DNA of 64,000 bases. It comes from Haloprofundus salinisoli (GTDB lineage Archaea; Halobacteriota; Halobacteria; Halobacteriales; Haloferacaceae). This document shows, in pieces, positions 1 to 64,000 of this stretch (position 1 is the stretch's first letter; each line of letters begins with the position of its first letter). The position numbers and the translations under genes were made by a program. The notes below the pieces were generated by a model. That model saw only the letters and a list, made by a program, of their open reading frames with translations. It was not told the origin of the DNA and ran no database searches. The stretch covers positions 62,001 to 126,000 of the forward strand of contig NZ_CP083663.1 of NCBI RefSeq assembly GCF_020097815.1, given 5' to 3'.

Positions 1-236
1 TGGTAGATGTCCCAGAGGTACTCCGCGCGGTCGATGTACGAGAGCGCGCGCCACTCCTCGAACGCCTCCTCGGCCTCGCCGAGCGCGCGGTCCACGTCCG
101 CCTCGGTGCCGCGGCGGAACTCGCCGAGCGTCTCGCCCGTCGCCGGGTTCGTGCTCTCGAACGTCTCCGTTCCCTCGCCGTCGGTCCACTCTCCGGCGAT
201 GTACTGCTGGTAGATGTCGCCCGTCTGTTGGCTCAT
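1..236 (-). CDS. Aldehyde dehydrogenase, N-terminal part (cut by window edge)
   Basis: This is the first 78 or so codons of an NAD(P)-dependent aldehyde dehydrogenase; the rest lies outside the window. The visible part carries the family's N-terminal strand pattern: YIAGEW, then ESTNPATGETLGEF, then the helix starting EADVDRAL and the segment YLWDIY. This is the cofactor-domain entry seen in ALDH and succinate-semialdehyde dehydrogenases. The ATG at 234-236 is preceded on the minus strand by AT-rich promoter-like DNA. Substrate class cannot be told from this fragment. Confidence 0.85.
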   Translation of the reverse strand, partial: MSQQTGDIYQQYIAGEWTDGEGTETFESTNPATGETLGEFRRGTEADVDRALGEAEEAFEEWRALSYIDRAEYLWDIY

Positions 237-396
237 ACTGTGACAAAATTTGCGAAGGGAGAACGTAAAAAGTCACCCGGTCACGGAAGGGGTCGCCGGG
301 TCGTCTCCCCGCCGAGACGCCGACTGTCCGTTCGACGGACCGGTCGGTGACTGAACAGGCAGAGCCATCATACGTCTGGACGACGACTGCGTGCAT

Positions 397-828
397 ATGG
401 ACGAACACTCCATCGAAGACGCACCGGAGTCGCTGGACGAACCCGCACTGCGACGGATTCGGGCGGTAGCGACGTTCTTGGACGAATCAGTGGAGATTCC
501 GGGAATCGGCTACCGGATCGGGGCAGACCCAATTCTCGGCGTGCTTCCGGTCGCCGGTGACCTCGTCTCGGCGGGCCTCTCGGTGTACATCGTCGCGGAG
601 GCGGCGAACCTCGGCGTGCCGCTGACGACGCTCGTCCGGATGCTCGCCAACGTCGCCGTCGACACCGTCGTCGGCTCGGTGCCCGTCATCGGCACGCTGT
701 TCGACGCCGTGTTCAAAGCGAACGTGAAGAACGTGAAGTTGGTCGAAGACCACCTCGAATCGGTGGCGGCGTCGGCGGACGACGGGTTCGAACGGGGACC
801 GGTGAAGATCGAAATCGACGAGGAGTGA
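397..828 (+). CDS. DUF4112-type small membrane protein
   Basis: A protein of about 143 aa. Its core GVLPVAGDLVSAGLSVYIV and a second hydrophobic stretch around VVGSVPVIGTLFDAVFKAN match the DUF4112 family of small membrane proteins, which have no established function. The charged N-terminus (DEPALRRIRAVATFLDES) and acidic tail flank two likely membrane segments. A GTG lies two codons upstream at 391, but I chose the in-frame ATG at 397. It is a single gene between the divergent aldehyde dehydrogenase and the convergent kinase. Confidence 0.8.
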   Translation: MDEHSIEDAPESLDEPALRRIRAVATFLDESVEIPGIGYRIGADPILGVLPVAGDLVSAGLSVYIVAEAANLGVPLTTLVRMLANVAVDTVVGSVPVIGTLFDAVFKANVKNVKLVEDHLESVAASADDGFERGPVKIEIDEE

Positions 829-858
829 CCCGAACGCGCCGCCGACGGCGACTCCCGA

Positions 859-1656
859 CTACGACGCGCGCTTCTCTATCTCGCCTTTGACCGCCGCGGC
901 GTCGAAGTCGTGGTCGGGTCGGATGTTGACGAAGTCGAGAAACTCCAGCGCCGCGAGCACGTCTTCGGTCGAGTACGCCGAGAGCGCGGCGTCGACGGTC
1001 GTCGGCGCGCCGATGAGCGGCTCCAGCGCGGCCAGCCCGCAGGCGATGTCGTACGACCGGGCGTCGTCGCGGCCGTCCTCGCTGACGCTCGTCGCGTCGA
1101 TGAAGTAGAGCTCGCCGTCGAGGATGAGCACGTTCTCGCCGCGCAGGTCGCCGTGGGCGAGGCCGTTGTCGTGCAGCGTCTTCAGCGCCGCGAAGAGGTC
1201 CGGTGCGAGTGCGGCCTCCCGCTCGCGGTCTAACTCGTCGAGCGACCGGAACTCGGGGAGATACTCGAGGACGACGACGCCGAACCCGTCGATTTCGAGC
1301 GCTTCGACGGGCTCGGGCGCGTTGATGCCGATCTCGCGCATCCGTTTCGTCGCCTCCAGTTCGTGCTCGGCCATCTGGTAGGGGGTTCCGAAGTGCTCGA
1401 AGAAGCCTTCCGTGCCGCTGGAGAACGCGCCGAGGTTCCGACCCGTCGTGAAGATGGTGTGGACCAGCGAGTTCTGTTTGCTGATGACCTTGACGAACCA
1501 CTCGTCGTCCAACACGAACGGTGTCGACAGCCAGTTATCCGCGTCGAGGAAACGGACGTGAACCTCCTCTCGGCCGAGTCGCTCCGCGAGCGTGCGGACG
1601 ACCCCTTCGAGACGGCCCCAGTCGATTCGGCCGCGGACCAGACGGCGGAGTTCCAT
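859..1656 (-). CDS. RIO/lipopolysaccharide-kinase-like protein
   Basis: A protein of 265 aa with the small-kinase fold used by RIO and Kdo kinases. Visible landmarks are the Lys-containing strand EWFVKVIS, the hinge VVVLEYLPEF, the catalytic loop HGDLRGENVLI (HxD...N) and the metal-binding strand YFIDATS, which keeps an Asp but lacks a DFG. An upstream extension to 1755 is possible, but it is basic and uncharacteristic, so I start at the ATG at 1656 (MELRRL). The substrate is unknown; it may be a protein or a small molecule. It is divergent from the acyl-CoA dehydrogenase gene. Confidence 0.7.
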   Translation of the reverse strand: MELRRLVRGRIDWGRLEGVVRTLAERLGREEVHVRFLDADNWLSTPFVLDDEWFVKVISKQNSLVHTIFTTGRNLGAFSSGTEGFFEHFGTPYQMAEHELEATKRMREIGINAPEPVEALEIDGFGVVVLEYLPEFRSLDELDREREAALAPDLFAALKTLHDNGLAHGDLRGENVLILDGELYFIDATSVSEDGRDDARSYDIACGLAALEPLIGAPTTVDAALSAYSTEDVLAALEFLDFVNIRPDHDFDAAAVKGEIEKRAS

Positions 1657-1798
1657 CGATATGTGGGACGGGGGCGAGCGCAATAAGTAACGCCCCGAGG
1701 AGACGGCGACACGACAGCGGGGAGACAGTCTCGACAGCGAGTTCGAATTCATCACGGTCGTTCGCTGACTTTATCACTCGTCTCCTCGCACCCTGGGT

Positions 1799-2938
1799 AT
1801 GGACTTCGAACTCTCTGCGGAACACCGGATGATTCGCGACAGCGTCCGGGAGTTCTGCGAGGAGGAGATCGCCCCCATCGCACAGGAGGTCGAGAACGAA
1901 CACCGCTTCCCCGCGGAGGTGTTCGAGGAACTCGGCGAACTCGACATGATGGGCGTCCCCATCTCCGAGGAGTACGGCGGTCTCGGCGGCGACCAGTTGA
2001 TGTACGCGCTCGTCACCGAGGAGCTCGGCCGCGTCTCCGGCGGCATCGGGCTCTCCTACGCGGCGCACGTCTCGCTCGGGTCGAAACCCATCGAGCTGTT
2101 CGGCACCGAAGAACAGAAAGAGCGCTGGCTGACCCCGCTGGCGTCGGGCGAGGCGATGGCCGCGTGGGCGCTCACCGAACCCGGCAGCGGCAGCGACGCC
2201 AGCGACATGGACACGATGGCCGAGAAAGACGGCGACGAGTACGTACTCAACGGTACGAAGCAGTTCATCACGAACGCCTCCGTCGCCGGCAGCGTGCTCG
2301 TGAAAGCCGTCACCGACCCCGGCGAGGGGTACGACGGCATCTCGACGTTCATCGTCGACCCCGAGGACGACGGCTTCGAGGTGACGACCGTCTGGGACAA
2401 GATGGGGTTGAACTGCTCGCCGACCTGCGAGATCTCGCTCGACGACGTCCGCATCCCGGAGGACCGCCTGCTCGGCGAGGAGGGCGAAGGCTGGAAGCAA
2501 ACCATGAAGACGCTCGACGGCGGGCGCATCTCCATCGCCGCGCTCTCGACGGGTCTCGCGCAGGGCGCGTACGAGGCGGCCAAGCAGTACTCGGGCGAGC
2601 GCGAGCAGTTCGGTCAACCCATCTCGAAGTTCGACGCCATCCGCGACAAAGTCGTCGACATGTACCGGAAAACAGAGCGCGCGCGACTCCTCACGCACAA
2701 GGCCGCGGTCCGTTACGACGCCGGCGAGTCGGTGACGACGGAGTCGGCGCTGGCGAAACTCGACGCCAGCGAGGCGGCCCGCGAAGTCGCCGAAGACGCC
2801 GTCCAGGTGCTCGGCGGCTACGGCTACACCGAGGACTTCGCCCCGCAGCGCTTCTACCGCGATGCGAAGCTGATGGAGATCGGTGAGGGGACGAGCGAGA
2901 TCCAGCATCTCGTGCTCGGTCGGCAACTGGGCCTCTGA
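1799..2938 (+). CDS. Acyl-CoA dehydrogenase
   Basis: A flavoprotein of 379 aa, full length for the family, catalysing alpha,beta-desaturation of acyl-CoA in fatty-acid or branched-chain amino-acid breakdown. It shows the N-terminal helical domain, the signature AWALTEPGSGSDAS, the FAD-binding segment KQFITNASVAG and the C-terminal VLGGYGYTEDFAPQR. The catalytic Glu is probably in the C-terminal region IGEGTSEIQ. The ATG at 1799 has an AT-containing upstream region and no leader to speak of. Chain-length preference is not readable; family-level certainty is high. Confidence 0.95.
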   Translation: MDFELSAEHRMIRDSVREFCEEEIAPIAQEVENEHRFPAEVFEELGELDMMGVPISEEYGGLGGDQLMYALVTEELGRVSGGIGLSYAAHVSLGSKPIELFGTEEQKERWLTPLASGEAMAAWALTEPGSGSDASDMDTMAEKDGDEYVLNGTKQFITNASVAGSVLVKAVTDPGEGYDGISTFIVDPEDDGFEVTTVWDKMGLNCSPTCEISLDDVRIPEDRLLGEEGEGWKQTMKTLDGGRISIAALSTGLAQGAYEAAKQYSGEREQFGQPISKFDAIRDKVVDMYRKTERARLLTHKAAVRYDAGESVTTESALAKLDASEAAREVAEDAVQVLGGYGYTEDFAPQRFYRDAKLMEIGEGTSEIQHLVLGRQLGL

Positions 2939-3028
2939 GCGAGCTCCGTCGTCGTATCACTACCATTTATATTACCGTTCCGCATCCAATCGTTGAACTC
3001 GGAGTACGCGACTTCGGACGAATGATAG

Positions 3029-4600
3029 ATGACCGTTCCCACTGTTCCCGCCGTTCTCGACGCGTTCGCCCTCTTCGGAGCGATACTCGCCGCCCTCGCC
3101 GCCGTCGCGCTGGCCCGTCGGAGCCGGTACTCGCGGTCGATTCGGTCCCGTCTCGTCGACGTCGTGCCCGATGCGCGAGCGCATCTGTTCGAGCGACTCA
3201 GTGACGGCACCGTCATCCTCGACCCGAGTCGTCGCGTCGCCGCGATGAACCCCGCCGCCTGCGACACGTTCGGATTCGACGACGCACCCGTCGGTTCGCC
3301 GGCGAACGATGCCTTGCCGCACGCGTCGGCCGTTCTCTCGCTGCTCGACGGCGACGAGGACCACGTCGAGATCGTCGTCGACGACGGACCCGACCGTCGC
3401 ATCCTCGACGTAACGGCGACGGCCGACGGTCCGAGAGGAAGCGCGATTATCGTCTTCCGTGACATCACCGAACGCCACCACATCGAGCGACAGTTCCGCG
3501 CGCTCATCGAGAACTCCCACGACATCGTCGTCGTGCTCGACGCGGCGGTGAACTTCGAGTACGTCAGCCCCTCGATGGAGACGGTGATGGGGTACGACCC
3601 CGCCGAACACGTCGACGAACACCCGTTCGACTACATCCACCCCGACGACCGCGAGGAGGCGATGACGGTGCTGCAGCGCGCGATGGTCTCGGGAATCCCC
3701 GAACGCGCCGAGTACCGGTACCGTCACGCCGACGGGTCGTGGCGGATGTTCGAGGCTGTCGGCGTCAGTCTGCTCGACGACCCGGCGGTGGAGGGCATCA
3801 TCATCAGCGCACGCGACGTGACCGAGCGTCACCAGTACGAACAGCGCCTCCGCGTGCTGAACCGCGTGCTCCGACACGACCTCCGCAACGACATGAACGT
3901 CGTCCTCGGATACGCGGACCTCCTACACGAGGACCCGAGCGCGCCGGAGGTACGCGAGTACGCACAGAAGATTCAGGACCGCGCCGCGTCGCTCGCCGAC
4001 CTCGCGGACCGGACGCGGCTCGTCGACCGGACGCTCAACCGCGCCTCCGAGGAGTTCGGCGCGGTCGACGTGGCGAAACTGGTCGACGAGGAACTCGTCA
4101 CCGCGCGCCGAACGTACCCCGAGGCGACGTTCACCACGAGCGTCTCCGGCGAGCACTGGGCTCGCGGCGACGACCGGATTCGCGTCGCCGTCGGGAACCT
4201 CCTCGAGAACGCGGTCGAACACAACGACCGGGCGTCACCGACCGTCGACGTCACCGTCGAGACCGCCGCCGACGACGTCGGGCCGTTCGTCGAGGTGTCC
4301 GTCGCCGACGACGGGCCGGGCGTTCCCCGGGAGGAACGCAGCGTTCTCGAGTCGGGCGTCGAGACGCCGCTCGAACACGGCAGCGGCATCGGTCTCTGGC
4401 TCGTGAACTGGATTCTCGCCGAGGCCGACGGCGAGCTCCGGTTCGCCGACAACGCTCCCAGGGGGAGCGTCGTCACGCTTCGTCTCCGCGGAGCGACGCC
4501 GGAGACTGACGGGAGTGACGAACGCGATGCGAGCGCCGAAAGCGACAACACTACCGAAGGCGTCCACGACGCCGACGCGGTGTCCGAGCCGGAAATCTAA
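3029..4600 (+). CDS. Membrane-anchored PAS-PAS sensor histidine kinase
   Basis: A kinase of 523 aa. One membrane segment (about residues 11-30) is followed by two PAS domains (about 50-148 and 152-268). The first ends in VFRDITERH and the second in SARDVTERH. The dimerisation/phosphoacceptor helix is LRHDLRNDMN with His283. The ATPase domain has an N box (NLLENAVEHN), a G1 box (DDGPGVP) and a G2 box (HGSGIGLWL). The C-terminal about 35 residues are an acidic tail. The signal is unknown and no response regulator lies beside it. Its stop codon overlaps that of the convergent GNAT gene. Confidence 0.9.
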   Translation: MTVPTVPAVLDAFALFGAILAALAAVALARRSRYSRSIRSRLVDVVPDARAHLFERLSDGTVILDPSRRVAAMNPAACDTFGFDDAPVGSPANDALPHASAVLSLLDGDEDHVEIVVDDGPDRRILDVTATADGPRGSAIIVFRDITERHHIERQFRALIENSHDIVVVLDAAVNFEYVSPSMETVMGYDPAEHVDEHPFDYIHPDDREEAMTVLQRAMVSGIPERAEYRYRHADGSWRMFEAVGVSLLDDPAVEGIIISARDVTERHQYEQRLRVLNRVLRHDLRNDMNVVLGYADLLHEDPSAPEVREYAQKIQDRAASLADLADRTRLVDRTLNRASEEFGAVDVAKLVDEELVTARRTYPEATFTTSVSGEHWARGDDRIRVAVGNLLENAVEHNDRASPTVDVTVETAADDVGPFVEVSVADDGPGVPREERSVLESGVETPLEHGSGIGLWLVNWILAEADGELRFADNAPRGSVVTLRLRGATPETDGSDERDASAESDNTTEGVHDADAVSEPEI

Positions 4601-5136
4601 TCGGTGGCGGCTCCGTTCTCGACCTCGTCCCCGAGCAACCCGTAGTGCAGCAGGTCGCGGTACTCGCCGCCGACGTACGCTTCTTCGCGGTGGGTCCCTT
4701 CCAGCGTGAATCCCGCTTTCTCCAACACGCGCTGCGAGCCGACGTTGTGCTCGTACGCCTCGGCGACGACTTTGTGCATCCGGCGCTCCTCGAACGCGTA
4801 GCGCGAGACGGTTCGGACGGCGTCGGTGCAGTAGCCGTTGCCCCACGCCTCCGGCGAAATCATGTAGCCGAGTTCGGCTTTCCCCCACGTCTCGTTCGGA
4901 TGGACGCCGATGAGTCCGACGGGGTCTCCCTCGTCGCAGACGAGAAAGTGGTCGTCGCCGTCGTTGCCGATGGATTCGACCCACTCTCGCTCCTGCACGC
5001 GATTTTTCGGTCGGTACGAGCCCAGCGTCGACCACACCTGCGGGTCGTCGACGAGTCGCTGGAGGAAGTCGACGTCCTCCTTCTCGACGGTTCGGAGTTC
5101 GACGCGCTCGCCGCGGAGAAACACCGGTCCGGGCAT
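4597..5136 (-). CDS. GNAT-family N-acetyltransferase (RimJ/RimL type)
   Basis: A protein of 179 aa in the RimJ/RimL-like branch of the GNAT superfamily, which acetylates protein N-termini or small amines with acetyl-CoA. Seen: LRTVEKEDVDFLQ at the start, LIGVHPNETWGKAELGYMI, the acetyl-CoA loop region WGNGYCTDAVR, and the C-terminal NVGSQRVLEKAGF typical of this branch. The stop (TAG on the minus strand) shares three bases with the TAA of the facing histidine kinase gene. The substrate is unknown. Confidence 0.88.
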   Translation of the reverse strand: MPGPVFLRGERVELRTVEKEDVDFLQRLVDDPQVWSTLGSYRPKNRVQEREWVESIGNDGDDHFLVCDEGDPVGLIGVHPNETWGKAELGYMISPEAWGNGYCTDAVRTVSRYAFEERRMHKVVAEAYEHNVGSQRVLEKAGFTLEGTHREEAYVGGEYRDLLHYGLLGDEVENGAATD

Positions 5137-5196
5137 GGCTGACGCTCTCGGCGCATGCTACTGAATCGTTCGGTGGCGTGCGAACCGTTCCCGTTG

Positions 5197-5595
5197 TCAG
5201 GGACGGACGAGAATCATCGGATCGTCGTCTTCGTTGCCGTCGTCGCCGAGCGCATCCGTCTCTGCACCGTCGCCGACGTCGGCGCGCAGTTGCTCGGCGT
5301 GGACCGCCCGCAGCGCCGCCAACTCCTCCTCGGAGAGCGACAGCGCCGACGCGAACTCCGGCCAGACGTGCGAGGGAACCGAGAGCAGATATCGGTCGTC
5401 TCTTCGTTCGACGACTGGATTGTCGGCGAACGCTTTGCGCCACTCGTAGACGATGTCGTCGACGCCTGGAAGGTCGCGGACCGACTGCTGGTGGCGGGCG
5501 AGCAGCTCGGAGAGCTCCTCGGCGGTCGTTCCGCGGTCGGCGGCGACGCCGGCGACGACGTCGGCGTCGAACCCGGAGAGAGGGTCGCGCGTCAT
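5197..5595 (-). CDS. Conserved-looking acidic hypothetical protein
   Basis: A protein of 132 aa that I do not recognise. It begins MTRDPLSGFDADVVAGVAAD, is mostly predicted helix, and contains a short segment rich in aromatics and hydrophobics (YLLSVPSHVWPEFASAL) before another helix. It ends in a very acidic tail and DDDPMILVRP. The helix-turn-helix-like opening (AADRGTTAEELSELLARHQ) could be a DNA-binding motif, but this is only a suggestion. An upstream in-frame extension to 5715 would overlap the start of the divergent sugar isomerase, so the ATG at 5595 is preferred. Confidence 0.65.
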   Translation of the reverse strand: MTRDPLSGFDADVVAGVAADRGTTAEELSELLARHQQSVRDLPGVDDIVYEWRKAFADNPVVERRDDRYLLSVPSHVWPEFASALSLSEEELAALRAVHAEQLRADVGDGAETDALGDDGNEDDDPMILVRP

Positions 5596-5677
5596 CGTTC
5601 GAACGGGAGGGCTGAGAGGAGCGAAAAGCTTCGGATTCGGGGAACCACCTAACTCGTTCGCGCACAGAGGGTCTGCT

Positions 5678-6466
5678 ATGGACGCTCGGACCGGGTACGT
5701 CACCCAGATGAACATGGACCTCGACGCGGCTATCGAGGCGGCCGCCGAGTACGAGTTCGACTACGTGGAGGTGATGATGGACGGCGACACCGAGCGCCGT
5801 CGGCTCGACGAACGGGACGACGACGTTCGACGGGCGCTCGACGACCGAGAACTGGACCTGATGGTTCACCTCCCGTTCGGCGGTATCGACCTCGGGTCGC
5901 CGTTCGAGCACGTCAGAGCCGGGTCGGTCGCCGAGCAGAAAGCCGCTATCGACGCCGCCGCCTCCCTCGGCGCGGAGAAGGGCGTCCTCCACCCGACGAC
6001 CGACGCGTGGTCGCCGGCGTGGGACACCTCGTCGCTGCGGAACAACGCCCTGGAGTCGGTTCGTGAACTCGTCGCGTACGCGAACGAACGCGAGTTCGAG
6101 ATTTGCGCCGAGAACATCCCCCGGAGTATCTTCCGGACGCACGAGTTCTCCCAGTTGCTCGCCGAGACCGAGGCGTCGATGACGCTCGACACCGGCCACG
6201 CGCGGATGGACGGCCGCGACTCCGGCGGTATCGCCTCGGTCGTCGAAGAGCACGGCAACCGCATCAGCCACGTCCACCTCAACGACACCCGGCAGGCAGC
6301 AGACGAACATCTCCCGTTGGGGGCGGGTGACCTCGACTTCGAGCGCATCCTCGGCGCGTTCCCCGACGACTGGACGGGGACGCTCTCGCTCGAAGTGTTC
6401 ACGTTCGGCTTCGACTACATCGAGACGAGCAAGAGACACCTCGACGTTCTCCTCGACGAGCGCTGA
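5678..6466 (+). CDS. Sugar phosphate isomerase/epimerase-like TIM-barrel protein
   Basis: A protein of 262 aa of the xylose-isomerase-like (AP endonuclease 2) superfamily. Metal-binding TIM-barrel features are visible: EYDYVEV-like strand FDYVEVMMDG, ICAENIPRSIF (Glu ligand), MTLDTGHARM (Asp/His), ISHVHLNDT (His-x-His) and LSLEVFTF (Glu). These match the usual Glu, His, Asp and Glu positions for divalent metal. The start at 5678 gives a normal family length; the in-frame upstream stretch is antisense to the neighbour. It is followed closely by a PfkB sugar kinase, which suggests a role in sugar metabolism. Confidence 0.85.
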   Translation: MDARTGYVTQMNMDLDAAIEAAAEYEFDYVEVMMDGDTERRRLDERDDDVRRALDDRELDLMVHLPFGGIDLGSPFEHVRAGSVAEQKAAIDAAASLGAEKGVLHPTTDAWSPAWDTSSLRNNALESVRELVAYANEREFEICAENIPRSIFRTHEFSQLLAETEASMTLDTGHARMDGRDSGGIASVVEEHGNRISHVHLNDTRQAADEHLPLGAGDLDFERILGAFPDDWTGTLSLEVFTFGFDYIETSKRHLDVLLDER

Positions 6467-6605
6467 GTCCCCTCGACGGTCTTCTCGACGGGCGCCGAAC
6501 CGCCCGGCGAGAGCGCAGGCGACATCCGACGAGAGCGCGTGCGACGCCCGATGAGTCCCGACTGAACCGCCCGGATTGATGGTAGCCGCTCGCATACCGT
6601 CACGT

Positions 6606-7571
6606 ATGACACGGATCCTCGTCGCCGGCGAGACGCTCATCGACTTCATCCCCGACGCGTCGGGACGTCTCGCGTCGGTCGAGTCGTTCTCCCGCCGCGC
6701 GGGGGGTGCCCCGGCGAACGTCGCCGTCGCGCTGTCGCATCTCGACGCTTCCGTCTCCTTTTGGACCCGTCTCGGCACCGACCCGTTCGGCGACTACCTC
6801 GCCGAGTTTCTGGCCGACCACGGTCTCTCGGGCGAGTACGTCGAGCGCGACCCGAGCGGGAAGACGACGCTCGCGTTCGTCAGCCTCGGCGAGGACGCCG
6901 ACCGGGAGTTCAGTTTCTACCGCGACGCCGCCGCCGACGCCCGACTCGAACCCGGGACTATCGGCGACGACGCCCTCGCCGAGTTCGGGTGGCTCCACGC
7001 CGACGTGCTGTCACTCGACACCGACCCCTCGCGGACGGCCGTCCTCGACCTGCTCGAACGGGCCGCCGAGACGGACGTCACCGTCTCGTTCGACCCGAAC
7101 GCCCGACCCGAGCGCTGGAGCGAGTTCTCCTACCGCGAGTCGGTTCGGGAGGGGTTCGCGCTCGCCGACGTGGTGAAGGCGACGCCCGAGGACCTCCGGG
7201 AGGCCGGACTCACCGGCGACGCGGCTGAGTTGGCTCGCGAAATCTGCACGTTCGGGCCGCATACGGCGGTCATCACGCTCGGCGACGCCGGCGCGTACGC
7301 CTACGCGACGCCGGACGCGCCGTGGGCGGGCGGCGAGGAGGTCGAAGCGACGCACGGGGGCTACCGCGTCGACCCGGTCGATACGACCGGGGCGGGCGAC
7401 GCGTTCACCGCGGGCGTCGTCGCTGCGCTGTCGGCGGGCGAGTCGCTCGCCGACGCGCTCGCGTTCGCCAACGCCGTCGCCGCGGTGACGACGACCGAAC
7501 CCGGCGCGATGACGGCGCTCCCGAGCCGGGAATCGGTCACCGAGTTCAGAGAGGAGCACACCGCGCTCTGA
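6606..7571 (+). CDS. PfkB/ribokinase-family carbohydrate kinase
   Basis: A kinase of 321 aa. It starts ILVAGETLIDF, carries the PfkB signature 1 region (RRAGGAPANVAVALSHL) and the second signature DTTGAGDAFTAGVV with the catalytic Asp and anion-hole GAGD. Fructokinase is the nearest description by motif pattern, but ribokinase-family specificity is not predictable from sequence alone. The ATG at 6606 was chosen over one at 6576 because MTRILVAGET aligns with family starts. It lies in the same orientation as the isomerase-like gene about 140 bp upstream, so the two may be co-expressed. Confidence 0.9.
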   Translation: MTRILVAGETLIDFIPDASGRLASVESFSRRAGGAPANVAVALSHLDASVSFWTRLGTDPFGDYLAEFLADHGLSGEYVERDPSGKTTLAFVSLGEDADREFSFYRDAAADARLEPGTIGDDALAEFGWLHADVLSLDTDPSRTAVLDLLERAAETDVTVSFDPNARPERWSEFSYRESVREGFALADVVKATPEDLREAGLTGDAAELAREICTFGPHTAVITLGDAGAYAYATPDAPWAGGEEVEATHGGYRVDPVDTTGAGDAFTAGVVAALSAGESLADALAFANAVAAVTTTEPGAMTALPSRESVTEFREEHTAL

Positions 7572-7860
7572 GCCGCCGACTCGACGCTCAGAGCCGAGGC
7601 GCGGGTCGTCGCCGCGAGGCGAGAACGACCGCGACGGCGGCGTCCCTCGTCGCCCGCCCGTAGAGCTAGCGGCCGGAAGTCACGTGCGAAGACAGTCAGC
7701 CGGTCGAATACGCGCTTTTCGTCGGAGCGCGCATCGACACCTCGATTCCGCTCGAATCGGCTTTCCAGCCCTCGAATCGTGATTCGTCGTCGCCGACGCG
7801 ACGAAAGCGGACCGCATAAGTACCGAACACCGGCTTGTTTGCCTCAATGGTAGGGGCACC

Positions 7861-9471
7861 ATGACGGACGAACGGACGGAATCGGATTTCGTGGAGTACG
7901 GCATCGAAGACAGGCCGCCGCTGGGGGAGTCGCTCTTTCTGGGGCTACAGCACTACCTCACGATGGTGGGCGCGAACATCGCCGTCCCGCTGATTCTGGC
8001 GGCCGCGCTCGGCATCCCCGACGCGTTGATTCCGCGTTTCGTCGGGACGTTCTTCGTCGTCTCCGGCGTTGCGACGCTGGCGCAGACGACGTTCGGCAAT
8101 CGGTATCCCATCGTGCAGGGCGCACCCTTCTCGATGCTCGCGCCCGCGCTGGCGGTCATCGCCGTCGCAAAGACGGGGAATCCGCCGGGCGCGGACTGGC
8201 AGGTCGCGCTCCTGCAGTTGCAGGGGGCTATCATCGCCGCCTCGCTGGCCGAAATCGTCGTCGGCTATCTCGGGTTGTTCGGCCGTCTTCGAAGATTCGT
8301 CTCGCCGGTGGTCATCGCGCCGACCATCGCGCTCATCGGCCTCTCGCTCTTCAGCACGCCCCAGATCACGACCGCCACGAACGACTGGTGGCTGTTGGGA
8401 CTGACGCTCGGGCTCATCGTTCTCTTCTCGCAGTATCTCGACACCTCCGCTCGAATCTTCAAGCTCTTCCCCGTTCTCCTCGGCGTCGTCACCGCCTACG
8501 CTCTCGCGGCGGCGTTGAGCATCGTCGGCGTCTATCAGGCCGGGATGCCCGGCTACGTGCCGCTCGGCGAGGTGCTCGCCGCGCCCGCGTTTATGCCGAT
8601 TCACCCGTTCCAGTGGGGGATGGCCGGCGGCGCGAACACCGTCGCGTTCACCGTCCCCGTCGTCGGGTGGTCGCTCGTCTTCGGCGTCCCGCAGTTGACA
8701 CTCTCGTTCGTCGTCGGGATGCTCGCGGGCGTCGCGGCGTCGATGGTCGAGAGCTTCGGTGACTACCACGCCGTCGCCCGACTCTCGGGTCTCGGCGCGC
8801 CCAGCGAGAAACGCATCAACCACGGCATCGGCATGGAGGGACTCATGAACGTCTTCGCCGGGATGATGGGCGCTGGCGGCTCCACCTCCTACTCCGAGAA
8901 CATCGGCGCTATCGGCATCACGGGCGTCGCCTCCCGTTACGTCGTTCAGGTCGGCGCGGCGATGATGCTCGTCGTCGGCTTCGTCGGCTACTTCGGACAA
9001 CTCATCGCGACGATTCCAGACCCCATCGTCGGCGGGCTGTTCCTCGCGATGTTCGGCCAGATCGTCGCCGTCGGCCTCTCGAACCTCGAATACGTCGACC
9101 TCGACTCTTCGCGTAACGTGTTCATCGTCGGCTTCGCGCTGTTCGCCGGCCTCGCGATTCCGACGTACATGGGCAACGTCGCCGCCGCGAACCCGGACCT
9201 CAGCGGCGCGGAAGCGTTCCGTCAGGGGCTGCAGAGCGTCGCGCTCGTCGGCCCCGTTCTCGGGACGAAACTCGTCGGTGACGTGCTTTACGTCGTCGGT
9301 AGCACCGGGATGGCCGTCGGCGGTCTTATCGCGTTCGTCCTCGACAACACTATCGAGGGAACGCGCGCCGAACGCGGCCTGGAGACGTGGGAGGAAGCCG
9401 CCGAGTCCGACGAGGAGTTCGCCTCCGCCTACGACCGGTTCGTCCGCGGCGACGAGACGAAAGCCGACTGA
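7861..9471 (+). CDS. NCS2-family uracil/xanthine permease
   Basis: A permease of 536 aa with about 12-14 membrane segments. Family hallmarks: LGLQHYLTMVGANIAVPLIL near the start (QH motif), the segment SMVESFGDYHAVARLSG with the conserved Glu, and GSTSYSENIGAIGITGVASR (the NxG motif). It imports a nucleobase, probably with a cation. The ATG at 7861 follows about 290 bp without a convincing gene. A weak TATA-like element (GCATAAGTAC) lies about 40 bp before it. The C-terminal tail is acidic and cytoplasmic. Confidence 0.93.
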   Translation: MTDERTESDFVEYGIEDRPPLGESLFLGLQHYLTMVGANIAVPLILAAALGIPDALIPRFVGTFFVVSGVATLAQTTFGNRYPIVQGAPFSMLAPALAVIAVAKTGNPPGADWQVALLQLQGAIIAASLAEIVVGYLGLFGRLRRFVSPVVIAPTIALIGLSLFSTPQITTATNDWWLLGLTLGLIVLFSQYLDTSARIFKLFPVLLGVVTAYALAAALSIVGVYQAGMPGYVPLGEVLAAPAFMPIHPFQWGMAGGANTVAFTVPVVGWSLVFGVPQLTLSFVVGMLAGVAASMVESFGDYHAVARLSGLGAPSEKRINHGIGMEGLMNVFAGMMGAGGSTSYSENIGAIGITGVASRYVVQVGAAMMLVVGFVGYFGQLIATIPDPIVGGLFLAMFGQIVAVGLSNLEYVDLDSSRNVFIVGFALFAGLAIPTYMGNVAAANPDLSGAEAFRQGLQSVALVGPVLGTKLVGDVLYVVGSTGMAVGGLIAFVLDNTIEGTRAERGLETWEEAAESDEEFASAYDRFVRGDETKAD

Positions 9472-9553
9472 ACGCCGCCCGAGACGCGTCGTCTCGAACG
9501 CCCCGCCTGCCGCCTCCCCTACTTCTTTTTGCGCCGAACCCCTCGAACCGAGC

Positions 9554-10351
9554 ATGACGCTCGACCTGCCGCCGATGGGACTCGGCACCTCCGGAAACGA
9601 CGACCCCGAGGAGTGCGCGAGCACCGTCGCCACGGCGCTCGATATCGGCTACCGCCACGTCGATACCGCACAGATGTACGACAACGAGGAACCCGTCGGA
9701 GCGGGTATCCGACAGAGCGACGTGGACCGCGACGACGTGGTTCTGGCGACGAAGATTCACCCGAAGAACCTCGCGCCCGAGGACGTGCGTGCGACGGCCC
9801 GCGAGAGCCTCGACCGACTCGGCGTCGACTCGGTCGACTTGCTCTACGTCCACTGGCCGACGCAGGCCTACGACGCGGAGGAGACGCTGTCGGCCTTCGA
9901 CGAACTGCGCGAGGAGGGGTTGACCGACCACGTCGGACTGAGCAACTTCACGCCGGAACTGCTGGACGAAGCGCGCGAGGTTCTGGACTCGCCCATCGCG
10001 GCTCACCAAGTCGAGTGCCACCCGCTGCTCCCTCAAGAGGAACTTCGCGCCCACGCCCGCGAGCACGGCTACTCGCTCGTCGCGTACACCCCGCTCGGGC
10101 GGGGGAAGATTTTCGACGAGCCCGAACTCGTCGAAGTAGCCGAGAAACACGACGCGAGCGTCGCGCAGGTGTGTCTCGCGTGGTCGATGGCCCAAGACGT
10201 CATCGTCCCGATTCCGAAGTCGACGGGCGAGCACGTCGCCGAGAACTTCGCCGCCTTGGACCTCGAACTCGACGACGAGGACGTAGCGAAGATAGACGAC
10301 ATCGACCGCGAGAAGCGCCTCATCGACCCCGACCACGGACCGTGGAACTGA
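9554..10351 (+). CDS. Aldo/keto reductase
   Basis: A protein of 265 aa, slightly shorter than the about 280-aa AKR mean but complete. It has the AKR catalytic set: Asp and Tyr in YRHVDTAQMYDNEE, Lys in LATKIHPKN, and His in DLLYVHWPTQ. Also seen are VGLSNFTPELL and the C-terminal cofactor segment VIVPIPKST with a basic residue favouring NADP(H). It probably reduces aldehydes or ketones such as 2,5-diketogluconate-type or methylglyoxal substrates. It ends 10 bp from the stop of the convergent lipoprotein gene. Confidence 0.93.
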   Translation: MTLDLPPMGLGTSGNDDPEECASTVATALDIGYRHVDTAQMYDNEEPVGAGIRQSDVDRDDVVLATKIHPKNLAPEDVRATARESLDRLGVDSVDLLYVHWPTQAYDAEETLSAFDELREEGLTDHVGLSNFTPELLDEAREVLDSPIAAHQVECHPLLPQEELRAHAREHGYSLVAYTPLGRGKIFDEPELVEVAEKHDASVAQVCLAWSMAQDVIVPIPKSTGEHVAENFAALDLELDDEDVAKIDDIDREKRLIDPDHGPWN

Positions 10352-10361
10352 CCTGAGTCGT

Positions 10362-11429
10362 CTATCGAAGCTCCCAGAACGCCTTCATCTCGTTAGAGAG
10401 GTTTAGGAAGTTGAACGCCCAGTAGAGCGGACTCGTCCCCTGCTCGAGTTGGTACGCAAGTTCTCCTCGGCGAGATTCTCCGGGTGCAATTTCCGACCCT
10501 TCGGAATATCCCTGGCTTAGCTGTGACGACCCACCGATATCGGCCATAAAGGCGAGCCCCGAACCATCTTTGACGCGCATCTGGAGGACGGTGGAGACGC
10601 TGAGGGGTTCTTCGGTATTGTTCGTGATCTCGATATCCGGGATGACGTACTCGTTTCCGTCCTCCGCCTGCGTGAACGAGCCGAGTTCGGTCTCGGTGCG
10701 TACTCCGTGAAGGGTCACCGAAACGTCCTCGTGGTCGACAGCGTCACCGGGAGAGTGGACATCTACCTGAAGCGATTGCTCGAGATCCTGAATCGAGTCG
10801 GCCTTCGACTCCAAGTCTACTGTCACCCGCTCGAACTCGAAGAAGTCGAACGTGCTGAAATCGAACTGCATGGTTAACCCCCTAGCGTCCTTCGGAACCT
10901 CGAACACAACGTCTCCTCGCGCGACCTCTCCTGCTGCTAGAATTCCGCTTTCTATGGGGTGGCCGGTGCTCCCAAAGGAAGCGTCGTAGACGTGGTTCGA
11001 GTTGTCTTTGAGGCGAGCCTGGAGGAAGCTGTTGAAATCAACGAACTCCGAGCCGGTGTTCTTCACTGCCATTCGAACGATTGCAAACGTGTTGCCGCTC
11101 TCGGCTTCGGTAAATTCGCTGATTTTCTCGGTCTTCGTCACCTCACGGGCGACCATCGAGAGGTTCTCTCCCTCAACCATCTCGCCGAGCTTGACGTTAG
11201 CCTCCTGTTGTTGGTTGCTCTCTTCCGACGCAGATTCGGAACCTGATTCACTAGCGTCGTCAGTTTCTGCGGACGCCGTCGACTGAGCGTCCGATCCTTC
11301 TTCGCCTCCCCCAATCGACTCCTCCGCAGCGGTGTCGTCTGTATCACTACACCCTGCGAGCGCAGCAAGAACACCCACACCGGCCACGAGTGTTTTCCTA
11401 CGTGTCGTTGAAATATGGTTTCCTTCCAT
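10362..11429 (-). CDS. Tat-exported lipoprotein with two DUF4352-like domains
   Basis: A protein of 355 aa. The N-terminus STTRRKTLVAGVGVLAALAG with Cys just after is a twin-arginine signal plus lipobox. An acidic Ser/Glu/Asp-rich linker (about residues 30-75) follows. Two similar beta-rich domains (about 80-200 and 215-355) each carry a T-E-x-G-N-x-(F/Y)-(A/V)-I pattern, an N-T-G/N-N-T segment and a later R-G-(D/E) motif, as in DUF4352. It is an extracellular membrane-anchored protein of unknown function. Base composition is lower in GC than its neighbours and the upstream region is AT-rich, which may point to transfer. Confidence 0.8.
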   Translation of the reverse strand: MEGNHISTTRRKTLVAGVGVLAALAGCSDTDDTAAEESIGGGEEGSDAQSTASAETDDASESGSESASEESNQQQEANVKLGEMVEGENLSMVAREVTKTEKISEFTEAESGNTFAIVRMAVKNTGSEFVDFNSFLQARLKDNSNHVYDASFGSTGHPIESGILAAGEVARGDVVFEVPKDARGLTMQFDFSTFDFFEFERVTVDLESKADSIQDLEQSLQVDVHSPGDAVDHEDVSVTLHGVRTETELGSFTQAEDGNEYVIPDIEITNNTEEPLSVSTVLQMRVKDGSGLAFMADIGGSSQLSQGYSEGSEIAPGESRRGELAYQLEQGTSPLYWAFNFLNLSNEMKAFWELR

Positions 11430-11544
11430 ACAGGTCACACAAACAGGGTCTATTCTAAAGTTATGACACCAATACTATAATTAGGCTGATCTGACGACTC
11501 CGCGAGAAAACATAATCTAACTGTGTGTTCGGTAAAGCAACCTT

Positions 11545-11733
11545 TTAACGTCCGTTCATCAGTCCCGCTCGCCCGAGCGTGACCAAAACGAGATAACCGA
11601 CGATTCCAACGGCGAAGATCAGCACCGGAATGACGAACGGGCCGAACGTCGAAACCAGCGTCTCTATCGGCCCGAGTTGGAGGATGAGTTCCGAAACCGG
11701 TTGCCAGACGACCGCCGAGACGACGGAGACCAC
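11545..11733 (-). CDS. Small hydrophobic membrane protein
   Basis: A protein of 62 aa from a GTG at 11733; a TTG at 11784 would overlap the MscS gene, so I prefer the shorter form. An amphipathic N-terminal helix precedes one strong membrane segment (FVIPVLIFAVGIVGYLVLVTL) and the tail GRAGLMNGR. It lies directly downstream of the MscS channel gene on the same strand, so the two could be cotranscribed. I do not know its function; small membrane proteins of this design are common in haloarchaea. Confidence 0.6.
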   Translation of the reverse strand: MVSVVSAVVWQPVSELILQLGPIETLVSTFGPFVIPVLIFAVGIVGYLVLVTLGRAGLMNGR

Positions 11734-11761
11734 GGTACGTAACCGGACGGATACGACCAAG

Positions 11762-12916
11762 TTAACTGTCCGGTCGGTCGTCAACCGCGCGCCGCTCGTT
11801 CGCTTCGATGCTGCCGCCGTCCGTGACGCTCTCGGGGGCGACGTGTCGAGTAGACGGCGACCGTTCGGCGTACTCGACGGTCACGTCGCGCTTCGGGAAC
11901 GGTATCTCGATACCCGTGGCGTCGAGCGCCTTGTACACCGCGCGGTTGAGGTTGTGCGTCGCCCGCGCTTCCTGCGTCGGACTGCGAACCCAACAGAGCA
12001 GCTCGTACTCCAGCGCGGAGTCGCCGAACCGGCGAAAGCGCATCCGCGGTTTCGGCGAGTCCAACACGAGCGACTCCTCGTGGGCGATGTCGATGATGAG
12101 CGCCTCGAACTCGTCGATGTCGGTGCCGTAGCCGACACCGATTGGGACGCGGACGCGCTTTCGGTGCTGCGGGGCGGACTGGTTGACGATTTTCGCGGCG
12201 TTCAAAACCGAGTTCGGAACCGTGACGAGCACCTCGTCGCGGGTCATGAGCGTCGTCGAGCGAACGCCGACGCTCACCACCGTTCCCTTCTCGCCGCTGT
12301 CGAGGACGACGAAGTCGCCGATTTTGTACGTGTCGTCGAAGTAGAGCGCGATACCCCCGAAAAAGTTCGCCACCGTGTCTTTGGCCGCGAAGCCGACGGC
12401 GATGCCGGCGATGCCCGCCGCGCCGAGCAGCGGTTCGACGCTTATCTCCCACAGCGAGAGAATCGCCGCGACGGTGCCGACGAGGACGACGAGCGTCCAG
12501 ACGTTCGAGAAGACGGGCGCGAAGTCGAAGCGCGACCCCTGCTGGTTCATCCCCTCGACGACGCGGTTGACCACTCGGTTCAACGCGAACGCCCAGACGA
12601 GCAGGATGACCGAAAGCGACGGCTTGCCGAAGAACGTCGAGAGGTCCTCGGGGGTGAAGAGAACCGCCTCGGTCACCGCCGGAAGCTGCGTGAGGAGGTA
12701 GACCCCCGCCAGCGCCGTGGTGATGACGAGCGGCAGTCGGAGTTCTTCGATGAGGACGTTGTCGAACGTCGTCTCGGTTCCGGCGACGAACCGACGGGCG
12801 AACCGGAGGACCACGAACTCCAAGACGAGCGCGGCGAGAAGCGACGTAGTGACGACGAGCGCCGTCACTTGCCACGCAGGCAAACCATCGAGCGATGCGG
12901 CGAGTGACCCGAGCAT
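11762..12916 (-). CDS. MscS-family mechanosensitive ion channel
   Basis: A protein of 384 aa. Three to four N-terminal membrane helices lead to the pore-lining helix LLGAAGIAGIAVGFAAKDTV, rich in Gly and Ala as in MscS TM3. Next come the beta domain (FFGGIALYFDDTYKIGDFVV), SVGVRSTTLMTRDEVLVTVPNS and the cytoplasmic alpha/beta domain. It opens on hypo-osmotic stress to release solutes, a clear need in a halophile. I start at 12916 (MLGSL) because the five residues before it are cysteine/arginine-rich and atypical. The acidic C-terminal tail is a haloarchaeal extension. Confidence 0.93.
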   Translation of the reverse strand: MLGSLAASLDGLPAWQVTALVVTTSLLAALVLEFVVLRFARRFVAGTETTFDNVLIEELRLPLVITTALAGVYLLTQLPAVTEAVLFTPEDLSTFFGKPSLSVILLVWAFALNRVVNRVVEGMNQQGSRFDFAPVFSNVWTLVVLVGTVAAILSLWEISVEPLLGAAGIAGIAVGFAAKDTVANFFGGIALYFDDTYKIGDFVVLDSGEKGTVVSVGVRSTTLMTRDEVLVTVPNSVLNAAKIVNQSAPQHRKRVRVPIGVGYGTDIDEFEALIIDIAHEESLVLDSPKPRMRFRRFGDSALEYELLCWVRSPTQEARATHNLNRAVYKALDATGIEIPFPKRDVTVEYAERSPSTRHVAPESVTDGGSIEANERRAVDDRPDS

Positions 12917-13009
12917 GCGCCGACATTGCAACCCCCCGTGATAACGGTTGCTGTCGGCGAAAAAACGGGAAACGGACAGGTTTTACAGCCGGAGACGAAA
13001 CGCCGCGAC

Positions 13010-13519
13010 ATGTTCCGTACGGGCCACTACGGCGTCTCGCTGCTCGTCTTCGCGCCCATCGGCTACACGCTCGTCAGCGCGGGAGCCGTTACCCCCGCAT
13101 TCGTCCTCGGCGCGACGATGCTCTGGCTGTCGATGCTCCCGGACGTGGACCACAGACTCCCGGGCATTCCCCACCGCGGGCCAACCCACACGCTGTTGTT
13201 CGCGGGACTCGTCGGCGGCCTATTTTGGGGCGTCGCCACCGTTGCGACCGACACGCTGGGGGCGTTCTCCGTCTCGCTCGGCGAGGCGAGCATCGGCCTC
13301 GCGGCGTTCGCGTTCGCCGTCGGCTTTCTGACCGTCGTCGGCCACCTCGTCGGCGACGCGCTCACGCCGATGGGCGTCAACTTCCTCTGGCCGCTGTCGG
13401 GCGAGGGATACGCGCTATCGCTGACGAGGGCCGACAACGCGATCTGGAACTACGGGCTGTTCGTCCTCGGCGTCTTCGTCACGGCGGCGTGGGTCAGCGC
13501 CGCGCTCGGAGTCGTCTGA
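13010..13519 (+). CDS. YdjM/LexA-binding-type membrane-bound metal-dependent hydrolase (DUF457)
   Basis: A protein of 169 aa with four to five membrane segments. Conserved metal-site patterns of the family are visible: DVDHRLPGIPHRGPTHTLLF (several His and Asp) and GHLVGDALTPMGVNFLWPL (His, Asp). The start MFRTGHYGVSLL at 13010 matches the family's usual beginning (short N-terminus with a His before TM1). The biological substrate is not known for this family. The gene is divergent from the MscS gene. Confidence 0.88.
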   Translation: MFRTGHYGVSLLVFAPIGYTLVSAGAVTPAFVLGATMLWLSMLPDVDHRLPGIPHRGPTHTLLFAGLVGGLFWGVATVATDTLGAFSVSLGEASIGLAAFAFAVGFLTVVGHLVGDALTPMGVNFLWPLSGEGYALSLTRADNAIWNYGLFVLGVFVTAAWVSAALGVV

Positions 13520-13573
13520 GTTCCGTTCGAGGACGGACGCACGATTAAGTACGGGCTCGCCGAATCCGCGGGT

Positions 13574-14179
13574 ATGACCGACGATTCGACCCCGACGCTG
13601 GACGACGACGCGATGCGACGGTTCCCGGTTCCCGAGTCCGACGAACTGCCCGAGGATCTCCAAGAGCGCATCTCGGAGGAGACAGAACGCGCCGGGTTCA
13701 CGCCGAACGTCTTCTCTGCGTTCGCGTACAAACCCTCACACTTTCGGGCGTTCTTCGAGTACCACGACGCGCTCGTCGACGACACGGCGCTGGAGCGCGA
13801 GGAGATCGAGATGATAATCGTCGCCGTCTCCGGCGTCAACCACTGCTACTACTGCAACGTCGCCCACGGCGCGCTCGTCCGCATCTACGCGGAGGACCCT
13901 CTGCTCGCGGACCAACTCGTCGCCAACTACCGCACTGCGGACGTGAGCGAGAAGCGGATGGCGATGCTCGACGCGGCGGTGAAACTCACCGAACGCCCCG
14001 CGGCGGTCGGCGAGGACGACTTCGAGAAACTCCGCGAGGCGGGCTACTCGGAGGAAGCCATCTGGGACATCGGTGCGGTCACGTCGATGTTCAACCTCTC
14101 GAACCGGATGGCGATGTTCGCGGACATGCGTCCGAACGACGAGTTCCACTCGCTGGGACGGCAGCCGCGAGAGGAGTAG
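13574..14179 (+). CDS. AhpD-like peroxidase-related protein (carboxymuconolactone decarboxylase fold)
   Basis: A protein of 201 aa with the redox motif Cys91-x2-Cys94-x3-His98 (HCYYCNVAHG), which defines AhpD-like enzymes that reduce peroxides using a partner thiol system. The helical surroundings (FRAFFEYHDALVDD before, and NRMAMFADMRPNDEFHSLGR at the end) fit the peroxidase-related subfamily of CMD proteins. It is probably cytoplasmic. It stands alone between the YdjM-like gene and the copper chaperone, about 55 bp after the former. Confidence 0.9.
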   Translation: MTDDSTPTLDDDAMRRFPVPESDELPEDLQERISEETERAGFTPNVFSAFAYKPSHFRAFFEYHDALVDDTALEREEIEMIIVAVSGVNHCYYCNVAHGALVRIYAEDPLLADQLVANYRTADVSEKRMAMLDAAVKLTERPAAVGEDDFEKLREAGYSEEAIWDIGAVTSMFNLSNRMAMFADMRPNDEFHSLGRQPREE

Positions 14180-14207
14180 GGGGTGTCGTTCGCGGTGGTC
14201 TCGGTTG

Positions 14208-14405
14208 TTACGCCTGCGCGTCGTAGCCGGCGTCGTTGACTGCCACGACGAGGTCCAGCGGGTCGGCGTCGCCCTCGACGCTCGCCGTGTTCGACTCGTG
14301 GTCCGCATTCGCGCTCTCGACGCCTTCGACGCCTTCGAGCGCCTCTACGACCGATTTCTCGCAGCCGTCACAGCTCATCCCTTCGACGGTCAGTGTCGTC
14401 GTCAT
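14208..14405 (-). CDS. Heavy-metal-associated (CopZ-like) copper chaperone
   Basis: A protein of 65 aa consisting of one HMA ferredoxin-like domain. The metal-binding loop is GMSCDGC with CxxC near residues 12-15. The pattern VEGVESANADHES and the ending AVNDAGYDAQA match copper chaperones that pass Cu(I) to P-type ATPases. It is divergent from the AsnC-TRASH regulator and next door to copA, so copper is the likely cargo. Confidence 0.93.
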   Translation of the reverse strand: MTTTLTVEGMSCDGCEKSVVEALEGVEGVESANADHESNTASVEGDADPLDLVVAVNDAGYDAQA

Positions 14406-14440
14406 GTCTCACCGTACTCGCCGTCGACTCTTTCACTTTT

Positions 14441-14491
14441 CCCTTTCGAAGATGGACGGTATCGTCAATTTCACTTTCGAATCTAAAGTGA
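14441..14491. promoter_or_regulatory. Candidate copper-regulator operators between copZ-like and regulator genes
   Basis: The 126-bp divergent region contains CCCTTTCGAAG (14441-14451) and CACTTTCGAAT (14472-14482). The second sits in a perfect 7-bp inverted repeat, TCACTTT (14471-14477) and AAAGTGA (14485-14491). A closely related copy, CAGTTTCGAAT, occurs upstream of copA. Repetition in front of exactly these genes suggests operators for the AsnC-TRASH protein. This is inferred from sequence only. Confidence 0.55.
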
Positions 14492-14531
14492 CATCGGAAC
14501 CCACTTGTTTATCCGCACCGAACACGCGCCC

Positions 14532-15122
14532 ATGCGTACCCTCGACGACACCGACCGACAGATTCTGCGCCTCCTGTTGGACGACGCGCGGCGGCCGTAT
14601 AGCGATATCGCCGACCACGTCGGCCTCTCGGCACCCGCCGTCTCCGACCGCGTTGACCGACTGCGCGAAATCGGCGTCATCCGGCGGTTCACCCTCGACG
14701 TGGACCGGTCGCTCTTGCGGGAGGGAACGCCGATGCTCGTCGAACTCGACGTTCGGCCCGCCGCCGCCGAATCGGTCGCCGAAGCGCTGACGGCGCTCGA
14801 CAGGGTCGACCACGTCTTCCGGACCGCCGACGCCCGCGTCGTCTTCCGCGCGCCGATACGCGACGGCGACGTAACCGCGCTTCTCGATACTGTCGTGGAC
14901 CTCGACGACATCCGCGACATCGACGCGAACCTCGTCGTCTACGACGAGTGGACGCCCGGACTCGGCGACGCCGACCTCGCGCTCTCCTGCGTCGAATGCG
15001 GCAACACCGTCACGAGCGAGGGTGAGTCCGCCCGCTTCGACGACGAACTGTACCACTTCTGTTGCGACTCCTGCCTGTCGAACTTCGAGGAACGGTACGA
15101 GCGGTTGCAAAGCGGCGTCTGA
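14532..15122 (+). CDS. AsnC/Lrp-family regulator with C-terminal TRASH metal-sensing domain
   Basis: A regulator of 196 aa. An N-terminal helix-turn-helix (DDTDRQILRLLLDDARRPYS, then SAPAVSDRVDRLREIGVI) and a short ligand/dimerisation domain lead to a C-terminal TRASH zinc-ribbon-like module: CVECGNTV, then CCDSC with Cys and His pairs (YHFCCDSC). In Halobacterium a protein of this architecture controls the copper P-type ATPase. Position immediately before copA and across from the copper chaperone supports the same role here. The ATG at 14532 is preferred over an earlier start at 14505, which would sit in the operator region. Confidence 0.9.
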   Translation: MRTLDDTDRQILRLLLDDARRPYSDIADHVGLSAPAVSDRVDRLREIGVIRRFTLDVDRSLLREGTPMLVELDVRPAAAESVAEALTALDRVDHVFRTADARVVFRAPIRDGDVTALLDTVVDLDDIRDIDANLVVYDEWTPGLGDADLALSCVECGNTVTSEGESARFDDELYHFCCDSCLSNFEERYERLQSGV

Positions 15123-15123
15123 T

Positions 15124-15167
15124 TTTCGCTTTCTAAACTGAGAACTACGCCGGATTCAGTTTCGAAT
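15124..15167. promoter_or_regulatory. Candidate copper-responsive operator upstream of copA
   Basis: Between the regulator stop and the copA start there is CAGTTTCGAAT (15157-15167), the near-twin of CACTTTCGAAT before the regulator. An inverted relative of it, TTTCTAAACTGAG (15130-15142), faces it. The two half-sites therefore form an imperfect inverted repeat. The region probably combines the regulator binding site with the copA promoter; binding has not been shown here. Confidence 0.5.
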
Positions 15168-15220
15168 AGAAGGCACAACCTGCATGAGTACGGAGTTCGT
15201 AGAGTTAGACAGTGAGCCAT

Positions 15221-17857
15221 ATGCAACGCGTCAGAATCGAAGTCAGGGGGATGAGCTGTGCGAACTGTTCGTCCACCGTCACGTCGGCCGTCGAGGAACT
15301 CGACGGCGTCGGGGAGGTGAACGTCAACTACGCCACCGACGAGGGGACCGTCGAGTACGACCCCGACCGCGTGAGCCTCGCGGCGGTGTACGACGCCATC
15401 GAGCGCTCGGGCTACGACCCGGTCGCCGAGGAGGCCAACGTCGGCATCACGGATATGACCTGCTCGAACTGCGTGCAGACGGTCGAGCGCGCCGTCGGCG
15501 ACCTCTCAGGAGTTATCGCCGTCGACGCCAACTACGCCACCGACGAGGCGACGGTCCGCTACAATCCGGAGGCGGTGTCGCGCTCGGAGATCTACGACGC
15601 CATCGAGAACGCGGGCTACTCGCCGGTGCGCGACGACACGGGCGACAGCGAGTCGAGCGAGAGCGAAGGCGACCGCCGCGAGAACGCCCGAAAAGCCGAA
15701 CTGCGCCACCAGCGCAACCTGACGCTGTTCGGCGCGGCGCTGGCGATTCCGCTCTCCGTGTTGATGATGGGTCACCTGGTCGGTCTCCCCGTCCCCGACT
15801 CGATTCTCGGCGTCGGGATGGGCTGGATCGCGCTCGTCCTGGCGACGCCCGTCCAGTACTTCCTCGGCAAGGAGTTCTACGTCAACTCCTACAAGGCGCT
15901 CGTGAAGAACCGGACGGCGAACATGGACGTGCTCATCGCGCTCGGATCGACGACCGCCTACCTCTACAGCGTCGTCGTGCTCGTCGGCCTCCTGGACGTG
16001 GGCCAACTCTACTTCGAGAGCGCCGCGCTCATCCTCGTGTTCATCACGCTCGGCAACTACCTCGAAGCCCGCTCGAAGGGCCAAGCCGGCGAGGCCATCC
16101 GCCAACTGCTCGAACTCGAAGCCGACGACGCCACCGTCGTCGACGAGGTGGCGACTGAGAGCGACTCCGAGTTCGAAAACGAGCGCGAGGTCCCCCTCGA
16201 AGACGTCGAGGAGGGCGACGTGATGAAGGTCCGCCCGGGCGAGAAAATCCCCACCGACGGCGTCGTCGTCGAGGGGACGAGCGCCGTCGACGAGTCGAAC
16301 GTCACCGGCGAGTCCGTCCCCGTCGAGAAGTCGCCCGGCGACGAAGTGGTCGGCTCGACCATCAACGAGAACGGCCTGCTGTACGTCCGGGCGACGAAAG
16401 TCGGCTCCGAGACGGCGCTGCAGCAGATCGTCCAGATGGTGCGCGACGCCCAGAGCCGCCAGCCCGAGATTCAGAACCTCGCCGACCGCATCAGCGCGTA
16501 CTTCGTCCCGGTAGTCATCGCCAACGCCGTCTTCTGGAGCGTCGTCTGGTATCTGTTCCCCGAGGCGCTCTCCGGGTTCGTCGCGTCGCTGCCGCTGTGG
16601 GGACTCGTCGGCGGCGGCCCCGCCGCGCTCTCGACGTTCGAGTTCGCCGTCGTCGTCTTCGCGTCGGCGGTGCTCATCGCCTGTCCCTGCGCGCTCGGCC
16701 TCGCGACGCCCGCGGCGACGATGGTCGGGACGACCATCGGCGCGAAGCACGGCATCCTGTTCAAAGGCGGCGACGTGCTCGAACGCGTCCGCGACGTCGA
16801 CACCGTCGTCTTCGACAAGACGGGGACGCTCACGAAGGGCGAGATGCATCTGACCGACGCCGTCGTCGTCTCGCCGGCGGCCGATGGATCCGGCGACGCG
16901 AGTGAGTCGAGAGACGGCGTTCGCGCCGACGGCGCGGGCGCGAGCGCAGCCGTCGGGTCCGAGGTCGACGAACGGCTCCTCCTCGAAGTCGCCGCCGCCG
17001 CCGAGGCGGGCAGCGAACACCCTATCGCCGAGGCCGTCGTCGACGGCGCGAGGGAACGAGGTATCGACGTCTCCGACCCCGTCGCGTTCCAGAACGTCCC
17101 CGGCCGCGGCGTCCGCACCCGCATCGACCGCGGGACGGCGCTCGTCGGCACGCCCGCGCTGCTGCGCGAGTACGATGTCGACCCCGAACCCGCCGCGGAG
17201 GTCCGCGCCGACCTCGAATCCGAGGGGAAGACGGCGATGCTCGTCGCCCTCGACGGCGAACTGCTCGGCGCGCTCGCCGTCGCCGACGAGGTGAAACAGT
17301 CGGCCGAGGAAGCCGTCACGACGCTCAGAGAGCGCGGTGTCTCGGCGTTCATGCTCACCGGCGACAACGAACGGACCGCCCGCGCGGTCGCCGAGCGCGT
17401 CGGTATCGCCCCCGAGAACGTCCGCGCGGAGGTGCTACCGGACGAGAAAGCCGACGAGGTCGAGTCGATTCAGGCCGACGGCCGCCGCGTGATGATGGTC
17501 GGCGACGGCGTCAACGACGCGCCGGCGCTCGCGGCCGCCTTCGTCGGCACGGCGCTCGGCAGCGGCACCGACGTGGCCATCGAAGCCGCCGACGTGACGC
17601 TGATGCGCGACGACCCGGTGGACGTCGTTCGCGCCATGCGCGTCTCGGAGGGGACGCTCTCGAAGATCAAGCAGAACCTCTTCTGGGCGCTCGGTTACAA
17701 CACGGCGATGATTCCGCTGGCGTCGCTCGGCCTGCTGCAACCCGTTCTCGCGGCGGCGGCGATGGCCGTCTCCAGCGTCTCCGTGCTGACGAACAGCCTC
17801 CTGTTCCGGCGCTACGACCCCGACGGCGAGTACCGCCTCCTCGGGTTCCTGCGGTAA
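15221..17857 (+). CDS. copA: Copper-exporting P-type ATPase CopA
   Basis: A P1B-type ATPase of 878 aa. Two N-terminal HMA domains carry GMSCANC and DMTCSNC. Six to eight membrane helices include the transport motif Cys488-Pro-Cys490 ([12 protein letters not shown]). The actuator motif is [10 protein letters not shown], phosphorylation site DKTGT begins at Asp532, the His-Pro dipeptide is in GSEHPIAEA, and the hinge is [15 protein letters not shown] indicates Cu(I) (or Ag(I)) efflux. A GTG at 15212 is an alternative start, but the ATG at 15221 fits. The P/N-domain insertion around residues 550-585 is Ser/Gly/Asp-rich and variable. Confidence 0.96.
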
Positions 17858-17898
17858 TCGTCGCCGACCGTCATTTCGCGTCGGCTCTTTCGACTCGC

Positions 17899-18366
17899 TT
17901 ACTCCGACGACGCTTCCTCGTCTCCGCGCCCGACCCAGTTGTAACACCGGAATTCGCTCGGGTCGCGGTCATCGGTCAGCATCGCCAGCGGGATGAAGCC
18001 CCTCCCGCCCCGCGCACCGACCTTCGTCGCGTCCGCGTCTTCGACGGTCATCGTCGCCGCGCGGAACCGAAACGTCATCTCGATTTCGCCCCGGCCGTCG
18101 TCGTCGGCCTCGAACGTCGCGTCGACGCCAGCGGGTGCGACGCCGAACGTCGCCCGTCTGTCGTCGGCCTCGAATCCCAAGTCGTGGCTCGTGATGCCAC
18201 CCGCGAGGTCGACAAGCCACGACCGCATCTCCTCGGGCGAGAGTGAACGAGACAGCGAGAACGACCCGTCCGCGTCGATGCCGTCGCCGTCGAACGTGAA
18301 CTCGGGATACTGTAACTCCTCGACTTCCAACGCCTCCTCGCTCGGGTCGATAGGTTCGTCGGCCAT
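17899..18366 (-). CDS. Acidic hypothetical protein
   Basis: A protein of 155 aa, unrecognised. A strongly acidic N-terminus is followed by a predicted helix (SLSPEEMRSWLVDLAGG), then alternating beta strands with many Thr and Phe (ATFGVAPAGVDATFEAD, EIEMTFRFRAATMTV), and the ending FRCYNWVGRGDEEASSE. The helix plus beta-strand pattern loosely resembles small amphipathic-Trp domains, but I could not confirm that. It is probably a soluble cytoplasmic protein. It is convergent with copA, 41 bp away. Confidence 0.65.
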   Translation of the reverse strand: MADEPIDPSEEALEVEELQYPEFTFDGDGIDADGSFSLSRSLSPEEMRSWLVDLAGGITSHDLGFEADDRRATFGVAPAGVDATFEADDDGRGEIEMTFRFRAATMTVEDADATKVGARGGRGFIPLAMLTDDRDPSEFRCYNWVGRGDEEASSE

Positions 18367-18524
18367 CCGTCCGTCCGCTCGTCGGTCGTCGATTTAGCCG
18401 TTCACATTTCGCCCCGCGAACGAAACCGCCAGAGGGTCTATCGCGTCCTCTCACTCGTCGTGACGGACTCCGAAAAGTGAAGCACGTAACCCTTATTGAG
18501 ATTGTCCGCATCCATTAATTTACG

Positions 18525-18719
18525 ATGGCGACTGGAACAGTCGTGTTCTTCAACGACACCGGCGGCTACGGCTTCATCGAGACTGAGGATGCGGACGAAG
18601 ACGTGTTCTTTCATATGGAGGACATCGGCGGCCCGGACCTCGAAGAGGGGCAGGAAGTGGAGTTCGACATCGAGGCCGCCGAGAAGGGTCCGCGCGCGAC
18701 GAACGTCACTCGAGTGTAA
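18525..18719 (+). CDS. Cold-shock domain protein
   Basis: A protein of 64 aa with one OB-fold cold-shock domain. RNP1-like GGYGFIETED and RNP2-like DVFFHMED are present, and the start GTVVFFNDTGGYGFI is typical. It binds single-stranded nucleic acids and probably acts as an RNA chaperone. The ATG at 18525 is preceded by an AT-rich tract (TTAATTTACG) with essentially no leader. Confidence 0.95.
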   Translation: MATGTVVFFNDTGGYGFIETEDADEDVFFHMEDIGGPDLEEGQEVEFDIEAAEKGPRATNVTRV

Positions 18720-19096
18720 CGTCCAACGACGACACCCGTGCACCGTCGACGAACTGCCCGCACCGCTCGACGCGTCCAACTCTTTCGGTACCGCAATCCG
18801 ACAGTCGACACCGTCGAGTAGACGTCGCTATATATTCGTGGCTCGTGTTACCGCGCGCCGCAGGTGCGGCACCCGCGGTTCACGTTCGCCGGTCGCTTGA
18901 TTGCCTGTCGGCACCGAACGCGCTGTCACGAACGCGATTACCGCTCGCCGCGCTCGCGAAGGTCCGCGGCGCGGCCGCGAGTCGCGTCCCGCTCGTCTTC
19001 GTTGACCGGGAGAATCGTCGCCCCGAGAGCGGAGTCACGTTAGCGGTCGGGTCCCCCACTGGGAAGCGCCTCGGGAGGGATGTCGACGCCAAAGAA
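18720..19096. other. 377-bp region without a convincing gene
   Basis: The stretch lies between the cold-shock gene and the convergent acyl-CoA synthetase. A TATATATT run occurs near 18831-18838, and GC-rich simple palindromes (GCGGCGCGGCCGCG) lie near 18966-18980. Open frames on both strands (for instance 18880-19092 on the minus strand) have no recognisable motifs. I found no tRNA or obvious RNA gene. Confidence 0.5.
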
Positions 19097-20713
19097 TTAC
19101 TCGCCGAACAGCTGCTCCTCGCGGTCTCTGAGTTCGATGCGACGGATCTTCCCGCTCGACGTCTTCGGCAGTTCGTCGACGAACTCCACTCGCCGCGGGT
19201 ATTTGTACGGGGCCGTCTCCTCCTTCATGAACTCCTGAATCTCCCCGACCAACTCGTCGTCGCCCTCGCGGCCGTCGGCGAGGATAACGTACGCCTTCAC
19301 GACGTTACCGCGCTCGTCGTGAGGGCTGGCGACGGCCGCGGCTTCGGCCACCGCGGGGTGCGACACCAGCGCGTCCTCCACCTCGAACGGGCCGATTCGG
19401 TAGCCCGCCGAGAGGATGATGTCGTCGGCGCGGCCCTCGAAGAAGAAGTACCCGTCCTCGTCGCGGGAGGCCAGATCGCCCGTTCGGTAGTACTCGCCTG
19501 CGAAGGTTTTCTCGTCGAGGTGCGGCTTCTCGTAGTAGCCGTCGAAGATGCCCGGGCAGTCGACCGGAACGGCGATCTCGCCGATTTCGTCGACGCCGAG
19601 TTCCTCGTCGTTCTCGTCGATGATGGTGGTTTCGAGCCCCGGCGTCGGCTTACCCATCGCGCCGGGTTTCACGTCGATTCTCGGGTAGTTCGTCACCAGC
19701 GCGACGGTCTCGGTCTGGCCGTAGCCGTCGCGGGGCGTCACGCCGAAGGCGTCCCGAATCATCTCGATGGGCTCGCGGTTCAGCGGTTCGCCCGCCGAGA
19801 GCGCCGCCTTCAACTTCACGCCGTACTCGTCGAGGTTCGTCTGCGTGAACATCCGGTACTGCGTCGGGACGGCGCAGAGTCGGGTGACGCCCTCGTCGGC
19901 CATGATTCCGAGGAACGCGTCGGGGTCGAACTCGCCGTCGTACAGCAGTTGCGTCGCGCCCGTCGTCACCCCGACGCCGACGGGGCTCCAGAACCACTTC
20001 GCCCACCCGGTGCCCGTCGTCGCCCAGAGCAGTTCGTCTCCCATGTCCGAATCGGCGGTGACGCCCCACCAGTAGGGAGCGTTGACGAGTTCGAAACAGC
20101 GCATCCACCGGTGTTTGTGGAGCACGGGTTTCGGTTGGCCCGTCGTCCCCGACGTGTAGTTGATGGACATCGGGTCCTCGGCGGCGAGGTCGGGGCCGTC
20201 GTGGTCGGTCGACCGGTCGGCGACGAGGTCGGCGTAGGAGTGCCAGCCCTCGCGCTCCCCGTCGACGCAGACGAGATTTTCTAACGGCGACTCGTCGACG
20301 ATAGGGTCGACCATCTCGACGAGGTCGGCGTGGGCGACGATAGTCGTCGCCTCGCAGTCGTTCGCGCGGAACTGGAGGTCTTTCGGCTTCAGCATCGACG
20401 AGCAGGGGACTAAGAGCGCGCCGCGTTTGAGCGCGCCCAACTGGATGGCGAACACCTCGGGATGCCGCGGCAGAAGGTGCATCACTCGGTCGCCCTTGCC
20501 GACGCCCAGTGCTTCGAGGGCGGTGGCGAACCGGTTCGTGTCGTCGCGGAGATCGGCGTACGTTCGCTCCTCTCGACTGTCCTCACTCAGGAAATGGAAG
20601 GCGACTCTGTCGCCGAACGAGTCGGCGTGCGACTCGACGACCGCCGGGAGGTTGTAGTCGGCGGGGATATCCCACTCGAACGACGCGAGCTCGTCATCGT
20701 ATGAGAGTACCAT
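19097..20713 (-). CDS. Acyl-CoA synthetase (medium-chain type, AMP-forming)
   Basis: A protein of 538 aa of the ANL adenylating superfamily. Seen: the P-loop INYTSGTTGQPKPVLHKHRW, the A5-like TDSDMG... region, the Y-G-Q-T-E motif (DGYGQTETVALVTNYP), the hinge YRTGDLASRDEDGYFFFEGR, and the catalytic Lys near the end (PKTSSGKIRR). It activates a carboxylic acid to acyl-AMP and then to acyl-CoA. The ATG at 20713 matches the domain start; longer upstream in-frame DNA is low-quality coding. Medium-chain or branched acyl substrates are suggested, not proven. Confidence 0.93.
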   Translation of the reverse strand: MVLSYDDELASFEWDIPADYNLPAVVESHADSFGDRVAFHFLSEDSREERTYADLRDDTNRFATALEALGVGKGDRVMHLLPRHPEVFAIQLGALKRGALLVPCSSMLKPKDLQFRANDCEATTIVAHADLVEMVDPIVDESPLENLVCVDGEREGWHSYADLVADRSTDHDGPDLAAEDPMSINYTSGTTGQPKPVLHKHRWMRCFELVNAPYWWGVTADSDMGDELLWATTGTGWAKWFWSPVGVGVTTGATQLLYDGEFDPDAFLGIMADEGVTRLCAVPTQYRMFTQTNLDEYGVKLKAALSAGEPLNREPIEMIRDAFGVTPRDGYGQTETVALVTNYPRIDVKPGAMGKPTPGLETTIIDENDEELGVDEIGEIAVPVDCPGIFDGYYEKPHLDEKTFAGEYYRTGDLASRDEDGYFFFEGRADDIILSAGYRIGPFEVEDALVSHPAVAEAAAVASPHDERGNVVKAYVILADGREGDDELVGEIQEFMKEETAPYKYPRRVEFVDELPKTSSGKIRRIELRDREEQLFGE

Positions 20714-20967
20714 GCACGCCACGTCGGAACCATACCGGTTAATCATTCGGGTGTTCGCAGGAGAGTCCGGTGAGGGTCCGCCGCGTCGAATCCCAGGTAC
20801 ACTCTCGCTTCGGAGCTCACCAGCTACCTCTCCCTGCTCGCCCGAGACGGGACCGGGCACGTGGTTCGACTCACGCCGAGGAGGGGGTAGGATTCGTCGA
20901 AGGGAGCCCTTCAGGCGGGTCACGCCCTTTCGCGTGGCTTTTTGTCCCCACCGTGGGAGTGATACGC

Positions 20968-21942
20968 ATGGAGTACACCACCCTCGGCGACACGGGGATG
21001 ACCGTCTCGCGAATCTGTCTCGGCTGCATGAGCTTCGGGACGAGCGATTGGCGCGAGTGGGTGTTAGACGAGGAGGCCGGACTGGAGCTCGTCGACCGGG
21101 CGATCGACCTCGGAATCAACTTCTTCGACACCGCCAACATGTACTCGAACGGCGAGTCCGAACGCATCCTCGGCAAGGCGCTGGAGGGTCGCCGCGACGA
21201 GGCCGTCGTCGCCACGAAGGGCTACTTCCCGATGGACGACGAGGACCCCAACTCAGGGGGGTTGTCGCGCAAGGCCATCGAACAGCAACTCGACGCGTCG
21301 CTCGACCGGTTGGGGATGGAGACCATCGACCTCTATCAGACCCATCGCTGGGACTACGACACGCCCATCGACCAGACCGTCGCGGCGCTCGACGACGCGG
21401 TCCGCCGCGAGAAGATTCGCTACTTCGGCGCGAGTTCGATGTGGGCCCACCAGCTCTCGGAGGCGCTGTACGCCAGCGACCTGCTCGGCTACGACCGCTT
21501 CGTGACGATGCAAAACCATTACAACCTGCTCTACCGCGAGGAGGAGCGCGAGATGCTGCCGCTCTGCGAGAAGGAGAGCGTCGGCGTCATCCCGTGGTCG
21601 CCGCTGGCGCGCGGATGGCTCGCCCGGCCGCACGAGGAGGCCCGCTCGACCAAACGCGGCGAGACCGACAGCCTCGCGCACGGTCACCCGTATCTGGAGG
21701 GCGGCGGCCGCGAAATCAACGAGCGCGTGCAGGAACTCGCCGAGGAGAAGGGCGTGAAGATGGCCCAGATCGGACTCGCGTGGCTGTTCCACAAGGAGTG
21801 GGTCGACGCCCCTATCGTCGGGACGACGAGCATCGAACACCTCGAAGACGCCGTCGAGGCGCTCGACATCGACCTGAGTTCGAGCGAGATGGCGTATCTC
21901 GAAGAGCCGTACCGGCCGGTTCGCGTCTCGGGGCACGAGTAA
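20968..21942 (+). CDS. Aldo/keto reductase, AKR7/YajO-like
   Basis: A protein of 324 aa, a second AKR distinct from the one at 9.5 kb. It begins MEYTTLGDTGMTVSRICLG and shows the catalytic Asp and Tyr (FFDTANMYSNGESE), Lys (VATKGYF) and His (DLYQTHRWDY). The NADP-binding end is IVGTTSIEHLEDAVEAL. The length and opening are those of the voltage-gated-channel beta-subunit/YajO branch. It is likely a cytoplasmic oxidoreductase of aldehydes. The ATG at 20968 was chosen because the longer upstream frame is unrelated in composition. Confidence 0.93.
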   Translation: MEYTTLGDTGMTVSRICLGCMSFGTSDWREWVLDEEAGLELVDRAIDLGINFFDTANMYSNGESERILGKALEGRRDEAVVATKGYFPMDDEDPNSGGLSRKAIEQQLDASLDRLGMETIDLYQTHRWDYDTPIDQTVAALDDAVRREKIRYFGASSMWAHQLSEALYASDLLGYDRFVTMQNHYNLLYREEEREMLPLCEKESVGVIPWSPLARGWLARPHEEARSTKRGETDSLAHGHPYLEGGGREINERVQELAEEKGVKMAQIGLAWLFHKEWVDAPIVGTTSIEHLEDAVEALDIDLSSSEMAYLEEPYRPVRVSGHE

Positions 21943-21954
21943 CTACGACTGTTC

Positions 21955-23229
21955 TCAGTCGTCGGCCTCGCCGACTGCCGGCACGACCGCGGAACCCCCG
22001 CCCGCCGCCAGTCGCCGCACCGCCCGCGAGGCGACGAGTGCGATACCGATTTCGGTGAGTCCGACGACGACGAACGCGCGGAAGTAGCCGAGCAGTTCGG
22101 CGGAGGCCCCGCCGAGCAGAAAGCCGGTCAGAAAGCCGAGACTGCCGAAGATGTTGAACCCGCCCATCGCCGCGCCCCGCTCGTCTTCGGCGGCGATGTC
22201 GGTGACGAGCGCCATCGTCGCCGGCGAGACGAGGGCACCGAAGACGCCGACGAGCACCATCGTCCCCGCCGCGAGCGCCAGCGACGGCGACGCGCCGACG
22301 ACGATGATGGAGACGCCGTAGAGTATCGACCCGACGACGACGGGCAGAAAACGGCCGATGCGGTCCGAGAGCACGCCCAACGGATACTGCAGGAGCGCGA
22401 ACGGGCCGAAGAACATCGCCAGCACGAGTCCCGCCCCGAACGCGTCGAGGCCGAACGCGTCGCGGAAGTAGTAGATGCCGACGAGCGAGAAAAACCCGGC
22501 CGTGAGCCGGTCGATGAAGCCGAACGCGTACGGCACCCGCAGCGCCGGTCGGTCGACGACTTTTCGAAGAATCTCCCGCGGTCCGGCGCGTTCGTCTGTG
22601 TCGTCGGTGCCGTCCGCGTCGCTCGCGCCGCTCTCGCTTCGATTCGCGGCGGGCGAACGGTCCGTCACCGTCGCCGTCAGGAGCGCGACGAGACCGAGCA
22701 GCGCCGCCGCGCCGTACACGGGTGCGAGCGGGTCGACAATCGAGAGGCGGCCGCCGACGACCGACCCGACGGCCGCGCCGAGGCCGATGGCGATGCCCGC
22801 CGCGCCCATGTTGCGGCCGTTGCCGCCGCCGAGGTCCATCAGCATCGTCATCGACAGCGAGAACGCGCCGATGGTGAACGCACCGCCGACGACGCGGATC
22901 AGGAGGACGCCGCCGAAGCCGACGCCGAGTGAGGGGACGGCGCTCAACAGGAGGTAGCAGGCCGCGCCGCCGACTGCGCCGACGACGATGAGGGGAACGC
23001 GCCGGCCGGTCGCGTCGCTGAGCGCGCCCCAGAGGCCGGCGAAGACGACGAACGCCGCGTACTCGGAGACGAGAAACCACATCCCCGCGTCGAGGTCGCC
23101 AGCGCCGCCGAGTGCCTGCACGAGGTCGGAGACACCCGGGTAGAGGAGCACCTGCGACACCAACACCGCCCACACCGAGAGCGCGAGCGTGAGTCGCTCA
23201 CGTCGCGCCGAATCGCTCATATCGGCCAT
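21955..23229 (-). CDS. MFS transporter
   Basis: A transporter of 424 aa with about 12 membrane segments and a charged central loop (residues about 185-215: SPAANRSESGASDADGTDDT) splitting the two halves. Family motif A-like sequence is seen after TM2 (GALSDATGRRVPLIVVG) and again after TM8 (GVLSDRIGRFLPVVVG). The substrate is unknown; the layout fits drug/multidrug exporters. A second ATG three codons in (23220) is equally plausible as the start. It is convergent with the aldo/keto reductase. Confidence 0.9.
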   Translation of the reverse strand: MADMSDSARRERLTLALSVWAVLVSQVLLYPGVSDLVQALGGAGDLDAGMWFLVSEYAAFVVFAGLWGALSDATGRRVPLIVVGAVGGAACYLLLSAVPSLGVGFGGVLLIRVVGGAFTIGAFSLSMTMLMDLGGGNGRNMGAAGIAIGLGAAVGSVVGGRLSIVDPLAPVYGAAALLGLVALLTATVTDRSPAANRSESGASDADGTDDTDERAGPREILRKVVDRPALRVPYAFGFIDRLTAGFFSLVGIYYFRDAFGLDAFGAGLVLAMFFGPFALLQYPLGVLSDRIGRFLPVVVGSILYGVSIIVVGASPSLALAAGTMVLVGVFGALVSPATMALVTDIAAEDERGAAMGGFNIFGSLGFLTGFLLGGASAELLGYFRAFVVVGLTEIGIALVASRAVRRLAAGGGSAVVPAVGEADD

Positions 23230-23279
23230 TCGAATCGACGTCGGAAAGCGCTATCTCTTGCGCGTTCGCGCGTTCGCGC

Positions 23280-24323
23280 TCAGAACGTCATCGGCGGCAT
23301 GTCGAGAAACGCCGTCTCGAACCCCTCGTGGCGCGCCGACTGCGGCGGCGTGTCGACGACGAGTTCGAGGTCGTCGTCCGCCGAGAGTCCCTCGACGTTC
23401 GCGCCGTAGTGGAAGCCGACTTCGGGGTCCAACGCCGGGTCGAGCGAGACGTCGGTGCCGCCGACGGTCGCCGACAGACCCATGCTCGGAATCACGAGTC
23501 CGTTGTGGGGCGTCCGCGGCGAGACGAGGAGGTAGGGACGGTCGCCGAAGCGGCCGCCGGGGACGGCGGTGACGGCGAAGACGGCGTCGCCGCTGGTCTG
23601 GGTACCGAACGACTCGCCCGGTAGCGCGTCGGGTGCGGGGGCTCTCCCGACGGGCATCGTCATCCCGCTGGGCATCTCCATCTCCATCGCTTCGAGCGCG
23701 CCGGGGTTCCCCTGTCGGTCTTCGAGTATCGTGTACGGGATGTCGTTTCGCTCGCGCTCGCTGTACTCGAACTCCAGTTCGACGCTGGCGGGTTCTTCGA
23801 ACTTTCCCTCGAACTCGCCGAATCGACGGACGTTCGTGCCCCCGACGTCGACGCGGACGGTGTAGGTTCCGTCGCCCGGTAGCGGCCAGTTGTCGCCGTA
23901 GTGAAAGCCCATCCGCTGCGAGAGCATCTCGTAGACGACCTCCTCCTCGCGGTACTCGTCGCCGTCGGTCGTTTCGACCGTGACGCCGCTACTGGGGATG
24001 CTGACTCCCGACGCGGCGTCCCAGACGCTCACCATAAGGTGAATCGCGTCGTTCCGCCCGACGTCGACGCGCTCGGTCTGTTGGCCCTGGACGGTCCAGA
24101 AGCGGTGCGGCCAGCTGTACATCACACCGACGGCGAGCTCGCCCGTGTTCGCCATCCCCACCATCTTCATCCCCTCCTCGTGGGTCGGGATGTAGGAGGC
24201 GGACGGACGGTTCTCCACGAGCGGCGGTTCTCGGCTGGTCGTCGTCTCGAAGAGGTCCGTACAGCCCGCGAGCGAGCCTACGAAACCGGCACCGACAGTG
24301 CCGAGAAGGGTCCGTCGTCTCAT
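23280..24323 (-). CDS. Tat-exported P19/Tp34-like lipoprotein (metal transport)
   Basis: A protein of 347 aa. A twin-arginine signal (MRRRTLLGTVGAGFVGSLAG plus Cys) gives a membrane-anchored lipoprotein. The lobe ending at about residue 155 carries FHYGDNWPLPGDGTYTVRVD, which closely resembles the P19/Tp34 (iron_transport) family. A second partial copy, VGFHYGANVEGLSADDDLEL, lies near the C-terminus. Between them is a Met-rich segment (MEMEMPSGMTM), reminiscent of Cu(I) or Fe ligands. P19 proteins bind copper and iron and help high-affinity ferrous iron uptake. The metal here is inferred. Confidence 0.78.
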   Translation of the reverse strand: MRRRTLLGTVGAGFVGSLAGCTDLFETTTSREPPLVENRPSASYIPTHEEGMKMVGMANTGELAVGVMYSWPHRFWTVQGQQTERVDVGRNDAIHLMVSVWDAASGVSIPSSGVTVETTDGDEYREEEVVYEMLSQRMGFHYGDNWPLPGDGTYTVRVDVGGTNVRRFGEFEGKFEEPASVELEFEYSERERNDIPYTILEDRQGNPGALEAMEMEMPSGMTMPVGRAPAPDALPGESFGTQTSGDAVFAVTAVPGGRFGDRPYLLVSPRTPHNGLVIPSMGLSATVGGTDVSLDPALDPEVGFHYGANVEGLSADDDLELVVDTPPQSARHEGFETAFLDMPPMTF

Positions 24324-24411
24324 GAACGCGACTAAGCCTATCGTGCAGTTACGGGTTCTGGTCCGGTTCTCGAAGAAACGCGTCCACGCGCGGACCTCCG
24401 GTGGGCGGCGC

Positions 24412-24924
24412 TCACTGTTCGAGCAACCCGTCGACGAGTCGCGTGAAGCGGTCGACGAATCGCTCGGGCAGCGACGGCGACACCGACGATAGCAGGCGAG
24501 CGGTTGCTTCGGGGTGCGCCAGCGCGAGCGTCACGTGGCCGCGGCTATCGTAGCGCTTCTCGACGATCGACTGCTCTTCGAGGCGCTTGGTGTGCCACGA
24601 GAGCGTGCTTCTGGCGATGCCGACTTCGCCGGCGACGTCGGTGGGCGTCGCTTCGCCGCGTTCGAGGAGGACGCCGAGCACGTCGCGGGCCGTCTCGCGG
24701 CGCACCAGTGCCAGCACGCCGCGTTCCCACTCGTCGAACGTCGACGGGTAGTAGTGGGTCTTGCCGTACAGACGCGTCTCCGCGACCCGCTCGTCGCGGC
24801 CGAGTCGGCGGAGGTGGTACTGGACCTGCCCGGGCGCGAGGTCCAGCGTCCGGACGAGTTCGTTGAAGTGGACGCCCGGGTTGTGCCGGACGTGCGCCGC
24901 GATACGGTTGCGCGTCGCGCTCAT
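24412..24924 (-). CDS. Two-domain winged-helix transcriptional regulator
   Basis: A regulator of 170 aa with two winged-helix domains in tandem. The first (about residues 5-60) has HFNELVRTLDLAPGQVQYHLRRLG; the second (about 75-140) has ATPTDVAGEVGIARSTLSWHTKRLE. This architecture is common in haloarchaeal ArsR/MarR-like repressors. It overlaps the upstream membrane-protein gene by 4 bp (ATGA) and lies upstream of the P19-like lipoprotein gene in the same orientation. I infer control of the local metal-related genes; the ligand is unknown. Confidence 0.88.
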   Translation of the reverse strand: MSATRNRIAAHVRHNPGVHFNELVRTLDLAPGQVQYHLRRLGRDERVAETRLYGKTHYYPSTFDEWERGVLALVRRETARDVLGVLLERGEATPTDVAGEVGIARSTLSWHTKRLEEQSIVEKRYDSRGHVTLALAHPEATARLLSSVSPSLPERFVDRFTRLVDGLLEQ

Positions 24925-25256
24925 CGTCGCTCACCCATCGGCGACGCCCGTTCGATGCTGCGCGCGTAGTACACCGCCGCGATGACGAGGGCGACCATCA
25001 CGAAGTCGAGCGCGTGTTCGATGGCGTGGTGGGAGGGAAACGGGATGACGCCGCCGATGGTGAGGACGGCGACGCCGCTTCGGGCCAGAAGCGCCGCGAG
25101 CGCCAAGACGACGAGCGTGTGCGAACGCGACTGCCGGCGCAGCAGCGCGATGAGCCCGACGGCGACGATGAGCGTCGAACTGAACCCCGCCAGCACGACG
25201 GCGGCCACCTCCGGAGCGCTCATCGTGGGAGCGGCGTGTACTGCGAGCGAGTGCAT
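24921..25256 (-). CDS. Three-helix membrane protein paired with regulator
   Basis: A protein of 111 aa with three hydrophobic segments (about 16-40, 47-69, 82-99) and a His-rich turn PSHHAIEHALDF between the second and third. The last four bases overlap the regulator gene, so the two are translationally coupled. Such regulator plus small membrane protein pairs recur in haloarchaea, but the function is not known to me. The ATG at 25256 is used; an internal one at 25223 is also possible. Confidence 0.7.
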   Translation of the reverse strand: MHSLAVHAAPTMSAPEVAAVVLAGFSSTLIVAVGLIALLRRQSRSHTLVVLALAALLARSGVAVLTIGGVIPFPSHHAIEHALDFVMVALVIAAVYYARSIERASPMGERR

Positions 25257-25420
25257 CTCTATCTGTCCGAGGTTAGGCGTCGACGGTTATGGCTTGATTG
25301 GTGTGGTTCTCGAAAGAGGTCGACGGCGAGTTCGCAGCCGCCGCCGGTCGCGTTCTGCGGGTTATTCCGTTCGACACCCGCACCAGAACCCCTATCCGCG
25401 AAACGCTCCTAGCGACGACG

Positions 25421-26716
25421 ATGAGTCCGGGGACCGACGAGTGGAGTCGCAGAGACGTGTTGAAAGCCGCCGTCGCCGTCGGCGGCGCGGGTGCGCTCTC
25501 GGCCTGTCTCGACCTCACCGACGAACCCGTTCCGGCGGGCATCTCCGACCCCTCGACGCTACCGGAACGACAGCACGCCTGGGACGATCTGCTCACGCGC
25601 GACGGCGCGGAGAACGTCGAACTCCCGCGGCACCATACGTTTCTGTATCTGACGCTCGACCGCGAGGGGACGCCGACGTCCGCGGACCGCCGCGTGGTCG
25701 AAGAGGCGCTGTCGACGCTGGACCGCGCCTACGAGCGGAGCAACGAGGGTCTCATTCACTCGCTCGCCTTTTCGCCGGCGTACTTCTCGCGCTTCGACGA
25801 CCCGCTTCCCGAGAACGTCGACCTGCCGGAACCGCGGGCGCTGTCACCGTTCGAGAACCCGACGTTCGACAGACAAGACGCCCTCTTACACTTGACCAGC
25901 GACCGCGCCGACGCCCTGTTGGAAGCCGAGGAGGCGTTGACCGGCGAGCGGGACACCGCGAACGGCGTGGCGATGGAGACGCCGCTGTCGGCCGCGTTCT
26001 CCGTCGACTCCCGGCGAACGGGGTTCATCGGCAAGGGCATGCCCGCCGAGAAACAGGACGTGGCGGGAGTCCCCGACGGTGACCCGGTGCCCGAGGAGTC
26101 GCCGCTGTTCATGGGGTTCAAGGCGGGGTTCGCGGGAAATCAGGCGACCGAGGAGTACGTCACCATCCCCGACGGGCCGTTCGCGGGCGCGACGACTAAA
26201 CACGTCTCGAAACTCCGCCAGCGACTCGAAGACTGGTACGTCGAGCAGGATTTCGACGACCGGGTCGCCGAGATGTTCAGCCCCGAACACGCCGAACGCG
26301 GCCTCGTCGAGGGCGTCGGCGACAACCTCGGCGACCACAGCGGCGTGACGCCCGAGATCGTCGACCGCATCCGCGAGCACGCCCAGCAGTACGGCCGCGT
26401 CGGCCACGCTCAGAAAGCCGCCCGCGCCAACCGCGACGACGAGGGGAACGTCCGGCTGCTGCGACGACACGTCGAGTCGACCGACGAGGACGAGGCGAGC
26501 CTCCACTTCCCGACGCTCCAGCGTCACATCACCGACTTCGAGGAAGTGAGAGAGGCGATGAACGGCACCGACCTCACGGACGAACCGGCAATCCGGCAGC
26601 GGGTGAACAACGGGATTTTGGAGTACATCTTCGTGAAGAACCGCGGGAACTTCCTCGTGCCGCCGCGTCGCCTGCGGGCATTGCCGACGCCGACGGGCGA
26701 AGTTCCGGAGTTGTAA
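25421..26716 (+). CDS. DyP-type-peroxidase-like Tat lipoprotein with altered GxxDG motif
   Basis: A protein of 431 aa. A twin-arginine signal (WSRRDVLKAAVAVGGAGALS plus lipobox Cys) is followed by a DyP-like ferredoxin-fold pair. Similarities include FLYLTLDREG, FSPAYFSRFDDP, QDALLHLTSD, the segment IPDGPFAGATTKHVSKLRQR, a candidate proximal haem His329 (GHAQKAARAN) and the C-terminal FLVPPRRL. The catalytic GxxDG motif appears as GFKAG (232-236), so the distal Asp is Ala. Either haem chemistry has changed or the protein is a binding or scaffold relative. The ATG at 25421 directly precedes the signal peptide. Confidence 0.72.
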   Translation: MSPGTDEWSRRDVLKAAVAVGGAGALSACLDLTDEPVPAGISDPSTLPERQHAWDDLLTRDGAENVELPRHHTFLYLTLDREGTPTSADRRVVEEALSTLDRAYERSNEGLIHSLAFSPAYFSRFDDPLPENVDLPEPRALSPFENPTFDRQDALLHLTSDRADALLEAEEALTGERDTANGVAMETPLSAAFSVDSRRTGFIGKGMPAEKQDVAGVPDGDPVPEESPLFMGFKAGFAGNQATEEYVTIPDGPFAGATTKHVSKLRQRLEDWYVEQDFDDRVAEMFSPEHAERGLVEGVGDNLGDHSGVTPEIVDRIREHAQQYGRVGHAQKAARANRDDEGNVRLLRRHVESTDEDEASLHFPTLQRHITDFEEVREAMNGTDLTDEPAIRQRVNNGILEYIFVKNRGNFLVPPRRLRALPTPTGEVPEL

Positions 26717-26730
26717 CCCCTCCCGCTGGC

Positions 26731-26952
26731 TCAAACCGCCACGACCGCGAGATAATCCACAGCGACAGCACCGTGTAGCCGACCATCAGCGTCGCCAGCG
26801 GCGCGTGGGAGGCGAGCGCTGCCTGAGTGACGGGCGCGACCCCGAGAGACGACGTCGGCGATGACGGCGGCGGTGACGACGGCGACGCCCGCGACGGCGA
26901 CGAGCGCAACGGAGAGAGCGAAGAGCGCGACGGTGATCGGTTCGTCCGTCAA
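26731..26952 (-). pseudogene. Frameshifted small membrane protein gene
   Basis: From an ATG at 26952 the frame encodes one membrane helix (ITVALFALSVALVAVAGVAV), then loses hydrophobicity after a GGGG tract (minus strand, 26840-26843). A shifted frame then encodes a second convincing helix (LATLMVGYTVLSLWIISRSW). Splicing the two frames by one base gives a coherent two-helix protein of about 85 aa. This suggests a one-base insertion, a sequencing error in the G-run, or frameshifting. The 3' end is uncertain because no matching stop is near. Confidence 0.55.
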
Positions 26953-27014
26953 AGGCGACGGGACAACTACACCATGGTGATAGATACTTGTTCACACGGC
27001 ACGTAGTTCGACGC

Positions 27015-27380
27015 ATGCCTACCGTACAGTTCCGCGGACGCGAGATCGACTGCGAGGAGGGGGCGGTGCTGCGCGACGTGTTACTCGCGGCGGGGCTCTC
27101 GCCGCACAACGGACGCGCGCGGCGACTGAACTGCCGAGGTCGCGCCACGTGTGGCACGTGCGCCGTCGAGGTCGACGGGAAGGTGAGCGAGATGATCAGC
27201 CGAGAGCGGCGACGTCTCTCGCTTCCGCCGCACAGCCTCGACTCGGGGCTTCGACTCTCCTGTCAGACCCGCGTCGAAGGTGACGTACGGGTGAGAAAGC
27301 ACGAGGGCCTCTGGGGCCAGCACGTCGACAGTGAGCGCGTCGTCTCGGAGGAGCGCGACGACGCGACCGGTCGCGTCTGA
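27015..27380 (+). CDS. 2Fe-2S plant-type ferredoxin
   Basis: A protein of 121 aa. It has the cluster motif Cys40-x5-Cys46-x2-Cys49 (LNCRGRATCGTCAVEV) and a distal Cys83 (LSCQTRV), matching beta-grasp plant/adrenodoxin-type 2Fe-2S ferredoxins. It is an electron carrier, soluble and cytoplasmic. The ATG at 27015 gives the normal N-terminus (MPTVQFRGREIDCEEGAVL). It sits downstream of the DyP-like gene and convergent with the hydroxyacyl-CoA dehydrogenase, 6 bp apart. Confidence 0.92.
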   Translation: MPTVQFRGREIDCEEGAVLRDVLLAAGLSPHNGRARRLNCRGRATCGTCAVEVDGKVSEMISRERRRLSLPPHSLDSGLRLSCQTRVEGDVRVRKHEGLWGQHVDSERVVSEERDDATGRV

Positions 27381-27386
27381 GCGCGC

Positions 27387-28244
27387 TCAGTACTCGTAGA
27401 AGCCCTTGCCCGTCTTCTTGCCGAGGTCGCCGGCGTCGACCTTCCGCTTCAGGAGATAGGCGGGCTTGTAGCGGTCGCCGAGTTCCTCGAACAGCGTCTC
27501 GCTGGCGTCCAGACAGATGTCGAGACCGATGTGGTCGGCGAGCGTCAGCGGTCCCATCGGGACGTTCGTGCCGAGTTTCATCCCCTTGTCGATGTCCTCC
27601 TTCGAGGCGACGCCCTCGTCGTAGGCGCGGATGCCCTCGTTGAGCCACGGCATCAGGATGCGGTTGGTGACGAAGCCCGGCTTGTCGTCGGACTCCCACG
27701 TCTCCTTGTCGAGCTCCTCGGAAAACTCGTGGGCGAAGTCAATGACGTCGGCATCGGTCTTCTCGCCGCGGACGACTTCGACGCCCGTCATGATGGGAAC
27801 GGGGTTCATGAAGTGCAGGCCGACGACGAGTTCCGGTCGCTCGGTGGCGCTCGCAATGGTCGTAATCGAGAGCGTCGAGGTGTTCGTCGCCAACACCACG
27901 CCCTCGTCGGCGACGTCGTCGAGGTCCGCGAAGATGTCCTGTTTGATGTCCATGTTCTCCACCGCCGCTTCGACGATAAGGTCGCAGTCGGCGAGGTCCG
28001 ACAGCTCCGTCGTCCCCTCGATTCGGCCCTGAATCGCCTCGGCCTCCTCCTCGCCGAGTGTCTCCTTCGAGACGAACCGCGAGAGGCTGTCGTCGATGGC
28101 CGAGAACCCGCGGTCGAGGAACTCCTGTTTCAGGTCGCGCATCACCACGTCGTAGCCGGCGGTGGCGGCGACCTGGGCGATGCCGTTGCCCATCGTTCCC
28201 GCGCCGACGACTCCGACCGTCCGAATGTCATCGATATTCCGCAT
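27387..28244 (-). CDS. 3-hydroxyacyl-CoA dehydrogenase
   Basis: An NAD-dependent enzyme of 285 aa that oxidises 3-hydroxyacyl-CoA, used in fatty-acid or butanoate metabolism. It shows the Rossmann motif [18 protein letters not shown], the catalytic region [14 protein letters not shown] with His and Asn, [15 protein letters not shown], and the C-terminal domain ending [10 protein letters not shown]. The ATG at 28244 gives the standard N-terminus; the longer upstream frame is not family-like. It is monofunctional, without a hydratase domain. Confidence 0.95.
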
Positions 28245-28417
28245 AGTTCCGTCTGCTTCGGGGAGCCACCTAAGCGTAGCGGAGCGTCGGCGACGAAGCC
28301 CTCGCCCAGGGTCCAGTGGTGTCGCCTCCGACACCTACACGCGTCTCGTTTCATTCCGTTGAACAGACACCTACAGAAACGTTGAAGTGACGATGCCGAA
28401 AGAGATAGTTGATTGCT

Positions 28418-29041
28418 GTGGCAGACAGTACCGAATCAAAGAACGTCCGCGCGCTGCTCGCGCTGCACCACGTCGGACCCAAGACGGCGCAAGCGCTGGA
28501 CGCCGCGGCCGTGACCGCCGACGACGTACGCCGAAAGCGCGTCTCCTACACGGAACTGGTCGAAGCAGGCGTCCATCCGGGCGTCGCCGCGCGTATCCGT
28601 CGGTCCCACTCGCTGTCGTGGTCGTTCGAATCGAGCGGCGCGGACCTCGAACGGCGGTCGGCGCAGGTTCGCGGCCTCGGCGACGCCGAACGGGCGTGGG
28701 TCGCCGCGAGTTCGGGCGATTGGGAGTCCCACGATGTCACCGAGGACGAGTCGGACGACGAATGGCCTCGTAGAGCGCCACTGACTCCCGACGTCGCAGA
28801 GACGGACGGGAGCGGTGAGTCGGCGGCCGCGGAGGCCGCGTGGCGCGCGCAGAGTCGACCCACCCCGTTGACCGCCCTCGACTCCGTCGACGACGAGGAC
28901 GCCGCGATGCTCGCCGAGGCCGGAATCATCTCCGTTCGGAGCCTCACGACGGCGGATCCCGAGCACGTCGCCGACGTGCTCGCGCTCGACGCGGCCGCGG
29001 TTCGGCGGTGGTACGACGCCGCCCGCCGACACCGCGAGTAA
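28418..29041 (+). CDS. Helix-hairpin-helix-containing haloarchaeal protein
   Basis: A protein of 207 aa from a GTG at 28418. A helix-hairpin-helix-like opening (LHHVGPKTAQALDAAAVTAD) and a related C-terminal segment (MLAEAGIISVRSLTTADPEHVADVLALD) bracket an acidic, poorly ordered middle (about residues 85-145). These HhH-type turns are found in DNA-binding or damage-response proteins, but no specific family name is secure. An earlier TTG at 28409 would add only three residues. Its 3' end is followed by the fba promoter region. Confidence 0.7.
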   Translation: MADSTESKNVRALLALHHVGPKTAQALDAAAVTADDVRRKRVSYTELVEAGVHPGVAARIRRSHSLSWSFESSGADLERRSAQVRGLGDAERAWVAASSGDWESHDVTEDESDDEWPRRAPLTPDVAETDGSGESAAAEAAWRAQSRPTPLTALDSVDDEDAAMLAEAGIISVRSLTTADPEHVADVLALDAAAVRRWYDAARRHRE

Positions 29042-29046
29042 GAATT

Positions 29047-29164
29047 TACTCATAGAGTAGTAATTTCTGGAACCGCCGGGGCTTCGATTTCGTCCGCTTT
29101 TAGCGCCTATCGTGGCGCTGTACGTAGTTTCTCTGCCAGCGGCTATCGACCGAGGATTTATATA
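29047..29164 (+). promoter_or_regulatory. fba-fbp promoter with TATA box and upstream palindrome
   Basis: TTTATATA at 29157-29164 lies 24 nt before the aldolase ATG, consistent with a leaderless transcript. Further up, TACTC-ATA-GAGTA (29047-29059) is a perfect 5-bp inverted repeat. Its arms resemble the half-sites reported for the sugar-metabolism regulator TrmB, but the spacing is shorter than the published one. It is a candidate operator only. Confidence 0.6.
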
Positions 29165-29187
29165 GCAGTTCACCGGATTTTGAACCG

Positions 29188-30018
29188 ATGATTCCATCGG
29201 CAGATGCGGCCATCACTCGGGACGACAAAGCGTTGATTCTCGCGTACGACCACGGCTTAGAGCACGGTCCGGTGGACTTCGAGGACGTGCCGGAGACGAC
29301 CGACCCGGAGACGGTGTTCGACATCGCGACCCACGACGCCGTCACGGCGCTGGCGGTTCAGAAAGGTATCGCCGAGGGGTACTACCCCTCCTACGAGGAC
29401 GACGTCAACCTGCTGTTGAAGCTCAACGGGACGTCGAACCTCTGGATGGGCGAGCCCAACAGCGCAGTGAACTGTAGCGTCGACTACGCCGCCGAACTCG
29501 GCGCGAAAGCGATCGGCTTCACCGTCTACGGCGGGTCGAACCACGAGATCGAGATGGTCGAGGAGTTCCGCAAGGCCCACGAGGCCGCCCGCGAGCACGA
29601 CATGTCGGTCGTGATGTGGTCGTATCCGCGCGGGCAGGGGCTGAAGAACGACACCTCCGCGGACACCATCGCGTACGCCGCGCGGCTGGGTCTCGAACTC
29701 GGTGCGGACATCACGAAGGTGAAGTACCCGGGCTCCGCGGAGGCGATGGAGTGGGCCTGTGAGTCCGCCGCCGGGTCGAAAGTCGTGATGAGCGGCGGGT
29801 CGAAGACCTCCGACCGGGCGTTCCTCTCGACGGTGGAGACGGCGATGCGCGCCGGGGCCTCCGGTCTCGCGGTCGGACGTAACGTGTTCCAGCGCGAGAA
29901 CCCGAGGGAACTGCTCGACGCGCTCGAAGCGGTCATCTTCGACGAGAAGACCACCGACGAGGCGCTCGGCCTCATGCCCTCGACGAGCGGCAACCGCGCG
30001 ACCGCCTCCGACGACTGA
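29188..30018 (+). CDS. Archaeal class I fructose-1,6-bisphosphate aldolase
   Basis: A protein of 276 aa of the DhnA/FbaB aldolase family. It has the N-terminal [16 protein letters not shown], the Schiff-base Lys in [10 protein letters not shown], the phosphate-binding region [10 protein letters not shown] and the final [15 protein letters not shown]. In gluconeogenesis it makes fructose 1,6-bisphosphate from triose phosphates. Members of this fold may instead make aromatic precursors (ADH synthase), but the directly following FBPase gene favours the gluconeogenic role. It overlaps the next gene by one base. Confidence 0.9.
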
Positions 30019-30905
30019 TGGGACGGTCCACAGACGCGGGTGCGGACGGGGCGACGGAGCGGACGGTCCGCGAGATACTCGAAACCGTCGCCGAGTTGGC
30101 ACCGACCGTCCGCGACTCCTTGCCCGGCCGCCGCCGGAAGAGCGAGATGGAGAACCCCAGCGGCGAGACGCCGATGGCCGCCGACGTGTACGCCGACGAA
30201 CTGTTCGAGGAGCACCTCGGGAACCTCGACGGCGTCGGCGAGTACGCCAGCGAGGAACGCGAATCGGTCGTCGAGACGGGCGAGGGGCTCTCGGTCGCCG
30301 TCGACCCGCTCGACGGCTCTTCGAACCTGAAGTCGAACAACACGATGGGAACCATCGTCGGCGTCTACGACGCGCCGCTGCCCGCCCGCGGGGAGAACCT
30401 CGTCGCCGCGGCGTACGTGCTCTACGGCCCCATCACGACGCTCGTCGCCGCCGTCGGCGACGAGGTGACCGAGTACGTCGTTGACGACGGCGAACTGGGG
30501 GCGGTCCGCGAGAACATCACGCTGCCGGACGATCCGACGGTGTACGGCTTCGGCGGCCGAGTCCCCGACTGGCCCGACGCCTTCGAGTCGTACGCCCGGG
30601 ACGTCGAGTCCGACGACTCGCTGAAGCTCCGCTACGGCGGCGCGATGATCGGCGACATCAACCAGGTGCTCACCTACGGCGGCGTGTTCGCGTATCCGGC
30701 GCTGAACTCCGCGCCGAACGGGAAACTGCGTCTCCAGTTCGAGGGGACCCCGATCGGCTACATCATCGAGAGCGCCGGTGGTGCGTCGACGAACGGCACT
30801 CGGTCGTTGATGACCGTCGAACCGACGGACCTCCACCAGCGCGTGCCGGTGTACGTCGGTAACCAGTCGCTCGTCGAACGACTGGAGTCGGCGCTCTCCT
30901 CGTAA
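30018..30905 (+). CDS. Class I fructose-1,6-bisphosphatase
   Basis: A phosphatase of 295 aa that removes the 1-phosphate of fructose 1,6-bisphosphate in gluconeogenesis. The metal-binding signature [13 protein letters not shown], the upstream [12 protein letters not shown] and the FBPase segment [18 protein letters not shown] are clear. The ATG shares its A with the aldolase TGA, so it is translationally coupled. Inositol monophosphatase activity is an alternative in the superfamily, but pairing with fba is typical of gluconeogenic FBPase. Confidence 0.92.
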
Positions 30906-31055
30906 GCGGCGACTCCCATATCTCGTCCGTCGAAACGCCGACCGCCCGGCACGTCGGCGACTGGTCGAGTGGGCCGGCGACCGACCACGATCCGGAGACT
31001 CTCCGCGTCGAAACTGTTCGTAATGTATTAATGTCGCTGACACACAGTCCGCGGC

Positions 31056-33275
31056 ATGAGTGAGACCCGTCCGGCGCGTATCCTCTGTGTCGACGACGAC
31101 GCGAGTCTTCGCGCGCTGACGACGGCGCATCTCGAGCGACAGGGGCTCTCGGTCGTCACCGCTGCGGACGGACCGTCCGCCCTCGACACGCTCGCCGACG
31201 GAGAGTTCGACGGCATCGTCAGCGACTTCGAGATGCCGGCGATGGACGGGCTCGAACTGCTGGAGGCGGTGCGAGCGCGACACGAGGCACTGCCGTTCGT
31301 CCTCTTCACCGCCAGGGGGAGCGAGGAACTGGCGAGTCGAGCGATTTCGGCCGGCGTCACCGACTACATCAGAAAGAACGGCGGGGCCGACCAGTTCGAG
31401 CTGCTCGCCAACCGCGCGGCCAACTACGTCTCGCAGTACCGCGCCGAGCGGGCGCTCGACCGAAGCGAGGAGCGATACCGACGACTCGTCGAGACGTCGC
31501 CGTCGCCCATCGGTATCTACACCGAGGATAGCCGCCTCGCGTACGTCAACGAGGCGGCCGTCGGCTACTTCGGTGCCGAGGACGCCGACGATTTGGTCGG
31601 GCGGTCGATACTCGAGTTGGTCGACGAGTCGGACCTCGACCGCGCCCGCGAGCGGAGTCGCGGCGTCTTAGAGGAGCGGACGACCGCATCGCCGAGCGAG
31701 CTCCACCTCCGCGGCCTCGACGGCCGACCGCTACACGCGGTGTTGGCGACGGCACCCATCACCTTCGAGGGCGACGACGCCGCCCAGATCGTCCTGAACG
31801 ACGTCACGGAGTTCAGGCGAACGCAGCGGGCGTTCGAGCGCGAGAAACAGTTCACCGACGCCGCGCTGGACGCCCTCGACGACGTGTTCTTCGTGGTTGA
31901 CACCGACGGCCGACTGACCCGCTGGAACGGGCGGTTAAACGAGGTGACCGGCTACGACGACGCGGAGCTCGACGGGATACTCGCGTCGGCGTTTTTCCCC
32001 GACGACGACGCCTGCGTCGAACAGGCCGCCGAGGCGCTGTTCGCGAACGGGACCGTGACGTTCGACGGTGACCTGCTGACGAAGTCGAGTGAACTCGTCC
32101 CCTTCGAGGTGCGCGCAGTTCGGATGACCGACGACGGCGACGTCGTGGGCGCGTGTGGCATCGCTCGCGACGTGAGCGAACGACGCGCGCGCGAGCGCGA
32201 ACTCGAACAGTACCGGACCGTGGTGCAGACTATCCCGGACGCGACCTACGTCTTGGACACCGAGGGCTACATCCAGGTGGTGAACGACGCCCACACCGAG
32301 GGAACCGGCGACTCGGTGGAGGACTCCGTCGGCGTCCACGTCAGCCAGTACCTGAACGAGGAGGGAATCGCCCGCGGCCGGCGGGTGATAGAGTCGCTGC
32401 TCGCCGACGAGAGCCGGTCCTCGGGGCGCTTCGAGTTCGAAATCGAGAACGTCGACGGGGAGCGCCGCCGGTACGAGGACCACATCTCGGTGCTCATCGA
32501 CGAAGACGGACAGTTCGACGGCTCCGTCAGCATCGTCCGCGACATCACAGAACACATCGAGCGCGAACGAGCGCTGAGCCGACAGAACGAGCGCCTCGAA
32601 GCGTTCGCCAGCGTTGTCAGCCACGACCTCCGAAACCCGCTGAACGTCGTCGACGGCTACCTCGAACTCGCCCGCGAGACGGGCGAGGAGGACCACTTCG
32701 ACGCGATGAAGCGCGCCCTCGACCGGATGGACAGCCTCATCGACGACCTGCTCTCGCTGGCGCGCAACGGTCAAGTCGTCGACGAACGCGAATCGGTCGA
32801 GTTGCGAACCGCCGCCGAACGCGCCTGGGGGTACGTTCCGACGGAGGGGGCGGCGCTCGTGGTCGACGACAGCCACACCGTCGACGCCGACGAAGCCCGA
32901 CTGCGCGAACTGTTCGAGAACCTCTTTCGGAACTCGGTCGAACACGGCTCGACGTACAATCAGGCGAAGTCTGACGACGCCCTGGAACACGGTTCCACAG
33001 GCAGCCGGACGGAGTCCGACGACGCCGTCGAGCGCGGCAACGAGACGGTGACCGTCCGCGTCGGTGCGTCCCCGGAGGGGTTCTACGTCGCCGACGACGG
33101 GCCGGGTATTCCCGAAGACGAACGCGACGCCGTACTGGAGTACGGCTACTCGACGAACGAGTCGGGTACGGGTTTCGGGCTCACGATCGTCACCGAGATC
33201 GCCGAGGCTCACGGGTGGGAGACCACTGTCTCCGAGAGCGACAGCGGCGGAGCACGGTTCGACTTCCGCACCTGA
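31056..33275 (+). CDS. Hybrid receiver-PAS-histidine kinase
   Basis: A protein of 739 aa. The N-terminal receiver domain has the acidic pair at residues 13-15, phosphoacceptor Asp57 (VSDFEMPAMDG) and the conserved Lys in YIRKN. Three PAS domains follow (about 137-250, 262-385, 388-505). The phosphoacceptor helix is VVSHDLRNPLNV, then come the N box (LFENLFRNSVEHG), G1 (DDGPGIP) and G2 (GTGFGLTIV). Between the N box and the next strand, a 15-residue unit is repeated (see repeat). No membrane segment is seen, so it is cytoplasmic. It lies after fbp with a 150-bp gap. Confidence 0.93.
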   Translation: MSETRPARILCVDDDASLRALTTAHLERQGLSVVTAADGPSALDTLADGEFDGIVSDFEMPAMDGLELLEAVRARHEALPFVLFTARGSEELASRAISAGVTDYIRKNGGADQFELLANRAANYVSQYRAERALDRSEERYRRLVETSPSPIGIYTEDSRLAYVNEAAVGYFGAEDADDLVGRSILELVDESDLDRARERSRGVLEERTTASPSELHLRGLDGRPLHAVLATAPITFEGDDAAQIVLNDVTEFRRTQRAFEREKQFTDAALDALDDVFFVVDTDGRLTRWNGRLNEVTGYDDAELDGILASAFFPDDDACVEQAAEALFANGTVTFDGDLLTKSSELVPFEVRAVRMTDDGDVVGACGIARDVSERRARERELEQYRTVVQTIPDATYVLDTEGYIQVVNDAHTEGTGDSVEDSVGVHVSQYLNEEGIARGRRVIESLLADESRSSGRFEFEIENVDGERRRYEDHISVLIDEDGQFDGSVSIVRDITEHIERERALSRQNERLEAFASVVSHDLRNPLNVVDGYLELARETGEEDHFDAMKRALDRMDSLIDDLLSLARNGQVVDERESVELRTAAERAWGYVPTEGAALVVDDSHTVDADEARLRELFENLFRNSVEHGSTYNQAKSDDALEHGSTGSRTESDDAVERGNETVTVRVGASPEGFYVADDGPGIPEDERDAVLEYGYSTNESGTGFGLTIVTEIAEAHGWETTVSESDSGGARFDFRT
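32937..33044 (+). repeat. In-frame 45-bp tandem repeat inside the histidine kinase gene
   Basis: Two complete 15-residue units, VEHGSTYNQAKSDDA and LEHGSTGSRTESDDA, plus a truncated third (VERGNE) stand directly after the kinase N box. At DNA level the units are at 32937-32981 and 32982-33026. The insertion lengthens the ATP-binding domain loop with Ser/Asp-rich material. Confidence 0.85.
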
Positions 33276-33392
33276 GGCGTCGTTTCCGCGCCTCAACCGC
33301 ATCTCAGCCTCCGAAGCTCGAACCCGCTCTCCGGTTCGGCGAGGCGATTCTACATGGAAAACAATTTGCGACCGCCTCACGCAGTCGAGCGT

Positions 33393-35147
33393 ATGAAAGT
33401 CCGCATCGGTGAGGGCGCGAGCGACGACGAAGCGAACGCTATCGCCCGAGCGCTGGCGACGCACCTCCGAACCGACGTGTCGGTCCACGTCGGCGACGGC
33501 GACGGCCCGGTCGCGGAAGCGACGACCCCGGCCGACGCCTACCCCATCGAGGACGACCTCGAACCCGGCGACCGCGAGGCGGCGCTCCGCGCCGAAATCG
33601 AGGATATCCTCGGCGGCGGCCCCGAGAAGTACAAAGAGCGCCTCCCCGAACAGGGGAAACTGTTCGTCCGCGACCGACTCGACCTCTGGTTCGGCGACGA
33701 AAACAGCGAGCTCAAGTTCGAGGACGGCAAGTTCGCCGCCTTCGACGAGTGGCACCCCGAGAGCCCCGACGTCGAGGAGGAAGACCCAGGAAACCGACTT
33801 CCCGGCGACGGTCTGCTGACGGGTGCCGCGGAGTTCGAGGGCCGCGACCTCCACTTCATGGCCAACGACTTCACTGTCAAGGCGGGGAGCATGGCCCGCC
33901 TCGGCGTCGAGAAGTTCCTCCGGATGCAGCACCGCGCGCTCAAGAGCGGCAAACCCGTCCTCTACCTGATGGACTCCTCGGGCGGGCGCATCGACCAGCA
34001 GACCGGCTTCTTCGCCAACCGCGAGGGTATCGGGAAGTACTACTACAACCACTCGATGCTCTCGGGCTACGTCCCCCAGATCTGCGTGCTCTACGGGCCG
34101 TGCATCGCCGGGGCGGCGTACACGCCCGTCTTCGCCGACTTCACCATCATGGTCGAGGAGATGTCGGCGATGGCCATCGCGTCGCCGCGGATGGTGAAGA
34201 TGGTCACTGGCGAGGAGATCTCGATGCAGGACCTCGGTGGCCCCGAGGTCCACGCCAAGCACTCGGGAAGCGCCGACCTCGTCGCCCGCGACGAGGAGCA
34301 CGCCCGCGAACTCGTCTCCAACCTCCTCACGTACCTGCCGAACAAGGCGGGCGAGAAACCGCCGCGGAGCGAGCCCGTGCCGCCGAAGTTCAGTCCCGAC
34401 GGCATCGACGAACTCATCCCCGAAGCGCCGAACCGCGCCTACGACGCGCTCGACCTGATAGAGCGCGTCGCCGACGCGGAGTCGGTGTTCGAACTCAAAC
34501 CCGACTACGGCCCGGAGATCGTCACGGCGTTCGTCCGCATCGACGGCCGACCGGTCGGCGTCGTCGCCAACCAGCCCACAGAACGCTCGGGGGCTATCTT
34601 CCCCGACGCTGCCGAAAAAGCCGCGGAGTTCATCTGGACCTGCGACGCCTACGAGATCCCGCTGCTCTACCTCTGTGACACGCCGGGGTTCATGGCCGGA
34701 TCGCAGGTCGAGAAGGACGCGATTTTGGAGAAAGGCAAGAAGTTCATCTACGCCACGTCGTCGGCGACGGTCCCAAAGCAGACCGTCGTCGTCCGGAAGG
34801 CGTACGGCGCGGGCATCTACGCGATGGGCGGCCCCGCCTACGACCCCGAGAGCGTCATCGGTCTTCCGTCCGGTGAGATCGGTATCATGGGTCCCGAGGC
34901 GGCAATCAACGCCGTCTACCGAAACAAACTCGACGCCATCGAGGACCCCGAGGAGCGCAAACGGCGAACCGAGGAACTGCGCGGGGAGTACCGACGCGAC
35001 ATCGACATCCACCGCATGGCGAGCGAAGTCGTCGTCGACGAGATCGTCCCGCCGAGCGACCTCCGGCGGGAGCTCGTGAATCGCTTCGAGTTCTACGCCG
35101 ACGTGCAGAAAGACCTCCCGGACAAGAAGCACGGGACGGTTCTCTAA
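33393..35147 (+). CDS. Acyl-CoA carboxylase carboxyltransferase subunit with N-terminal epsilon/PccX-like segment
   Basis: A protein of 584 aa, longer than the usual about 515. Residues about 1-65 (MKVRIGEGASDDEANAIAR onward) resemble the small epsilon/PccX subunit that accompanies biotin-dependent acyl-CoA carboxylases, here apparently fused. The rest is the crotonase-fold CT domain pair: MDSSGGRIDQQTGFFANR, YGPCIAGAAYTPVFADF, VEEMSAMAIASPRMV, LYLCDTPGFM and the ending VPPSDLRREL. It transfers carboxyl groups to propionyl- or acetyl-CoA. No biotin carboxylase gene is nearby. The ATG at 33393 was chosen. Confidence 0.9.
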   Translation: MKVRIGEGASDDEANAIARALATHLRTDVSVHVGDGDGPVAEATTPADAYPIEDDLEPGDREAALRAEIEDILGGGPEKYKERLPEQGKLFVRDRLDLWFGDENSELKFEDGKFAAFDEWHPESPDVEEEDPGNRLPGDGLLTGAAEFEGRDLHFMANDFTVKAGSMARLGVEKFLRMQHRALKSGKPVLYLMDSSGGRIDQQTGFFANREGIGKYYYNHSMLSGYVPQICVLYGPCIAGAAYTPVFADFTIMVEEMSAMAIASPRMVKMVTGEEISMQDLGGPEVHAKHSGSADLVARDEEHARELVSNLLTYLPNKAGEKPPRSEPVPPKFSPDGIDELIPEAPNRAYDALDLIERVADAESVFELKPDYGPEIVTAFVRIDGRPVGVVANQPTERSGAIFPDAAEKAAEFIWTCDAYEIPLLYLCDTPGFMAGSQVEKDAILEKGKKFIYATSSATVPKQTVVVRKAYGAGIYAMGGPAYDPESVIGLPSGEIGIMGPEAAINAVYRNKLDAIEDPEERKRRTEELRGEYRRDIDIHRMASEVVVDEIVPPSDLRRELVNRFEFYADVQKDLPDKKHGTVL

Positions 35148-35293
35148 GCACTCGTTACCGTCGACCGCGGCGGCTTAGGCGGTCCGTTCCGGACACTCAA
35201 CGATAGCACGCGACGCGTACTTCTCCAGTAGTGAGCCGTTGGTGAGGAGTACGCGGCGGATTACCAAGGCTCATTCCTCCGTCCGTGGTGGTA

Positions 35294-35674
35294 ATGAGCA
35301 GAGAGGACGTGAGCGGTCTCGGCACCGCCGGAGTGAACGGCACCATCGCACCACACTGGTCGATTTCGACGCTCTCGCAGTACGAACCCCATCTCTGGGC
35401 GTTCGCACTTCTCGGGTTCGCACTCGACGTCGGACTGACCGCCTACGGCCTCTCGCTCGGACTCGCCGAGATGAACCCGCTCGCGCGGACGCTCATGGAG
35501 ACGGCCGGCGTCGTCGAAGCGATGCTGCTGCTCAAAACGTTCTCGCTCGCCGTCGCCTTCGTGGGCTGGAAGATTCTCCCGGTGCTGTATCGGTTCGTCG
35601 TCCCCGCCGGCCTCTCGCTGCCGACGTGGGTCGCCGTCGGCATCAACAGTTCGCTGATCATCTCGCTTCTCTGA
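35294..35674 (+). CDS. DUF5658-like small membrane protein
   Basis: A protein of 126 aa with four likely membrane segments. Characteristic elements are ALDVGLTAYGLSLGLAEMNPL and the following helix, close to DUF5658 proteins (a D..LT...L..G..E.NPL pattern). The function of the family is unknown to me. The ATG at 35294 was taken over a GTG three codons upstream. A 26-nt-loop hairpin (CGCGTACT, 35214-35221, with AGTACGCG, 35248-35255) lies in the upstream gap. Confidence 0.78.
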   Translation: MSREDVSGLGTAGVNGTIAPHWSISTLSQYEPHLWAFALLGFALDVGLTAYGLSLGLAEMNPLARTLMETAGVVEAMLLLKTFSLAVAFVGWKILPVLYRFVVPAGLSLPTWVAVGINSSLIISLL

Positions 35675-35851
35675 GCCGGTCGGTGTCTCGCACGGAGTCG
35701 CCCGACCGCTGCGTACCTTTTTGAATGAGAGCGCGCCCACCTCCGCCCGTGACGTGACCGTCACCGCGGTTCGGACGAGGCGGGTGTGCGGCTACCCGAC
35801 CGCGGCGCGAGGAGGACGGCCGCCTGTTCGCCACTACCGCAGCGAGTCGTG

Positions 35852-36325
35852 CTACTCGTCTTTCTCGGGCCGCTTCAGCGACAGCACCGTCCGGTCGAAC
35901 TCGCAGACCAACTCCTCCTCGCGCTCTTCGTCGCCGACGACGAACGCTTCGACGTGCATCGTGACGACGCCGCGTTCGCCGTCGCTCGTCTCGCGCTTCT
36001 CGGTCACCGTCGACTGCGCGCGGATGGTGTCGCCGTGGAACACCGGCGCGGGATGAGAGACGTCGTCGTACGAGAGGTTGGCGACGATGGTTCCGTCGGT
36101 GGTCTCGGGGATCGAGACGCCGACGGCGAGGCTCATCGTATAGAGACCGTTGACGAGACGTTCGCCGAACTGGGTGTCGGCGGCGAACGCCGCGTCGAGG
36201 TGCAGCGGTTGCTGGTTCATTGTCATGTCGCAGAACCGCTGGTTGTCACCCTCGCTCACCGTCCGACGCGTCGCGTGGTCGATGGTCTCGCCGACCTCGA
36301 ACTCCTCGTAGTAGCGTCCGGTCAT
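35852..36325 (-). CDS. MaoC-family hotdog hydratase/dehydratase
   Basis: A protein of 157 aa, a single hotdog domain of the MaoC/(R)-enoyl-CoA hydratase type. It shows the N-terminal YYEEFEVGETIDHATRRTVS, the active-site region NQQPLHLDAAFAADTQFGE (catalytic Asp replaced by the N-x-x-P-L-H-L-D pattern, His and Asp present) and VNGLYTMSLAVG. It would hydrate or dehydrate an acyl-CoA. The size is that of PhaJ rather than the longer two-domain mesaconyl-CoA hydratase. The start at 36325 discards an unsupported extension. Confidence 0.88.
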   Translation of the reverse strand: MTGRYYEEFEVGETIDHATRRTVSEGDNQRFCDMTMNQQPLHLDAAFAADTQFGERLVNGLYTMSLAVGVSIPETTDGTIVANLSYDDVSHPAPVFHGDTIRAQSTVTEKRETSDGERGVVTMHVEAFVVGDEEREEELVCEFDRTVLSLKRPEKDE

Positions 36326-36551
36326 GGTCGCGGGGTCGGTCGGTCGTCGCAAAATCTTACCGGTCGATGCTGACGTTCCGCGCTCGCCACCTCGCAAAAT
36401 CTGACTAGACCAAAAATACATTAACAACTATTATGGTGGTCGGAGGGAAACCTCAGACGAATGCTCCGGAGGCGCCACCCGACGGCGAACGCTCCGGGCC
36501 GGTCGCACCGGAACTGTGCGATTGCGACACACAGTCATGAGAGAGTCATCT

Positions 36552-37829
36552 ATGGCAGCTAACGGAACATCGAAGGTCGAGGAAGAATCGGAATCGGCGG
36601 TCCAGACTGCCCGACGACAGTTGGAGCGAGCGGCGGCCCAGGTCGATGTCGACCCGGGCGTCATTGAGCGTCTGTCGCACCCCGACAAGGTCCACCGGGT
36701 GTCGATTCCGCTCCGCCGCGACGACGGGTCGATGGAGGTCTTCACCGGCTACCGCGCCCAACACGACAGCGTCCGGGGACCGTTCAAAGGCGGCCTGCGC
36801 TACCACCCGGACGTGAGCACCGAGGAGTGCATCGGACTGTCGATGTGGATGACGTGGAAGTGCGCCGTGATGGACATTCCCTTCGGCGGCGGCAAGGGCG
36901 GCATCGTCGTCGACCCGAAGACGCTCAGCGAGAACGAGAAAGAGCGACTCACTCGGCGCTTCGCCGAGGAGCTCCGCGACGTTATCGGGCCGATGCACGA
37001 CATCCCCGCTCCCGACATGGGGACGGACCCGCAGACGATGGCGTGGTTCATGGACGCCTACTCGATGCAGGAGGGCGAGACGACGCCCGGCGTCGTCACC
37101 GGCAAGCCGCCGTCGATCGGCGGCAGCCACGGCCGCGAGGAGTCGCCGGGCCGCAGCGTCGGCATCATCGCCCGCGAGGCCATCGACTACTACGGTTGGG
37201 ACGTCGAGGAGACGACCGTCGCAGTCCAGGGGTTCGGCAGCGTCGGTGCGAACGCGGCGCGCTTTTTGGACGACCTCGGCACGAAAGTCGTCGCTATCAG
37301 TGACGTCAACGGTGCCATCTACGATCCCGACGGCCTCGACACGAAGGACGTGGAAGGCCACGACGAGAAACCCGGCATGGTGTCGGGCTACGACGCACCG
37401 GAGACGCTCAGTAACAGTGAACTGCTGGAACTCGACGTCGACATCCTCATCCCCGCGGCCATCGGCAACGCCCTGACTGCCGACAACGCCAACCAGGTAC
37501 AGGCGGGGATGATCGTCGAAGGCGCGAACGGCCCGACGACTTCGGCGGCCGACGCCATCTTCGAAGAACGAGATATCCCCGTGATTCCGGACATCCTCGC
37601 CAACGCCGGTGGCGTCACCGTCTCCTACTTCGAGTGGCTCCAGGACATCAACCGCCGCGCGTGGCCGCTCGACCGCGTCAACGACGAACTCGAGATGGAG
37701 ATGCTGAAGGCGTGGAACGCGGTCCGAGCGGAAGTCGACGAGCGAGGCGTCACCTGGCGTGACGCCGCCTACATCGTCGCGCTCTCTCGCGTCGCCGAGG
37801 CGCACGAGGCGCGCGGACTCTGGCCGTAA
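36552..37829 (+). CDS. gdhB: Glutamate dehydrogenase (first paralogue)
   Basis: A protein of 425 aa, hexameric-type GDH that interconverts glutamate and 2-oxoglutarate with ammonia. Seen: the substrate-binding region [14 protein letters not shown], the Lys segment [14 protein letters not shown], catalytic region IPAPDMGT, and Rossmann motif [13 protein letters not shown]. An earlier ATG at 36537 is possible. The cofactor (NAD or NADP) cannot be assigned safely. A 23-bp tandem duplication overlaps its stop codon. A second GDH lies 1 kb downstream after a citE-like gene. Confidence 0.95.
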
Positions 37830-37872
37830 GGCGTCTACCGTCGTCTCGCTAAGGCGTCTATCGTCGTCTCGT
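37827..37872 (+). repeat. 23-bp tandem duplication spanning the GDH stop codon
   Basis: Units at 37827-37849 and 37850-37872 differ by two bases (TAAGGCGTCTACCGTCGTCTC versus the copy with T for C). The first unit contains the TAA stop. It looks like a slip-strand duplication after the coding region. Confidence 0.85.
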
Positions 37873-37938
37873 CTCCGAACCGGGCCGAGCCGCGGTAGAC
37901 CGACGGGAGTTAAAACGCCGCCCCGCGTCGCTTCGGGT

Positions 37939-38784
37939 ATGTCCCGACGTAGCGTACTCTTCTCGCCGGGTGACCGCCCGGAACTCATGCGGAAAGCGCC
38001 GGCGAGCGACGCCGACACCATCGTCTTCGACCTCGAAGACGCCGTCTCGCCCGAGCGGAAGGCCGACGCCCGCGAGGCGATCAGAGACGTGCTCTCGGAC
38101 TCCGAGTTCGACCCCGACGCCGAAGTCTGCGTTCGCCTCAGCGGCGTCGACCTCGAGGCCGACCTCGACCGGATTCTCGCCGACGGGGCTCGACTCGACG
38201 CCGTGATGCTCCCGAAGGTCACGTCGGCGGCAGACGTCGACCGAGCGGCCGACCTGCTCGACGAGCGCGGCCGGAGCCTCCCGGTGCTCGCGCTCGTCGA
38301 GAGCGCCGCGGGCGTTCTCGCGGCCGAAGCGATCGCTGCCGCGGACGCAACCGACGCACTGGCGTTCGGAGCTGAGGACCTCGCCGCCGACATCGGCGCG
38401 ACGCGGACCGAGGAGGGGACGGAGGTACTCTACGCCCGCCAGCACGTCGTTCTCGCGGCGAGCGCGGCCGGCGTCGACGCCCTCGATATGGTGTACACCG
38501 ACTTCCAAGACCCGGAGGGGTTGGCCGAGGAGACGTCGTTCGGGCTCACTCTCGGCTACGACGGCAAACTGGTCATCCATCCCTCCCAGGTACCGGTCGT
38601 CAACGACGCGTTCACGCCGAGTGCCGAGCGAATCGAGTGGGCACAGAAAGTCGTCGCAGCCAAGGAGCGAGCCGACGACGAGGCCCGCGGCGTCTTCCAA
38701 GTCGACGGCGAGATGATAGACGGGCCGCTCGTCGCGCAGGCCGAGCGTATCGTCGCGCGGGCGGAGGCGGCGGACCGTCTATAA
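37939..38784 (+). CDS. CitE-like lyase (HpcH/HpaI aldolase family)
   Basis: A protein of 281 aa. Conserved pieces: LFSPGDRPELMRKAPAS, DTIVFDLEDAVSPERK (Glu/Asp metal ligands), AVMLPKVTSA, VLALVESAAGVLAAE and FGAEDLAADIG. Members cleave or form beta-hydroxyacyl-CoA, for example beta-methylmalyl-CoA lyase, citramalyl-CoA lyase or malate synthase-like enzymes. In haloarchaea such proteins serve the methylaspartate cycle. The ATG at 37939 is preferred over the longer upstream frame. It is sandwiched between two GDH genes, which links it to glutamate/2-oxoglutarate carbon flow. Confidence 0.9.
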   Translation: MSRRSVLFSPGDRPELMRKAPASDADTIVFDLEDAVSPERKADAREAIRDVLSDSEFDPDAEVCVRLSGVDLEADLDRILADGARLDAVMLPKVTSAADVDRAADLLDERGRSLPVLALVESAAGVLAAEAIAAADATDALAFGAEDLAADIGATRTEEGTEVLYARQHVVLAASAAGVDALDMVYTDFQDPEGLAEETSFGLTLGYDGKLVIHPSQVPVVNDAFTPSAERIEWAQKVVAAKERADDEARGVFQVDGEMIDGPLVAQAERIVARAEAADRL

Positions 38785-38855
38785 GGTGTAATATCACTGA
38801 CGATTGATATAAATTCGACAACCTTTAACCACCCTCCCGCGCGTCTGTGCAACAC

Positions 38856-40112
38856 ATGCCTGAGGAGGCCAATCCGTTCGAGAGCTTACAGGAACAGGTC
38901 GACGACGCGGCCGCATATCTCGACGTGTCGCCCGACGTGCTCGAACGCCTGAAGAACCCCGAGCGCGTGCTGGAGACGAATCTCTCCGTCGAGATGGACG
39001 ACGGGCGACTCGAAGTGTTCCGCGCGTACCGTTCGCAGTTCAACGGCGACCGCGGCCCGTACAAGGGCGGCATCCGCTACCACCCGACCGTCTCGCGCGA
39101 CGAGGTGAAGGCGCTGTCGGGGTGGATGGTGTACAAGACCGCCGTCGTCGACATCCCCTACGGCGGCGGGAAGGGCGGCATCGTCATCGACCCCGACGAG
39201 TACAGCGAGAGCGAACTCAAACGCATCACCCGGTCGTTCGCCACGGAGCTCCGCCCGATTATCGGTGAGGACCAGGACATCCCCGCACCCGACGTCAACA
39301 CCGGCCAGCGGGAGATGAACTGGATAAAGGACACCTACGAGAGACTGGAGAACACGACTGCTCCGGGCGTCGTCACGGGCAAAGCCATCGACTCCGGCGG
39401 GAGCGAGGGTCGCGTCGAAGCGACCGGTCGGTCGACGATGCTCACCGCCCGCGAGGCGTTCGACTACCTCGGCGTGGAGATGGAGGGTGCGACGGTCGCG
39501 GTGCAGGGCTACGGCAACGCCGGGTCCATCGCGGCGTATCTCATCGAAGACCTCGGCGCGAACGTCGTCGCCGCCTCCGATTCCAGCGGCGCAATCTACA
39601 ACCCCGACGGCTTCGACGCGCGGAAGGCCAAGGAGTACAAAGCCGAGACGGGCAGTCTCAGCGGGTTCGACGGTGCGAGCGAGGAGATGACCAACGAGGA
39701 CCTGCTCACGCTCGACGTCGATCTCCTCGTTCCCGCCGCGCTCGAAAACGCCATCGACGGCGACCTCGCCCGCGACGTGCAGGCGGACGTCATCGTCGAG
39801 GCGGCGAACGGGCCGCTGACGCCCGAAGCGGACGGCGTGCTCACAGAACGCGACGTGGCCGTCATCCCCGACATCCTCGCCAACGCCGGCGGCGTCACCG
39901 TCTCGTACTTCGAGTGGGTTCAGAACCGCCAGCGCTTCCACTGGTCCGAAGAACGCGTCAACGACGAACTGGAGACGGTCATCGTCGGCGCCTTCGAGGA
40001 CCTCGTCGACGCCTACGAGTCAAACGACGTGCCGAACTTCCGCACCGCCGCCTACGTCGTCGCCATCCAGCGCGTCGTCGACGCCTACGAACAGGGCGGC
40101 AACTGGCCGTAG
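38856..40112 (+). CDS. Glutamate dehydrogenase (second paralogue)
   Basis: A protein of 418 aa, related to the first paralogue but clearly diverged. It has [17 protein letters not shown], the GGGKGG lysine region, DIPAPDVNT, and [17 protein letters not shown]. The N-terminus differs completely from the first ([18 protein letters not shown]). A TATA-like GATATAAA near 38808 lies before the ATG at 38856. Two GDHs in one locus suggest separate anabolic and catabolic, or NADP and NAD, roles; that is inference. Confidence 0.95.
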
Positions 40113-40212
40113 GCGCTCGCTGTCTCCATCTCTCGTCTCCCCACCACTCCGTCTCTCGTCGCTCTCGCTTCGGGTCGTAGCATATACCATCGACCCCGGC
40201 CTACAGGCATCT

Positions 40213-40728
40213 ATGTCCGATTCCCCTGGGTGGTTTCGCCGCCACAGTCTCGGCCTCACCTTCCTCGCCCTCGTCGTCGTCAGTGTCTCGCTTCTCGGCG
40301 TCGTCGGTCTCGGGGCGCTCGTCGCGCTCGCGTCGCTCGGCCAACCGCTCGGCGCGTTCGCGGCCGCCGTGTTCCCCTGGGCCGCCGGTGCTGTCGTCCT
40401 CACGATCTCGACCGTCGTCTTCGGCTTGCTGTTCCTCTGGTCGCTCGCCCGACGGGCGCGTCTCCCGCGCAGCAAGCGCCTCCGCGCCGTCGCCGCCAGG
40501 GCGGAGGCTCGCAACGACTGGGCCGCGACGCTGAACCTTTCTTCGCGGTTCGCGCCGAGAGGCCCGAAAGAAGACCCCGTCGAGACGCTCAAACGACGCT
40601 ACGCCACCGGCGAGCTCTCCGAGCGTGAGTTCGAGCGCAGACTCGAACTCATCATGGACGACGGCGGCGACGGCGGGCGGCGGTCCGAGTACGACGAACG
40701 CGAGCCGGACCGACTCCGAAACTACTGA
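40213..40728 (+). CDS. SHOCT-domain membrane protein
   Basis: A protein of 171 aa. Two membrane helices (about 14-37 and 44-75) are followed by a basic cytoplasmic linker and a C-terminal SHOCT motif, [25 protein letters not shown] is a short oligomerisation-type domain often at the end of small membrane proteins. The tail is acidic. Its function is unknown; it is a stand-alone gene between GDH and pyrB. Confidence 0.88.
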
Positions 40729-40841
40729 GTCGAACCCGTCGTCACCGCCGCGTCGGTCGAACCGCGGTTGCACGAAACTGTATAGTTCTCCACGCCACGG
40801 TCCCGATTGATTCAAGTCGCTGCACTACCCGCCTGTACGTG

Positions 40842-41768
40842 ATGCGTCAGGACCACCTCATCTCCGCGGCGAACCTGTCACGGGAGGGTATCGAGGCGGT
40901 ACTCGACCGGGCGGCGGCCATCGACGCCGACCCGGCGGCGTACCGTCAGCGGCACGCGGGGGCCGTGCTCGCGCTCTGTTTCTTCGAACCGAGCACGCGC
41001 ACCAAGATGAGCTTCGACACCGCGATGAAACGCCTCGGCGGCACCACCGTCGACATGGGTACCGTCGAGTCCTCGTCGGTCAAGAAGGGCGAGACGCTCG
41101 CCGACACCGTCCGCGTCGTCGAGGGCTACGCCGACGCCATCGTCCTCCGGCACCCCTCGGAGGGCGCGGCGAAGATGGCCTCGGAGTTCGTCGACGTCCC
41201 GCTCGTGAACGCGGGCGACGGCGCGGGACAGCACCCGAGTCAGACGCTCTTGGATCTCTACACCATCCGCGAACGATCGGGGTTGGACGACCTTTCTATC
41301 GGTATTATGGGCGACCTCAAGTACGGGCGGACGGTCCACTCGCTGGCGCACGCGCTGACTAACTTCGACGTCCGCCAACACTTCATCAGCCCCGAAAGCC
41401 TCCGGCTGCCGCGAAACGTCCGCTTCGACCTCCACGAGGCGGGCGCGCAGGTCCGCGAGCACACCGACCTCGACGAGGTGCTCCCCGAGCTCGACGTGCT
41501 CTACGTCACGCGCATTCAGCGCGAGCGCTTCCCCGACGAGAACGAGTACCGCGCCGTCGCCGGCCAGTACCGAATCGACGAGGAGACGCTGGAGACCGCC
41601 CGCGACGACCTGAGCGTGATGCACCCGCTACCGCGCGTCGACGAGATCGCACCCGAGGTGGACGAGACCGAGTACGCGACGTACTTCGAGCAGGCGCACA
41701 ACGGGATTCCGGTCCGGATGGCGCTGCTGGACGAGTTGCTGACGCGGTTCAAGGAGGGTGGCCGATGA
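40842..41768 (+). CDS. pyrB: Aspartate carbamoyltransferase catalytic subunit
   Basis: A protein of 308 aa, PyrB. It condenses carbamoyl phosphate and aspartate to carbamoyl aspartate in pyrimidine synthesis. The carbamoyl-phosphate signature [15 protein letters not shown], the Lys loop [25 protein letters not shown] and the Asp-binding segment [10 protein letters not shown] are intact. The ATG at 40842 follows an upstream GTG alternative at 40839. It overlaps pyrI by 4 bp, so the two subunits are made together. Confidence 0.97.
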
Positions 41769-42229
41769 GCGACCACGAACTCCGCGTCTCGAAGATTCGC
41801 AACGGCACCGTCATCGACCACGTCACCGCCGGGCAGGCGCTGAACGTTCTCGCCATTCTCGGTATCGACGGCTCCGAGGGAGAGGGGGTCAGCATCGGCA
41901 TGAACGTCCCGAGCGACCGCCTCGGCCGCAAGGACGTGGTGAAGGTCGAGGACCGCGAGCTGAGTCAGTCGGAGGTGGAGGTGCTGTCGCTCATCGCGCC
42001 GGAGGCGAGCATCAACATCATCCGCGACTACGACGTCGTCGAGAAGAGTCGGGTCGACCGTCCCGAGACCGTCGCCGGCCTGCTCTCGTGTCCGAACCGT
42101 AACTGCATCACCAACGACGACGAACCCATCGCCTCGAAGTTCACCGTCGTCGCCGACGGGGTACGTTGTACCTACTGCGGGGAGATTGTCCGCGACGACA
42201 TCGCCGCCCACCTCGACGTCCAGGGCTGA
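41765..42229 (+). CDS. pyrI: Aspartate carbamoyltransferase regulatory subunit
   Basis: A protein of 154 aa, PyrI, the allosteric regulatory chain of the ATCase holoenzyme. The nucleotide-binding domain comes first ([24 protein letters not shown]). The zinc domain follows, with four Cys in [10 protein letters not shown] and [14 protein letters not shown] feedback is the family role. The ATGA overlap with pyrB at 41765-41768 shows coupling. Confidence 0.97.
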
Positions 42230-42298
42230 CGCGGGCCGAAGACGGACCTGGTCGGGAGGGTCACAATACCTTTGTATCCCCTCGCTGTATCCGAGGGC

Positions 42299-42403
42299 AT
42301 GTCCGGAAAGGCAAAACTCGTACTCGCACTGGCGATGATGACGCTCGTCTACGTCTTCGTGTCCGGCGGCGCCGAACCCGTCGAAGTCGAAGTCGAGGCG
42401 TAA
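42299..42403 (+). CDS. 34-aa single-pass membrane microprotein
   Basis: From the ATG at 42299 to the TAA at 42401-42403 there is a 34-codon frame. It has a lysine-containing N-terminus, one hydrophobic helix (LVLALAMMTLVYVFV) and an acidic VEVEVEA tail. A TATA-like CACAATACC lies about 30 bp before it. The charged ends, hydrophobic core, codon use (G/C wobble) and position fit a real small gene. Its function is unknown; stress- or membrane-associated microproteins of this type are common in archaea. Confidence 0.6.
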   Translation: MSGKAKLVLALAMMTLVYVFVSGGAEPVEVEVEA

Positions 42404-42552
42404 ATATCGAACCGGCCTCCCTTTTCCTCTCCTCGCCCGACGAGCGGACTCGTCGGCTCACGTCGGCGAGCGGAGGTGTCGGCTCCCGCCGCCGCGTTCG
42501 CGGTCGTTCCCGGAACGAACGACTTAGGGCGGGCCGCCGCCAACTCGCGTCC

Positions 42553-43482
42553 ATGTACGGGGTCGTCACGCGCAACGCCGAAGAGGTCGACTGGCCGGAT
42601 TTCGACGCCGGGTTCTACGAGGTCAAAGACGTCACGGGCCGCGCAGCCGAACCGCTTGCGAACGCGGTCAACATGGTGTCCTGTTTCGGCGACAACGCCG
42701 CCGCCGACGAGAACCCCGAACTCGTTCCGGTGAACGAGGACGGCGAACTCGCCACCCGCGACCGGACGTACTTCGACTGGGCGTACATCTGCCCGACCAA
42801 CGAGAAGTACCGCGAGGGACTGCTCGAAATCGTCGAGGACTGCGCCGCCGAGAACGGCGACGTGCGCCTCGACGACGTCGGCTTTCCCCGCGAGGGCTAC
42901 TGTCACTGCGAGCGCTGCGAGCGGCAGTATTCGGAGTGGGCGGAACGGGGTTCCGCCGGAGAAGCGAGCGGGTCTCGCTCGCGAGATAGCGAGTTCGACG
43001 ACTGGTTCGCGTGGCGCGCGTCGGTCATCACCGAGTTCGTCGCCGAGGCCGCCGAGCGTATCCCCGGAAAGACGTATCTCACCCTCTATCCGGACCCGTA
43101 TCCGGGCCACCTCTACACGCGCGCCGGTCTCGATATCGAGGCGCTGAGCGAACACGTCGACGAGTTCGTCATCCCGCTGTACGACATCCACTACGGGACG
43201 ACGTACTGGCTCGAAACCATCGCCAAGGGCTTTCAGAGCCGACTGAACTGGACGCCCGACGGCTCCGCACCCCCCTCCGGCGAGGGCGACGGTGCGGGGA
43301 CGTCCTTTTCTATCGAACTCTACGCCGTCAACGTCGACGTCGACGACCTCATCCACGCGACGGAAGTCGCCGAAAACTACGCAGCGGACGTCTTCTTCGG
43401 CTACGACGCGAGCAACGCCGCCGCCGCGGTGCGCCGTAAGCGCGCCGACGCCCGCGAGGGCGTCACCTACGGCGACGAGTGA
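42553..43482 (+). CDS. Glycoside-hydrolase-like TIM-barrel protein
   Basis: A protein of 309 aa from the ATG at 42553. Strand patterns such as DDVGFPREGYC (family-like Asp), KTYLTLYPDPYPG, EFVIPLYDIHYGT and FSIELYAVNV suggest a TIM barrel resembling putative glycosyl hydrolases. A Cys cluster, CHCERC (C-x-C-x2-C) with nearby acidic residues, is notable and may bind metal. A low-complexity GSAGEASGSRSRDSE stretch interrupts it around residues 139-153. Catalytic function is uncertain. Upstream frames extending to 42166 are not supported. Confidence 0.6.
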   Translation: MYGVVTRNAEEVDWPDFDAGFYEVKDVTGRAAEPLANAVNMVSCFGDNAAADENPELVPVNEDGELATRDRTYFDWAYICPTNEKYREGLLEIVEDCAAENGDVRLDDVGFPREGYCHCERCERQYSEWAERGSAGEASGSRSRDSEFDDWFAWRASVITEFVAEAAERIPGKTYLTLYPDPYPGHLYTRAGLDIEALSEHVDEFVIPLYDIHYGTTYWLETIAKGFQSRLNWTPDGSAPPSGEGDGAGTSFSIELYAVNVDVDDLIHATEVAENYAADVFFGYDASNAAAAVRRKRADAREGVTYGDE

Positions 43483-43515
43483 CACCGACGACGTCGCGTC
43501 TCGCGGTCGACCGGG

Positions 43516-43632
43516 TCACAGTGGCCCGTAGCTCATCGCCCAGACGACGACGATTCCCAGTATCGTCATGAACAGGGCGAACGCGGCGAGCGCCAGCAAC
43601 ATGTGACCGGTCGGCCCTCTCGACTCTCCCAT
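43516..43632 (-). CDS. 38-aa single-pass membrane microprotein
   Basis: The minus strand from ATG 43630-43632 to the stop at 43516-43518 encodes 38 aa: MGESRGPTGHMLL, then the strongly hydrophobic ALAAFALFMTILGIVVVWAM, then SYGPL. A short polar N-terminus, a single helix and no charged insertions favour a genuine membrane peptide. It is convergent with the TIM-barrel gene, 34 bp away. Its function is unknown. Confidence 0.55.
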   Translation of the reverse strand: MGESRGPTGHMLLALAAFALFMTILGIVVVWAMSYGPL

Positions 43633-43739
43633 GTCCGTTCTCGGGGTTCGAGGGATTTAGTTCGCGCGCCCGTCGACCCTCGCGCGAGTTCGACGGAACG
43701 GTTTTGCCGATTCGTGCTGTGAGTTAACACGGGCTAGCT

Positions 43740-43895
43740 ATGGCATCCAAACAGAGTGCGCGTTCGCGGTGTCTCAACTGTGGCTACGAGGCACCGTCAG
43801 GCGGAGACGAGTGGGACCACGTCGACGTACCGCGACTGGGCGGGATGACGCGCTGTCCGGAGTGCGGGTCGACGAACGTGATGAGCGGACGTTAA
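43740..43895 (+). CDS. 51-aa double-CxxC zinc-ribbon microprotein
   Basis: The ATG at 43740 opens a 51-codon frame ending in TAA at 43893-43895. It contains CLNCGYEAP and CPECGSTN (two CxxCG knuckles, Cys11/14 and 39/42), separated by a polar loop, giving a probable zinc ribbon. Small zinc-finger proteins with this CPxCG pattern are a known haloarchaeal class, often regulators of growth or biofilm traits. Upstream AGTTAACACGG is promoter-like. Confidence 0.75.
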   Translation: MASKQSARSRCLNCGYEAPSGGDEWDHVDVPRLGGMTRCPECGSTNVMSGR

Positions 43896-44191
43896 GGCGG
43901 CGAGAAGGGTCCGGCGGGTGACACGACCGTCCCGCCCCAGCCGCCCCGGCTGTCCTGAGGCGATGCCGCACCAAGGGGTTCGGAGGGGCAGTTAGATTGT
44001 AATCCGTTATTAACGGCGACGCCGTTCGATTCTGAGTCCTCAGCGTGAGAGCCAGACAGAACAAAGCCAGCGTAGAACGTTTGTATCCGGCGTTTTTCTC
44101 TCCCGTCCCGGAGATTGTTGTTGGATATAGTAACTCTACTGAACCCGGGCATATACCCGGATTGAATATCCGCTTTACCAACGGTTAGGAT
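43896..44191. other. 296-bp intergenic region with hairpins and AT-rich promoter
   Basis: A hairpin CAGCC-GCCCC-GGCTG (43938-43952) after the zinc-ribbon gene may end its transcript. Towards the ATP-grasp gene the DNA becomes AT-rich, with CCGGG (44145-44149) and CCCGG (44156-44160) around CATATA. This inverted repeat overlaps the likely TATA of the ATP-grasp gene and could be an operator. No gene is convincing in between. Confidence 0.5.
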
Positions 44192-45412
44192 ATGAGCACC
44201 TACGGATCGGGAGCGGAGTCGATAGTCATCCCTGCGATAAGCGCGCCGAGTAGCGTCAGTTTCGTCAGGTCGCTCGGTCGTCACGGCGTTCGCCCGATAA
44301 CCGTCTCCGAACGGAAGACCGCGTCTGGTTTCTCGTCTCGCTACAGCGCCGAGAGCCACGTCGTCCCCGGACCCGACGAGAACCTTCGGGGGTACGAGGA
44401 TGCGCTCCTCTCACTGGCCGAGCGCTCCGACGTTCGGGCGCTGGTGCCGATGCGCGAGGCGGACGTGTTCGTCTTGGCCCGCCGTCGAGAGCAGTTCGCC
44501 GACCACGTCTCGACGCTGTGGCCGTCGTTCGAACAGCTTCGGACGGTCCACGACCGCCGGAGACTCGTCGAAGTCGCCGGCGACGCGGGCGTCGCCGCAC
44601 CCGAGACGCAGCTGCTGAGCGAGGTCGACGACTGGGACCGAAACCGCATCGTCAAGGGACGGTACTCGGTGCTCACCCACGAGTACGAACCGTCGGTCCC
44701 GCCGCGGAAACTGCTTGACCCCGGATCGACGAGATATCTCGAAGCGGGAACCGAACCCGACGTGGCGTCGATTCGCGGCGAGATGCGACACAACCCCATC
44801 GCACAGGAGTTCGTCGGCGGCGACGAGTACGCGTTGTGGGCGCTGTACGACGAGGGTGAACCGGTGGCAACGTGCCAGAAACACCAACTCCGCGGGTGGA
44901 ACTACGCCGGCGGTACGAGCGTCTACCGGCGCACGGTGTGCATCCCCGAACTCGAACAGGCCGGACGCGCGCTGTTGGACGAACTCGACTGGCACGGCTT
45001 CGCCTCCGTGCAGTTCAAGCGCGAGCCGGACTCCGGCGAGTTCACGCTGATGGAGATAAATCCGCGCGTCTGGGTGTCGCTTCCGTGTGCCGTTCGCGCC
45101 GGCGCGAACTTCCCGCTGTACTTCTGGCAGACGGCGACGGGGAAACCGGTCGACATCGACCCCGAGAACCCCTACGAAGAGGACGTCGCGACCCACCTCC
45201 TCCGCGGCGAGGCCGCCCACCTCACGAGCGTCCTCTCGAAGAAGGAGTCGTTCGTCGACCCGCCGACGCTCACCGCCACCGCCGTCGGGATGGCGAAGTC
45301 GATGTACCGCCCGAAACACCGCGGTATCGACTACCTGAGCGCCGACGACCCACTCCCCTTCGTCCGCGGCGCGCTCAACGTCTCGCTCGGCCAGATGAAG
45401 AAAGCGCTGTGA
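44192..45412 (+). CDS. ATP-grasp ligase
   Basis: A protein of 406 aa. The N-terminal domain (SLGRHGVRPITVSERKTASG) precedes an ATP-grasp fold with the lysine segment RNRIVKGRYSVLTHEYEP, the metal/ATP-binding EINPRVW (Glu, Asn) and FASVQFKREPDSGEFTLMEINP. Relatives join a carboxylate to an amine or thiol, often in surface polysaccharide or peptide-type pathways. The acceptor substrate cannot be read. An AT-rich upstream region with an inverted repeat suggests individual regulation. Confidence 0.85.
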   Translation: MSTYGSGAESIVIPAISAPSSVSFVRSLGRHGVRPITVSERKTASGFSSRYSAESHVVPGPDENLRGYEDALLSLAERSDVRALVPMREADVFVLARRREQFADHVSTLWPSFEQLRTVHDRRRLVEVAGDAGVAAPETQLLSEVDDWDRNRIVKGRYSVLTHEYEPSVPPRKLLDPGSTRYLEAGTEPDVASIRGEMRHNPIAQEFVGGDEYALWALYDEGEPVATCQKHQLRGWNYAGGTSVYRRTVCIPELEQAGRALLDELDWHGFASVQFKREPDSGEFTLMEINPRVWVSLPCAVRAGANFPLYFWQTATGKPVDIDPENPYEEDVATHLLRGEAAHLTSVLSKKESFVDPPTLTATAVGMAKSMYRPKHRGIDYLSADDPLPFVRGALNVSLGQMKKAL

Positions 45413-45447
45413 GCGCGCGGGAGGGCAGTGGTCGCTCGCGTCCGACT

Positions 45448-46305
45448 CTACTCGCCGCGAAACTCGGGAGAGCGGTTGCCCATAAACGACTCGACGCCCT
45501 CGGTGTGGTCTGCCGTCTCGAACACCGCCGACTGCGCGCCCGCCTCGTTGGCGATAGCCGACGAGAGCGAGCGCTCCCACCCCTGGTCGAGTAGCCGTTT
45601 CGAGGTTCGGAGCGCGACTGTCGGCCCCGAAGCGATTTTCTCGACGAACGCGTCGACCCGCTCGTCGAACGTTTCGTCCGCGTAGACGTGGTTGACGAGG
45701 CCGAGTTCGAGCGCTCTGTCGGCGTCGAGCAGTTCGCCGGTGAAGACGAGTTCCTTCGCCACGTTGTCGCCGACGATGCGGGGGAGGAGATACGAAGTAC
45801 CGGAGTCGACGGCGAGACCGACCTGGCGGAAGCCGAAGCCAATCCGGGCCTCCTCGCTCATCAGTTGCACGTCGCAGGCGATGGCGACGTTCGCGCCCGC
45901 GCCGACGGCGACGCCCTCGACTTTGGCGACGGTCGGGAACTCGCACTCGGCGAGTCGCTGGACGCACCGACCCGTGTTCTGGATGATGTGGCGCACTGCC
46001 TCGTCGAGCGTCCATCCGCCGGACTGCAGTTCCATCATCGCGTTCACGTCACCGCCGGCCGAGAACGACCCCTCGGAACCGGTGACGACGACGCAGCGGG
46101 CGTCACTGCCCTCCAACGCGTCGAGGGCGTCGACGATGCCGTCGGCGACGTCGGCGGTGAGTGCGTTGCGGAGACCGGGGTTGTTCAGCGTGATGGTGGC
46201 AACTCCCGTCTCCTCGTCTCTGTCGAGAAGCACGGCGTCGGAGCCAGTGTCGGCGTCATCGCCACCTGTAGCGCCGTCACCGGCGGCGGAGTCACCGTCA
46301 GTCAT
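45448..46305 (-). CDS. Enoyl-CoA hydratase/isomerase
   Basis: A crotonase-fold protein of 285 aa. The oxyanion-hole segment GSEGSFSAGGDVNAMMELQS and the second element VAKVEGVAVGAGANVAIACD are intact, and the catalytic Glu region AEARIGFGFRQVGLAVDSGT is present. It hydrates trans-2-enoyl-CoA or performs a related reaction. It starts within the last bases of the acyl-CoA ligase gene (8-bp overlap), so the two are translationally coupled, suggesting a shared acyl-CoA pathway. Confidence 0.93.
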   Translation of the reverse strand: MTDGDSAAGDGATGGDDADTGSDAVLLDRDEETGVATITLNNPGLRNALTADVADGIVDALDALEGSDARCVVVTGSEGSFSAGGDVNAMMELQSGGWTLDEAVRHIIQNTGRCVQRLAECEFPTVAKVEGVAVGAGANVAIACDVQLMSEEARIGFGFRQVGLAVDSGTSYLLPRIVGDNVAKELVFTGELLDADRALELGLVNHVYADETFDERVDAFVEKIASGPTVALRTSKRLLDQGWERSLSSAIANEAGAQSAVFETADHTEGVESFMGNRSPEFRGE

Positions 46306-47872
46306 CCGACGCCTCGGCCTCGCCGACGAGTTCGAACTTCTGGACCTTTCCGGTCGTCGTTCGCGGCAGTTCGTCGACGAACTCGACCTCGCGGGGATGT
46401 TTGTACTCTGCGAGGTTCGAGAGGCAGTAGTCGCGAATCTCGTCGGCGGTCACGTCGGCGTCTGGCGCGCGGACGACGAACGCCTTGACCGTCTCGCCGC
46501 GGCGGTCGTCCGGGATGCCGACGACGGCGGCGGCGGTGACGGCCTCGTGCTCGAACAGCAACTCCTCGACTTCGCGCGGGTAGACGTTGTAGCCCGCGGT
46601 GTTTATCATATGCTTGGCCCGGTCGACGACGTAGAAGAAGCCGTCTTCGTCGTGGTACCCGATGTCGTCGGTGTGGAACCAGCGCTTACCGTCGCGCTCG
46701 GTGAACGCCTCCGCGTTCGCCCCGGGGAGGTTGTAGTACCCCTTCATCACGTTCGGGCCGCTGACGACGAGCCCGCCCGTGATGTCGTCGAACTCCACCT
46801 CGTCTTCGTCGACCGGTCCTTCCGAAATCGGGCCGACCGTCTCGAACTCGTCGGTGACGATGCGCGCGTCGATGCCGGGTAGCGTCTTGCCGATGCTGCC
46901 GACGCGGCGGCCGTCCTTGGGACTGTTGAAGTGGGTGACGGGGCTGGTCTCGGTGAGGCCGTAGCCCTCGAAGATTTTGACGGGGTAGAGCTCCTCGAAC
47001 TTCCGGAGCACCTCGGCCGGAATTCCGGCCCCGCCGACGCCGCAGAGGCGGAGCGAGGAGAGGTCGAACTCCTCGGCGTTCGGCTGATTGATGACGTCGT
47101 TGTACATCGCCGGGACGCCGTGCATCAGCGTCAGGCCCTCGTCGCCGACGAGCGACATCGCCTCCTGGGCGTCCCACGACGGCAACGGGTAGTACGCGCC
47201 GCCGCCGAACAGCGTCGCGTTCATCACGACGGTCATCCCGTAGATGTGAAACAGCGGCAGTACCCCCAGCTGCTTGTCGTCGGCGCGGATGCCGTCGGGG
47301 ACGATGGCGATAGACTGCTCGGCGTTCGACGCGAGGTTGTGGTGGGTCAGGAGGACGCCCTTCGGTTGCCCCGTCGTCCCCGACGTGTAGGGCTGGACGG
47401 CCTCGTCGTCGTCGTCCCGGTCGACCGTCTCGAACTCGGGACTCCCGCAGAAGGCCTCGAACGACGCCGCGCCCGCGGACTCGCCGCCGACGCCGACCAC
47501 GTGCTCGACGTCAGTCTCGTCTCTGACCTCCTCGACGAAGGGGACCAAATCCGAGAGCGCGACGACGACTTTCGCGCCGCTGTCGGCGAGCAGGTGGCCG
47601 ATCTCGCGGGCCTTGTACTGCGGGTTCATCGGGACGACGACGCCCCCCGCCCGCAGCGTCCCGTGGAAAGCGACGACGAACTGGGGGAGATTCGGCAGGT
47701 AGATGGCGACGCGGTCGCCCTCGCCGACACCCGCCTCGGCGAGTCCGGAGGCGAACGCCCCCGTCTGTCCCCAGAACTCCCGATAGCTCATCTCGTTGCC
47801 CTCGAAGCTCACCGCGAGGTTCTCGGGGAGGTCCTCCACCGTGGAAGCGATGTTTGTGACTAAATTTGTCAT
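46298..47872 (-). CDS. AMP-dependent acyl-CoA ligase (possibly MenE)
   Basis: An ANL-family ligase of 524 aa. P-loop PYTSGTTGQPKGVLLTHHN, FEGYGLTETSPVTHFNSP, the hinge WFHTDDIGYHDEDGFFYV and the C-terminal Lys (RTTTGKVQK) are all present. The gene follows menC on the same strand. It could be o-succinylbenzoate-CoA ligase (MenE), completing the menaquinone block, but coupling to an enoyl-CoA hydratase instead favours fatty-acyl-CoA use. The ATG at 47872 is supported by the N-terminus MTNLVTNIASTVEDL. Confidence 0.88.
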   Translation of the reverse strand: MTNLVTNIASTVEDLPENLAVSFEGNEMSYREFWGQTGAFASGLAEAGVGEGDRVAIYLPNLPQFVVAFHGTLRAGGVVVPMNPQYKAREIGHLLADSGAKVVVALSDLVPFVEEVRDETDVEHVVGVGGESAGAASFEAFCGSPEFETVDRDDDDEAVQPYTSGTTGQPKGVLLTHHNLASNAEQSIAIVPDGIRADDKQLGVLPLFHIYGMTVVMNATLFGGGAYYPLPSWDAQEAMSLVGDEGLTLMHGVPAMYNDVINQPNAEEFDLSSLRLCGVGGAGIPAEVLRKFEELYPVKIFEGYGLTETSPVTHFNSPKDGRRVGSIGKTLPGIDARIVTDEFETVGPISEGPVDEDEVEFDDITGGLVVSGPNVMKGYYNLPGANAEAFTERDGKRWFHTDDIGYHDEDGFFYVVDRAKHMINTAGYNVYPREVEELLFEHEAVTAAAVVGIPDDRRGETVKAFVVRAPDADVTADEIRDYCLSNLAEYKHPREVEFVDELPRTTTGKVQKFELVGEAEASDD

Positions 47873-47878
47873 ATGACA
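47867..47878. promoter_or_regulatory. 12-bp perfect palindrome at the acyl-CoA ligase start
   Basis: TGTCATATGACA covers the start codon of the ligase gene. AT-rich TATA-like sequences (AAATAAACC and TTTATAAT on the minus strand) occur about 30 and 55 bp further upstream. Its position suggests a repressor site overlapping translation start, or chance. Confidence 0.4.
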
Positions 47879-48028
47879 TCTCACCACATGTCCGCCGATG
47901 CTAAAAGGTTTATTTCGAACAACGATTATAAACCGACGCCGGGTGTCGATTTCCCCTCGCATTTCGTTGCTCTTCGCTCGCTCTTTGTCGCCTTTCGTCG
48001 CGCTTCGCTCGGCGTCGTCGGGGCTCGC

Positions 48029-49105
48029 TCAGTCCCAGAGCAGCGAGTCGAACGCCTCGCCCGCGATACCCGGTCCCTCGGGAACCGAAACCGTCCCGTC
48101 GGTCACGGAAACCGGGTCGTCGACGAGGTCCTCCGCGAGCAGGTCGCCGGTGGCGAGGCCGCACGGCGGAACTCCGGGGAGTGCGGCGGCGACGTGGACG
48201 GCGGCGGCGCGGGCGACGGCGGCGTCGACGGTAGTCGTGACCACGGGCGTGACACCGCTTCGACGGAGATACCGCGCCAGCGACAGCGTCGGTCCCGGTC
48301 CGCCGAGCGCCATCGGCTTGAGAATCACCGCGTCGGCGTGGTCGCGGAGGCTCAGCGGCAGCGACACCGACGAGTCGTACAGCGTCTCGTCGAGGGCGAT
48401 GCCGACGCCGCGACCCGTGAGTCCGGCGTGTCCGCCGAGGTCGGCGGCGGCGAGCGGTTGTTCGACGTACGCGAACCCGAGCTCGGCGAGCAGTTCGACG
48501 GCTCTCTCTGCGGTCTCGCGGTCCCACGCGCCGTTGGCGTCGGCGCGGAGCGCGACCTCGTCGCCGACGGTTTCCCGAACTGCGCGGAGCCGTCTCTCGT
48601 CCTCCTCGAACGACCGGGCGCCGACTTTCAGTTTGAGACAGTCGAAGCCGTCTGCGACGGCGTCCGCTGCCGTCGCGACCGTTTCTTCCGCTGTCCCGTC
48701 GCCGACGGTAGCGTTGACCGGGACGGTCGTCGGTCGGTCGACGCCGTCGCGTCTCGTCCCGAATCGGTCGGCGAGCCAGTCGTGAAGCGCCGTTCCCTGC
48801 GCGCGAGCCTCGGCGTCCATCCGTGCGAGGTTCGCCGCGTGGCGGGCCGCCGACCCGAGGGTCGACGTATCGAACTCGTGGCCCCTGTCTGCGGCGTCCC
48901 GCATCTCCTCCAACCGGGCGCGGCACTCGGCGTACGACTCGGTCCACCCCGGAAGCGGCGTCGCCTCGCCGACGCCTCGGACGCCGTCGTCGGTTTCGAT
49001 GCCGACTAAGAAGCCCCGGCGCTCGCGTATCTCCCCTTTCGCAGTGCCGAGCGGCTTCCGGAGACGAAGCGAGAACGGTTCGAGTTCGAGTCTCGTGCGG
49101 CGCAT
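48029..49105 (-). CDS. menC: o-Succinylbenzoate synthase (MenC)
   Basis: A protein of 358 aa of the enolase superfamily. It dehydrates SHCHC to o-succinylbenzoate in menaquinone synthesis. Seen: FSLRLRKPLGTAKGEIRERR, GVGEATPLPGWTES, the catalytic Lys in CLKLKVGA, metal ligands (LRADANGAWD, VEQPL, ALDETLYD) and AVILKPMALGG. It starts one base after the MenA stop codon, so the two are an operon. The start ATG at 49105 is fixed by this neighbour. Confidence 0.92.
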   Translation of the reverse strand: MRRTRLELEPFSLRLRKPLGTAKGEIRERRGFLVGIETDDGVRGVGEATPLPGWTESYAECRARLEEMRDAADRGHEFDTSTLGSAARHAANLARMDAEARAQGTALHDWLADRFGTRRDGVDRPTTVPVNATVGDGTAEETVATAADAVADGFDCLKLKVGARSFEEDERRLRAVRETVGDEVALRADANGAWDRETAERAVELLAELGFAYVEQPLAAADLGGHAGLTGRGVGIALDETLYDSSVSLPLSLRDHADAVILKPMALGGPGPTLSLARYLRRSGVTPVVTTTVDAAVARAAAVHVAAALPGVPPCGLATGDLLAEDLVDDPVSVTDGTVSVPEGPGIAGEAFDSLLWD

Positions 49106-49106
49106 C

Positions 49107-50054
49107 TCACACCACGGGCCCGACGGCCACGCCGACGGCGAACGAGATCGCATATGCCGCCAGCAGTTTTCCGGTTCGTTCGAGCGCGGGGTTGAGTTTC
49201 TCGCCTTTCGTCTCCGTGACGACGGTTCGCGCAACTTTCGCCGCCAGCGGCAGCGTGAGAAGCGGCAGGAGGACGGTCGGCGCGTAGTTCGCCGCCAGCC
49301 AGAAGTACACCGGGACGGCGTACGCGAGGACGAGCATGGCGACGTACTCCGCTCGCGCGAAGCCGTAGCCGTAGCGGACCGCGAGCGTTCGCTTGCCCGT
49401 CGTGGCGTCCTCCTCCCTGTCGCGGACGTTGTTGACGACGAGGATGTTCGTCGAGATGGCCGCGATGGGCAGCGAGGCGACAATCACTTCGAGGGGCACT
49501 GTCCCGGCGGGAACTCCGACCGTCAGCGGGTCCGCGAGGATCGAGACGGCCTGGACGTAGTAGGTGCCCGCGACGGCGACGAGACCGAAGAAGACGAAGA
49601 CGAACAGGTCGCCCAACCCGTGGTAGCCGAGCGGGTACGGCCCGCCGGTGTAGGCGATGCCGCTGGCGACCGAGAGCAAGCCGACGACGAGGATGGGCGC
49701 GCCGCCGACGTAGACGAGGTAGGTGCCGAGGAGAACGGCGACGGCGAAGGTGAGGTACATCGCGCGCTTGACCTCCTCGGGTTCGATGAGACCGCCCGCG
49801 GTCACTCGGGTGAACCCCTCGCGCGCTTCGGTGTCTGCGCCCTGCATCGCGTCGTAGTAGTCGTTGGCGAAGTTCGTCCCGATCTGGATGAGCGCCGCGC
49901 CGACGAGCGCGGCGACGGCGGGCCAGAACGCGAAGACCGAGTCGTGAAACGCGAGGCCGACGCCGACGACGACCGGGGCGGCGGCCGCCGGCAGCGTCTG
50001 CGGCCGCGCCGCGATGACCCACGCCTTCCGGCGCGAGATGTTCTGCGTACTCAT
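49107..50054 (-). CDS. menA: 1,4-Dihydroxy-2-naphthoate polyprenyltransferase (MenA, UbiA family)
   Basis: A membrane prenyltransferase of 315 aa with about eight helices. The first Asp-rich region NFANDYYDAMQGADTEAREG and the second VNNVRDREEDATTGKRTLAV are the UbiA-family prenyl diphosphate sites. It attaches the isoprenoid tail to 1,4-dihydroxy-2-naphthoate. Downstream menC (1-bp gap) and nearby menB, menD and menF identify it as MenA rather than another UbiA protein. Confidence 0.93.
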   Translation of the reverse strand: MSTQNISRRKAWVIAARPQTLPAAAAPVVVGVGLAFHDSVFAFWPAVAALVGAALIQIGTNFANDYYDAMQGADTEAREGFTRVTAGGLIEPEEVKRAMYLTFAVAVLLGTYLVYVGGAPILVVGLLSVASGIAYTGGPYPLGYHGLGDLFVFVFFGLVAVAGTYYVQAVSILADPLTVGVPAGTVPLEVIVASLPIAAISTNILVVNNVRDREEDATTGKRTLAVRYGYGFARAEYVAMLVLAYAVPVYFWLAANYAPTVLLPLLTLPLAAKVARTVVTETKGEKLNPALERTGKLLAAYAISFAVGVAVGPVV

Positions 50055-50200
50055 TGGCTCTGTCTCCGTGCTAGGGAGTCGTCAAATTTGGCATGTCGGG
50101 TCGGTACAGCTCTCAGCCGTTTCGCGCTCTACTCTCGGCGCAGACAGTTGCGTCGGATACGACCGCAAACGGTTTCGGTCACCGAGCGAACCCTCCGACA

Positions 50201-50728
50201 GTGAGTATCACCGACCCGCGCGACCGGTTCGACGACCTCCACGTCGTTCGCAACGAGCGCACCGTCGACGCCGCGACGCTCGCCGAACTCGGCGAGTACG
50301 AGGCGTTTCGATCCGGGTGGGTCGCCACCGCCATCACCCTCGACGAGCGAGACCGAATCCTGCTCGCCTACGACGGCGACGACGAACAGTGGGTGGTTCC
50401 GGGTGGGACGATTCAGTCCGGCGAGTCGCTCCGCGAGGGTGTCGTCCGCGAGGTCAGAGAAGAGACTGGCGTCACGGTGACTCCCGAGCGCCCGCGCGCC
50501 GTCTGCGACGTGGTCCGAACCGACGCCGACGATAGCCGAAGCTTCCGCGTCGTCGCGTTCTCGGCCACGGCGACCGACGCTGAAGTCGGCACCGACCTCG
50601 GCGTCGACGACGAGAACATCGAGCGAGCGGCGTGGTTCGACGAACTCCCGGAGAAGACGTTCGACCGGGAGTTCGCAGATGCAGTGCTAAACCAGATTCG
50701 TGAGCCGCGAAACCCAGCCAAACTGTAG
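50201..50728 (+). CDS. NUDIX hydrolase
   Basis: A protein of 175 aa from a GTG at 50201. The Nudix box GGTIQSGESLREGVVREVREETG (G-x5-E-x7-REVREETG) is complete, but I quote it only as its pattern and positions about 69-91. It hydrolyses nucleoside-diphosphate-type substrates and may cleanse oxidised nucleotides. The N-terminal about 36 residues of the longer frame are low-quality, so the later GTG is preferred. The gene is inserted on the opposite strand between menB and menA. Confidence 0.88.
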   Translation: MSITDPRDRFDDLHVVRNERTVDAATLAELGEYEAFRSGWVATAITLDERDRILLAYDGDDEQWVVPGGTIQSGESLREGVVREVREETGVTVTPERPRAVCDVVRTDADDSRSFRVVAFSATATDAEVGTDLGVDDENIERAAWFDELPEKTFDREFADAVLNQIREPRNPAKL

Positions 50729-50798
50729 CATCCGTGCGAGCGGCAAAGCCGGGAGCGCCGAAGCCACGCGAGGACAACCGACGAAGTAAAACGGTGGG

Positions 50799-51710
50799 TT
50801 AGTAGTGCCAGGGGAACTGGCCGAAGTCGGGCTCTCGCTTCTCCAAGAAGGCGTCTCGACCCTCCGCTGCCTCGTCGGTCATGTAACCCAGGCGGGTCGC
50901 TTCGCCCGCGAACACCTGCTGGCCGACCATGCCGTCGTCGATCGCGTTGAACGCGAACTTCAGCATGCGAATCGCCATCGGGCTCTTGCTCGTTATCTCC
51001 TCGGCCCACTCGAACGCGACGTCCTCCAACTCCGCGTGCGGAATCGCCTCGTTGGCCATCCCCATCTCGACGGCCTCCTCGGCAGAGTACGTCTTCCCGC
51101 GGAAGAAGATCTCGCGGGCTTTCTTCTGGCCGACCTGCCGGGCGAGGTACGCCGAGCCGAAGCCGGCGTCGAAGGAGGCCACGTCGGGGTCGGTCTGGAG
51201 GAACTTCGCGTGTTCCTCGGAGGCGAGCGTGAGGTCGCAGACGACGTGCAGCGAGTGGCCGCCGCCGACGGCCCAGCCGGGGACGACGGCGATAACGGGT
51301 TTGGGCATGAAGCGGATGAGCCGCTGCACTTCGAGGATGTGCAAACGACCCGCTTTCGCCGCTTTCACCGTCGGGTCGTCGTCCTCGGCGGCCTCGTCGT
51401 CGCCGCGGTACTCGTAGCCCGAGCCGCCGCGGACCGACTGGTCGCCGCCGGAGCAGAACGCCCAGCCGCCGTCTTTCTCCGAGGGACCGTTGCCGGTCAG
51501 CAACACGCAGCCGATATCGGCCTGCTTGCGGGCGTGGTCGAGCGCCGCGTGGAGTTCGTCTACGGTCCCCGGGCGGAACGCGTTGCGGACCTCGGGTCGG
51601 TCGAAGGCGATGCGGACGACGGGCGCGTCGACCGCGCGGTGGTAGGTGATGTCCGAGAAATCGGTCGAGACGACCTCCCAGCGGTCGGGGTCGAAGAGCT
51701 CCGAGACCAT
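50799..51710 (-). CDS. menB: 1,4-Dihydroxy-2-naphthoyl-CoA synthase (MenB)
   Basis: A crotonase-family protein of 303 aa. Typical MenB features: FSDITYHRAVDAPVVRIAF, RNAFRPGTVDELHAAL, DGGWAFCSGGDQSVRG, IAVVPGWAVGGGHSLHVVCD, FDAGFGSAYLARQVGQKK and the late FAGEATRLGYMTDEAAEGRD. It cyclises o-succinylbenzoyl-CoA. Length and all MenB-specific segments fit. It is separated from menA by the plus-strand Nudix gene. Confidence 0.95.
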   Translation of the reverse strand: MVSELFDPDRWEVVSTDFSDITYHRAVDAPVVRIAFDRPEVRNAFRPGTVDELHAALDHARKQADIGCVLLTGNGPSEKDGGWAFCSGGDQSVRGGSGYEYRGDDEAAEDDDPTVKAAKAGRLHILEVQRLIRFMPKPVIAVVPGWAVGGGHSLHVVCDLTLASEEHAKFLQTDPDVASFDAGFGSAYLARQVGQKKAREIFFRGKTYSAEEAVEMGMANEAIPHAELEDVAFEWAEEITSKSPMAIRMLKFAFNAIDDGMVGQQVFAGEATRLGYMTDEAAEGRDAFLEKREPDFGQFPWHY

Positions 51711-51773
51711 ACGAGACGCGCGGCCGGAGCCGCGAAAAAGGTTCCCGTCGGGCGGTCGGGCGGCACGTGCACC

Positions 51774-52301
51774 TCAGCCGCGCACGTTCATCGTCCTGAA
51801 CCGGTAGAGGGCGTAACACGCTCGGAGCAACGCCATTACGGCCAACGGCGGCAGAGCGGCGGCGACGACGACGCCGACGAAGTCGCCCGAAACCGCGCCG
51901 ACGCCGATGCGCGGGCCGGCGGGAAGCCCCGGGAGGAGCGCGAGGCTGGTCGCCGCCCAGAGGGCGACGTTGTAGCCGACGGCGCGGAGGCCGGCCAGCG
52001 CGTACGACCGCGGCGGCCACGCGGGACCGGCGTCGAACCAGTCGCCGCGGAACGCGCTCACCGACACCGCGAGCGAGACGAAGGCGACGCCGAAGACGAA
52101 GACGACGTCGGCGGCGGCGAGGAGGCGCTGACCCGCCGTCACCGAGAGCACCCAGAACATGGCGGGTATCGTCAACACGGCCACCGCGCTGCCGCCGGCG
52201 AAGAGGTCTTCGAGGACACGACCGTAGCCGTCGGTCTCCTCCCGCGGGCGGAGCTGTCGCTGTTCGGTCGACGGGTCGGTGCCGCGACTCGGAGAGGTCA
52301 T
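51774..52301 (-). CDS. Four-helix membrane protein in menaquinone cluster
   Basis: A protein of 175 aa with about four membrane helices after an acidic N-terminus (RGTDPSTEQRQLRPREETDG). It contains VVFVFGVAFVSLAVSVSAF and a C-terminal ALYRFRTMNVRG. I do not recognise the family. It lies between menB and menD on the same strand, which may mean a membrane role related to quinone synthesis, or merely co-location. The ATG at 52301 was selected. Confidence 0.7.
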   Translation of the reverse strand: MTSPSRGTDPSTEQRQLRPREETDGYGRVLEDLFAGGSAVAVLTIPAMFWVLSVTAGQRLLAAADVVFVFGVAFVSLAVSVSAFRGDWFDAGPAWPPRSYALAGLRAVGYNVALWAATSLALLPGLPAGPRIGVGAVSGDFVGVVVAAALPPLAVMALLRACYALYRFRTMNVRG

Positions 52302-52354
52302 ACGCGAAGCGTTCGCCCCGAGATATCTAAATTCGCTCGGTGAGTCCGGAGTCT

Positions 52355-52684
52355 TCACCGCTCGCGCCACGTCGCCAGCGGCCCCGTCGGACTCGTCAGC
52401 CACGCGACGACGACCACCAGTCCGGTCGTCAGCACGCCCAACAGCACCTCTTGGGTGACGAACAGCGAGTACGTCAGCACCAGTACGGCGAGGGCGACCG
52501 TGACGGCGGCGCGAGTCGACGAGAACGCTCCGGCCTCGAGGAACTCGCCGGCGAACCACCCGAGAAAGTAGACGATGGTGGCCGCGAACACGCCCAGAAG
52601 CGGCTGTTGGACGATGATGAGCGAGTACGCGAAGATGGCGGCGGCGAGCAGCCACGTCGAGATTTTCCACGCGTTGGAGGGCAT
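52355..52684 (-). CDS. Small four-helix membrane protein
   Basis: A protein of 109 aa with paired hydrophobic segments that repeat each other: AAAIFAYSLIIVQQPLLGVF and VLVLTYSLFVTQEVLLGVL. This internal repeat suggests a two-fold duplicated membrane domain. It ends just before the preceding gene on the same strand and starts 48 bp after menD. Its function is unknown. Confidence 0.72.
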   Translation of the reverse strand: MPSNAWKISTWLLAAAIFAYSLIIVQQPLLGVFAATIVYFLGWFAGEFLEAGAFSSTRAAVTVALAVLVLTYSLFVTQEVLLGVLTTGLVVVVAWLTSPTGPLATWRER

Positions 52685-52732
52685 CGACCAAACGCTCTCG
52701 CCGACTCGTCAAAAGTTCGACGGTACCGTTGG

Positions 52733-54520
52733 TCAGTCGAGTCCGGCGACGCGTTCGACGACCTGCTCGTGCAGCGCTTCGCGGAGCCGGTGGCTCTCTT
52801 CGGCGTCGGTCCGAACCTCGATGACCTGCGTGCCGTCGCGAGCGACGGATTCGGCGTACGCCTCGCGGAACGCCTCCCGTCCCTCAACACGCTCGAAGTC
52901 GAGGCTGTAGAGGTCGCCGGTCGTCTCGAAGTCGAGGCCGTGAGGCGTCTTGAACTGCGAGGTAAAGGGCGGGTCGAACTCCTCGATGGGGAGCATGTGG
53001 AAGATGCCGCCGCCGTCGTTGTTGACGAGGACGACCGTCGCGTCCACCTCACAGCGGCCGAGCGCCAACAGACCGTTCATGTCGTGGTAGTACGCGAGGT
53101 CGCCGAGGACGAGCGTCAGGGGGTCGGTCGTCGCGCTACCCGCGCCGAGCGCCGTCGAGACGATGCCGTCGATGCCCGACGCGCCGCGGTTGCCGAGCGC
53201 CGTGACGTTCTTCTCGGAGGGGCGGGCAAACCGATCGAGGTCGCGGACCGGCATGCTGTTGGAGACGAACAGCGTCGACGGGTCCGGTGCGAGCTCCGCC
53301 ACGTGCTCCACGATCTCACCCTCGAACAGGTCGTCGGTCCCGTCGACCGCCGCCCAGTGTTCGCGGTCGGCCGAGAGCCACCGGTCGCGCCACGCGGAGC
53401 TGTCGGGTCCGGCGACGAGACGGGCGACGTGGGCGGCGAGGCGGGAGGGGTCGGCGACGACGAGGTCCGAGGCGGTAAACTCCGCTTCCCGCCACTCGGC
53501 GGCCGGGTCGACGACCAGCTGACGGGCGGCGGTCCGCGCGAGGTACTTTCTGAGCGGTTTCGAGGTGGGCGACGCGCCGATTCGCAGGACGACCTCGGGC
53601 TCGGGCCAGTCGGCGACGGCCTCGGGAGCGAGAAAGCCGTCGTAACCGCCGACGACGGGCGTCGTACGGACGTGGCCGCCGAATCTGAGCCCCGAGAGCG
53701 GGTCGGCCACCACCGGGAAGCCAGTTCCGTGGGCGAGAATCGCCATCGCCTCGGGGTCGATCCCCGGCGGGTCGGCGGGTCCGGCGACGATCAGTCCGCG
53801 TTCGACCGAGAGCAGTTCGGCAATCTGCTGGAGTTCCCGGTCGTCCAACTGGGGCACGCCGCGGGTCGTTCGAACGTATGCACCGCCGTCGGGGTTCCCC
53901 AGGCCGTCGCCACCACCCCCGCCGCGGCCCCGAGCGGCCAGCGGCGGGAGGTCGGCGGGCACGTCGTCTTCGACCGGAACAGGCTCCAACGGTTTGCGGA
54001 ACGAGACGTTGAGGTGAACGGGTCCCGACGGCGTACCGGTCGCCTGCGCCAGCGCGCGGTGTGCCGTCGTGCGAAGGCCCCGGAGTTTTCGGTCCGTCGC
54101 CTCCGGTTCGGGGAGGTCCTTATACCAGCGGACGGAGTCGCCGTAGAGCTTCTCCTGGTCGATGGTCTGGTTCGCGCCCGAGTCGCGGAGTTCCGGCGGG
54201 CGGTCGGCGGTCAACACGAGCATCGGGACGCGCGCCTGCGACGCCTCGATGACGGCGGGGTGGAAGTTCGCGGCGGCGGTGCCGGAGGTGCAGACCAGCG
54301 GCGTCACCTCGCCGGTTCGTCGCGCCCGGCCGAGCGCGAAGTACGCCGCCGAGCGCTCGTCGAGGTGCGAGAAGACGTGGATATCGTCGTGGCGAGCGAA
54401 CGCGACGGTCAGCGGCGTCGAGCGGCTGCCGGGAGCGATGCAGACAGCCGACACGCCCGCCTCGGCGAGTTCGTCGGCGAGCACGCGCGCCCACAGCGTG
54501 TTTCGGTTCGGCGCAGTCAT
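52733..54520 (-). CDS. menD: SEPHCHC synthase (MenD)
   Basis: A thiamine-diphosphate enzyme of 595 aa that adds 2-oxoglutarate to isochorismate. The Pyr domain starts VCIAPGSRSTPLTVAFARHD, with SHLDERSAAYFALG (catalytic Glu). The C-terminal ThDP-binding motif is VLGDLAYYHDMNGLLAL through VLVNNDGGGIFHMLPIEEF. An ATG at 54520 aligns with MenD starts (MTAPNRNTLWARVLADEL). It is next to menF, the supplier of isochorismate, on the same strand, though a plus-strand gene lies between. Confidence 0.94.
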   Translation of the reverse strand: MTAPNRNTLWARVLADELAEAGVSAVCIAPGSRSTPLTVAFARHDDIHVFSHLDERSAAYFALGRARRTGEVTPLVCTSGTAAANFHPAVIEASQARVPMLVLTADRPPELRDSGANQTIDQEKLYGDSVRWYKDLPEPEATDRKLRGLRTTAHRALAQATGTPSGPVHLNVSFRKPLEPVPVEDDVPADLPPLAARGRGGGGGDGLGNPDGGAYVRTTRGVPQLDDRELQQIAELLSVERGLIVAGPADPPGIDPEAMAILAHGTGFPVVADPLSGLRFGGHVRTTPVVGGYDGFLAPEAVADWPEPEVVLRIGASPTSKPLRKYLARTAARQLVVDPAAEWREAEFTASDLVVADPSRLAAHVARLVAGPDSSAWRDRWLSADREHWAAVDGTDDLFEGEIVEHVAELAPDPSTLFVSNSMPVRDLDRFARPSEKNVTALGNRGASGIDGIVSTALGAGSATTDPLTLVLGDLAYYHDMNGLLALGRCEVDATVVLVNNDGGGIFHMLPIEEFDPPFTSQFKTPHGLDFETTGDLYSLDFERVEGREAFREAYAESVARDGTQVIEVRTDAEESHRLREALHEQVVERVAGLD

Positions 54521-54638
54521 CGTTCGGACGTTGGCGTGCGTCGTCAAATAGGCGGCGTGATTCCCTCGTGCCGGCTCCACCGTTGGGAGGGTCGCCGCCT
54601 CTCAAGAGACCTATAACGGACCGCGCCAACGACCGACC

Positions 54639-54869
54639 GTGAACGACGTAGACGCACTCGTCGAACAGCACGACATCGATTCGAGAGACCAGTTAGACCG
54701 CGAAATCCTCCACCTCGTTCGTCACCTCCGACGCGAGGGGCACACGCTTCGAGAGATCGTCCCCCGACTCCGCCGGAAGGCGGACTACTACGCCGAGTTC
54801 GCCGAGAAACACGACAAGTGGGACTACACGCCTTCGGAGTCCGGTCGCGCCGTCGTCGACGAGGAGTGA
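54639..54869 (+). CDS. 76-aa charged helical protein
   Basis: A protein of 76 aa from a GTG at 54639, rich in charged residues, with two predicted helices (DQLDREILHLVRHLRREGH and LREIVPRLRRKADYYAEFAEKH). It ends in a short acidic segment. The size and pattern suggest a small soluble binding protein. I do not recognise its family. It sits on the opposite strand between menD and menF, with no link apparent. Confidence 0.6.
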   Translation: MNDVDALVEQHDIDSRDQLDREILHLVRHLRREGHTLREIVPRLRRKADYYAEFAEKHDKWDYTPSESGRAVVDEE

Positions 54870-54910
54870 CGGGACAGCGCGGGAAGAACGGGTAGAGTTC
54901 GGCTCGCCGA

Positions 54911-56254
54911 CTACCGCTCTAACTCGTCGAGAATCGGCCGCACCTTCGGCTGTAGCTCCTCCCACTCCGCCTCCGGGTCGCTGTCGCCGACGATACCGTT
55001 GCCCGCGAACAGCGTCGCCCGCGTTCCGCCCGCGACGCCCGAACGAATCCCGACGGCGAACTCGCCGTTACCCTCGGCGTCGAACCACCCGACGGGCGAG
55101 GCGTACCACCCGCGGTCGAACGACTCCGTCTGTCGAATCGTCTCCAGCGCCGCCTCGAGCGGTAGGCCGCCGACGGCGGGCGTCGGGTGCAGCGCCTCGA
55201 CGAGCGAGAGGACGTGCGTGTCGGCGTCGAGCGTCGCCGAAATGGGGGTTTGGAGGTGCTGGATGTTGCTCAGTTTGCGGATGCGTTTGTCGTGGGCCGT
55301 CACGTCGCCGAACTGCTCCAGTTGCTCGCAGATGGTGTCGGCGACGAGTTGCTGTTCGTGCTGGAGTTTCTCGCTCTCCAACAGCGACTCGGCGTAGCCG
55401 GCGTCGTCCTCGGGCGTCTCCCCGCGCGGCATCGACCCCGCCAGCGCCTCCGTCTCGACGGTCCGACCGTCGCGCTTGACGAGGCGCTCCGGCGGCGGCC
55501 CGAAGAACGCGGCGTCGTCGGTCGGTTGCACGAGGAAGCGATAGCACTCGGGGTACGTTCGACGCAGGCGTTCGAGCGCGTCGGGGATGTCGACCGATTC
55601 GGCGAGGTCGAGGTCGAGCGCCGTCGCCAGCACGACTTTCAGCAGGTCGCCCGAGCGGATGCGCTCGGTGACGCGTTCGACCTGCGCGGTCCACTCGTCT
55701 CTGGGCGTGCGCCAGTGTCGGCCGACCACACCCGGCGATCCGCCGCTGGGCCGCATCATCGGGAGTTCCGAGAGCGACTCGCGCGCGGCGTCGAGCGCCG
55801 TGGCGGCCGTTTCTGGCGTTGCGTCCGGGCCGTACTCGACGACGGTAAGCCACGTCGCGTCGTCGCTCCGGGTCAACTGGACGCGCGGGAGGACGAACGT
55901 CGCCGCCGCGAAACCGGTCCACGGCGGCGTTCCCTCGTGTTCGGCGTCGAACGAGAGGCCGCCGAGCATCCGCGGGCGCGTCGCCGCCGGGCCGTCGCGG
56001 TCCACTTCGTCGAAGACGGCGTCGGCTTCGCCGCGGAGGCGGTCGAACCGTCCCGGTCCCGACGCGGCGAGGTGGGCGGCTGCGCCGCCGCCGACGAGTT
56101 CGAGTCCGTCGGGCGACGCCCAGTGGACTCGCGGGGCGTTCTGGTCGGCGAGGAAGGCCCGAAACGAAACGTCCGGAATCTCGCAGGACCGGCTCACGAG
56201 CGTCGCCTCGGCGTGCGACGCCGTCGCCTGCTGGTTGCGCTGCGCCGGGTTCAT
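54911..56254 (-). CDS. menF: Isochorismate synthase (MenF)
   Basis: A protein of 447 aa of the chorismate-binding family. It shows DEWTAQVERVTERIRSGDLL, KVVLATALDLDL, the late RLVKRDGRTVETEALAGSMP (A-G-S/T-x-P region), HLQTPISATLD, LHPTPAVGGLP and the terminal EFAVGIRSGVAG. It converts chorismate to isochorismate, the entry to menaquinone. The N-terminus with MNPAQRNQQATASHAEATLV is accepted. Upstream, 265 bp without a gene carries a hairpin. Confidence 0.93.
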   Translation of the reverse strand: MNPAQRNQQATASHAEATLVSRSCEIPDVSFRAFLADQNAPRVHWASPDGLELVGGGAAAHLAASGPGRFDRLRGEADAVFDEVDRDGPAATRPRMLGGLSFDAEHEGTPPWTGFAAATFVLPRVQLTRSDDATWLTVVEYGPDATPETAATALDAARESLSELPMMRPSGGSPGVVGRHWRTPRDEWTAQVERVTERIRSGDLLKVVLATALDLDLAESVDIPDALERLRRTYPECYRFLVQPTDDAAFFGPPPERLVKRDGRTVETEALAGSMPRGETPEDDAGYAESLLESEKLQHEQQLVADTICEQLEQFGDVTAHDKRIRKLSNIQHLQTPISATLDADTHVLSLVEALHPTPAVGGLPLEAALETIRQTESFDRGWYASPVGWFDAEGNGEFAVGIRSGVAGGTRATLFAGNGIVGDSDPEAEWEELQPKVRPILDELER

Positions 56255-56365
56255 CTACGTTCGATTGGGACGCGGGGCTTTTGAACCCCACCTTTCGTCC
56301 TTGACCTTTTGCGCTGCGGGTTGCGCTTCGCCTACCCCCGGCAAAAGCTCGACCAAAAGCACCGC

Positions 56366-56380
56366 CAGAGCTTCGCTCTG
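56366..56380. other. Small perfect hairpin upstream of menF
   Basis: CAGAGC-TTC-GCTCTG (56366-56380) lies in the gap between the MFS gene's stop and menF's start. It is accompanied by several TTTTGC/GCAAAAG inverted motifs in the same about 100 bp. It might be a terminator-like or repeat-derived structure. No gene is seen in 56255-56519. Confidence 0.4.
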
Positions 56381-56519
56381 ACGAGCCGCTGACAAACGCA
56401 CAGCGCATCAACTTGTCATTCAATAAATTGTTAGACGCCGTCGAGAAATCATCAATAATCAGTCGGGACAGACGCACCTGCTCGCGGCTGTCGTATGCTG
56501 CGTCTTCACGCTTCAACGG

Positions 56520-57719
56520 CTAGATTCGCGGCATGCGTGCAATAAATAGGACTGTCACTGCCATGATCACAGCAAGGGCGAGATATCCCTCGTCGAGAAA
56601 CCCGTGATCAGCGATCACACCGAAGAGGATGGGACCTCCCGAAGCAAGTGTTGATGTCACCGTTTGAATAACGCCGAGGCCAACTCCCTGCATTTCTTCA
56701 GGAAGCGAATTTGCGAGATACGATTGTGTAATTGCGCCGGAACCGAGCATCATGCTGACGAGGGCGGTTACTCCAACGATAAGCCAGACGTTTTGAATGA
56801 ACGGCAGGAGAAGAAACCCTCCCGCTGCCGGTATGAGGATGCTGAGAAGTGAGCGGCGGATCCCGATACGATCGTAAGCCGTCCCCGACAACGGTTTTAC
56901 AACGACGCCGGTAGCAAAGAAGAAACCAAACACGACGCTCGCGACAGGTGAAGAAAGTTCTTTATTTGTTATAAGATATGTTGGATAAAACGACGTGAAC
57001 GCTTGCCAGGTGAAGTAATAGAGAAAAAACACTGCTACTACCGTTCCTATCGCAGGTTTTCGCAGTTCCTCAAGTACCATCACCATCTCTCGAATCGAGA
57101 GAGTAGATCCAGCTCGATTCGTTTTACTTTGGTTAGAGAAGATGAGGAGACTAATACTAGCCAGTAGCAACAGTGGTATCGCGAATCCTAGACCTAATTG
57201 CCAAGCGAATGCCGCAGCGAGGATGACTCCAATCGGGGGTAGCACCGTTTGTCCAATATCCGATGCTGCCAACGTTATGCCGCTGGCACTCCCCAGTCTC
57301 TCAGGGTAGAGCTCTGAAAGGTACGTAATCCTAGCGACGGGGAACAGCGACGAACCCAGCCCCCATACTACGGTCGCGAGAAACAAAGCTATCGCCGTGG
57401 GTGCAACAGTAAAGAGCCCTATTGCCGCGGCGGTAACGAGCAGACTCGCCACCATGAGTGTGCTTTCGTTATATCTGTCCGTCAGCATCCCTCCGGGGAG
57501 CTGACCGACCGAATAAAACACGAACAGAACGGTCATCAATAATCCAGAAACCGACAGGCTCAGTCCGTAACCGGTCTGCAGATGAGGGATAATGACCGGC
57601 ATGATCATCCGTACGCCAATGATCAATCCCCACCCGATTGCGATTGTCGTAAGTATCGGCCCTTTTCCCTCGCCCCACAAACTCTTCGCTTCCTGCCGAA
57701 TAACCGTGCGAGCCTTCAC
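56520..57719 (-). CDS. MFS transporter in AT-rich island
   Basis: A transporter of about 399 aa with 12 membrane helices. Motif A-like GGMLTDRYNESTLMVASL follows TM2, and TYLSELYPERLGSASG follows TM4. The frame opens with a TTG at 57749, but a GTG at 57719 is preferred. The gene is distinctly lower in GC than the menaquinone block, uses AT-ending codons, and stands next to an AT-rich lipoprotein region. It was probably acquired laterally. The substrate is unknown. Confidence 0.87.
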   Translation of the reverse strand: MKARTVIRQEAKSLWGEGKGPILTTIAIGWGLIIGVRMIMPVIIPHLQTGYGLSLSVSGLLMTVLFVFYSVGQLPGGMLTDRYNESTLMVASLLVTAAAIGLFTVAPTAIALFLATVVWGLGSSLFPVARITYLSELYPERLGSASGITLAASDIGQTVLPPIGVILAAAFAWQLGLGFAIPLLLLASISLLIFSNQSKTNRAGSTLSIREMVMVLEELRKPAIGTVVAVFFLYYFTWQAFTSFYPTYLITNKELSSPVASVVFGFFFATGVVVKPLSGTAYDRIGIRRSLLSILIPAAGGFLLLPFIQNVWLIVGVTALVSMMLGSGAITQSYLANSLPEEMQGVGLGVIQTVTSTLASGGPILFGVIADHGFLDEGYLALAVIMAVTVLFIARMPRI

Positions 57720-58094
57720 AATTAATCGTATAGGGTGACATCCCCTCAATACTCAAATCAACTGGTTGTCTCGCTGTATTCCCAGTAGCTCACATTCGAA
57801 ATACTAACCTGTTAGGAAATTGTAAATAGCCTGAGCTATATTCATAACATCTCTGGTATTATCTCGAGACAGAACTATATTTCAGTACCATTTATTCGTA
57901 TTCGGTAAATTAACTTTGACTATAACTAGACAGACCGAACAGAATCTCGTTTCGCACACTCTATTCAGCACGCCCGTCGAACTCTGTCATAGATGGGAGG
58001 AAGAGAGTTTTTCCCGCTCGATTAACAGAGACAATTGCGTCTAATCACGTAGACTCCCCAAAAGATATTTATTTTCTAAATTTATGGATATGTT
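57720..58094. other. AT-rich 375-bp intergenic region
   Basis: The segment between the MFS gene and the low-GC lipoprotein is about 60 percent A+T. Repeated TATT/ATAA runs occur, and ATTTATTTTCTAAATTTATG ends it just before the lipoprotein ATG. It probably holds promoters for both flanking genes. No gene or stable inverted repeat stands out. Confidence 0.5.
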
Positions 58095-58523
58095 ATGAAT
58101 AGAAGGGAGTACTTGGCTATAAGCGGTACCACTTTGATCAGTGGGTGTACTGCATCTCAGGGTCCTCAAGACAATCAATCCACTTCTGAAACAGATTCCG
58201 GAAAGCCCGACAGTGAGGTGATTATCTCTAGTGTGAAAATCTGGAACAAATTAGACGAGCAGATAAATTTTGATTTGCGTATATTTATTGGGGGAGAACA
58301 AAGTTTGACTACTAACTATGATATAGGCCCGGGAGAACAACTCAAGGTTGATAATTTCCCTCATAAGGGAGAATCTTTTGTCATCTACGGTTCATATAAC
58401 AACGACAAATATCTTCTCAAAGGATATGATAATAGTCTAAGCGGGAAAAAGTACGACTCTTATTTCTTGATCAAGGAAAATGGTGATTTGGTTGCAGACG
58501 GTACAAACTGGGACATCGCATGA
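58095..58523 (+). CDS. Low-GC lipoprotein, hypothetical
   Basis: A protein of 142 aa. The N-terminus MNRREYLAISGTTLISG with a Cys just after it is a lipobox, and the RR suggests Tat export. A Ser/Gln/Asp-rich linker is followed by a small beta-sandwich-like domain (VIISSVKIWNKLDEQINFDL, SFVIYGSYNNDKYLLKGYD). The gene is about 40 percent GC, unlike the chromosome, and strongly acidic features are reduced, which points to acquisition. Function unknown. Confidence 0.75.
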   Translation: MNRREYLAISGTTLISGCTASQGPQDNQSTSETDSGKPDSEVIISSVKIWNKLDEQINFDLRIFIGGEQSLTTNYDIGPGEQLKVDNFPHKGESFVIYGSYNNDKYLLKGYDNSLSGKKYDSYFLIKENGDLVADGTNWDIA

Positions 58524-58808
58524 CGGAATACTGCAAAGCACAGAAGACGGGTAATAGTCGCGTCTATTTGAAACATGAACGTTCATCAGTAGTTCGATTA
58601 TGAAACAGTTGTAAAGCAGCGCTGAGAACAGTCAGTAATCGTCTTCTGGCGGCAAGACATAGCACTGGCCAAGACAGGAAAAGTATTCGTGAAAGCCTAA
58701 CATCTAACCGAAAATACGCTAACTGTCCGGTGCTGGCCGATACGCGCTTTGAATCCAGCACGGGCCCGATAAACTATCACCGATTGAGGATTCAACCGAA
58801 TCACGTGA

Positions 58809-59402
58809 TTAGCTGTACCGCTCTTCGTTCCACGGGTTCGCCGTGTTCGAGTAGCCGCGCTTCTCCCAGTAGCCGCGTTCGGGTTCGGTGAGAAACTCGA
58901 CACCTTCGACCCACTTCGCGCCCTTGTAAGCGTACTTGTGCGGGGTGACGACGCGGAGGGGTCCGCCGTGGTCCGCCGGGAGCGGTTCGCCGTCGTACTC
59001 GTAGACGAACAGCACCTCGTCGCGCATGCACTCCTCTAAGGAGAGATTCGTCGTGTAGCCGTCGAGCGCGTGGAACATCACGTGGACTGCGTCGTCGTGC
59101 ACGCCGGCAATCTCCGCGAGCGTCGGGAACGTCACGCCCGTGAACTCGCAGTCGAACTTGCTCCACCCGGTGACGCAGTGGAAATCTTGCACTTGAGTCT
59201 CCGAGGGCAGGTCTTTGAACTCCTCGTAGGAGAACTGCAACTGCTCGTCCACCGCCCCCCACACGTCGAACTGCCACGACGCCGGGTCCCACGACGGCGT
59301 GCCGCTCTTCGAGAGCACCGGAAAGCGCTCGGTCTTGCGCTGGCCGGGCGGGAGTCGCTCCCCGCCGAATTCCTCGTAGAGACCGGTGAGGTTTCTGGAC
59401 AT
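58809..59402 (-). CDS. Molybdopterin-binding oxidoreductase (sulfite-oxidase-like)
   Basis: A protein of 197 aa from the ATG at 59402; an alternative GTG start at 59426 adds eight residues. It is a single oxidoreductase molybdopterin-binding domain: the Mo-ligand Cys region VQDFHCVTGWSKFDCEFTG, the LDGYTTNLSLEECMRDEV segment and GGPLRVVTPHKYAYKGAKW. Homologues include YedY/MsrP and sulfite-oxidase cores. It lacks a signal peptide and dimerisation domain, so it is a short soluble cytoplasmic form. Substrate unknown. Confidence 0.9.
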   Translation of the reverse strand: MSRNLTGLYEEFGGERLPPGQRKTERFPVLSKSGTPSWDPASWQFDVWGAVDEQLQFSYEEFKDLPSETQVQDFHCVTGWSKFDCEFTGVTFPTLAEIAGVHDDAVHVMFHALDGYTTNLSLEECMRDEVLFVYEYDGEPLPADHGGPLRVVTPHKYAYKGAKWVEGVEFLTEPERGYWEKRGYSNTANPWNEERYS

Positions 59403-59566
59403 ATCTCGTGGTTGGTCGCCACTCACCTATGGTTATCGCCTTCTTCCGAGAATTTACACTATGGAATCGAAACGTACGCGAAAACCGAACTGATGTTCGC
59501 AACTTCCCAACTATTTTCGTGGGATACCGTGACGCGGTTGGTCGCCGGTGGGTACGACGCCGTCAA

Positions 59567-59575
59567 TTTTAAATA
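59567..59575 (+). promoter_or_regulatory. TATA box of ribbon-helix-helix gene
   Basis: TTTTAAATA at 59567-59575 ends 27 nt before the ATG at 59603. This matches the expected spacing for a leaderless haloarchaeal transcript. Confidence 0.65.
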
Positions 59576-59602
59576 CGGCGTATTCAAACCCACGTTCGAT
59601 AG

Positions 59603-59815
59603 ATGCCGCAAGTAAAGATGAACATCCCCGAGCACATCGAGATGCAGATCGCTCAACTCGTCGAACAGGGCGAGTTCGTCAACCGCGAGGAAGCGGTCGA
59701 AGAGTTGCTCTCGACGGGTATGAAAGCCTACAAGACGAGCGGACCGATGGACAACGACGAACCGGGCTTCGAAGACGACGGCATGATGGGCCACGAAGAC
59801 GAGTACGTCTTCTGA
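59603..59815 (+). CDS. Ribbon-helix-helix DNA-binding protein
   Basis: A protein of 70 aa. The short N-terminal strand (QVKMNIPEHIEMQIAQLVEQ) and the following helices (FVNREEAVEELLSTGMKAYK) form a ribbon-helix-helix like CopG/MetJ. The C-terminal half is acidic and unstructured-looking. It probably binds DNA as a dimer, but the targets are unknown. It is preceded by a TATA box and followed by the UPF0058 gene, 67 bp away. Confidence 0.85.
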   Translation: MPQVKMNIPEHIEMQIAQLVEQGEFVNREEAVEELLSTGMKAYKTSGPMDNDEPGFEDDGMMGHEDEYVF

Positions 59816-59882
59816 GCCCATCGTGTCGGTATGGCAGAACGCCGCAACAACCCTTAACACGAAAACAGACCTACGGCCCCTC

Positions 59883-60161
59883 ATGCACAAGGACGACCTG
59901 CTCGAACTACACGAACAGATGGTGATTATCATGGAGTACTTTCGCTCCCAGGAGGACGTCGACTCGTCGTTGTTCGACCCCTACGATGAACTGAGTGTCG
60001 AACCCTCGCACGTCCACAAGTCCAAGAGCGAACACAAACACGCCGTCTTCGTCCTTGGCAACGCGCTAGCGAGCGCGATGAGCGAGGACGAGTTCTCCAA
60101 CGCGGGCCGCGTCGGCAAGCGGATGGAAGAACTGGCCAACGACGCCGAATCGAAGATATAA
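59883..60161 (+). CDS. UPF0058 family protein
   Basis: A protein of 92 aa beginning MHKDDLLELHEQMVIIMEYF, the conserved opening of the archaeal UPF0058 family. It is helical, with His/Glu/Ser-rich HVHKSKSEHKHAVFVLG and the end GKRMEELANDAESKI. The biological role of the family is not established. The ATG at 59883 is preferred to a longer frame. Confidence 0.9.
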   Translation: MHKDDLLELHEQMVIIMEYFRSQEDVDSSLFDPYDELSVEPSHVHKSKSEHKHAVFVLGNALASAMSEDEFSNAGRVGKRMEELANDAESKI

Positions 60162-60447
60162 TCTCTTTTCGTCACGCCGTCGTTCCGCCGCGCGAACGAG
60201 TATCGACCTCCCCCGTGAGCGTCCGCCGTAGACCGGACGCTCATCGCCGGGAAGTGATTCACGCGCTGGAGCTCGGCGTCGACACCGACTGGGGTACGTC
60301 GGTCAGGCGGAGACGACTGAGATAACCGGGACGGGGACGGAGTGGGTCGTCGCTCCGCGGGCGGAACTGCGGTTCGCTCTGAGTCGAAGCGGACGAGATA
60401 GCGCTGCGAGCATCGGGTTTGATACTCCGCCCCACCTTGGAGTCGGT

Positions 60448-62202
60448 ATGTTCGCGGTTCCGTCGTGGTTGCCTCTCTCTCAACTCGCGCTCGTCTCCGT
60501 CGCCGTCGTCTGTCTGTACGTCGCGTGGGGGCTGGACGACCGACGGGAGCGGCGAGTCGCCGCGCTTCGGTCGCGCCTGCTCTACGGCGTGCCGTGGGGG
60601 ACGCTCGTCTCGGTGCTGTTCGTACTCTCCGTCTACCTCGTCGTTCAGGGCGGGTACCAGTACTGGTATCGCCCCGTCGTCGTCCCCTTCCGGGCGTGGT
60701 CGTATCTCTACCCGACCGGCATGCTCACCGCCGCGTTCTCGCACTCGGGGGCGGGCCACCTCGTCGGCAACCTGTTCGGGACGCTCACCCTCGCGCCGCT
60801 GGTCGAGTACGCGTGGGGCCACTATCCGCGGGAACGAACGACGGCCGAGCTCGGTTCGTCGGGGTGGCGCGCCGACCCGCGAGTCCGCGCCTTTCTGCTG
60901 TTTCCCGTCGCCGTCCTCGTCGTCGGCGTGTTCACCGCCCTGTTCTCGGTCGGTCCCATCATCGGCTTCTCGGGCGTCGTCTTCGCGTTCGCCGGGTTCG
61001 CGCTCGTCTACTACCCGCTCACTGCCGTTCTGGCGCTGTCGGCCAGCCGCGTCGTCGACCTCCTGTACGACTCGTTGTTCGACCCGACGACCGTCGCGTC
61101 CTCGCGCGAGACCATCGTCTCTCCGTGGTGGGCGCAGATAGCGATTCAAGGACACGCCATCGGGCTTCTCGTCGGCGTGTTTCTCGCGCTGTGGCTGGTC
61201 GACCGTCGCGGCGACGAGTCCCCCTCGGCGTTGCGACTCTGGACGGGCGTCCTCCTCTTTTCGGTCTCGCAGTCGCTGTGGGCGGTGTACTGGTACCGCG
61301 GCGGCGACAGCTACGTACTCTTTCGGGCGACCGGTCTCGCTCTCGTCTTCCTTCTGGCGACGCTCGTCACCGTCGCCGCCAGCGCGAGCGACCGCCCGCT
61401 TCTCGACCGGTTCGGCGCGTCGGTGCGCGAGCGGGCCGACGACATCGTCGGCGACGGGTCGGGGCGTCGGATTCGAGACGGGACCGCCGGCGATGGCGGG
61501 GGCGGTGGTCGAAACGGGCTCCGAACGGTAACCGGACGACAGGCGGCCGTCGCCCTGTTGCTGGTCGGCGCGGCGGCGATAACCGGTCCGGCGATCGCGG
61601 TCAACCTGGTCACGACGGCGGGCGACGAGTCACTCGGCGAGTCGGTGCAGGTTCGTGGGTACGAGGTGACGTACGCGGAGAACGTGACCAACGGGATGGT
61701 GTCGGTGCTCGAACTCGAAGGGTTCGGCGAGTCGACGAGCGTTACCACCTCCGGCGTCGTCGTGCGCAACCCCGGCCGGAACATCTGGACGAGAGAGGTG
61801 TCGAAAGCGCAGCTCGCGTTCAGGGGGCGGTCGGCGGTCCGCGTCGGCGGCGTCGGGTGGCGCGAGACGGTCGTCGCCAACCGAACCGGGTGGACGCTCG
61901 CCGGTAGCAACGCGAGCTATCGGGTGACGCTCGCCGCCGACGGCAACGAGACGGTCGCGTACACCTCACCGCCGGCGACTGCCGAACCGGTCGTCGCCGG
62001 ACAGAACGTCTCCATCGCGGCCGAAAACGAGAGCTTCCGTCTCGTCGTGGGCACGGAGAACGACACCGTCTCCGCGCCCGTCCCTCGGGTGAACGAGTCG
62101 GTGACGCTCAGAGAGATTCAGTTCACGAACCGCGAAGGGAACCTGTACGCCGAGACGAACGGGACGCGGGTGCGAGTCGCGTCGAGAGAACGGTATCGGT
62201 AA
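60448..62202 (+). CDS. Rhomboid protease with large sequon-rich exported domain
   Basis: A protein of 584 aa. The N-terminal about 320 residues form a rhomboid: SHSGAGHLVGNLFG, nucleophile Ser175 in IIGFSGVVFAF, and His236 in IQGHAIGLLVG. A Gly/Asp-rich linker (335-357) and an extra membrane helix (about 365-390) come next. The last about 190 residues appear beta-rich and extracellular, with nine N-x-S/T sequons. It cleaves membrane proteins; the tail may recognise substrates or be glycosylated. The ATG at 60448 gives the normal start. Confidence 0.9.
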   Translation: MFAVPSWLPLSQLALVSVAVVCLYVAWGLDDRRERRVAALRSRLLYGVPWGTLVSVLFVLSVYLVVQGGYQYWYRPVVVPFRAWSYLYPTGMLTAAFSHSGAGHLVGNLFGTLTLAPLVEYAWGHYPRERTTAELGSSGWRADPRVRAFLLFPVAVLVVGVFTALFSVGPIIGFSGVVFAFAGFALVYYPLTAVLALSASRVVDLLYDSLFDPTTVASSRETIVSPWWAQIAIQGHAIGLLVGVFLALWLVDRRGDESPSALRLWTGVLLFSVSQSLWAVYWYRGGDSYVLFRATGLALVFLLATLVTVAASASDRPLLDRFGASVRERADDIVGDGSGRRIRDGTAGDGGGGGRNGLRTVTGRQAAVALLLVGAAAITGPAIAVNLVTTAGDESLGESVQVRGYEVTYAENVTNGMVSVLELEGFGESTSVTTSGVVVRNPGRNIWTREVSKAQLAFRGRSAVRVGGVGWRETVVANRTGWTLAGSNASYRVTLAADGNETVAYTSPPATAEPVVAGQNVSIAAENESFRLVVGTENDTVSAPVPRVNESVTLREIQFTNREGNLYAETNGTRVRVASRERYR

Positions 62203-62218
62203 CCGAACTCTACAGAAG

Positions 62219-62313
62219 TCAAGGCAGAGTGCCTCGGGGTCGAGTGGTTCGAGACGCGAAGCGTCTCGCCATCACGGAAATTTCCGATTTTCGTACGACG
62301 CCGAGGCACTTCA
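62219..62313 (-). mobile_element. Structured palindromic remnant, IS200/IS605-end or PATE-like
   Basis: A 10-bp outer inverted repeat, AGTGCCTCGG (62228-62237) and CCGAGGCACT (62301-62310), encloses an 8-bp hairpin CGAGACGC-GAA-GCGTCTCG (62250-62268) and the palindrome CGGAAATTTCCG (62275-62286). On the minus strand this order strongly resembles, from memory, the non-coding end of haloarchaeal TnpB-type elements and their non-autonomous PATE derivatives. No transposase gene is present. The identification is inference. Confidence 0.55.
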
Positions 62314-62943
62314 CGACCACCGAATCCGGAACACCTCTGTGTCGAGGTCTCTCGTCGCCTCGTCGTGGAAGTCGAACTGTCGCTCCAGCGTCAGCGTCGC
62401 GCCGAAGGCGTGGGTGACCTCGCCGCCCTCGTCGGCGGCGAACGACTCGACGAACTCCCGACTCCCCTGGTTGTGAATCGAGTACGAGACGTCGGCGAGT
62501 TCGGCCGCGGTGGAGAGAAACGCCCGGTCGGCCCCGCGGTTCCCGTTCTGGGCCCCGAACGGCGGGTTCATCAGCACCGTCGTCTTCGAGTCGCCGCCGG
62601 AGCCGCACAGCGGGGCGCGCGTCGCGTCGGCGCGAACCCAGTGAATCGGCGTCGTGGTTCCGACGCGGCGTTCGTTGTCGCGGGCGGTGGCGAGCGCTTC
62701 GGCGTCGACTTCGACGCCGACGACGCGGGCGGGGCCGCGAAGCGCCGCGCCGAGCGCCAACATCCCCGTGCCGGTGCCGAGGTCCACGACCGTCCGGCCG
62801 TCGATGTCGCCCTGCAAATCCGCCAGATGGACGACGTGGGCGGCGATATCCGGCGGCGTCGGATACTGTTCGAGGCGGACCTGCGGGTTCTCGAACCCGA
62901 CGACGACGGCCAGTTGCGTCTCCAGCGCGCGCCTGTCTCCCAT
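62311..62943 (-). CDS. METTL5-like RNA/protein methyltransferase
   Basis: A protein of 210 aa of the class I SAM-dependent fold. It has the SAM-binding motif VVDLGTGTGMLALGAALRG, the acidic strand VVGVEVDAEALATARDN and the catalytic NPPFG (VLMNPPFGAQNGNRG), as in N6-adenine or Gln/Asn methyltransferases of the METTL5/HemK type. The start MGDRRALETQLAVVVGFENP at 62943 is typical of METTL5-type rRNA m6A enzymes. Its TGA stop abuts the structured element above. Confidence 0.9.
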   Translation of the reverse strand: MGDRRALETQLAVVVGFENPQVRLEQYPTPPDIAAHVVHLADLQGDIDGRTVVDLGTGTGMLALGAALRGPARVVGVEVDAEALATARDNERRVGTTTPIHWVRADATRAPLCGSGGDSKTTVLMNPPFGAQNGNRGADRAFLSTAAELADVSYSIHNQGSREFVESFAADEGGEVTHAFGATLTLERQFDFHDEATRDLDTEVFRIRWS

Positions 62944-63341
62944 CAGGCGAGAGTAGCGTCTCCCGAGAGCGTAAGCGTGACACCCTCGTGCTCGGCGCGT
63001 TCGCGGAGCGCCGCGAGTGCGGGTTCGACTTTCTCGGCCGTACACACCTCGTCGACGACGACGTCGAGACGACCTGCGCCGAGGAACGCCGCCGCGCGGA
63101 GGTGGTCTCGGAGACGGTCGGCTTCCTGTTGGGTCGCAAGCGAGCAGTCCTCGTCGAACCGCGCCTCGACGACGAGCGTCGCCGGCTGGTAGCTTTTCTC
63201 GCCGAGTTCCGCTTTCAGGTCGCGGAGGTACGACGGCGCGGTCGAGTCGAGCGCCGTCGCGTCGAGACGGACTGGAGTGACGTCCGCCGGCCGACATCCG
63301 TCGAGCGCCTGTTGAAGGTTGTGGGAGCGAGTGGTACTCAT
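62943..63341 (-). CDS. Conserved-looking hypothetical protein, coupled to methyltransferase
   Basis: A protein of 132 aa. It is unrecognised, with a mixture of helices and strands (SYQPATLVVEARFDEDCSLA, HLRAAAFLGAGRLDVVVDEV) and the final EHEGVTLTLSGDATLA. Its TGA overlaps the ATG of the methyltransferase by one base (TGATG), so the two are coupled. The ATG at 63341 is preferred over upstream candidates with arginine-rich, poor coding sequence. Function unknown. Confidence 0.75.
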   Translation of the reverse strand: MSTTRSHNLQQALDGCRPADVTPVRLDATALDSTAPSYLRDLKAELGEKSYQPATLVVEARFDEDCSLATQQEADRLRDHLRAAAFLGAGRLDVVVDEVCTAEKVEPALAALRERAEHEGVTLTLSGDATLA

Positions 63342-63759
63342 GCTACTACGCCATACCTTTTGGTTATACAAAAATCTTTGTGAATGCACAGTGCTCATAC
63401 TCCCGTCCGTCAAGCGTCGCCGAGGTCGAGACGAGCGGTCGGGTCGAACGGGCGTCACGAACACTAATGCCCGATGCTGACATAACGAACCACGGGGGTC
63501 ACACGCTCCAACCCCCACTCCCCTCGAAACCGGTGTCTACCGACCACGTAGCTCGCGTCGTGTCGGGGACGCCGGAACTCCCTGTCGTATGGTTCGGAAC
63601 TGGAATGTTAAATTCGGTAACACAACTACGGACGAGCAACAAATTTATCCGCAAATATACATAATTTGCCAAACATGGCAGCAGGCGTCTCCTTGTGACA
63701 AATTGTCAGTCAGAGTTCTGTTACAAAGGTTTAAACCTTCCGTTGCCCACAAGCTTTTT
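63342..63759. promoter_or_regulatory. 418-bp intergenic region with palindromic TFB promoter
   Basis: The region separates the divergent METTL5-linked gene and TFB. Near the first, TTTGTATAACC (minus strand) suits a promoter. Before TFB, AAGGTTTAAACCTT (63726-63739) is a perfect 14-bp palindrome ending 20 nt before the ATG at 63760. Its TTTAAA core lies at the usual TATA distance and may be a regulated promoter. An open frame at 63380-63664 has no recognised motif and is not called. Confidence 0.55.
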
Positions 63760-64000
63760 ATGGAACGTCCGAGTCGGCAGCGTCAGCGAGAGCAGGAAGC
63801 GGAACAGACGTCGGACGAGACCCTGCAGTGTCCGGAATGTAGTTCTACTGATGTTATCACGGATGCGGACCAGGGTGAACTCGTCTGCGACGACTGTGGC
63901 CTCGTCATCGACGAGCGCTCTATCGACCGGGGACCGGAGTGGCGGGCGTTCAACCACTCCGAGCGTCAGTCGAAATCCCGCGTCGGCGCGCCTATCACCG
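63760..64000 (+). CDS. tfb: Transcription initiation factor B (TFB), N-terminal part
   Basis: The first 80 codons of a TFIIB-type factor; the gene continues beyond the window. The zinc ribbon is formed by CPECSS and CDDCG (Cys pairs near residues 25/28 and 46/49). The B-reader/finger region follows (RSIDRGPEWRAF, then NHSERQSKSRVGAP). TFB recruits RNA polymerase to TATA/TBP-bound promoters; haloarchaea carry several paralogues, so the specific gene number cannot be stated. Confidence 0.95.
   Translation, partial: MERPSRQRQREQEAEQTSDETLQCPECSSTDVITDADQGELVCDDCGLVIDERSIDRGPEWRAFNHSERQSKSRVGAPIT

Follow-up and report, generated by a model that had tools for sequence, protein, structure and literature searches.

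A haloarchaeal locus encoding a tandem P19-like lipoprotein and a DyP-like lipoprotein: a candidate extracytoplasmic copper-handling module

Gene content of the locus

The locus lies in the window, i.e. the whole stretch of 64,000 nucleotides of Haloprofundus salinisoli DNA that was analysed. The P0003 and P0002 genes overlap, P0001 comes after them on that strand, and P0004 is divergent (Table 1). A previous sequence-only reading had described a P19/Tp34-like Tat lipoprotein, a two-domain winged-helix regulator coupled to a three-helix membrane protein and a divergent DyP-like Tat lipoprotein between positions 23280 and 26716. All these features were found where it had placed them, except the start of P0004: TTG 25298 merely opens the reading frame, and both the Tat signal and the homology to congeners begin at ATG 25421. 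The genes it had listed stand, with two additions: the relic of a membrane-protein gene lies directly beyond its end point, and P0001 has two P19-like domains. A 2Fe-2S ferredoxin (Fer2) gene is found just downstream at 27015-27380, a gene which in congeners lies beyond the genes of a membrane protein, F4, and of a propeller protein.

Table 1. Features of the locus (positions in the window unless another locus is named)
Feature	Position	Strand	Remarks
P0001, Tat lipoprotein, apparently two P19-like domains in one chain	23280-24323	-	PF10634 residues 106-186, DUF7350 residues 232-347
Promoter motif TTCGAGAACCGGACCAGAACCCGTA, upstream of P0001	24350-24374	-	core invariant in five congeners
P0002, two-winged-helix regulator (HTH_HVO_0163_N + wHTH)	24412-24924	-	92-94% identity in four congeners
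P0003, DUF7471, three-helix membrane protein	24921-25256	-	4-nt overlap with P0002
Partial motif TTCGA-N7-ACCA, upstream of P0003	25299-25314	-	same place in aligned congeners
Promoter motif TTCGACACCCGCACCAGAACCCCTA, upstream of P0004	25370-25394	+	26 nt 5' of P0004 start codon
P0004, DUF7405, DyP-like Tat lipoprotein	25421-26716	+	C29, H329, R348/R349 invariant; Ala at DyP catalytic Asp
F4 relic, 3' end of polytopic membrane-protein gene	26731-26901	-	
F4 paralogue / cytochrome c oxidase subunit III pair	L172:9103-10557 and 10670-11551		

P0001, a tandem P19-like protein

P0001 begins with a twin-arginine/lipobox start (MRRRTLLG...SLAGC) and matches the PF10634 Iron_transport family with 27.2 bits, above the curated cut-off of 21. 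The first half of P0001 also gave a weak match, below the cut-off, to the DUF7350 model when the genome was searched. When compared profile against profile, the two halves of the protein align to each other (probability 96.5, E 8e-10). Against bacterial P19 proteins, domain 1 reaches a probability of 95.7 and domain 2 gives a weak match, at 55. A profile built from 38 P0001 relatives retrieves FtrA from the PDB (E 1.1e-5), and a Foldseek search with the AF2 model (pLDDT 79, pTM 0.79) yielded 28 matches at E<=0.001, all belonging to the P19 family. P0001 is therefore a P19/Tp34-like Tat lipoprotein, as first proposed, on the evidence of PF10634, FtrA and Foldseek, and the alignments of its halves and domains, taken with the last two, suggest that it looks like a P19 dimer fused into one chain.

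The copper-site ligands of P19 are presumably His42, Met88, His95 and His132. In a remote alignment, P0001 appears to have counterparts of His42, Met88 and His95 within domain 1, and of His95 and His132 (RHxxxET) within the weakly matching domain 2. It shares the fold and extracytoplasmic export, and apparently these ligand counterparts, with P19, FtrA, FetP and Tp34, but differs from them by its two domains per chain, its Tat signal and lipid anchor, the methionines in place of iron-site acids and the lack of an FTR1 partner. In P19, an iron analogue is held by Glu3, Glu44, Asp46 and Asp92 (PMC9174327). This acidic site is not retained in the P0001 family: M97 and M138 align with Glu44 and Asp92 and are Met in 38/38 relatives, the Asp46 column holds Ser, Thr or Val, and Glu3 is unalignable. 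Met-rich linkers are present in two congeners, His-rich linkers in Natrarchaeobius-type relatives (loci L131 and L132) and a Met-rich N-terminal insert in the relative of locus L115. Together with the methionines replacing the iron-site acids, these linkers and the insert point to a soft-metal site in P0001.

P0004, a DyP-like lipoprotein

The PDB matches of a profile built from 61 P0004 relatives were mainly DyP proteins, all weak (best E 0.033). Using hhalign, the DUF7405 profile matched an alignment of 12 bacterial DyPs with a probability of 98.6 (E 6e-16), collinear over 340 columns, a result obtained with the 12-member alignment, EfeB alone giving a probability of 1.5 against the same profile. 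Leaving out the signal region gave a probability of 97.8, and a reversed control gave 0.1. Consistent with the earlier description of a DyP-like protein, these profile-profile comparisons indicate that P0004 is a distant DyP/EfeB relative; some of its relatives are also named Dyp-type peroxidase in public annotation.

In this alignment, EfeB GFKDG faces P0004 residues 232-236. The column of the catalytic Asp (GXXDG) is occupied in the 61 relatives by Ser (35), Ala (24), Thr (1) and Asn (1). H329, the presumed haem His, and R348/R349, of the distal Arg type, are invariant in 61/61 relatives. P0004 thus resembles EfeB and other DyPs in its 340-column match, its Tat export, its proximal-type His and its distal-type Arg, and departs from them by Ser or Ala at the GXXDG Asp in 59/61 relatives, by its lipobox and by its membership of a haloarchaeal family, DUF7405. 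Haem binding appears plausible, and ordinary peroxidase chemistry is in doubt because the catalytic Asp is lost. P0001 and P0004 are both distant members of known families, failing some of their defining features.

GFIGKG (201-206) had been considered as the GXXDG motif of P0004 and was dropped, the alignment placing that motif at 232-236. A BURRH repeat match, the sole one in a single-sequence PDB search, was judged spurious. The AF2 model of P0004, computed from 11 sequences, has a pLDDT of 34.9. The genome also encodes a second, more distant DUF7405 protein (L121; G000:C1:1839246-1840238, minus strand) with 39% identity and no tandem-P19 gene nearby.

Distribution and linkage of the two lipoprotein families

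Among the 292 haloarchaeal genomes of the class, DUF7405 is present in 261 and DUF7350 in 254. Both are found in 253 genomes, DUF7405 alone in 8, DUF7350 alone in 1 and neither in 30. Many of the listed absences fall in one genus, so that they represent few independent events. Haloferax volcanii, used as a control genome, carries DUF7405, DUF7350 and DUF7471. The tandem-P19 gene is located at most 8 genes from DUF7405 in 47/71 loci, with a median distance of one gene, and the two genes are no more than 3 kb apart in 25 of the 40 sampled genera. The neighbourhood analysis proposed with the sequence-only reading therefore gave a conserved neighbourhood. No matches were found among the viral contigs scanned. 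Tyrosine recombinase genes occur near several DUF7405/F4 loci (L128:7975-9042, L154:3818-4909 and L155:4821-5915) and may help the module move.

The regulator pair and a shared promoter motif

P0002 carries an HTH_HVO_0163_N domain and a second winged helix, and its gene overlaps that of P0003, of which each of the five genomes of the genus has a single copy; the coupling of a two-domain regulator to a three-helix membrane protein is thereby confirmed. Five species of the genus have the sequence ACCAGAACCC[C/G]TA upstream of P0004 as well as of P0001. The 3.42-Mb genome contains exactly two copies of this core, one in the P0001 promoter and one in the P0004 promoter. Its wider form, TTCGA-N7-ACCAGAAC, recurs across genera. 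As an exact regular expression it was detected in 21/71 DUF7405 regions and 22/53 tandem-P19 regions, a set that includes the congeners in which the motif was first spotted. By comparison, it was detected in 1.3% of random 500-bp pieces from the same loci and in 0/60 regions of five other neighbour families. The partial motif upstream of P0003 was not found across other genera. P0002 and P0003 probably control both lipoprotein genes via TTCGA-N7-ACCAGAAC, to which P0002 would bind. Relaxing the motif gave six further matches in the genome, none with a convincing gene. A TTCGA-N7-ACCAGAA site followed by TTTT is located at G000:C2:350283-350301 (L180), with no convincing gene downstream.

The membrane protein family F4

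F4 proteins are polytopic, of ~490 aa, with about nine hydrophobic segments in a simple hydropathy scan, and the family has no Pfam or NCBIfam match. An F4 gene was found inside the 20-kb regions of 12/40 genera; in Halomicrococcus, F4, DUF7405 and tandem-P19 genes follow one another on a single strand. Intact F4 and beta-propeller genes separate P0004 from the ferredoxin gene in three of five congeners. In the window species and one sister species the propeller gene is gone and F4 has decayed to a stub beside P0004, reduced to its 3' end (81% identity over 32 aa). The rest of the locus has been kept in the window species despite the loss of the neighbouring F4, so that F4 is dispensable at this place. 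The same genome has an F4 paralogue at about C1:241 kb whose gene is oriented divergently from that of cytochrome oxidase subunit III (COX3), and this pair is present in all five congeners. COX3 is also found near P19/F4 in another genus, and F4 adjoins a heavy-metal (HMA) ATPase gene in Haloferax mediterranei. Bacteria (Variovorax, Mycolicibacterium, Rhizobium, Sulfitobacter) also have F4 relatives, which are annotated as hypothetical.

No match to the FTR1/EfeU permease (PF03239) was detected in the window genome. P0003 had been put forward as a possible permease, a proposal that was not upheld: the protein is small, its gene is translationally coupled to that of the regulator, and relatives carry the larger F4 as a transporter-like partner. 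The missing permease is probably not P0003, and F4 may be the protein performing transport.

Copper handling and the alternative explanations

We propose that these genes make up a module for handling copper outside the cytoplasm, which most likely acquires or delivers the metal, a reading of metal and direction to which we give a probability of about one half. Both iron and copper had been named in the sequence-only reading; from ligands and gene context copper is favoured, and iron less so. Plasmid copies of the module genes sit with genes for an HMA P-type ATPase, a multicopper oxidase, plastocyanin and DsbD-like proteins, and COX3 and CtaA genes are among the neighbours of the module. These copper-linked contexts, the methionines at the iron-site acids, the F4 paralogue-COX3 pair and the absence of FTR1 all argue for copper. 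Several observations run against it: those PF10634 proteins whose function is known act in iron uptake, the ligand mapping comes from a remote alignment in which domain 2 matches P19 weakly, the plasmid-island neighbours include ZIP-like and cation-efflux genes, which are not copper-specific, about one third of DUF7405 loci are without a tandem-P19 gene nearby, and the window species retains the rest of the module without an adjacent F4.

The membrane-anchored tandem-P19 protein would capture copper, probably Cu(I), at a Met/His site built from both P19 domains. The DyP-like lipoprotein, presumably haem-bound, could then contribute a redox step, or protection while the transfer takes place, and F4 (here perhaps the paralogue beside COX3) would carry the metal across the membrane or hand it to cuproenzymes. 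The regulator and its three-helix partner would set expression of both lipoprotein genes through the shared motif. Tentatively, F4, the tandem-P19 protein and the DyP-like protein could form a haloarchaeal copper import or delivery route, in which a new membrane family replaces FTR1 and the P19 iron site has been turned into a copper site.

Ferrous-iron uptake in the manner of EfeUOB or FtrABCD, with the tandem P19 binding Fe(II), the DyP-like protein oxidising it and a membrane protein other than FTR1 importing it, would agree with the roles of characterised P19, FtrA and EfeB in iron uptake systems and with the one-strand row of Halomicrococcus. We nevertheless consider it unlikely in view of the Met residues at the aligned iron-site acids, the absence of FTR1, the copper-linked gene contexts and the lost catalytic Asp of the DyP-like protein. 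This last feature, which makes P0004 a doubtful peroxidase, also weighs against defence from oxidants or metal stress, in which the lipoproteins would sequester copper or quench peroxide or hypochlorite at the cell surface and not supply metal. Efflux-type genes in the plasmid islands point towards such a defence, as does the ArsR-type regulator HVO_0163, more abundant under hypochlorite (PMC10294847), its tie to P0002 being the name of the HTH domain. Presence in most haloarchaeal genomes and the COX3/CtaA neighbours fit supply better, and we regard defence as rather improbable.

The P0001/P0004 unit is not due to chance: the two lipoprotein families are jointly present or absent, they are linked in 25/40 genera amid varying surroundings, and they share a promoter motif specific to them. 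That these genes are neighbours without a common function, gathered by chance or gene-dense synteny, is accordingly most improbable, even if about one third of sampled DUF7405 loci, and the second DUF7405 gene of the window genome, have no tandem-P19 gene nearby.

Relation to known systems

We know of no copper importer in haloarchaea, and the module is therefore a testable candidate. Most haloarchaea carry this module, with its own motif and copper-type ligands, and it would make this gap testable in Haloferax volcanii; a single hypothesis would also join three DUF families to a membrane family that has no name. A quantitative model of copper in Halobacterium had to assume an 'unspecified' importer (PMC3551603), and the terms 'P19' and 'iron transporter' are absent from the text of a survey of the copper machinery of Haloferax mediterranei (PMC9240420). 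In agreement with its presentation as possibly unreported, no description of the locus was found in the open-access literature, a corpus without most subscription papers; in the same corpus, the tandem P19, the combination of P19 and DyP, the motif and the F4 partner are undescribed, and no paper naming DUF7405, DUF7350 or DUF7471 was found, while one names HVO_0163.

The domain identities and the conserved locus support the earlier view of a mix of FtrA/FetP-type and EfeB-type components with a dedicated regulator. As in EfeUOB and FtrABCD/FetMP, an extracytoplasmic metal binder is associated with a DyP or P19 protein and, in relatives, with a polytopic membrane protein. Unlike these systems, the module combines P19 with DyP, has neither FTR1 nor EfeO, involves the membrane family F4 and displays copper-type ligands. 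A precedent that favours copper is the Streptomyces DyP protein DtpA, whose gene shares an operon with sco and ecuc and whose mutant is rescued by copper (PMC4736821). The sco-ecuc-SLI_4212-dtpA operon resembles the proposed module in that a Tat-exported DyP protein acts with extracytoplasmic copper chaperones, but these are Sco and ECuC and not P19, the Streptomyces operon comprises four other genes and DtpA is reported to be an active peroxidase. On a Paenarthrobacter plasmid (L163:1-1371), a Dyp-type peroxidase gene comes directly after a gene for the copper chaperone PCu(A)C.
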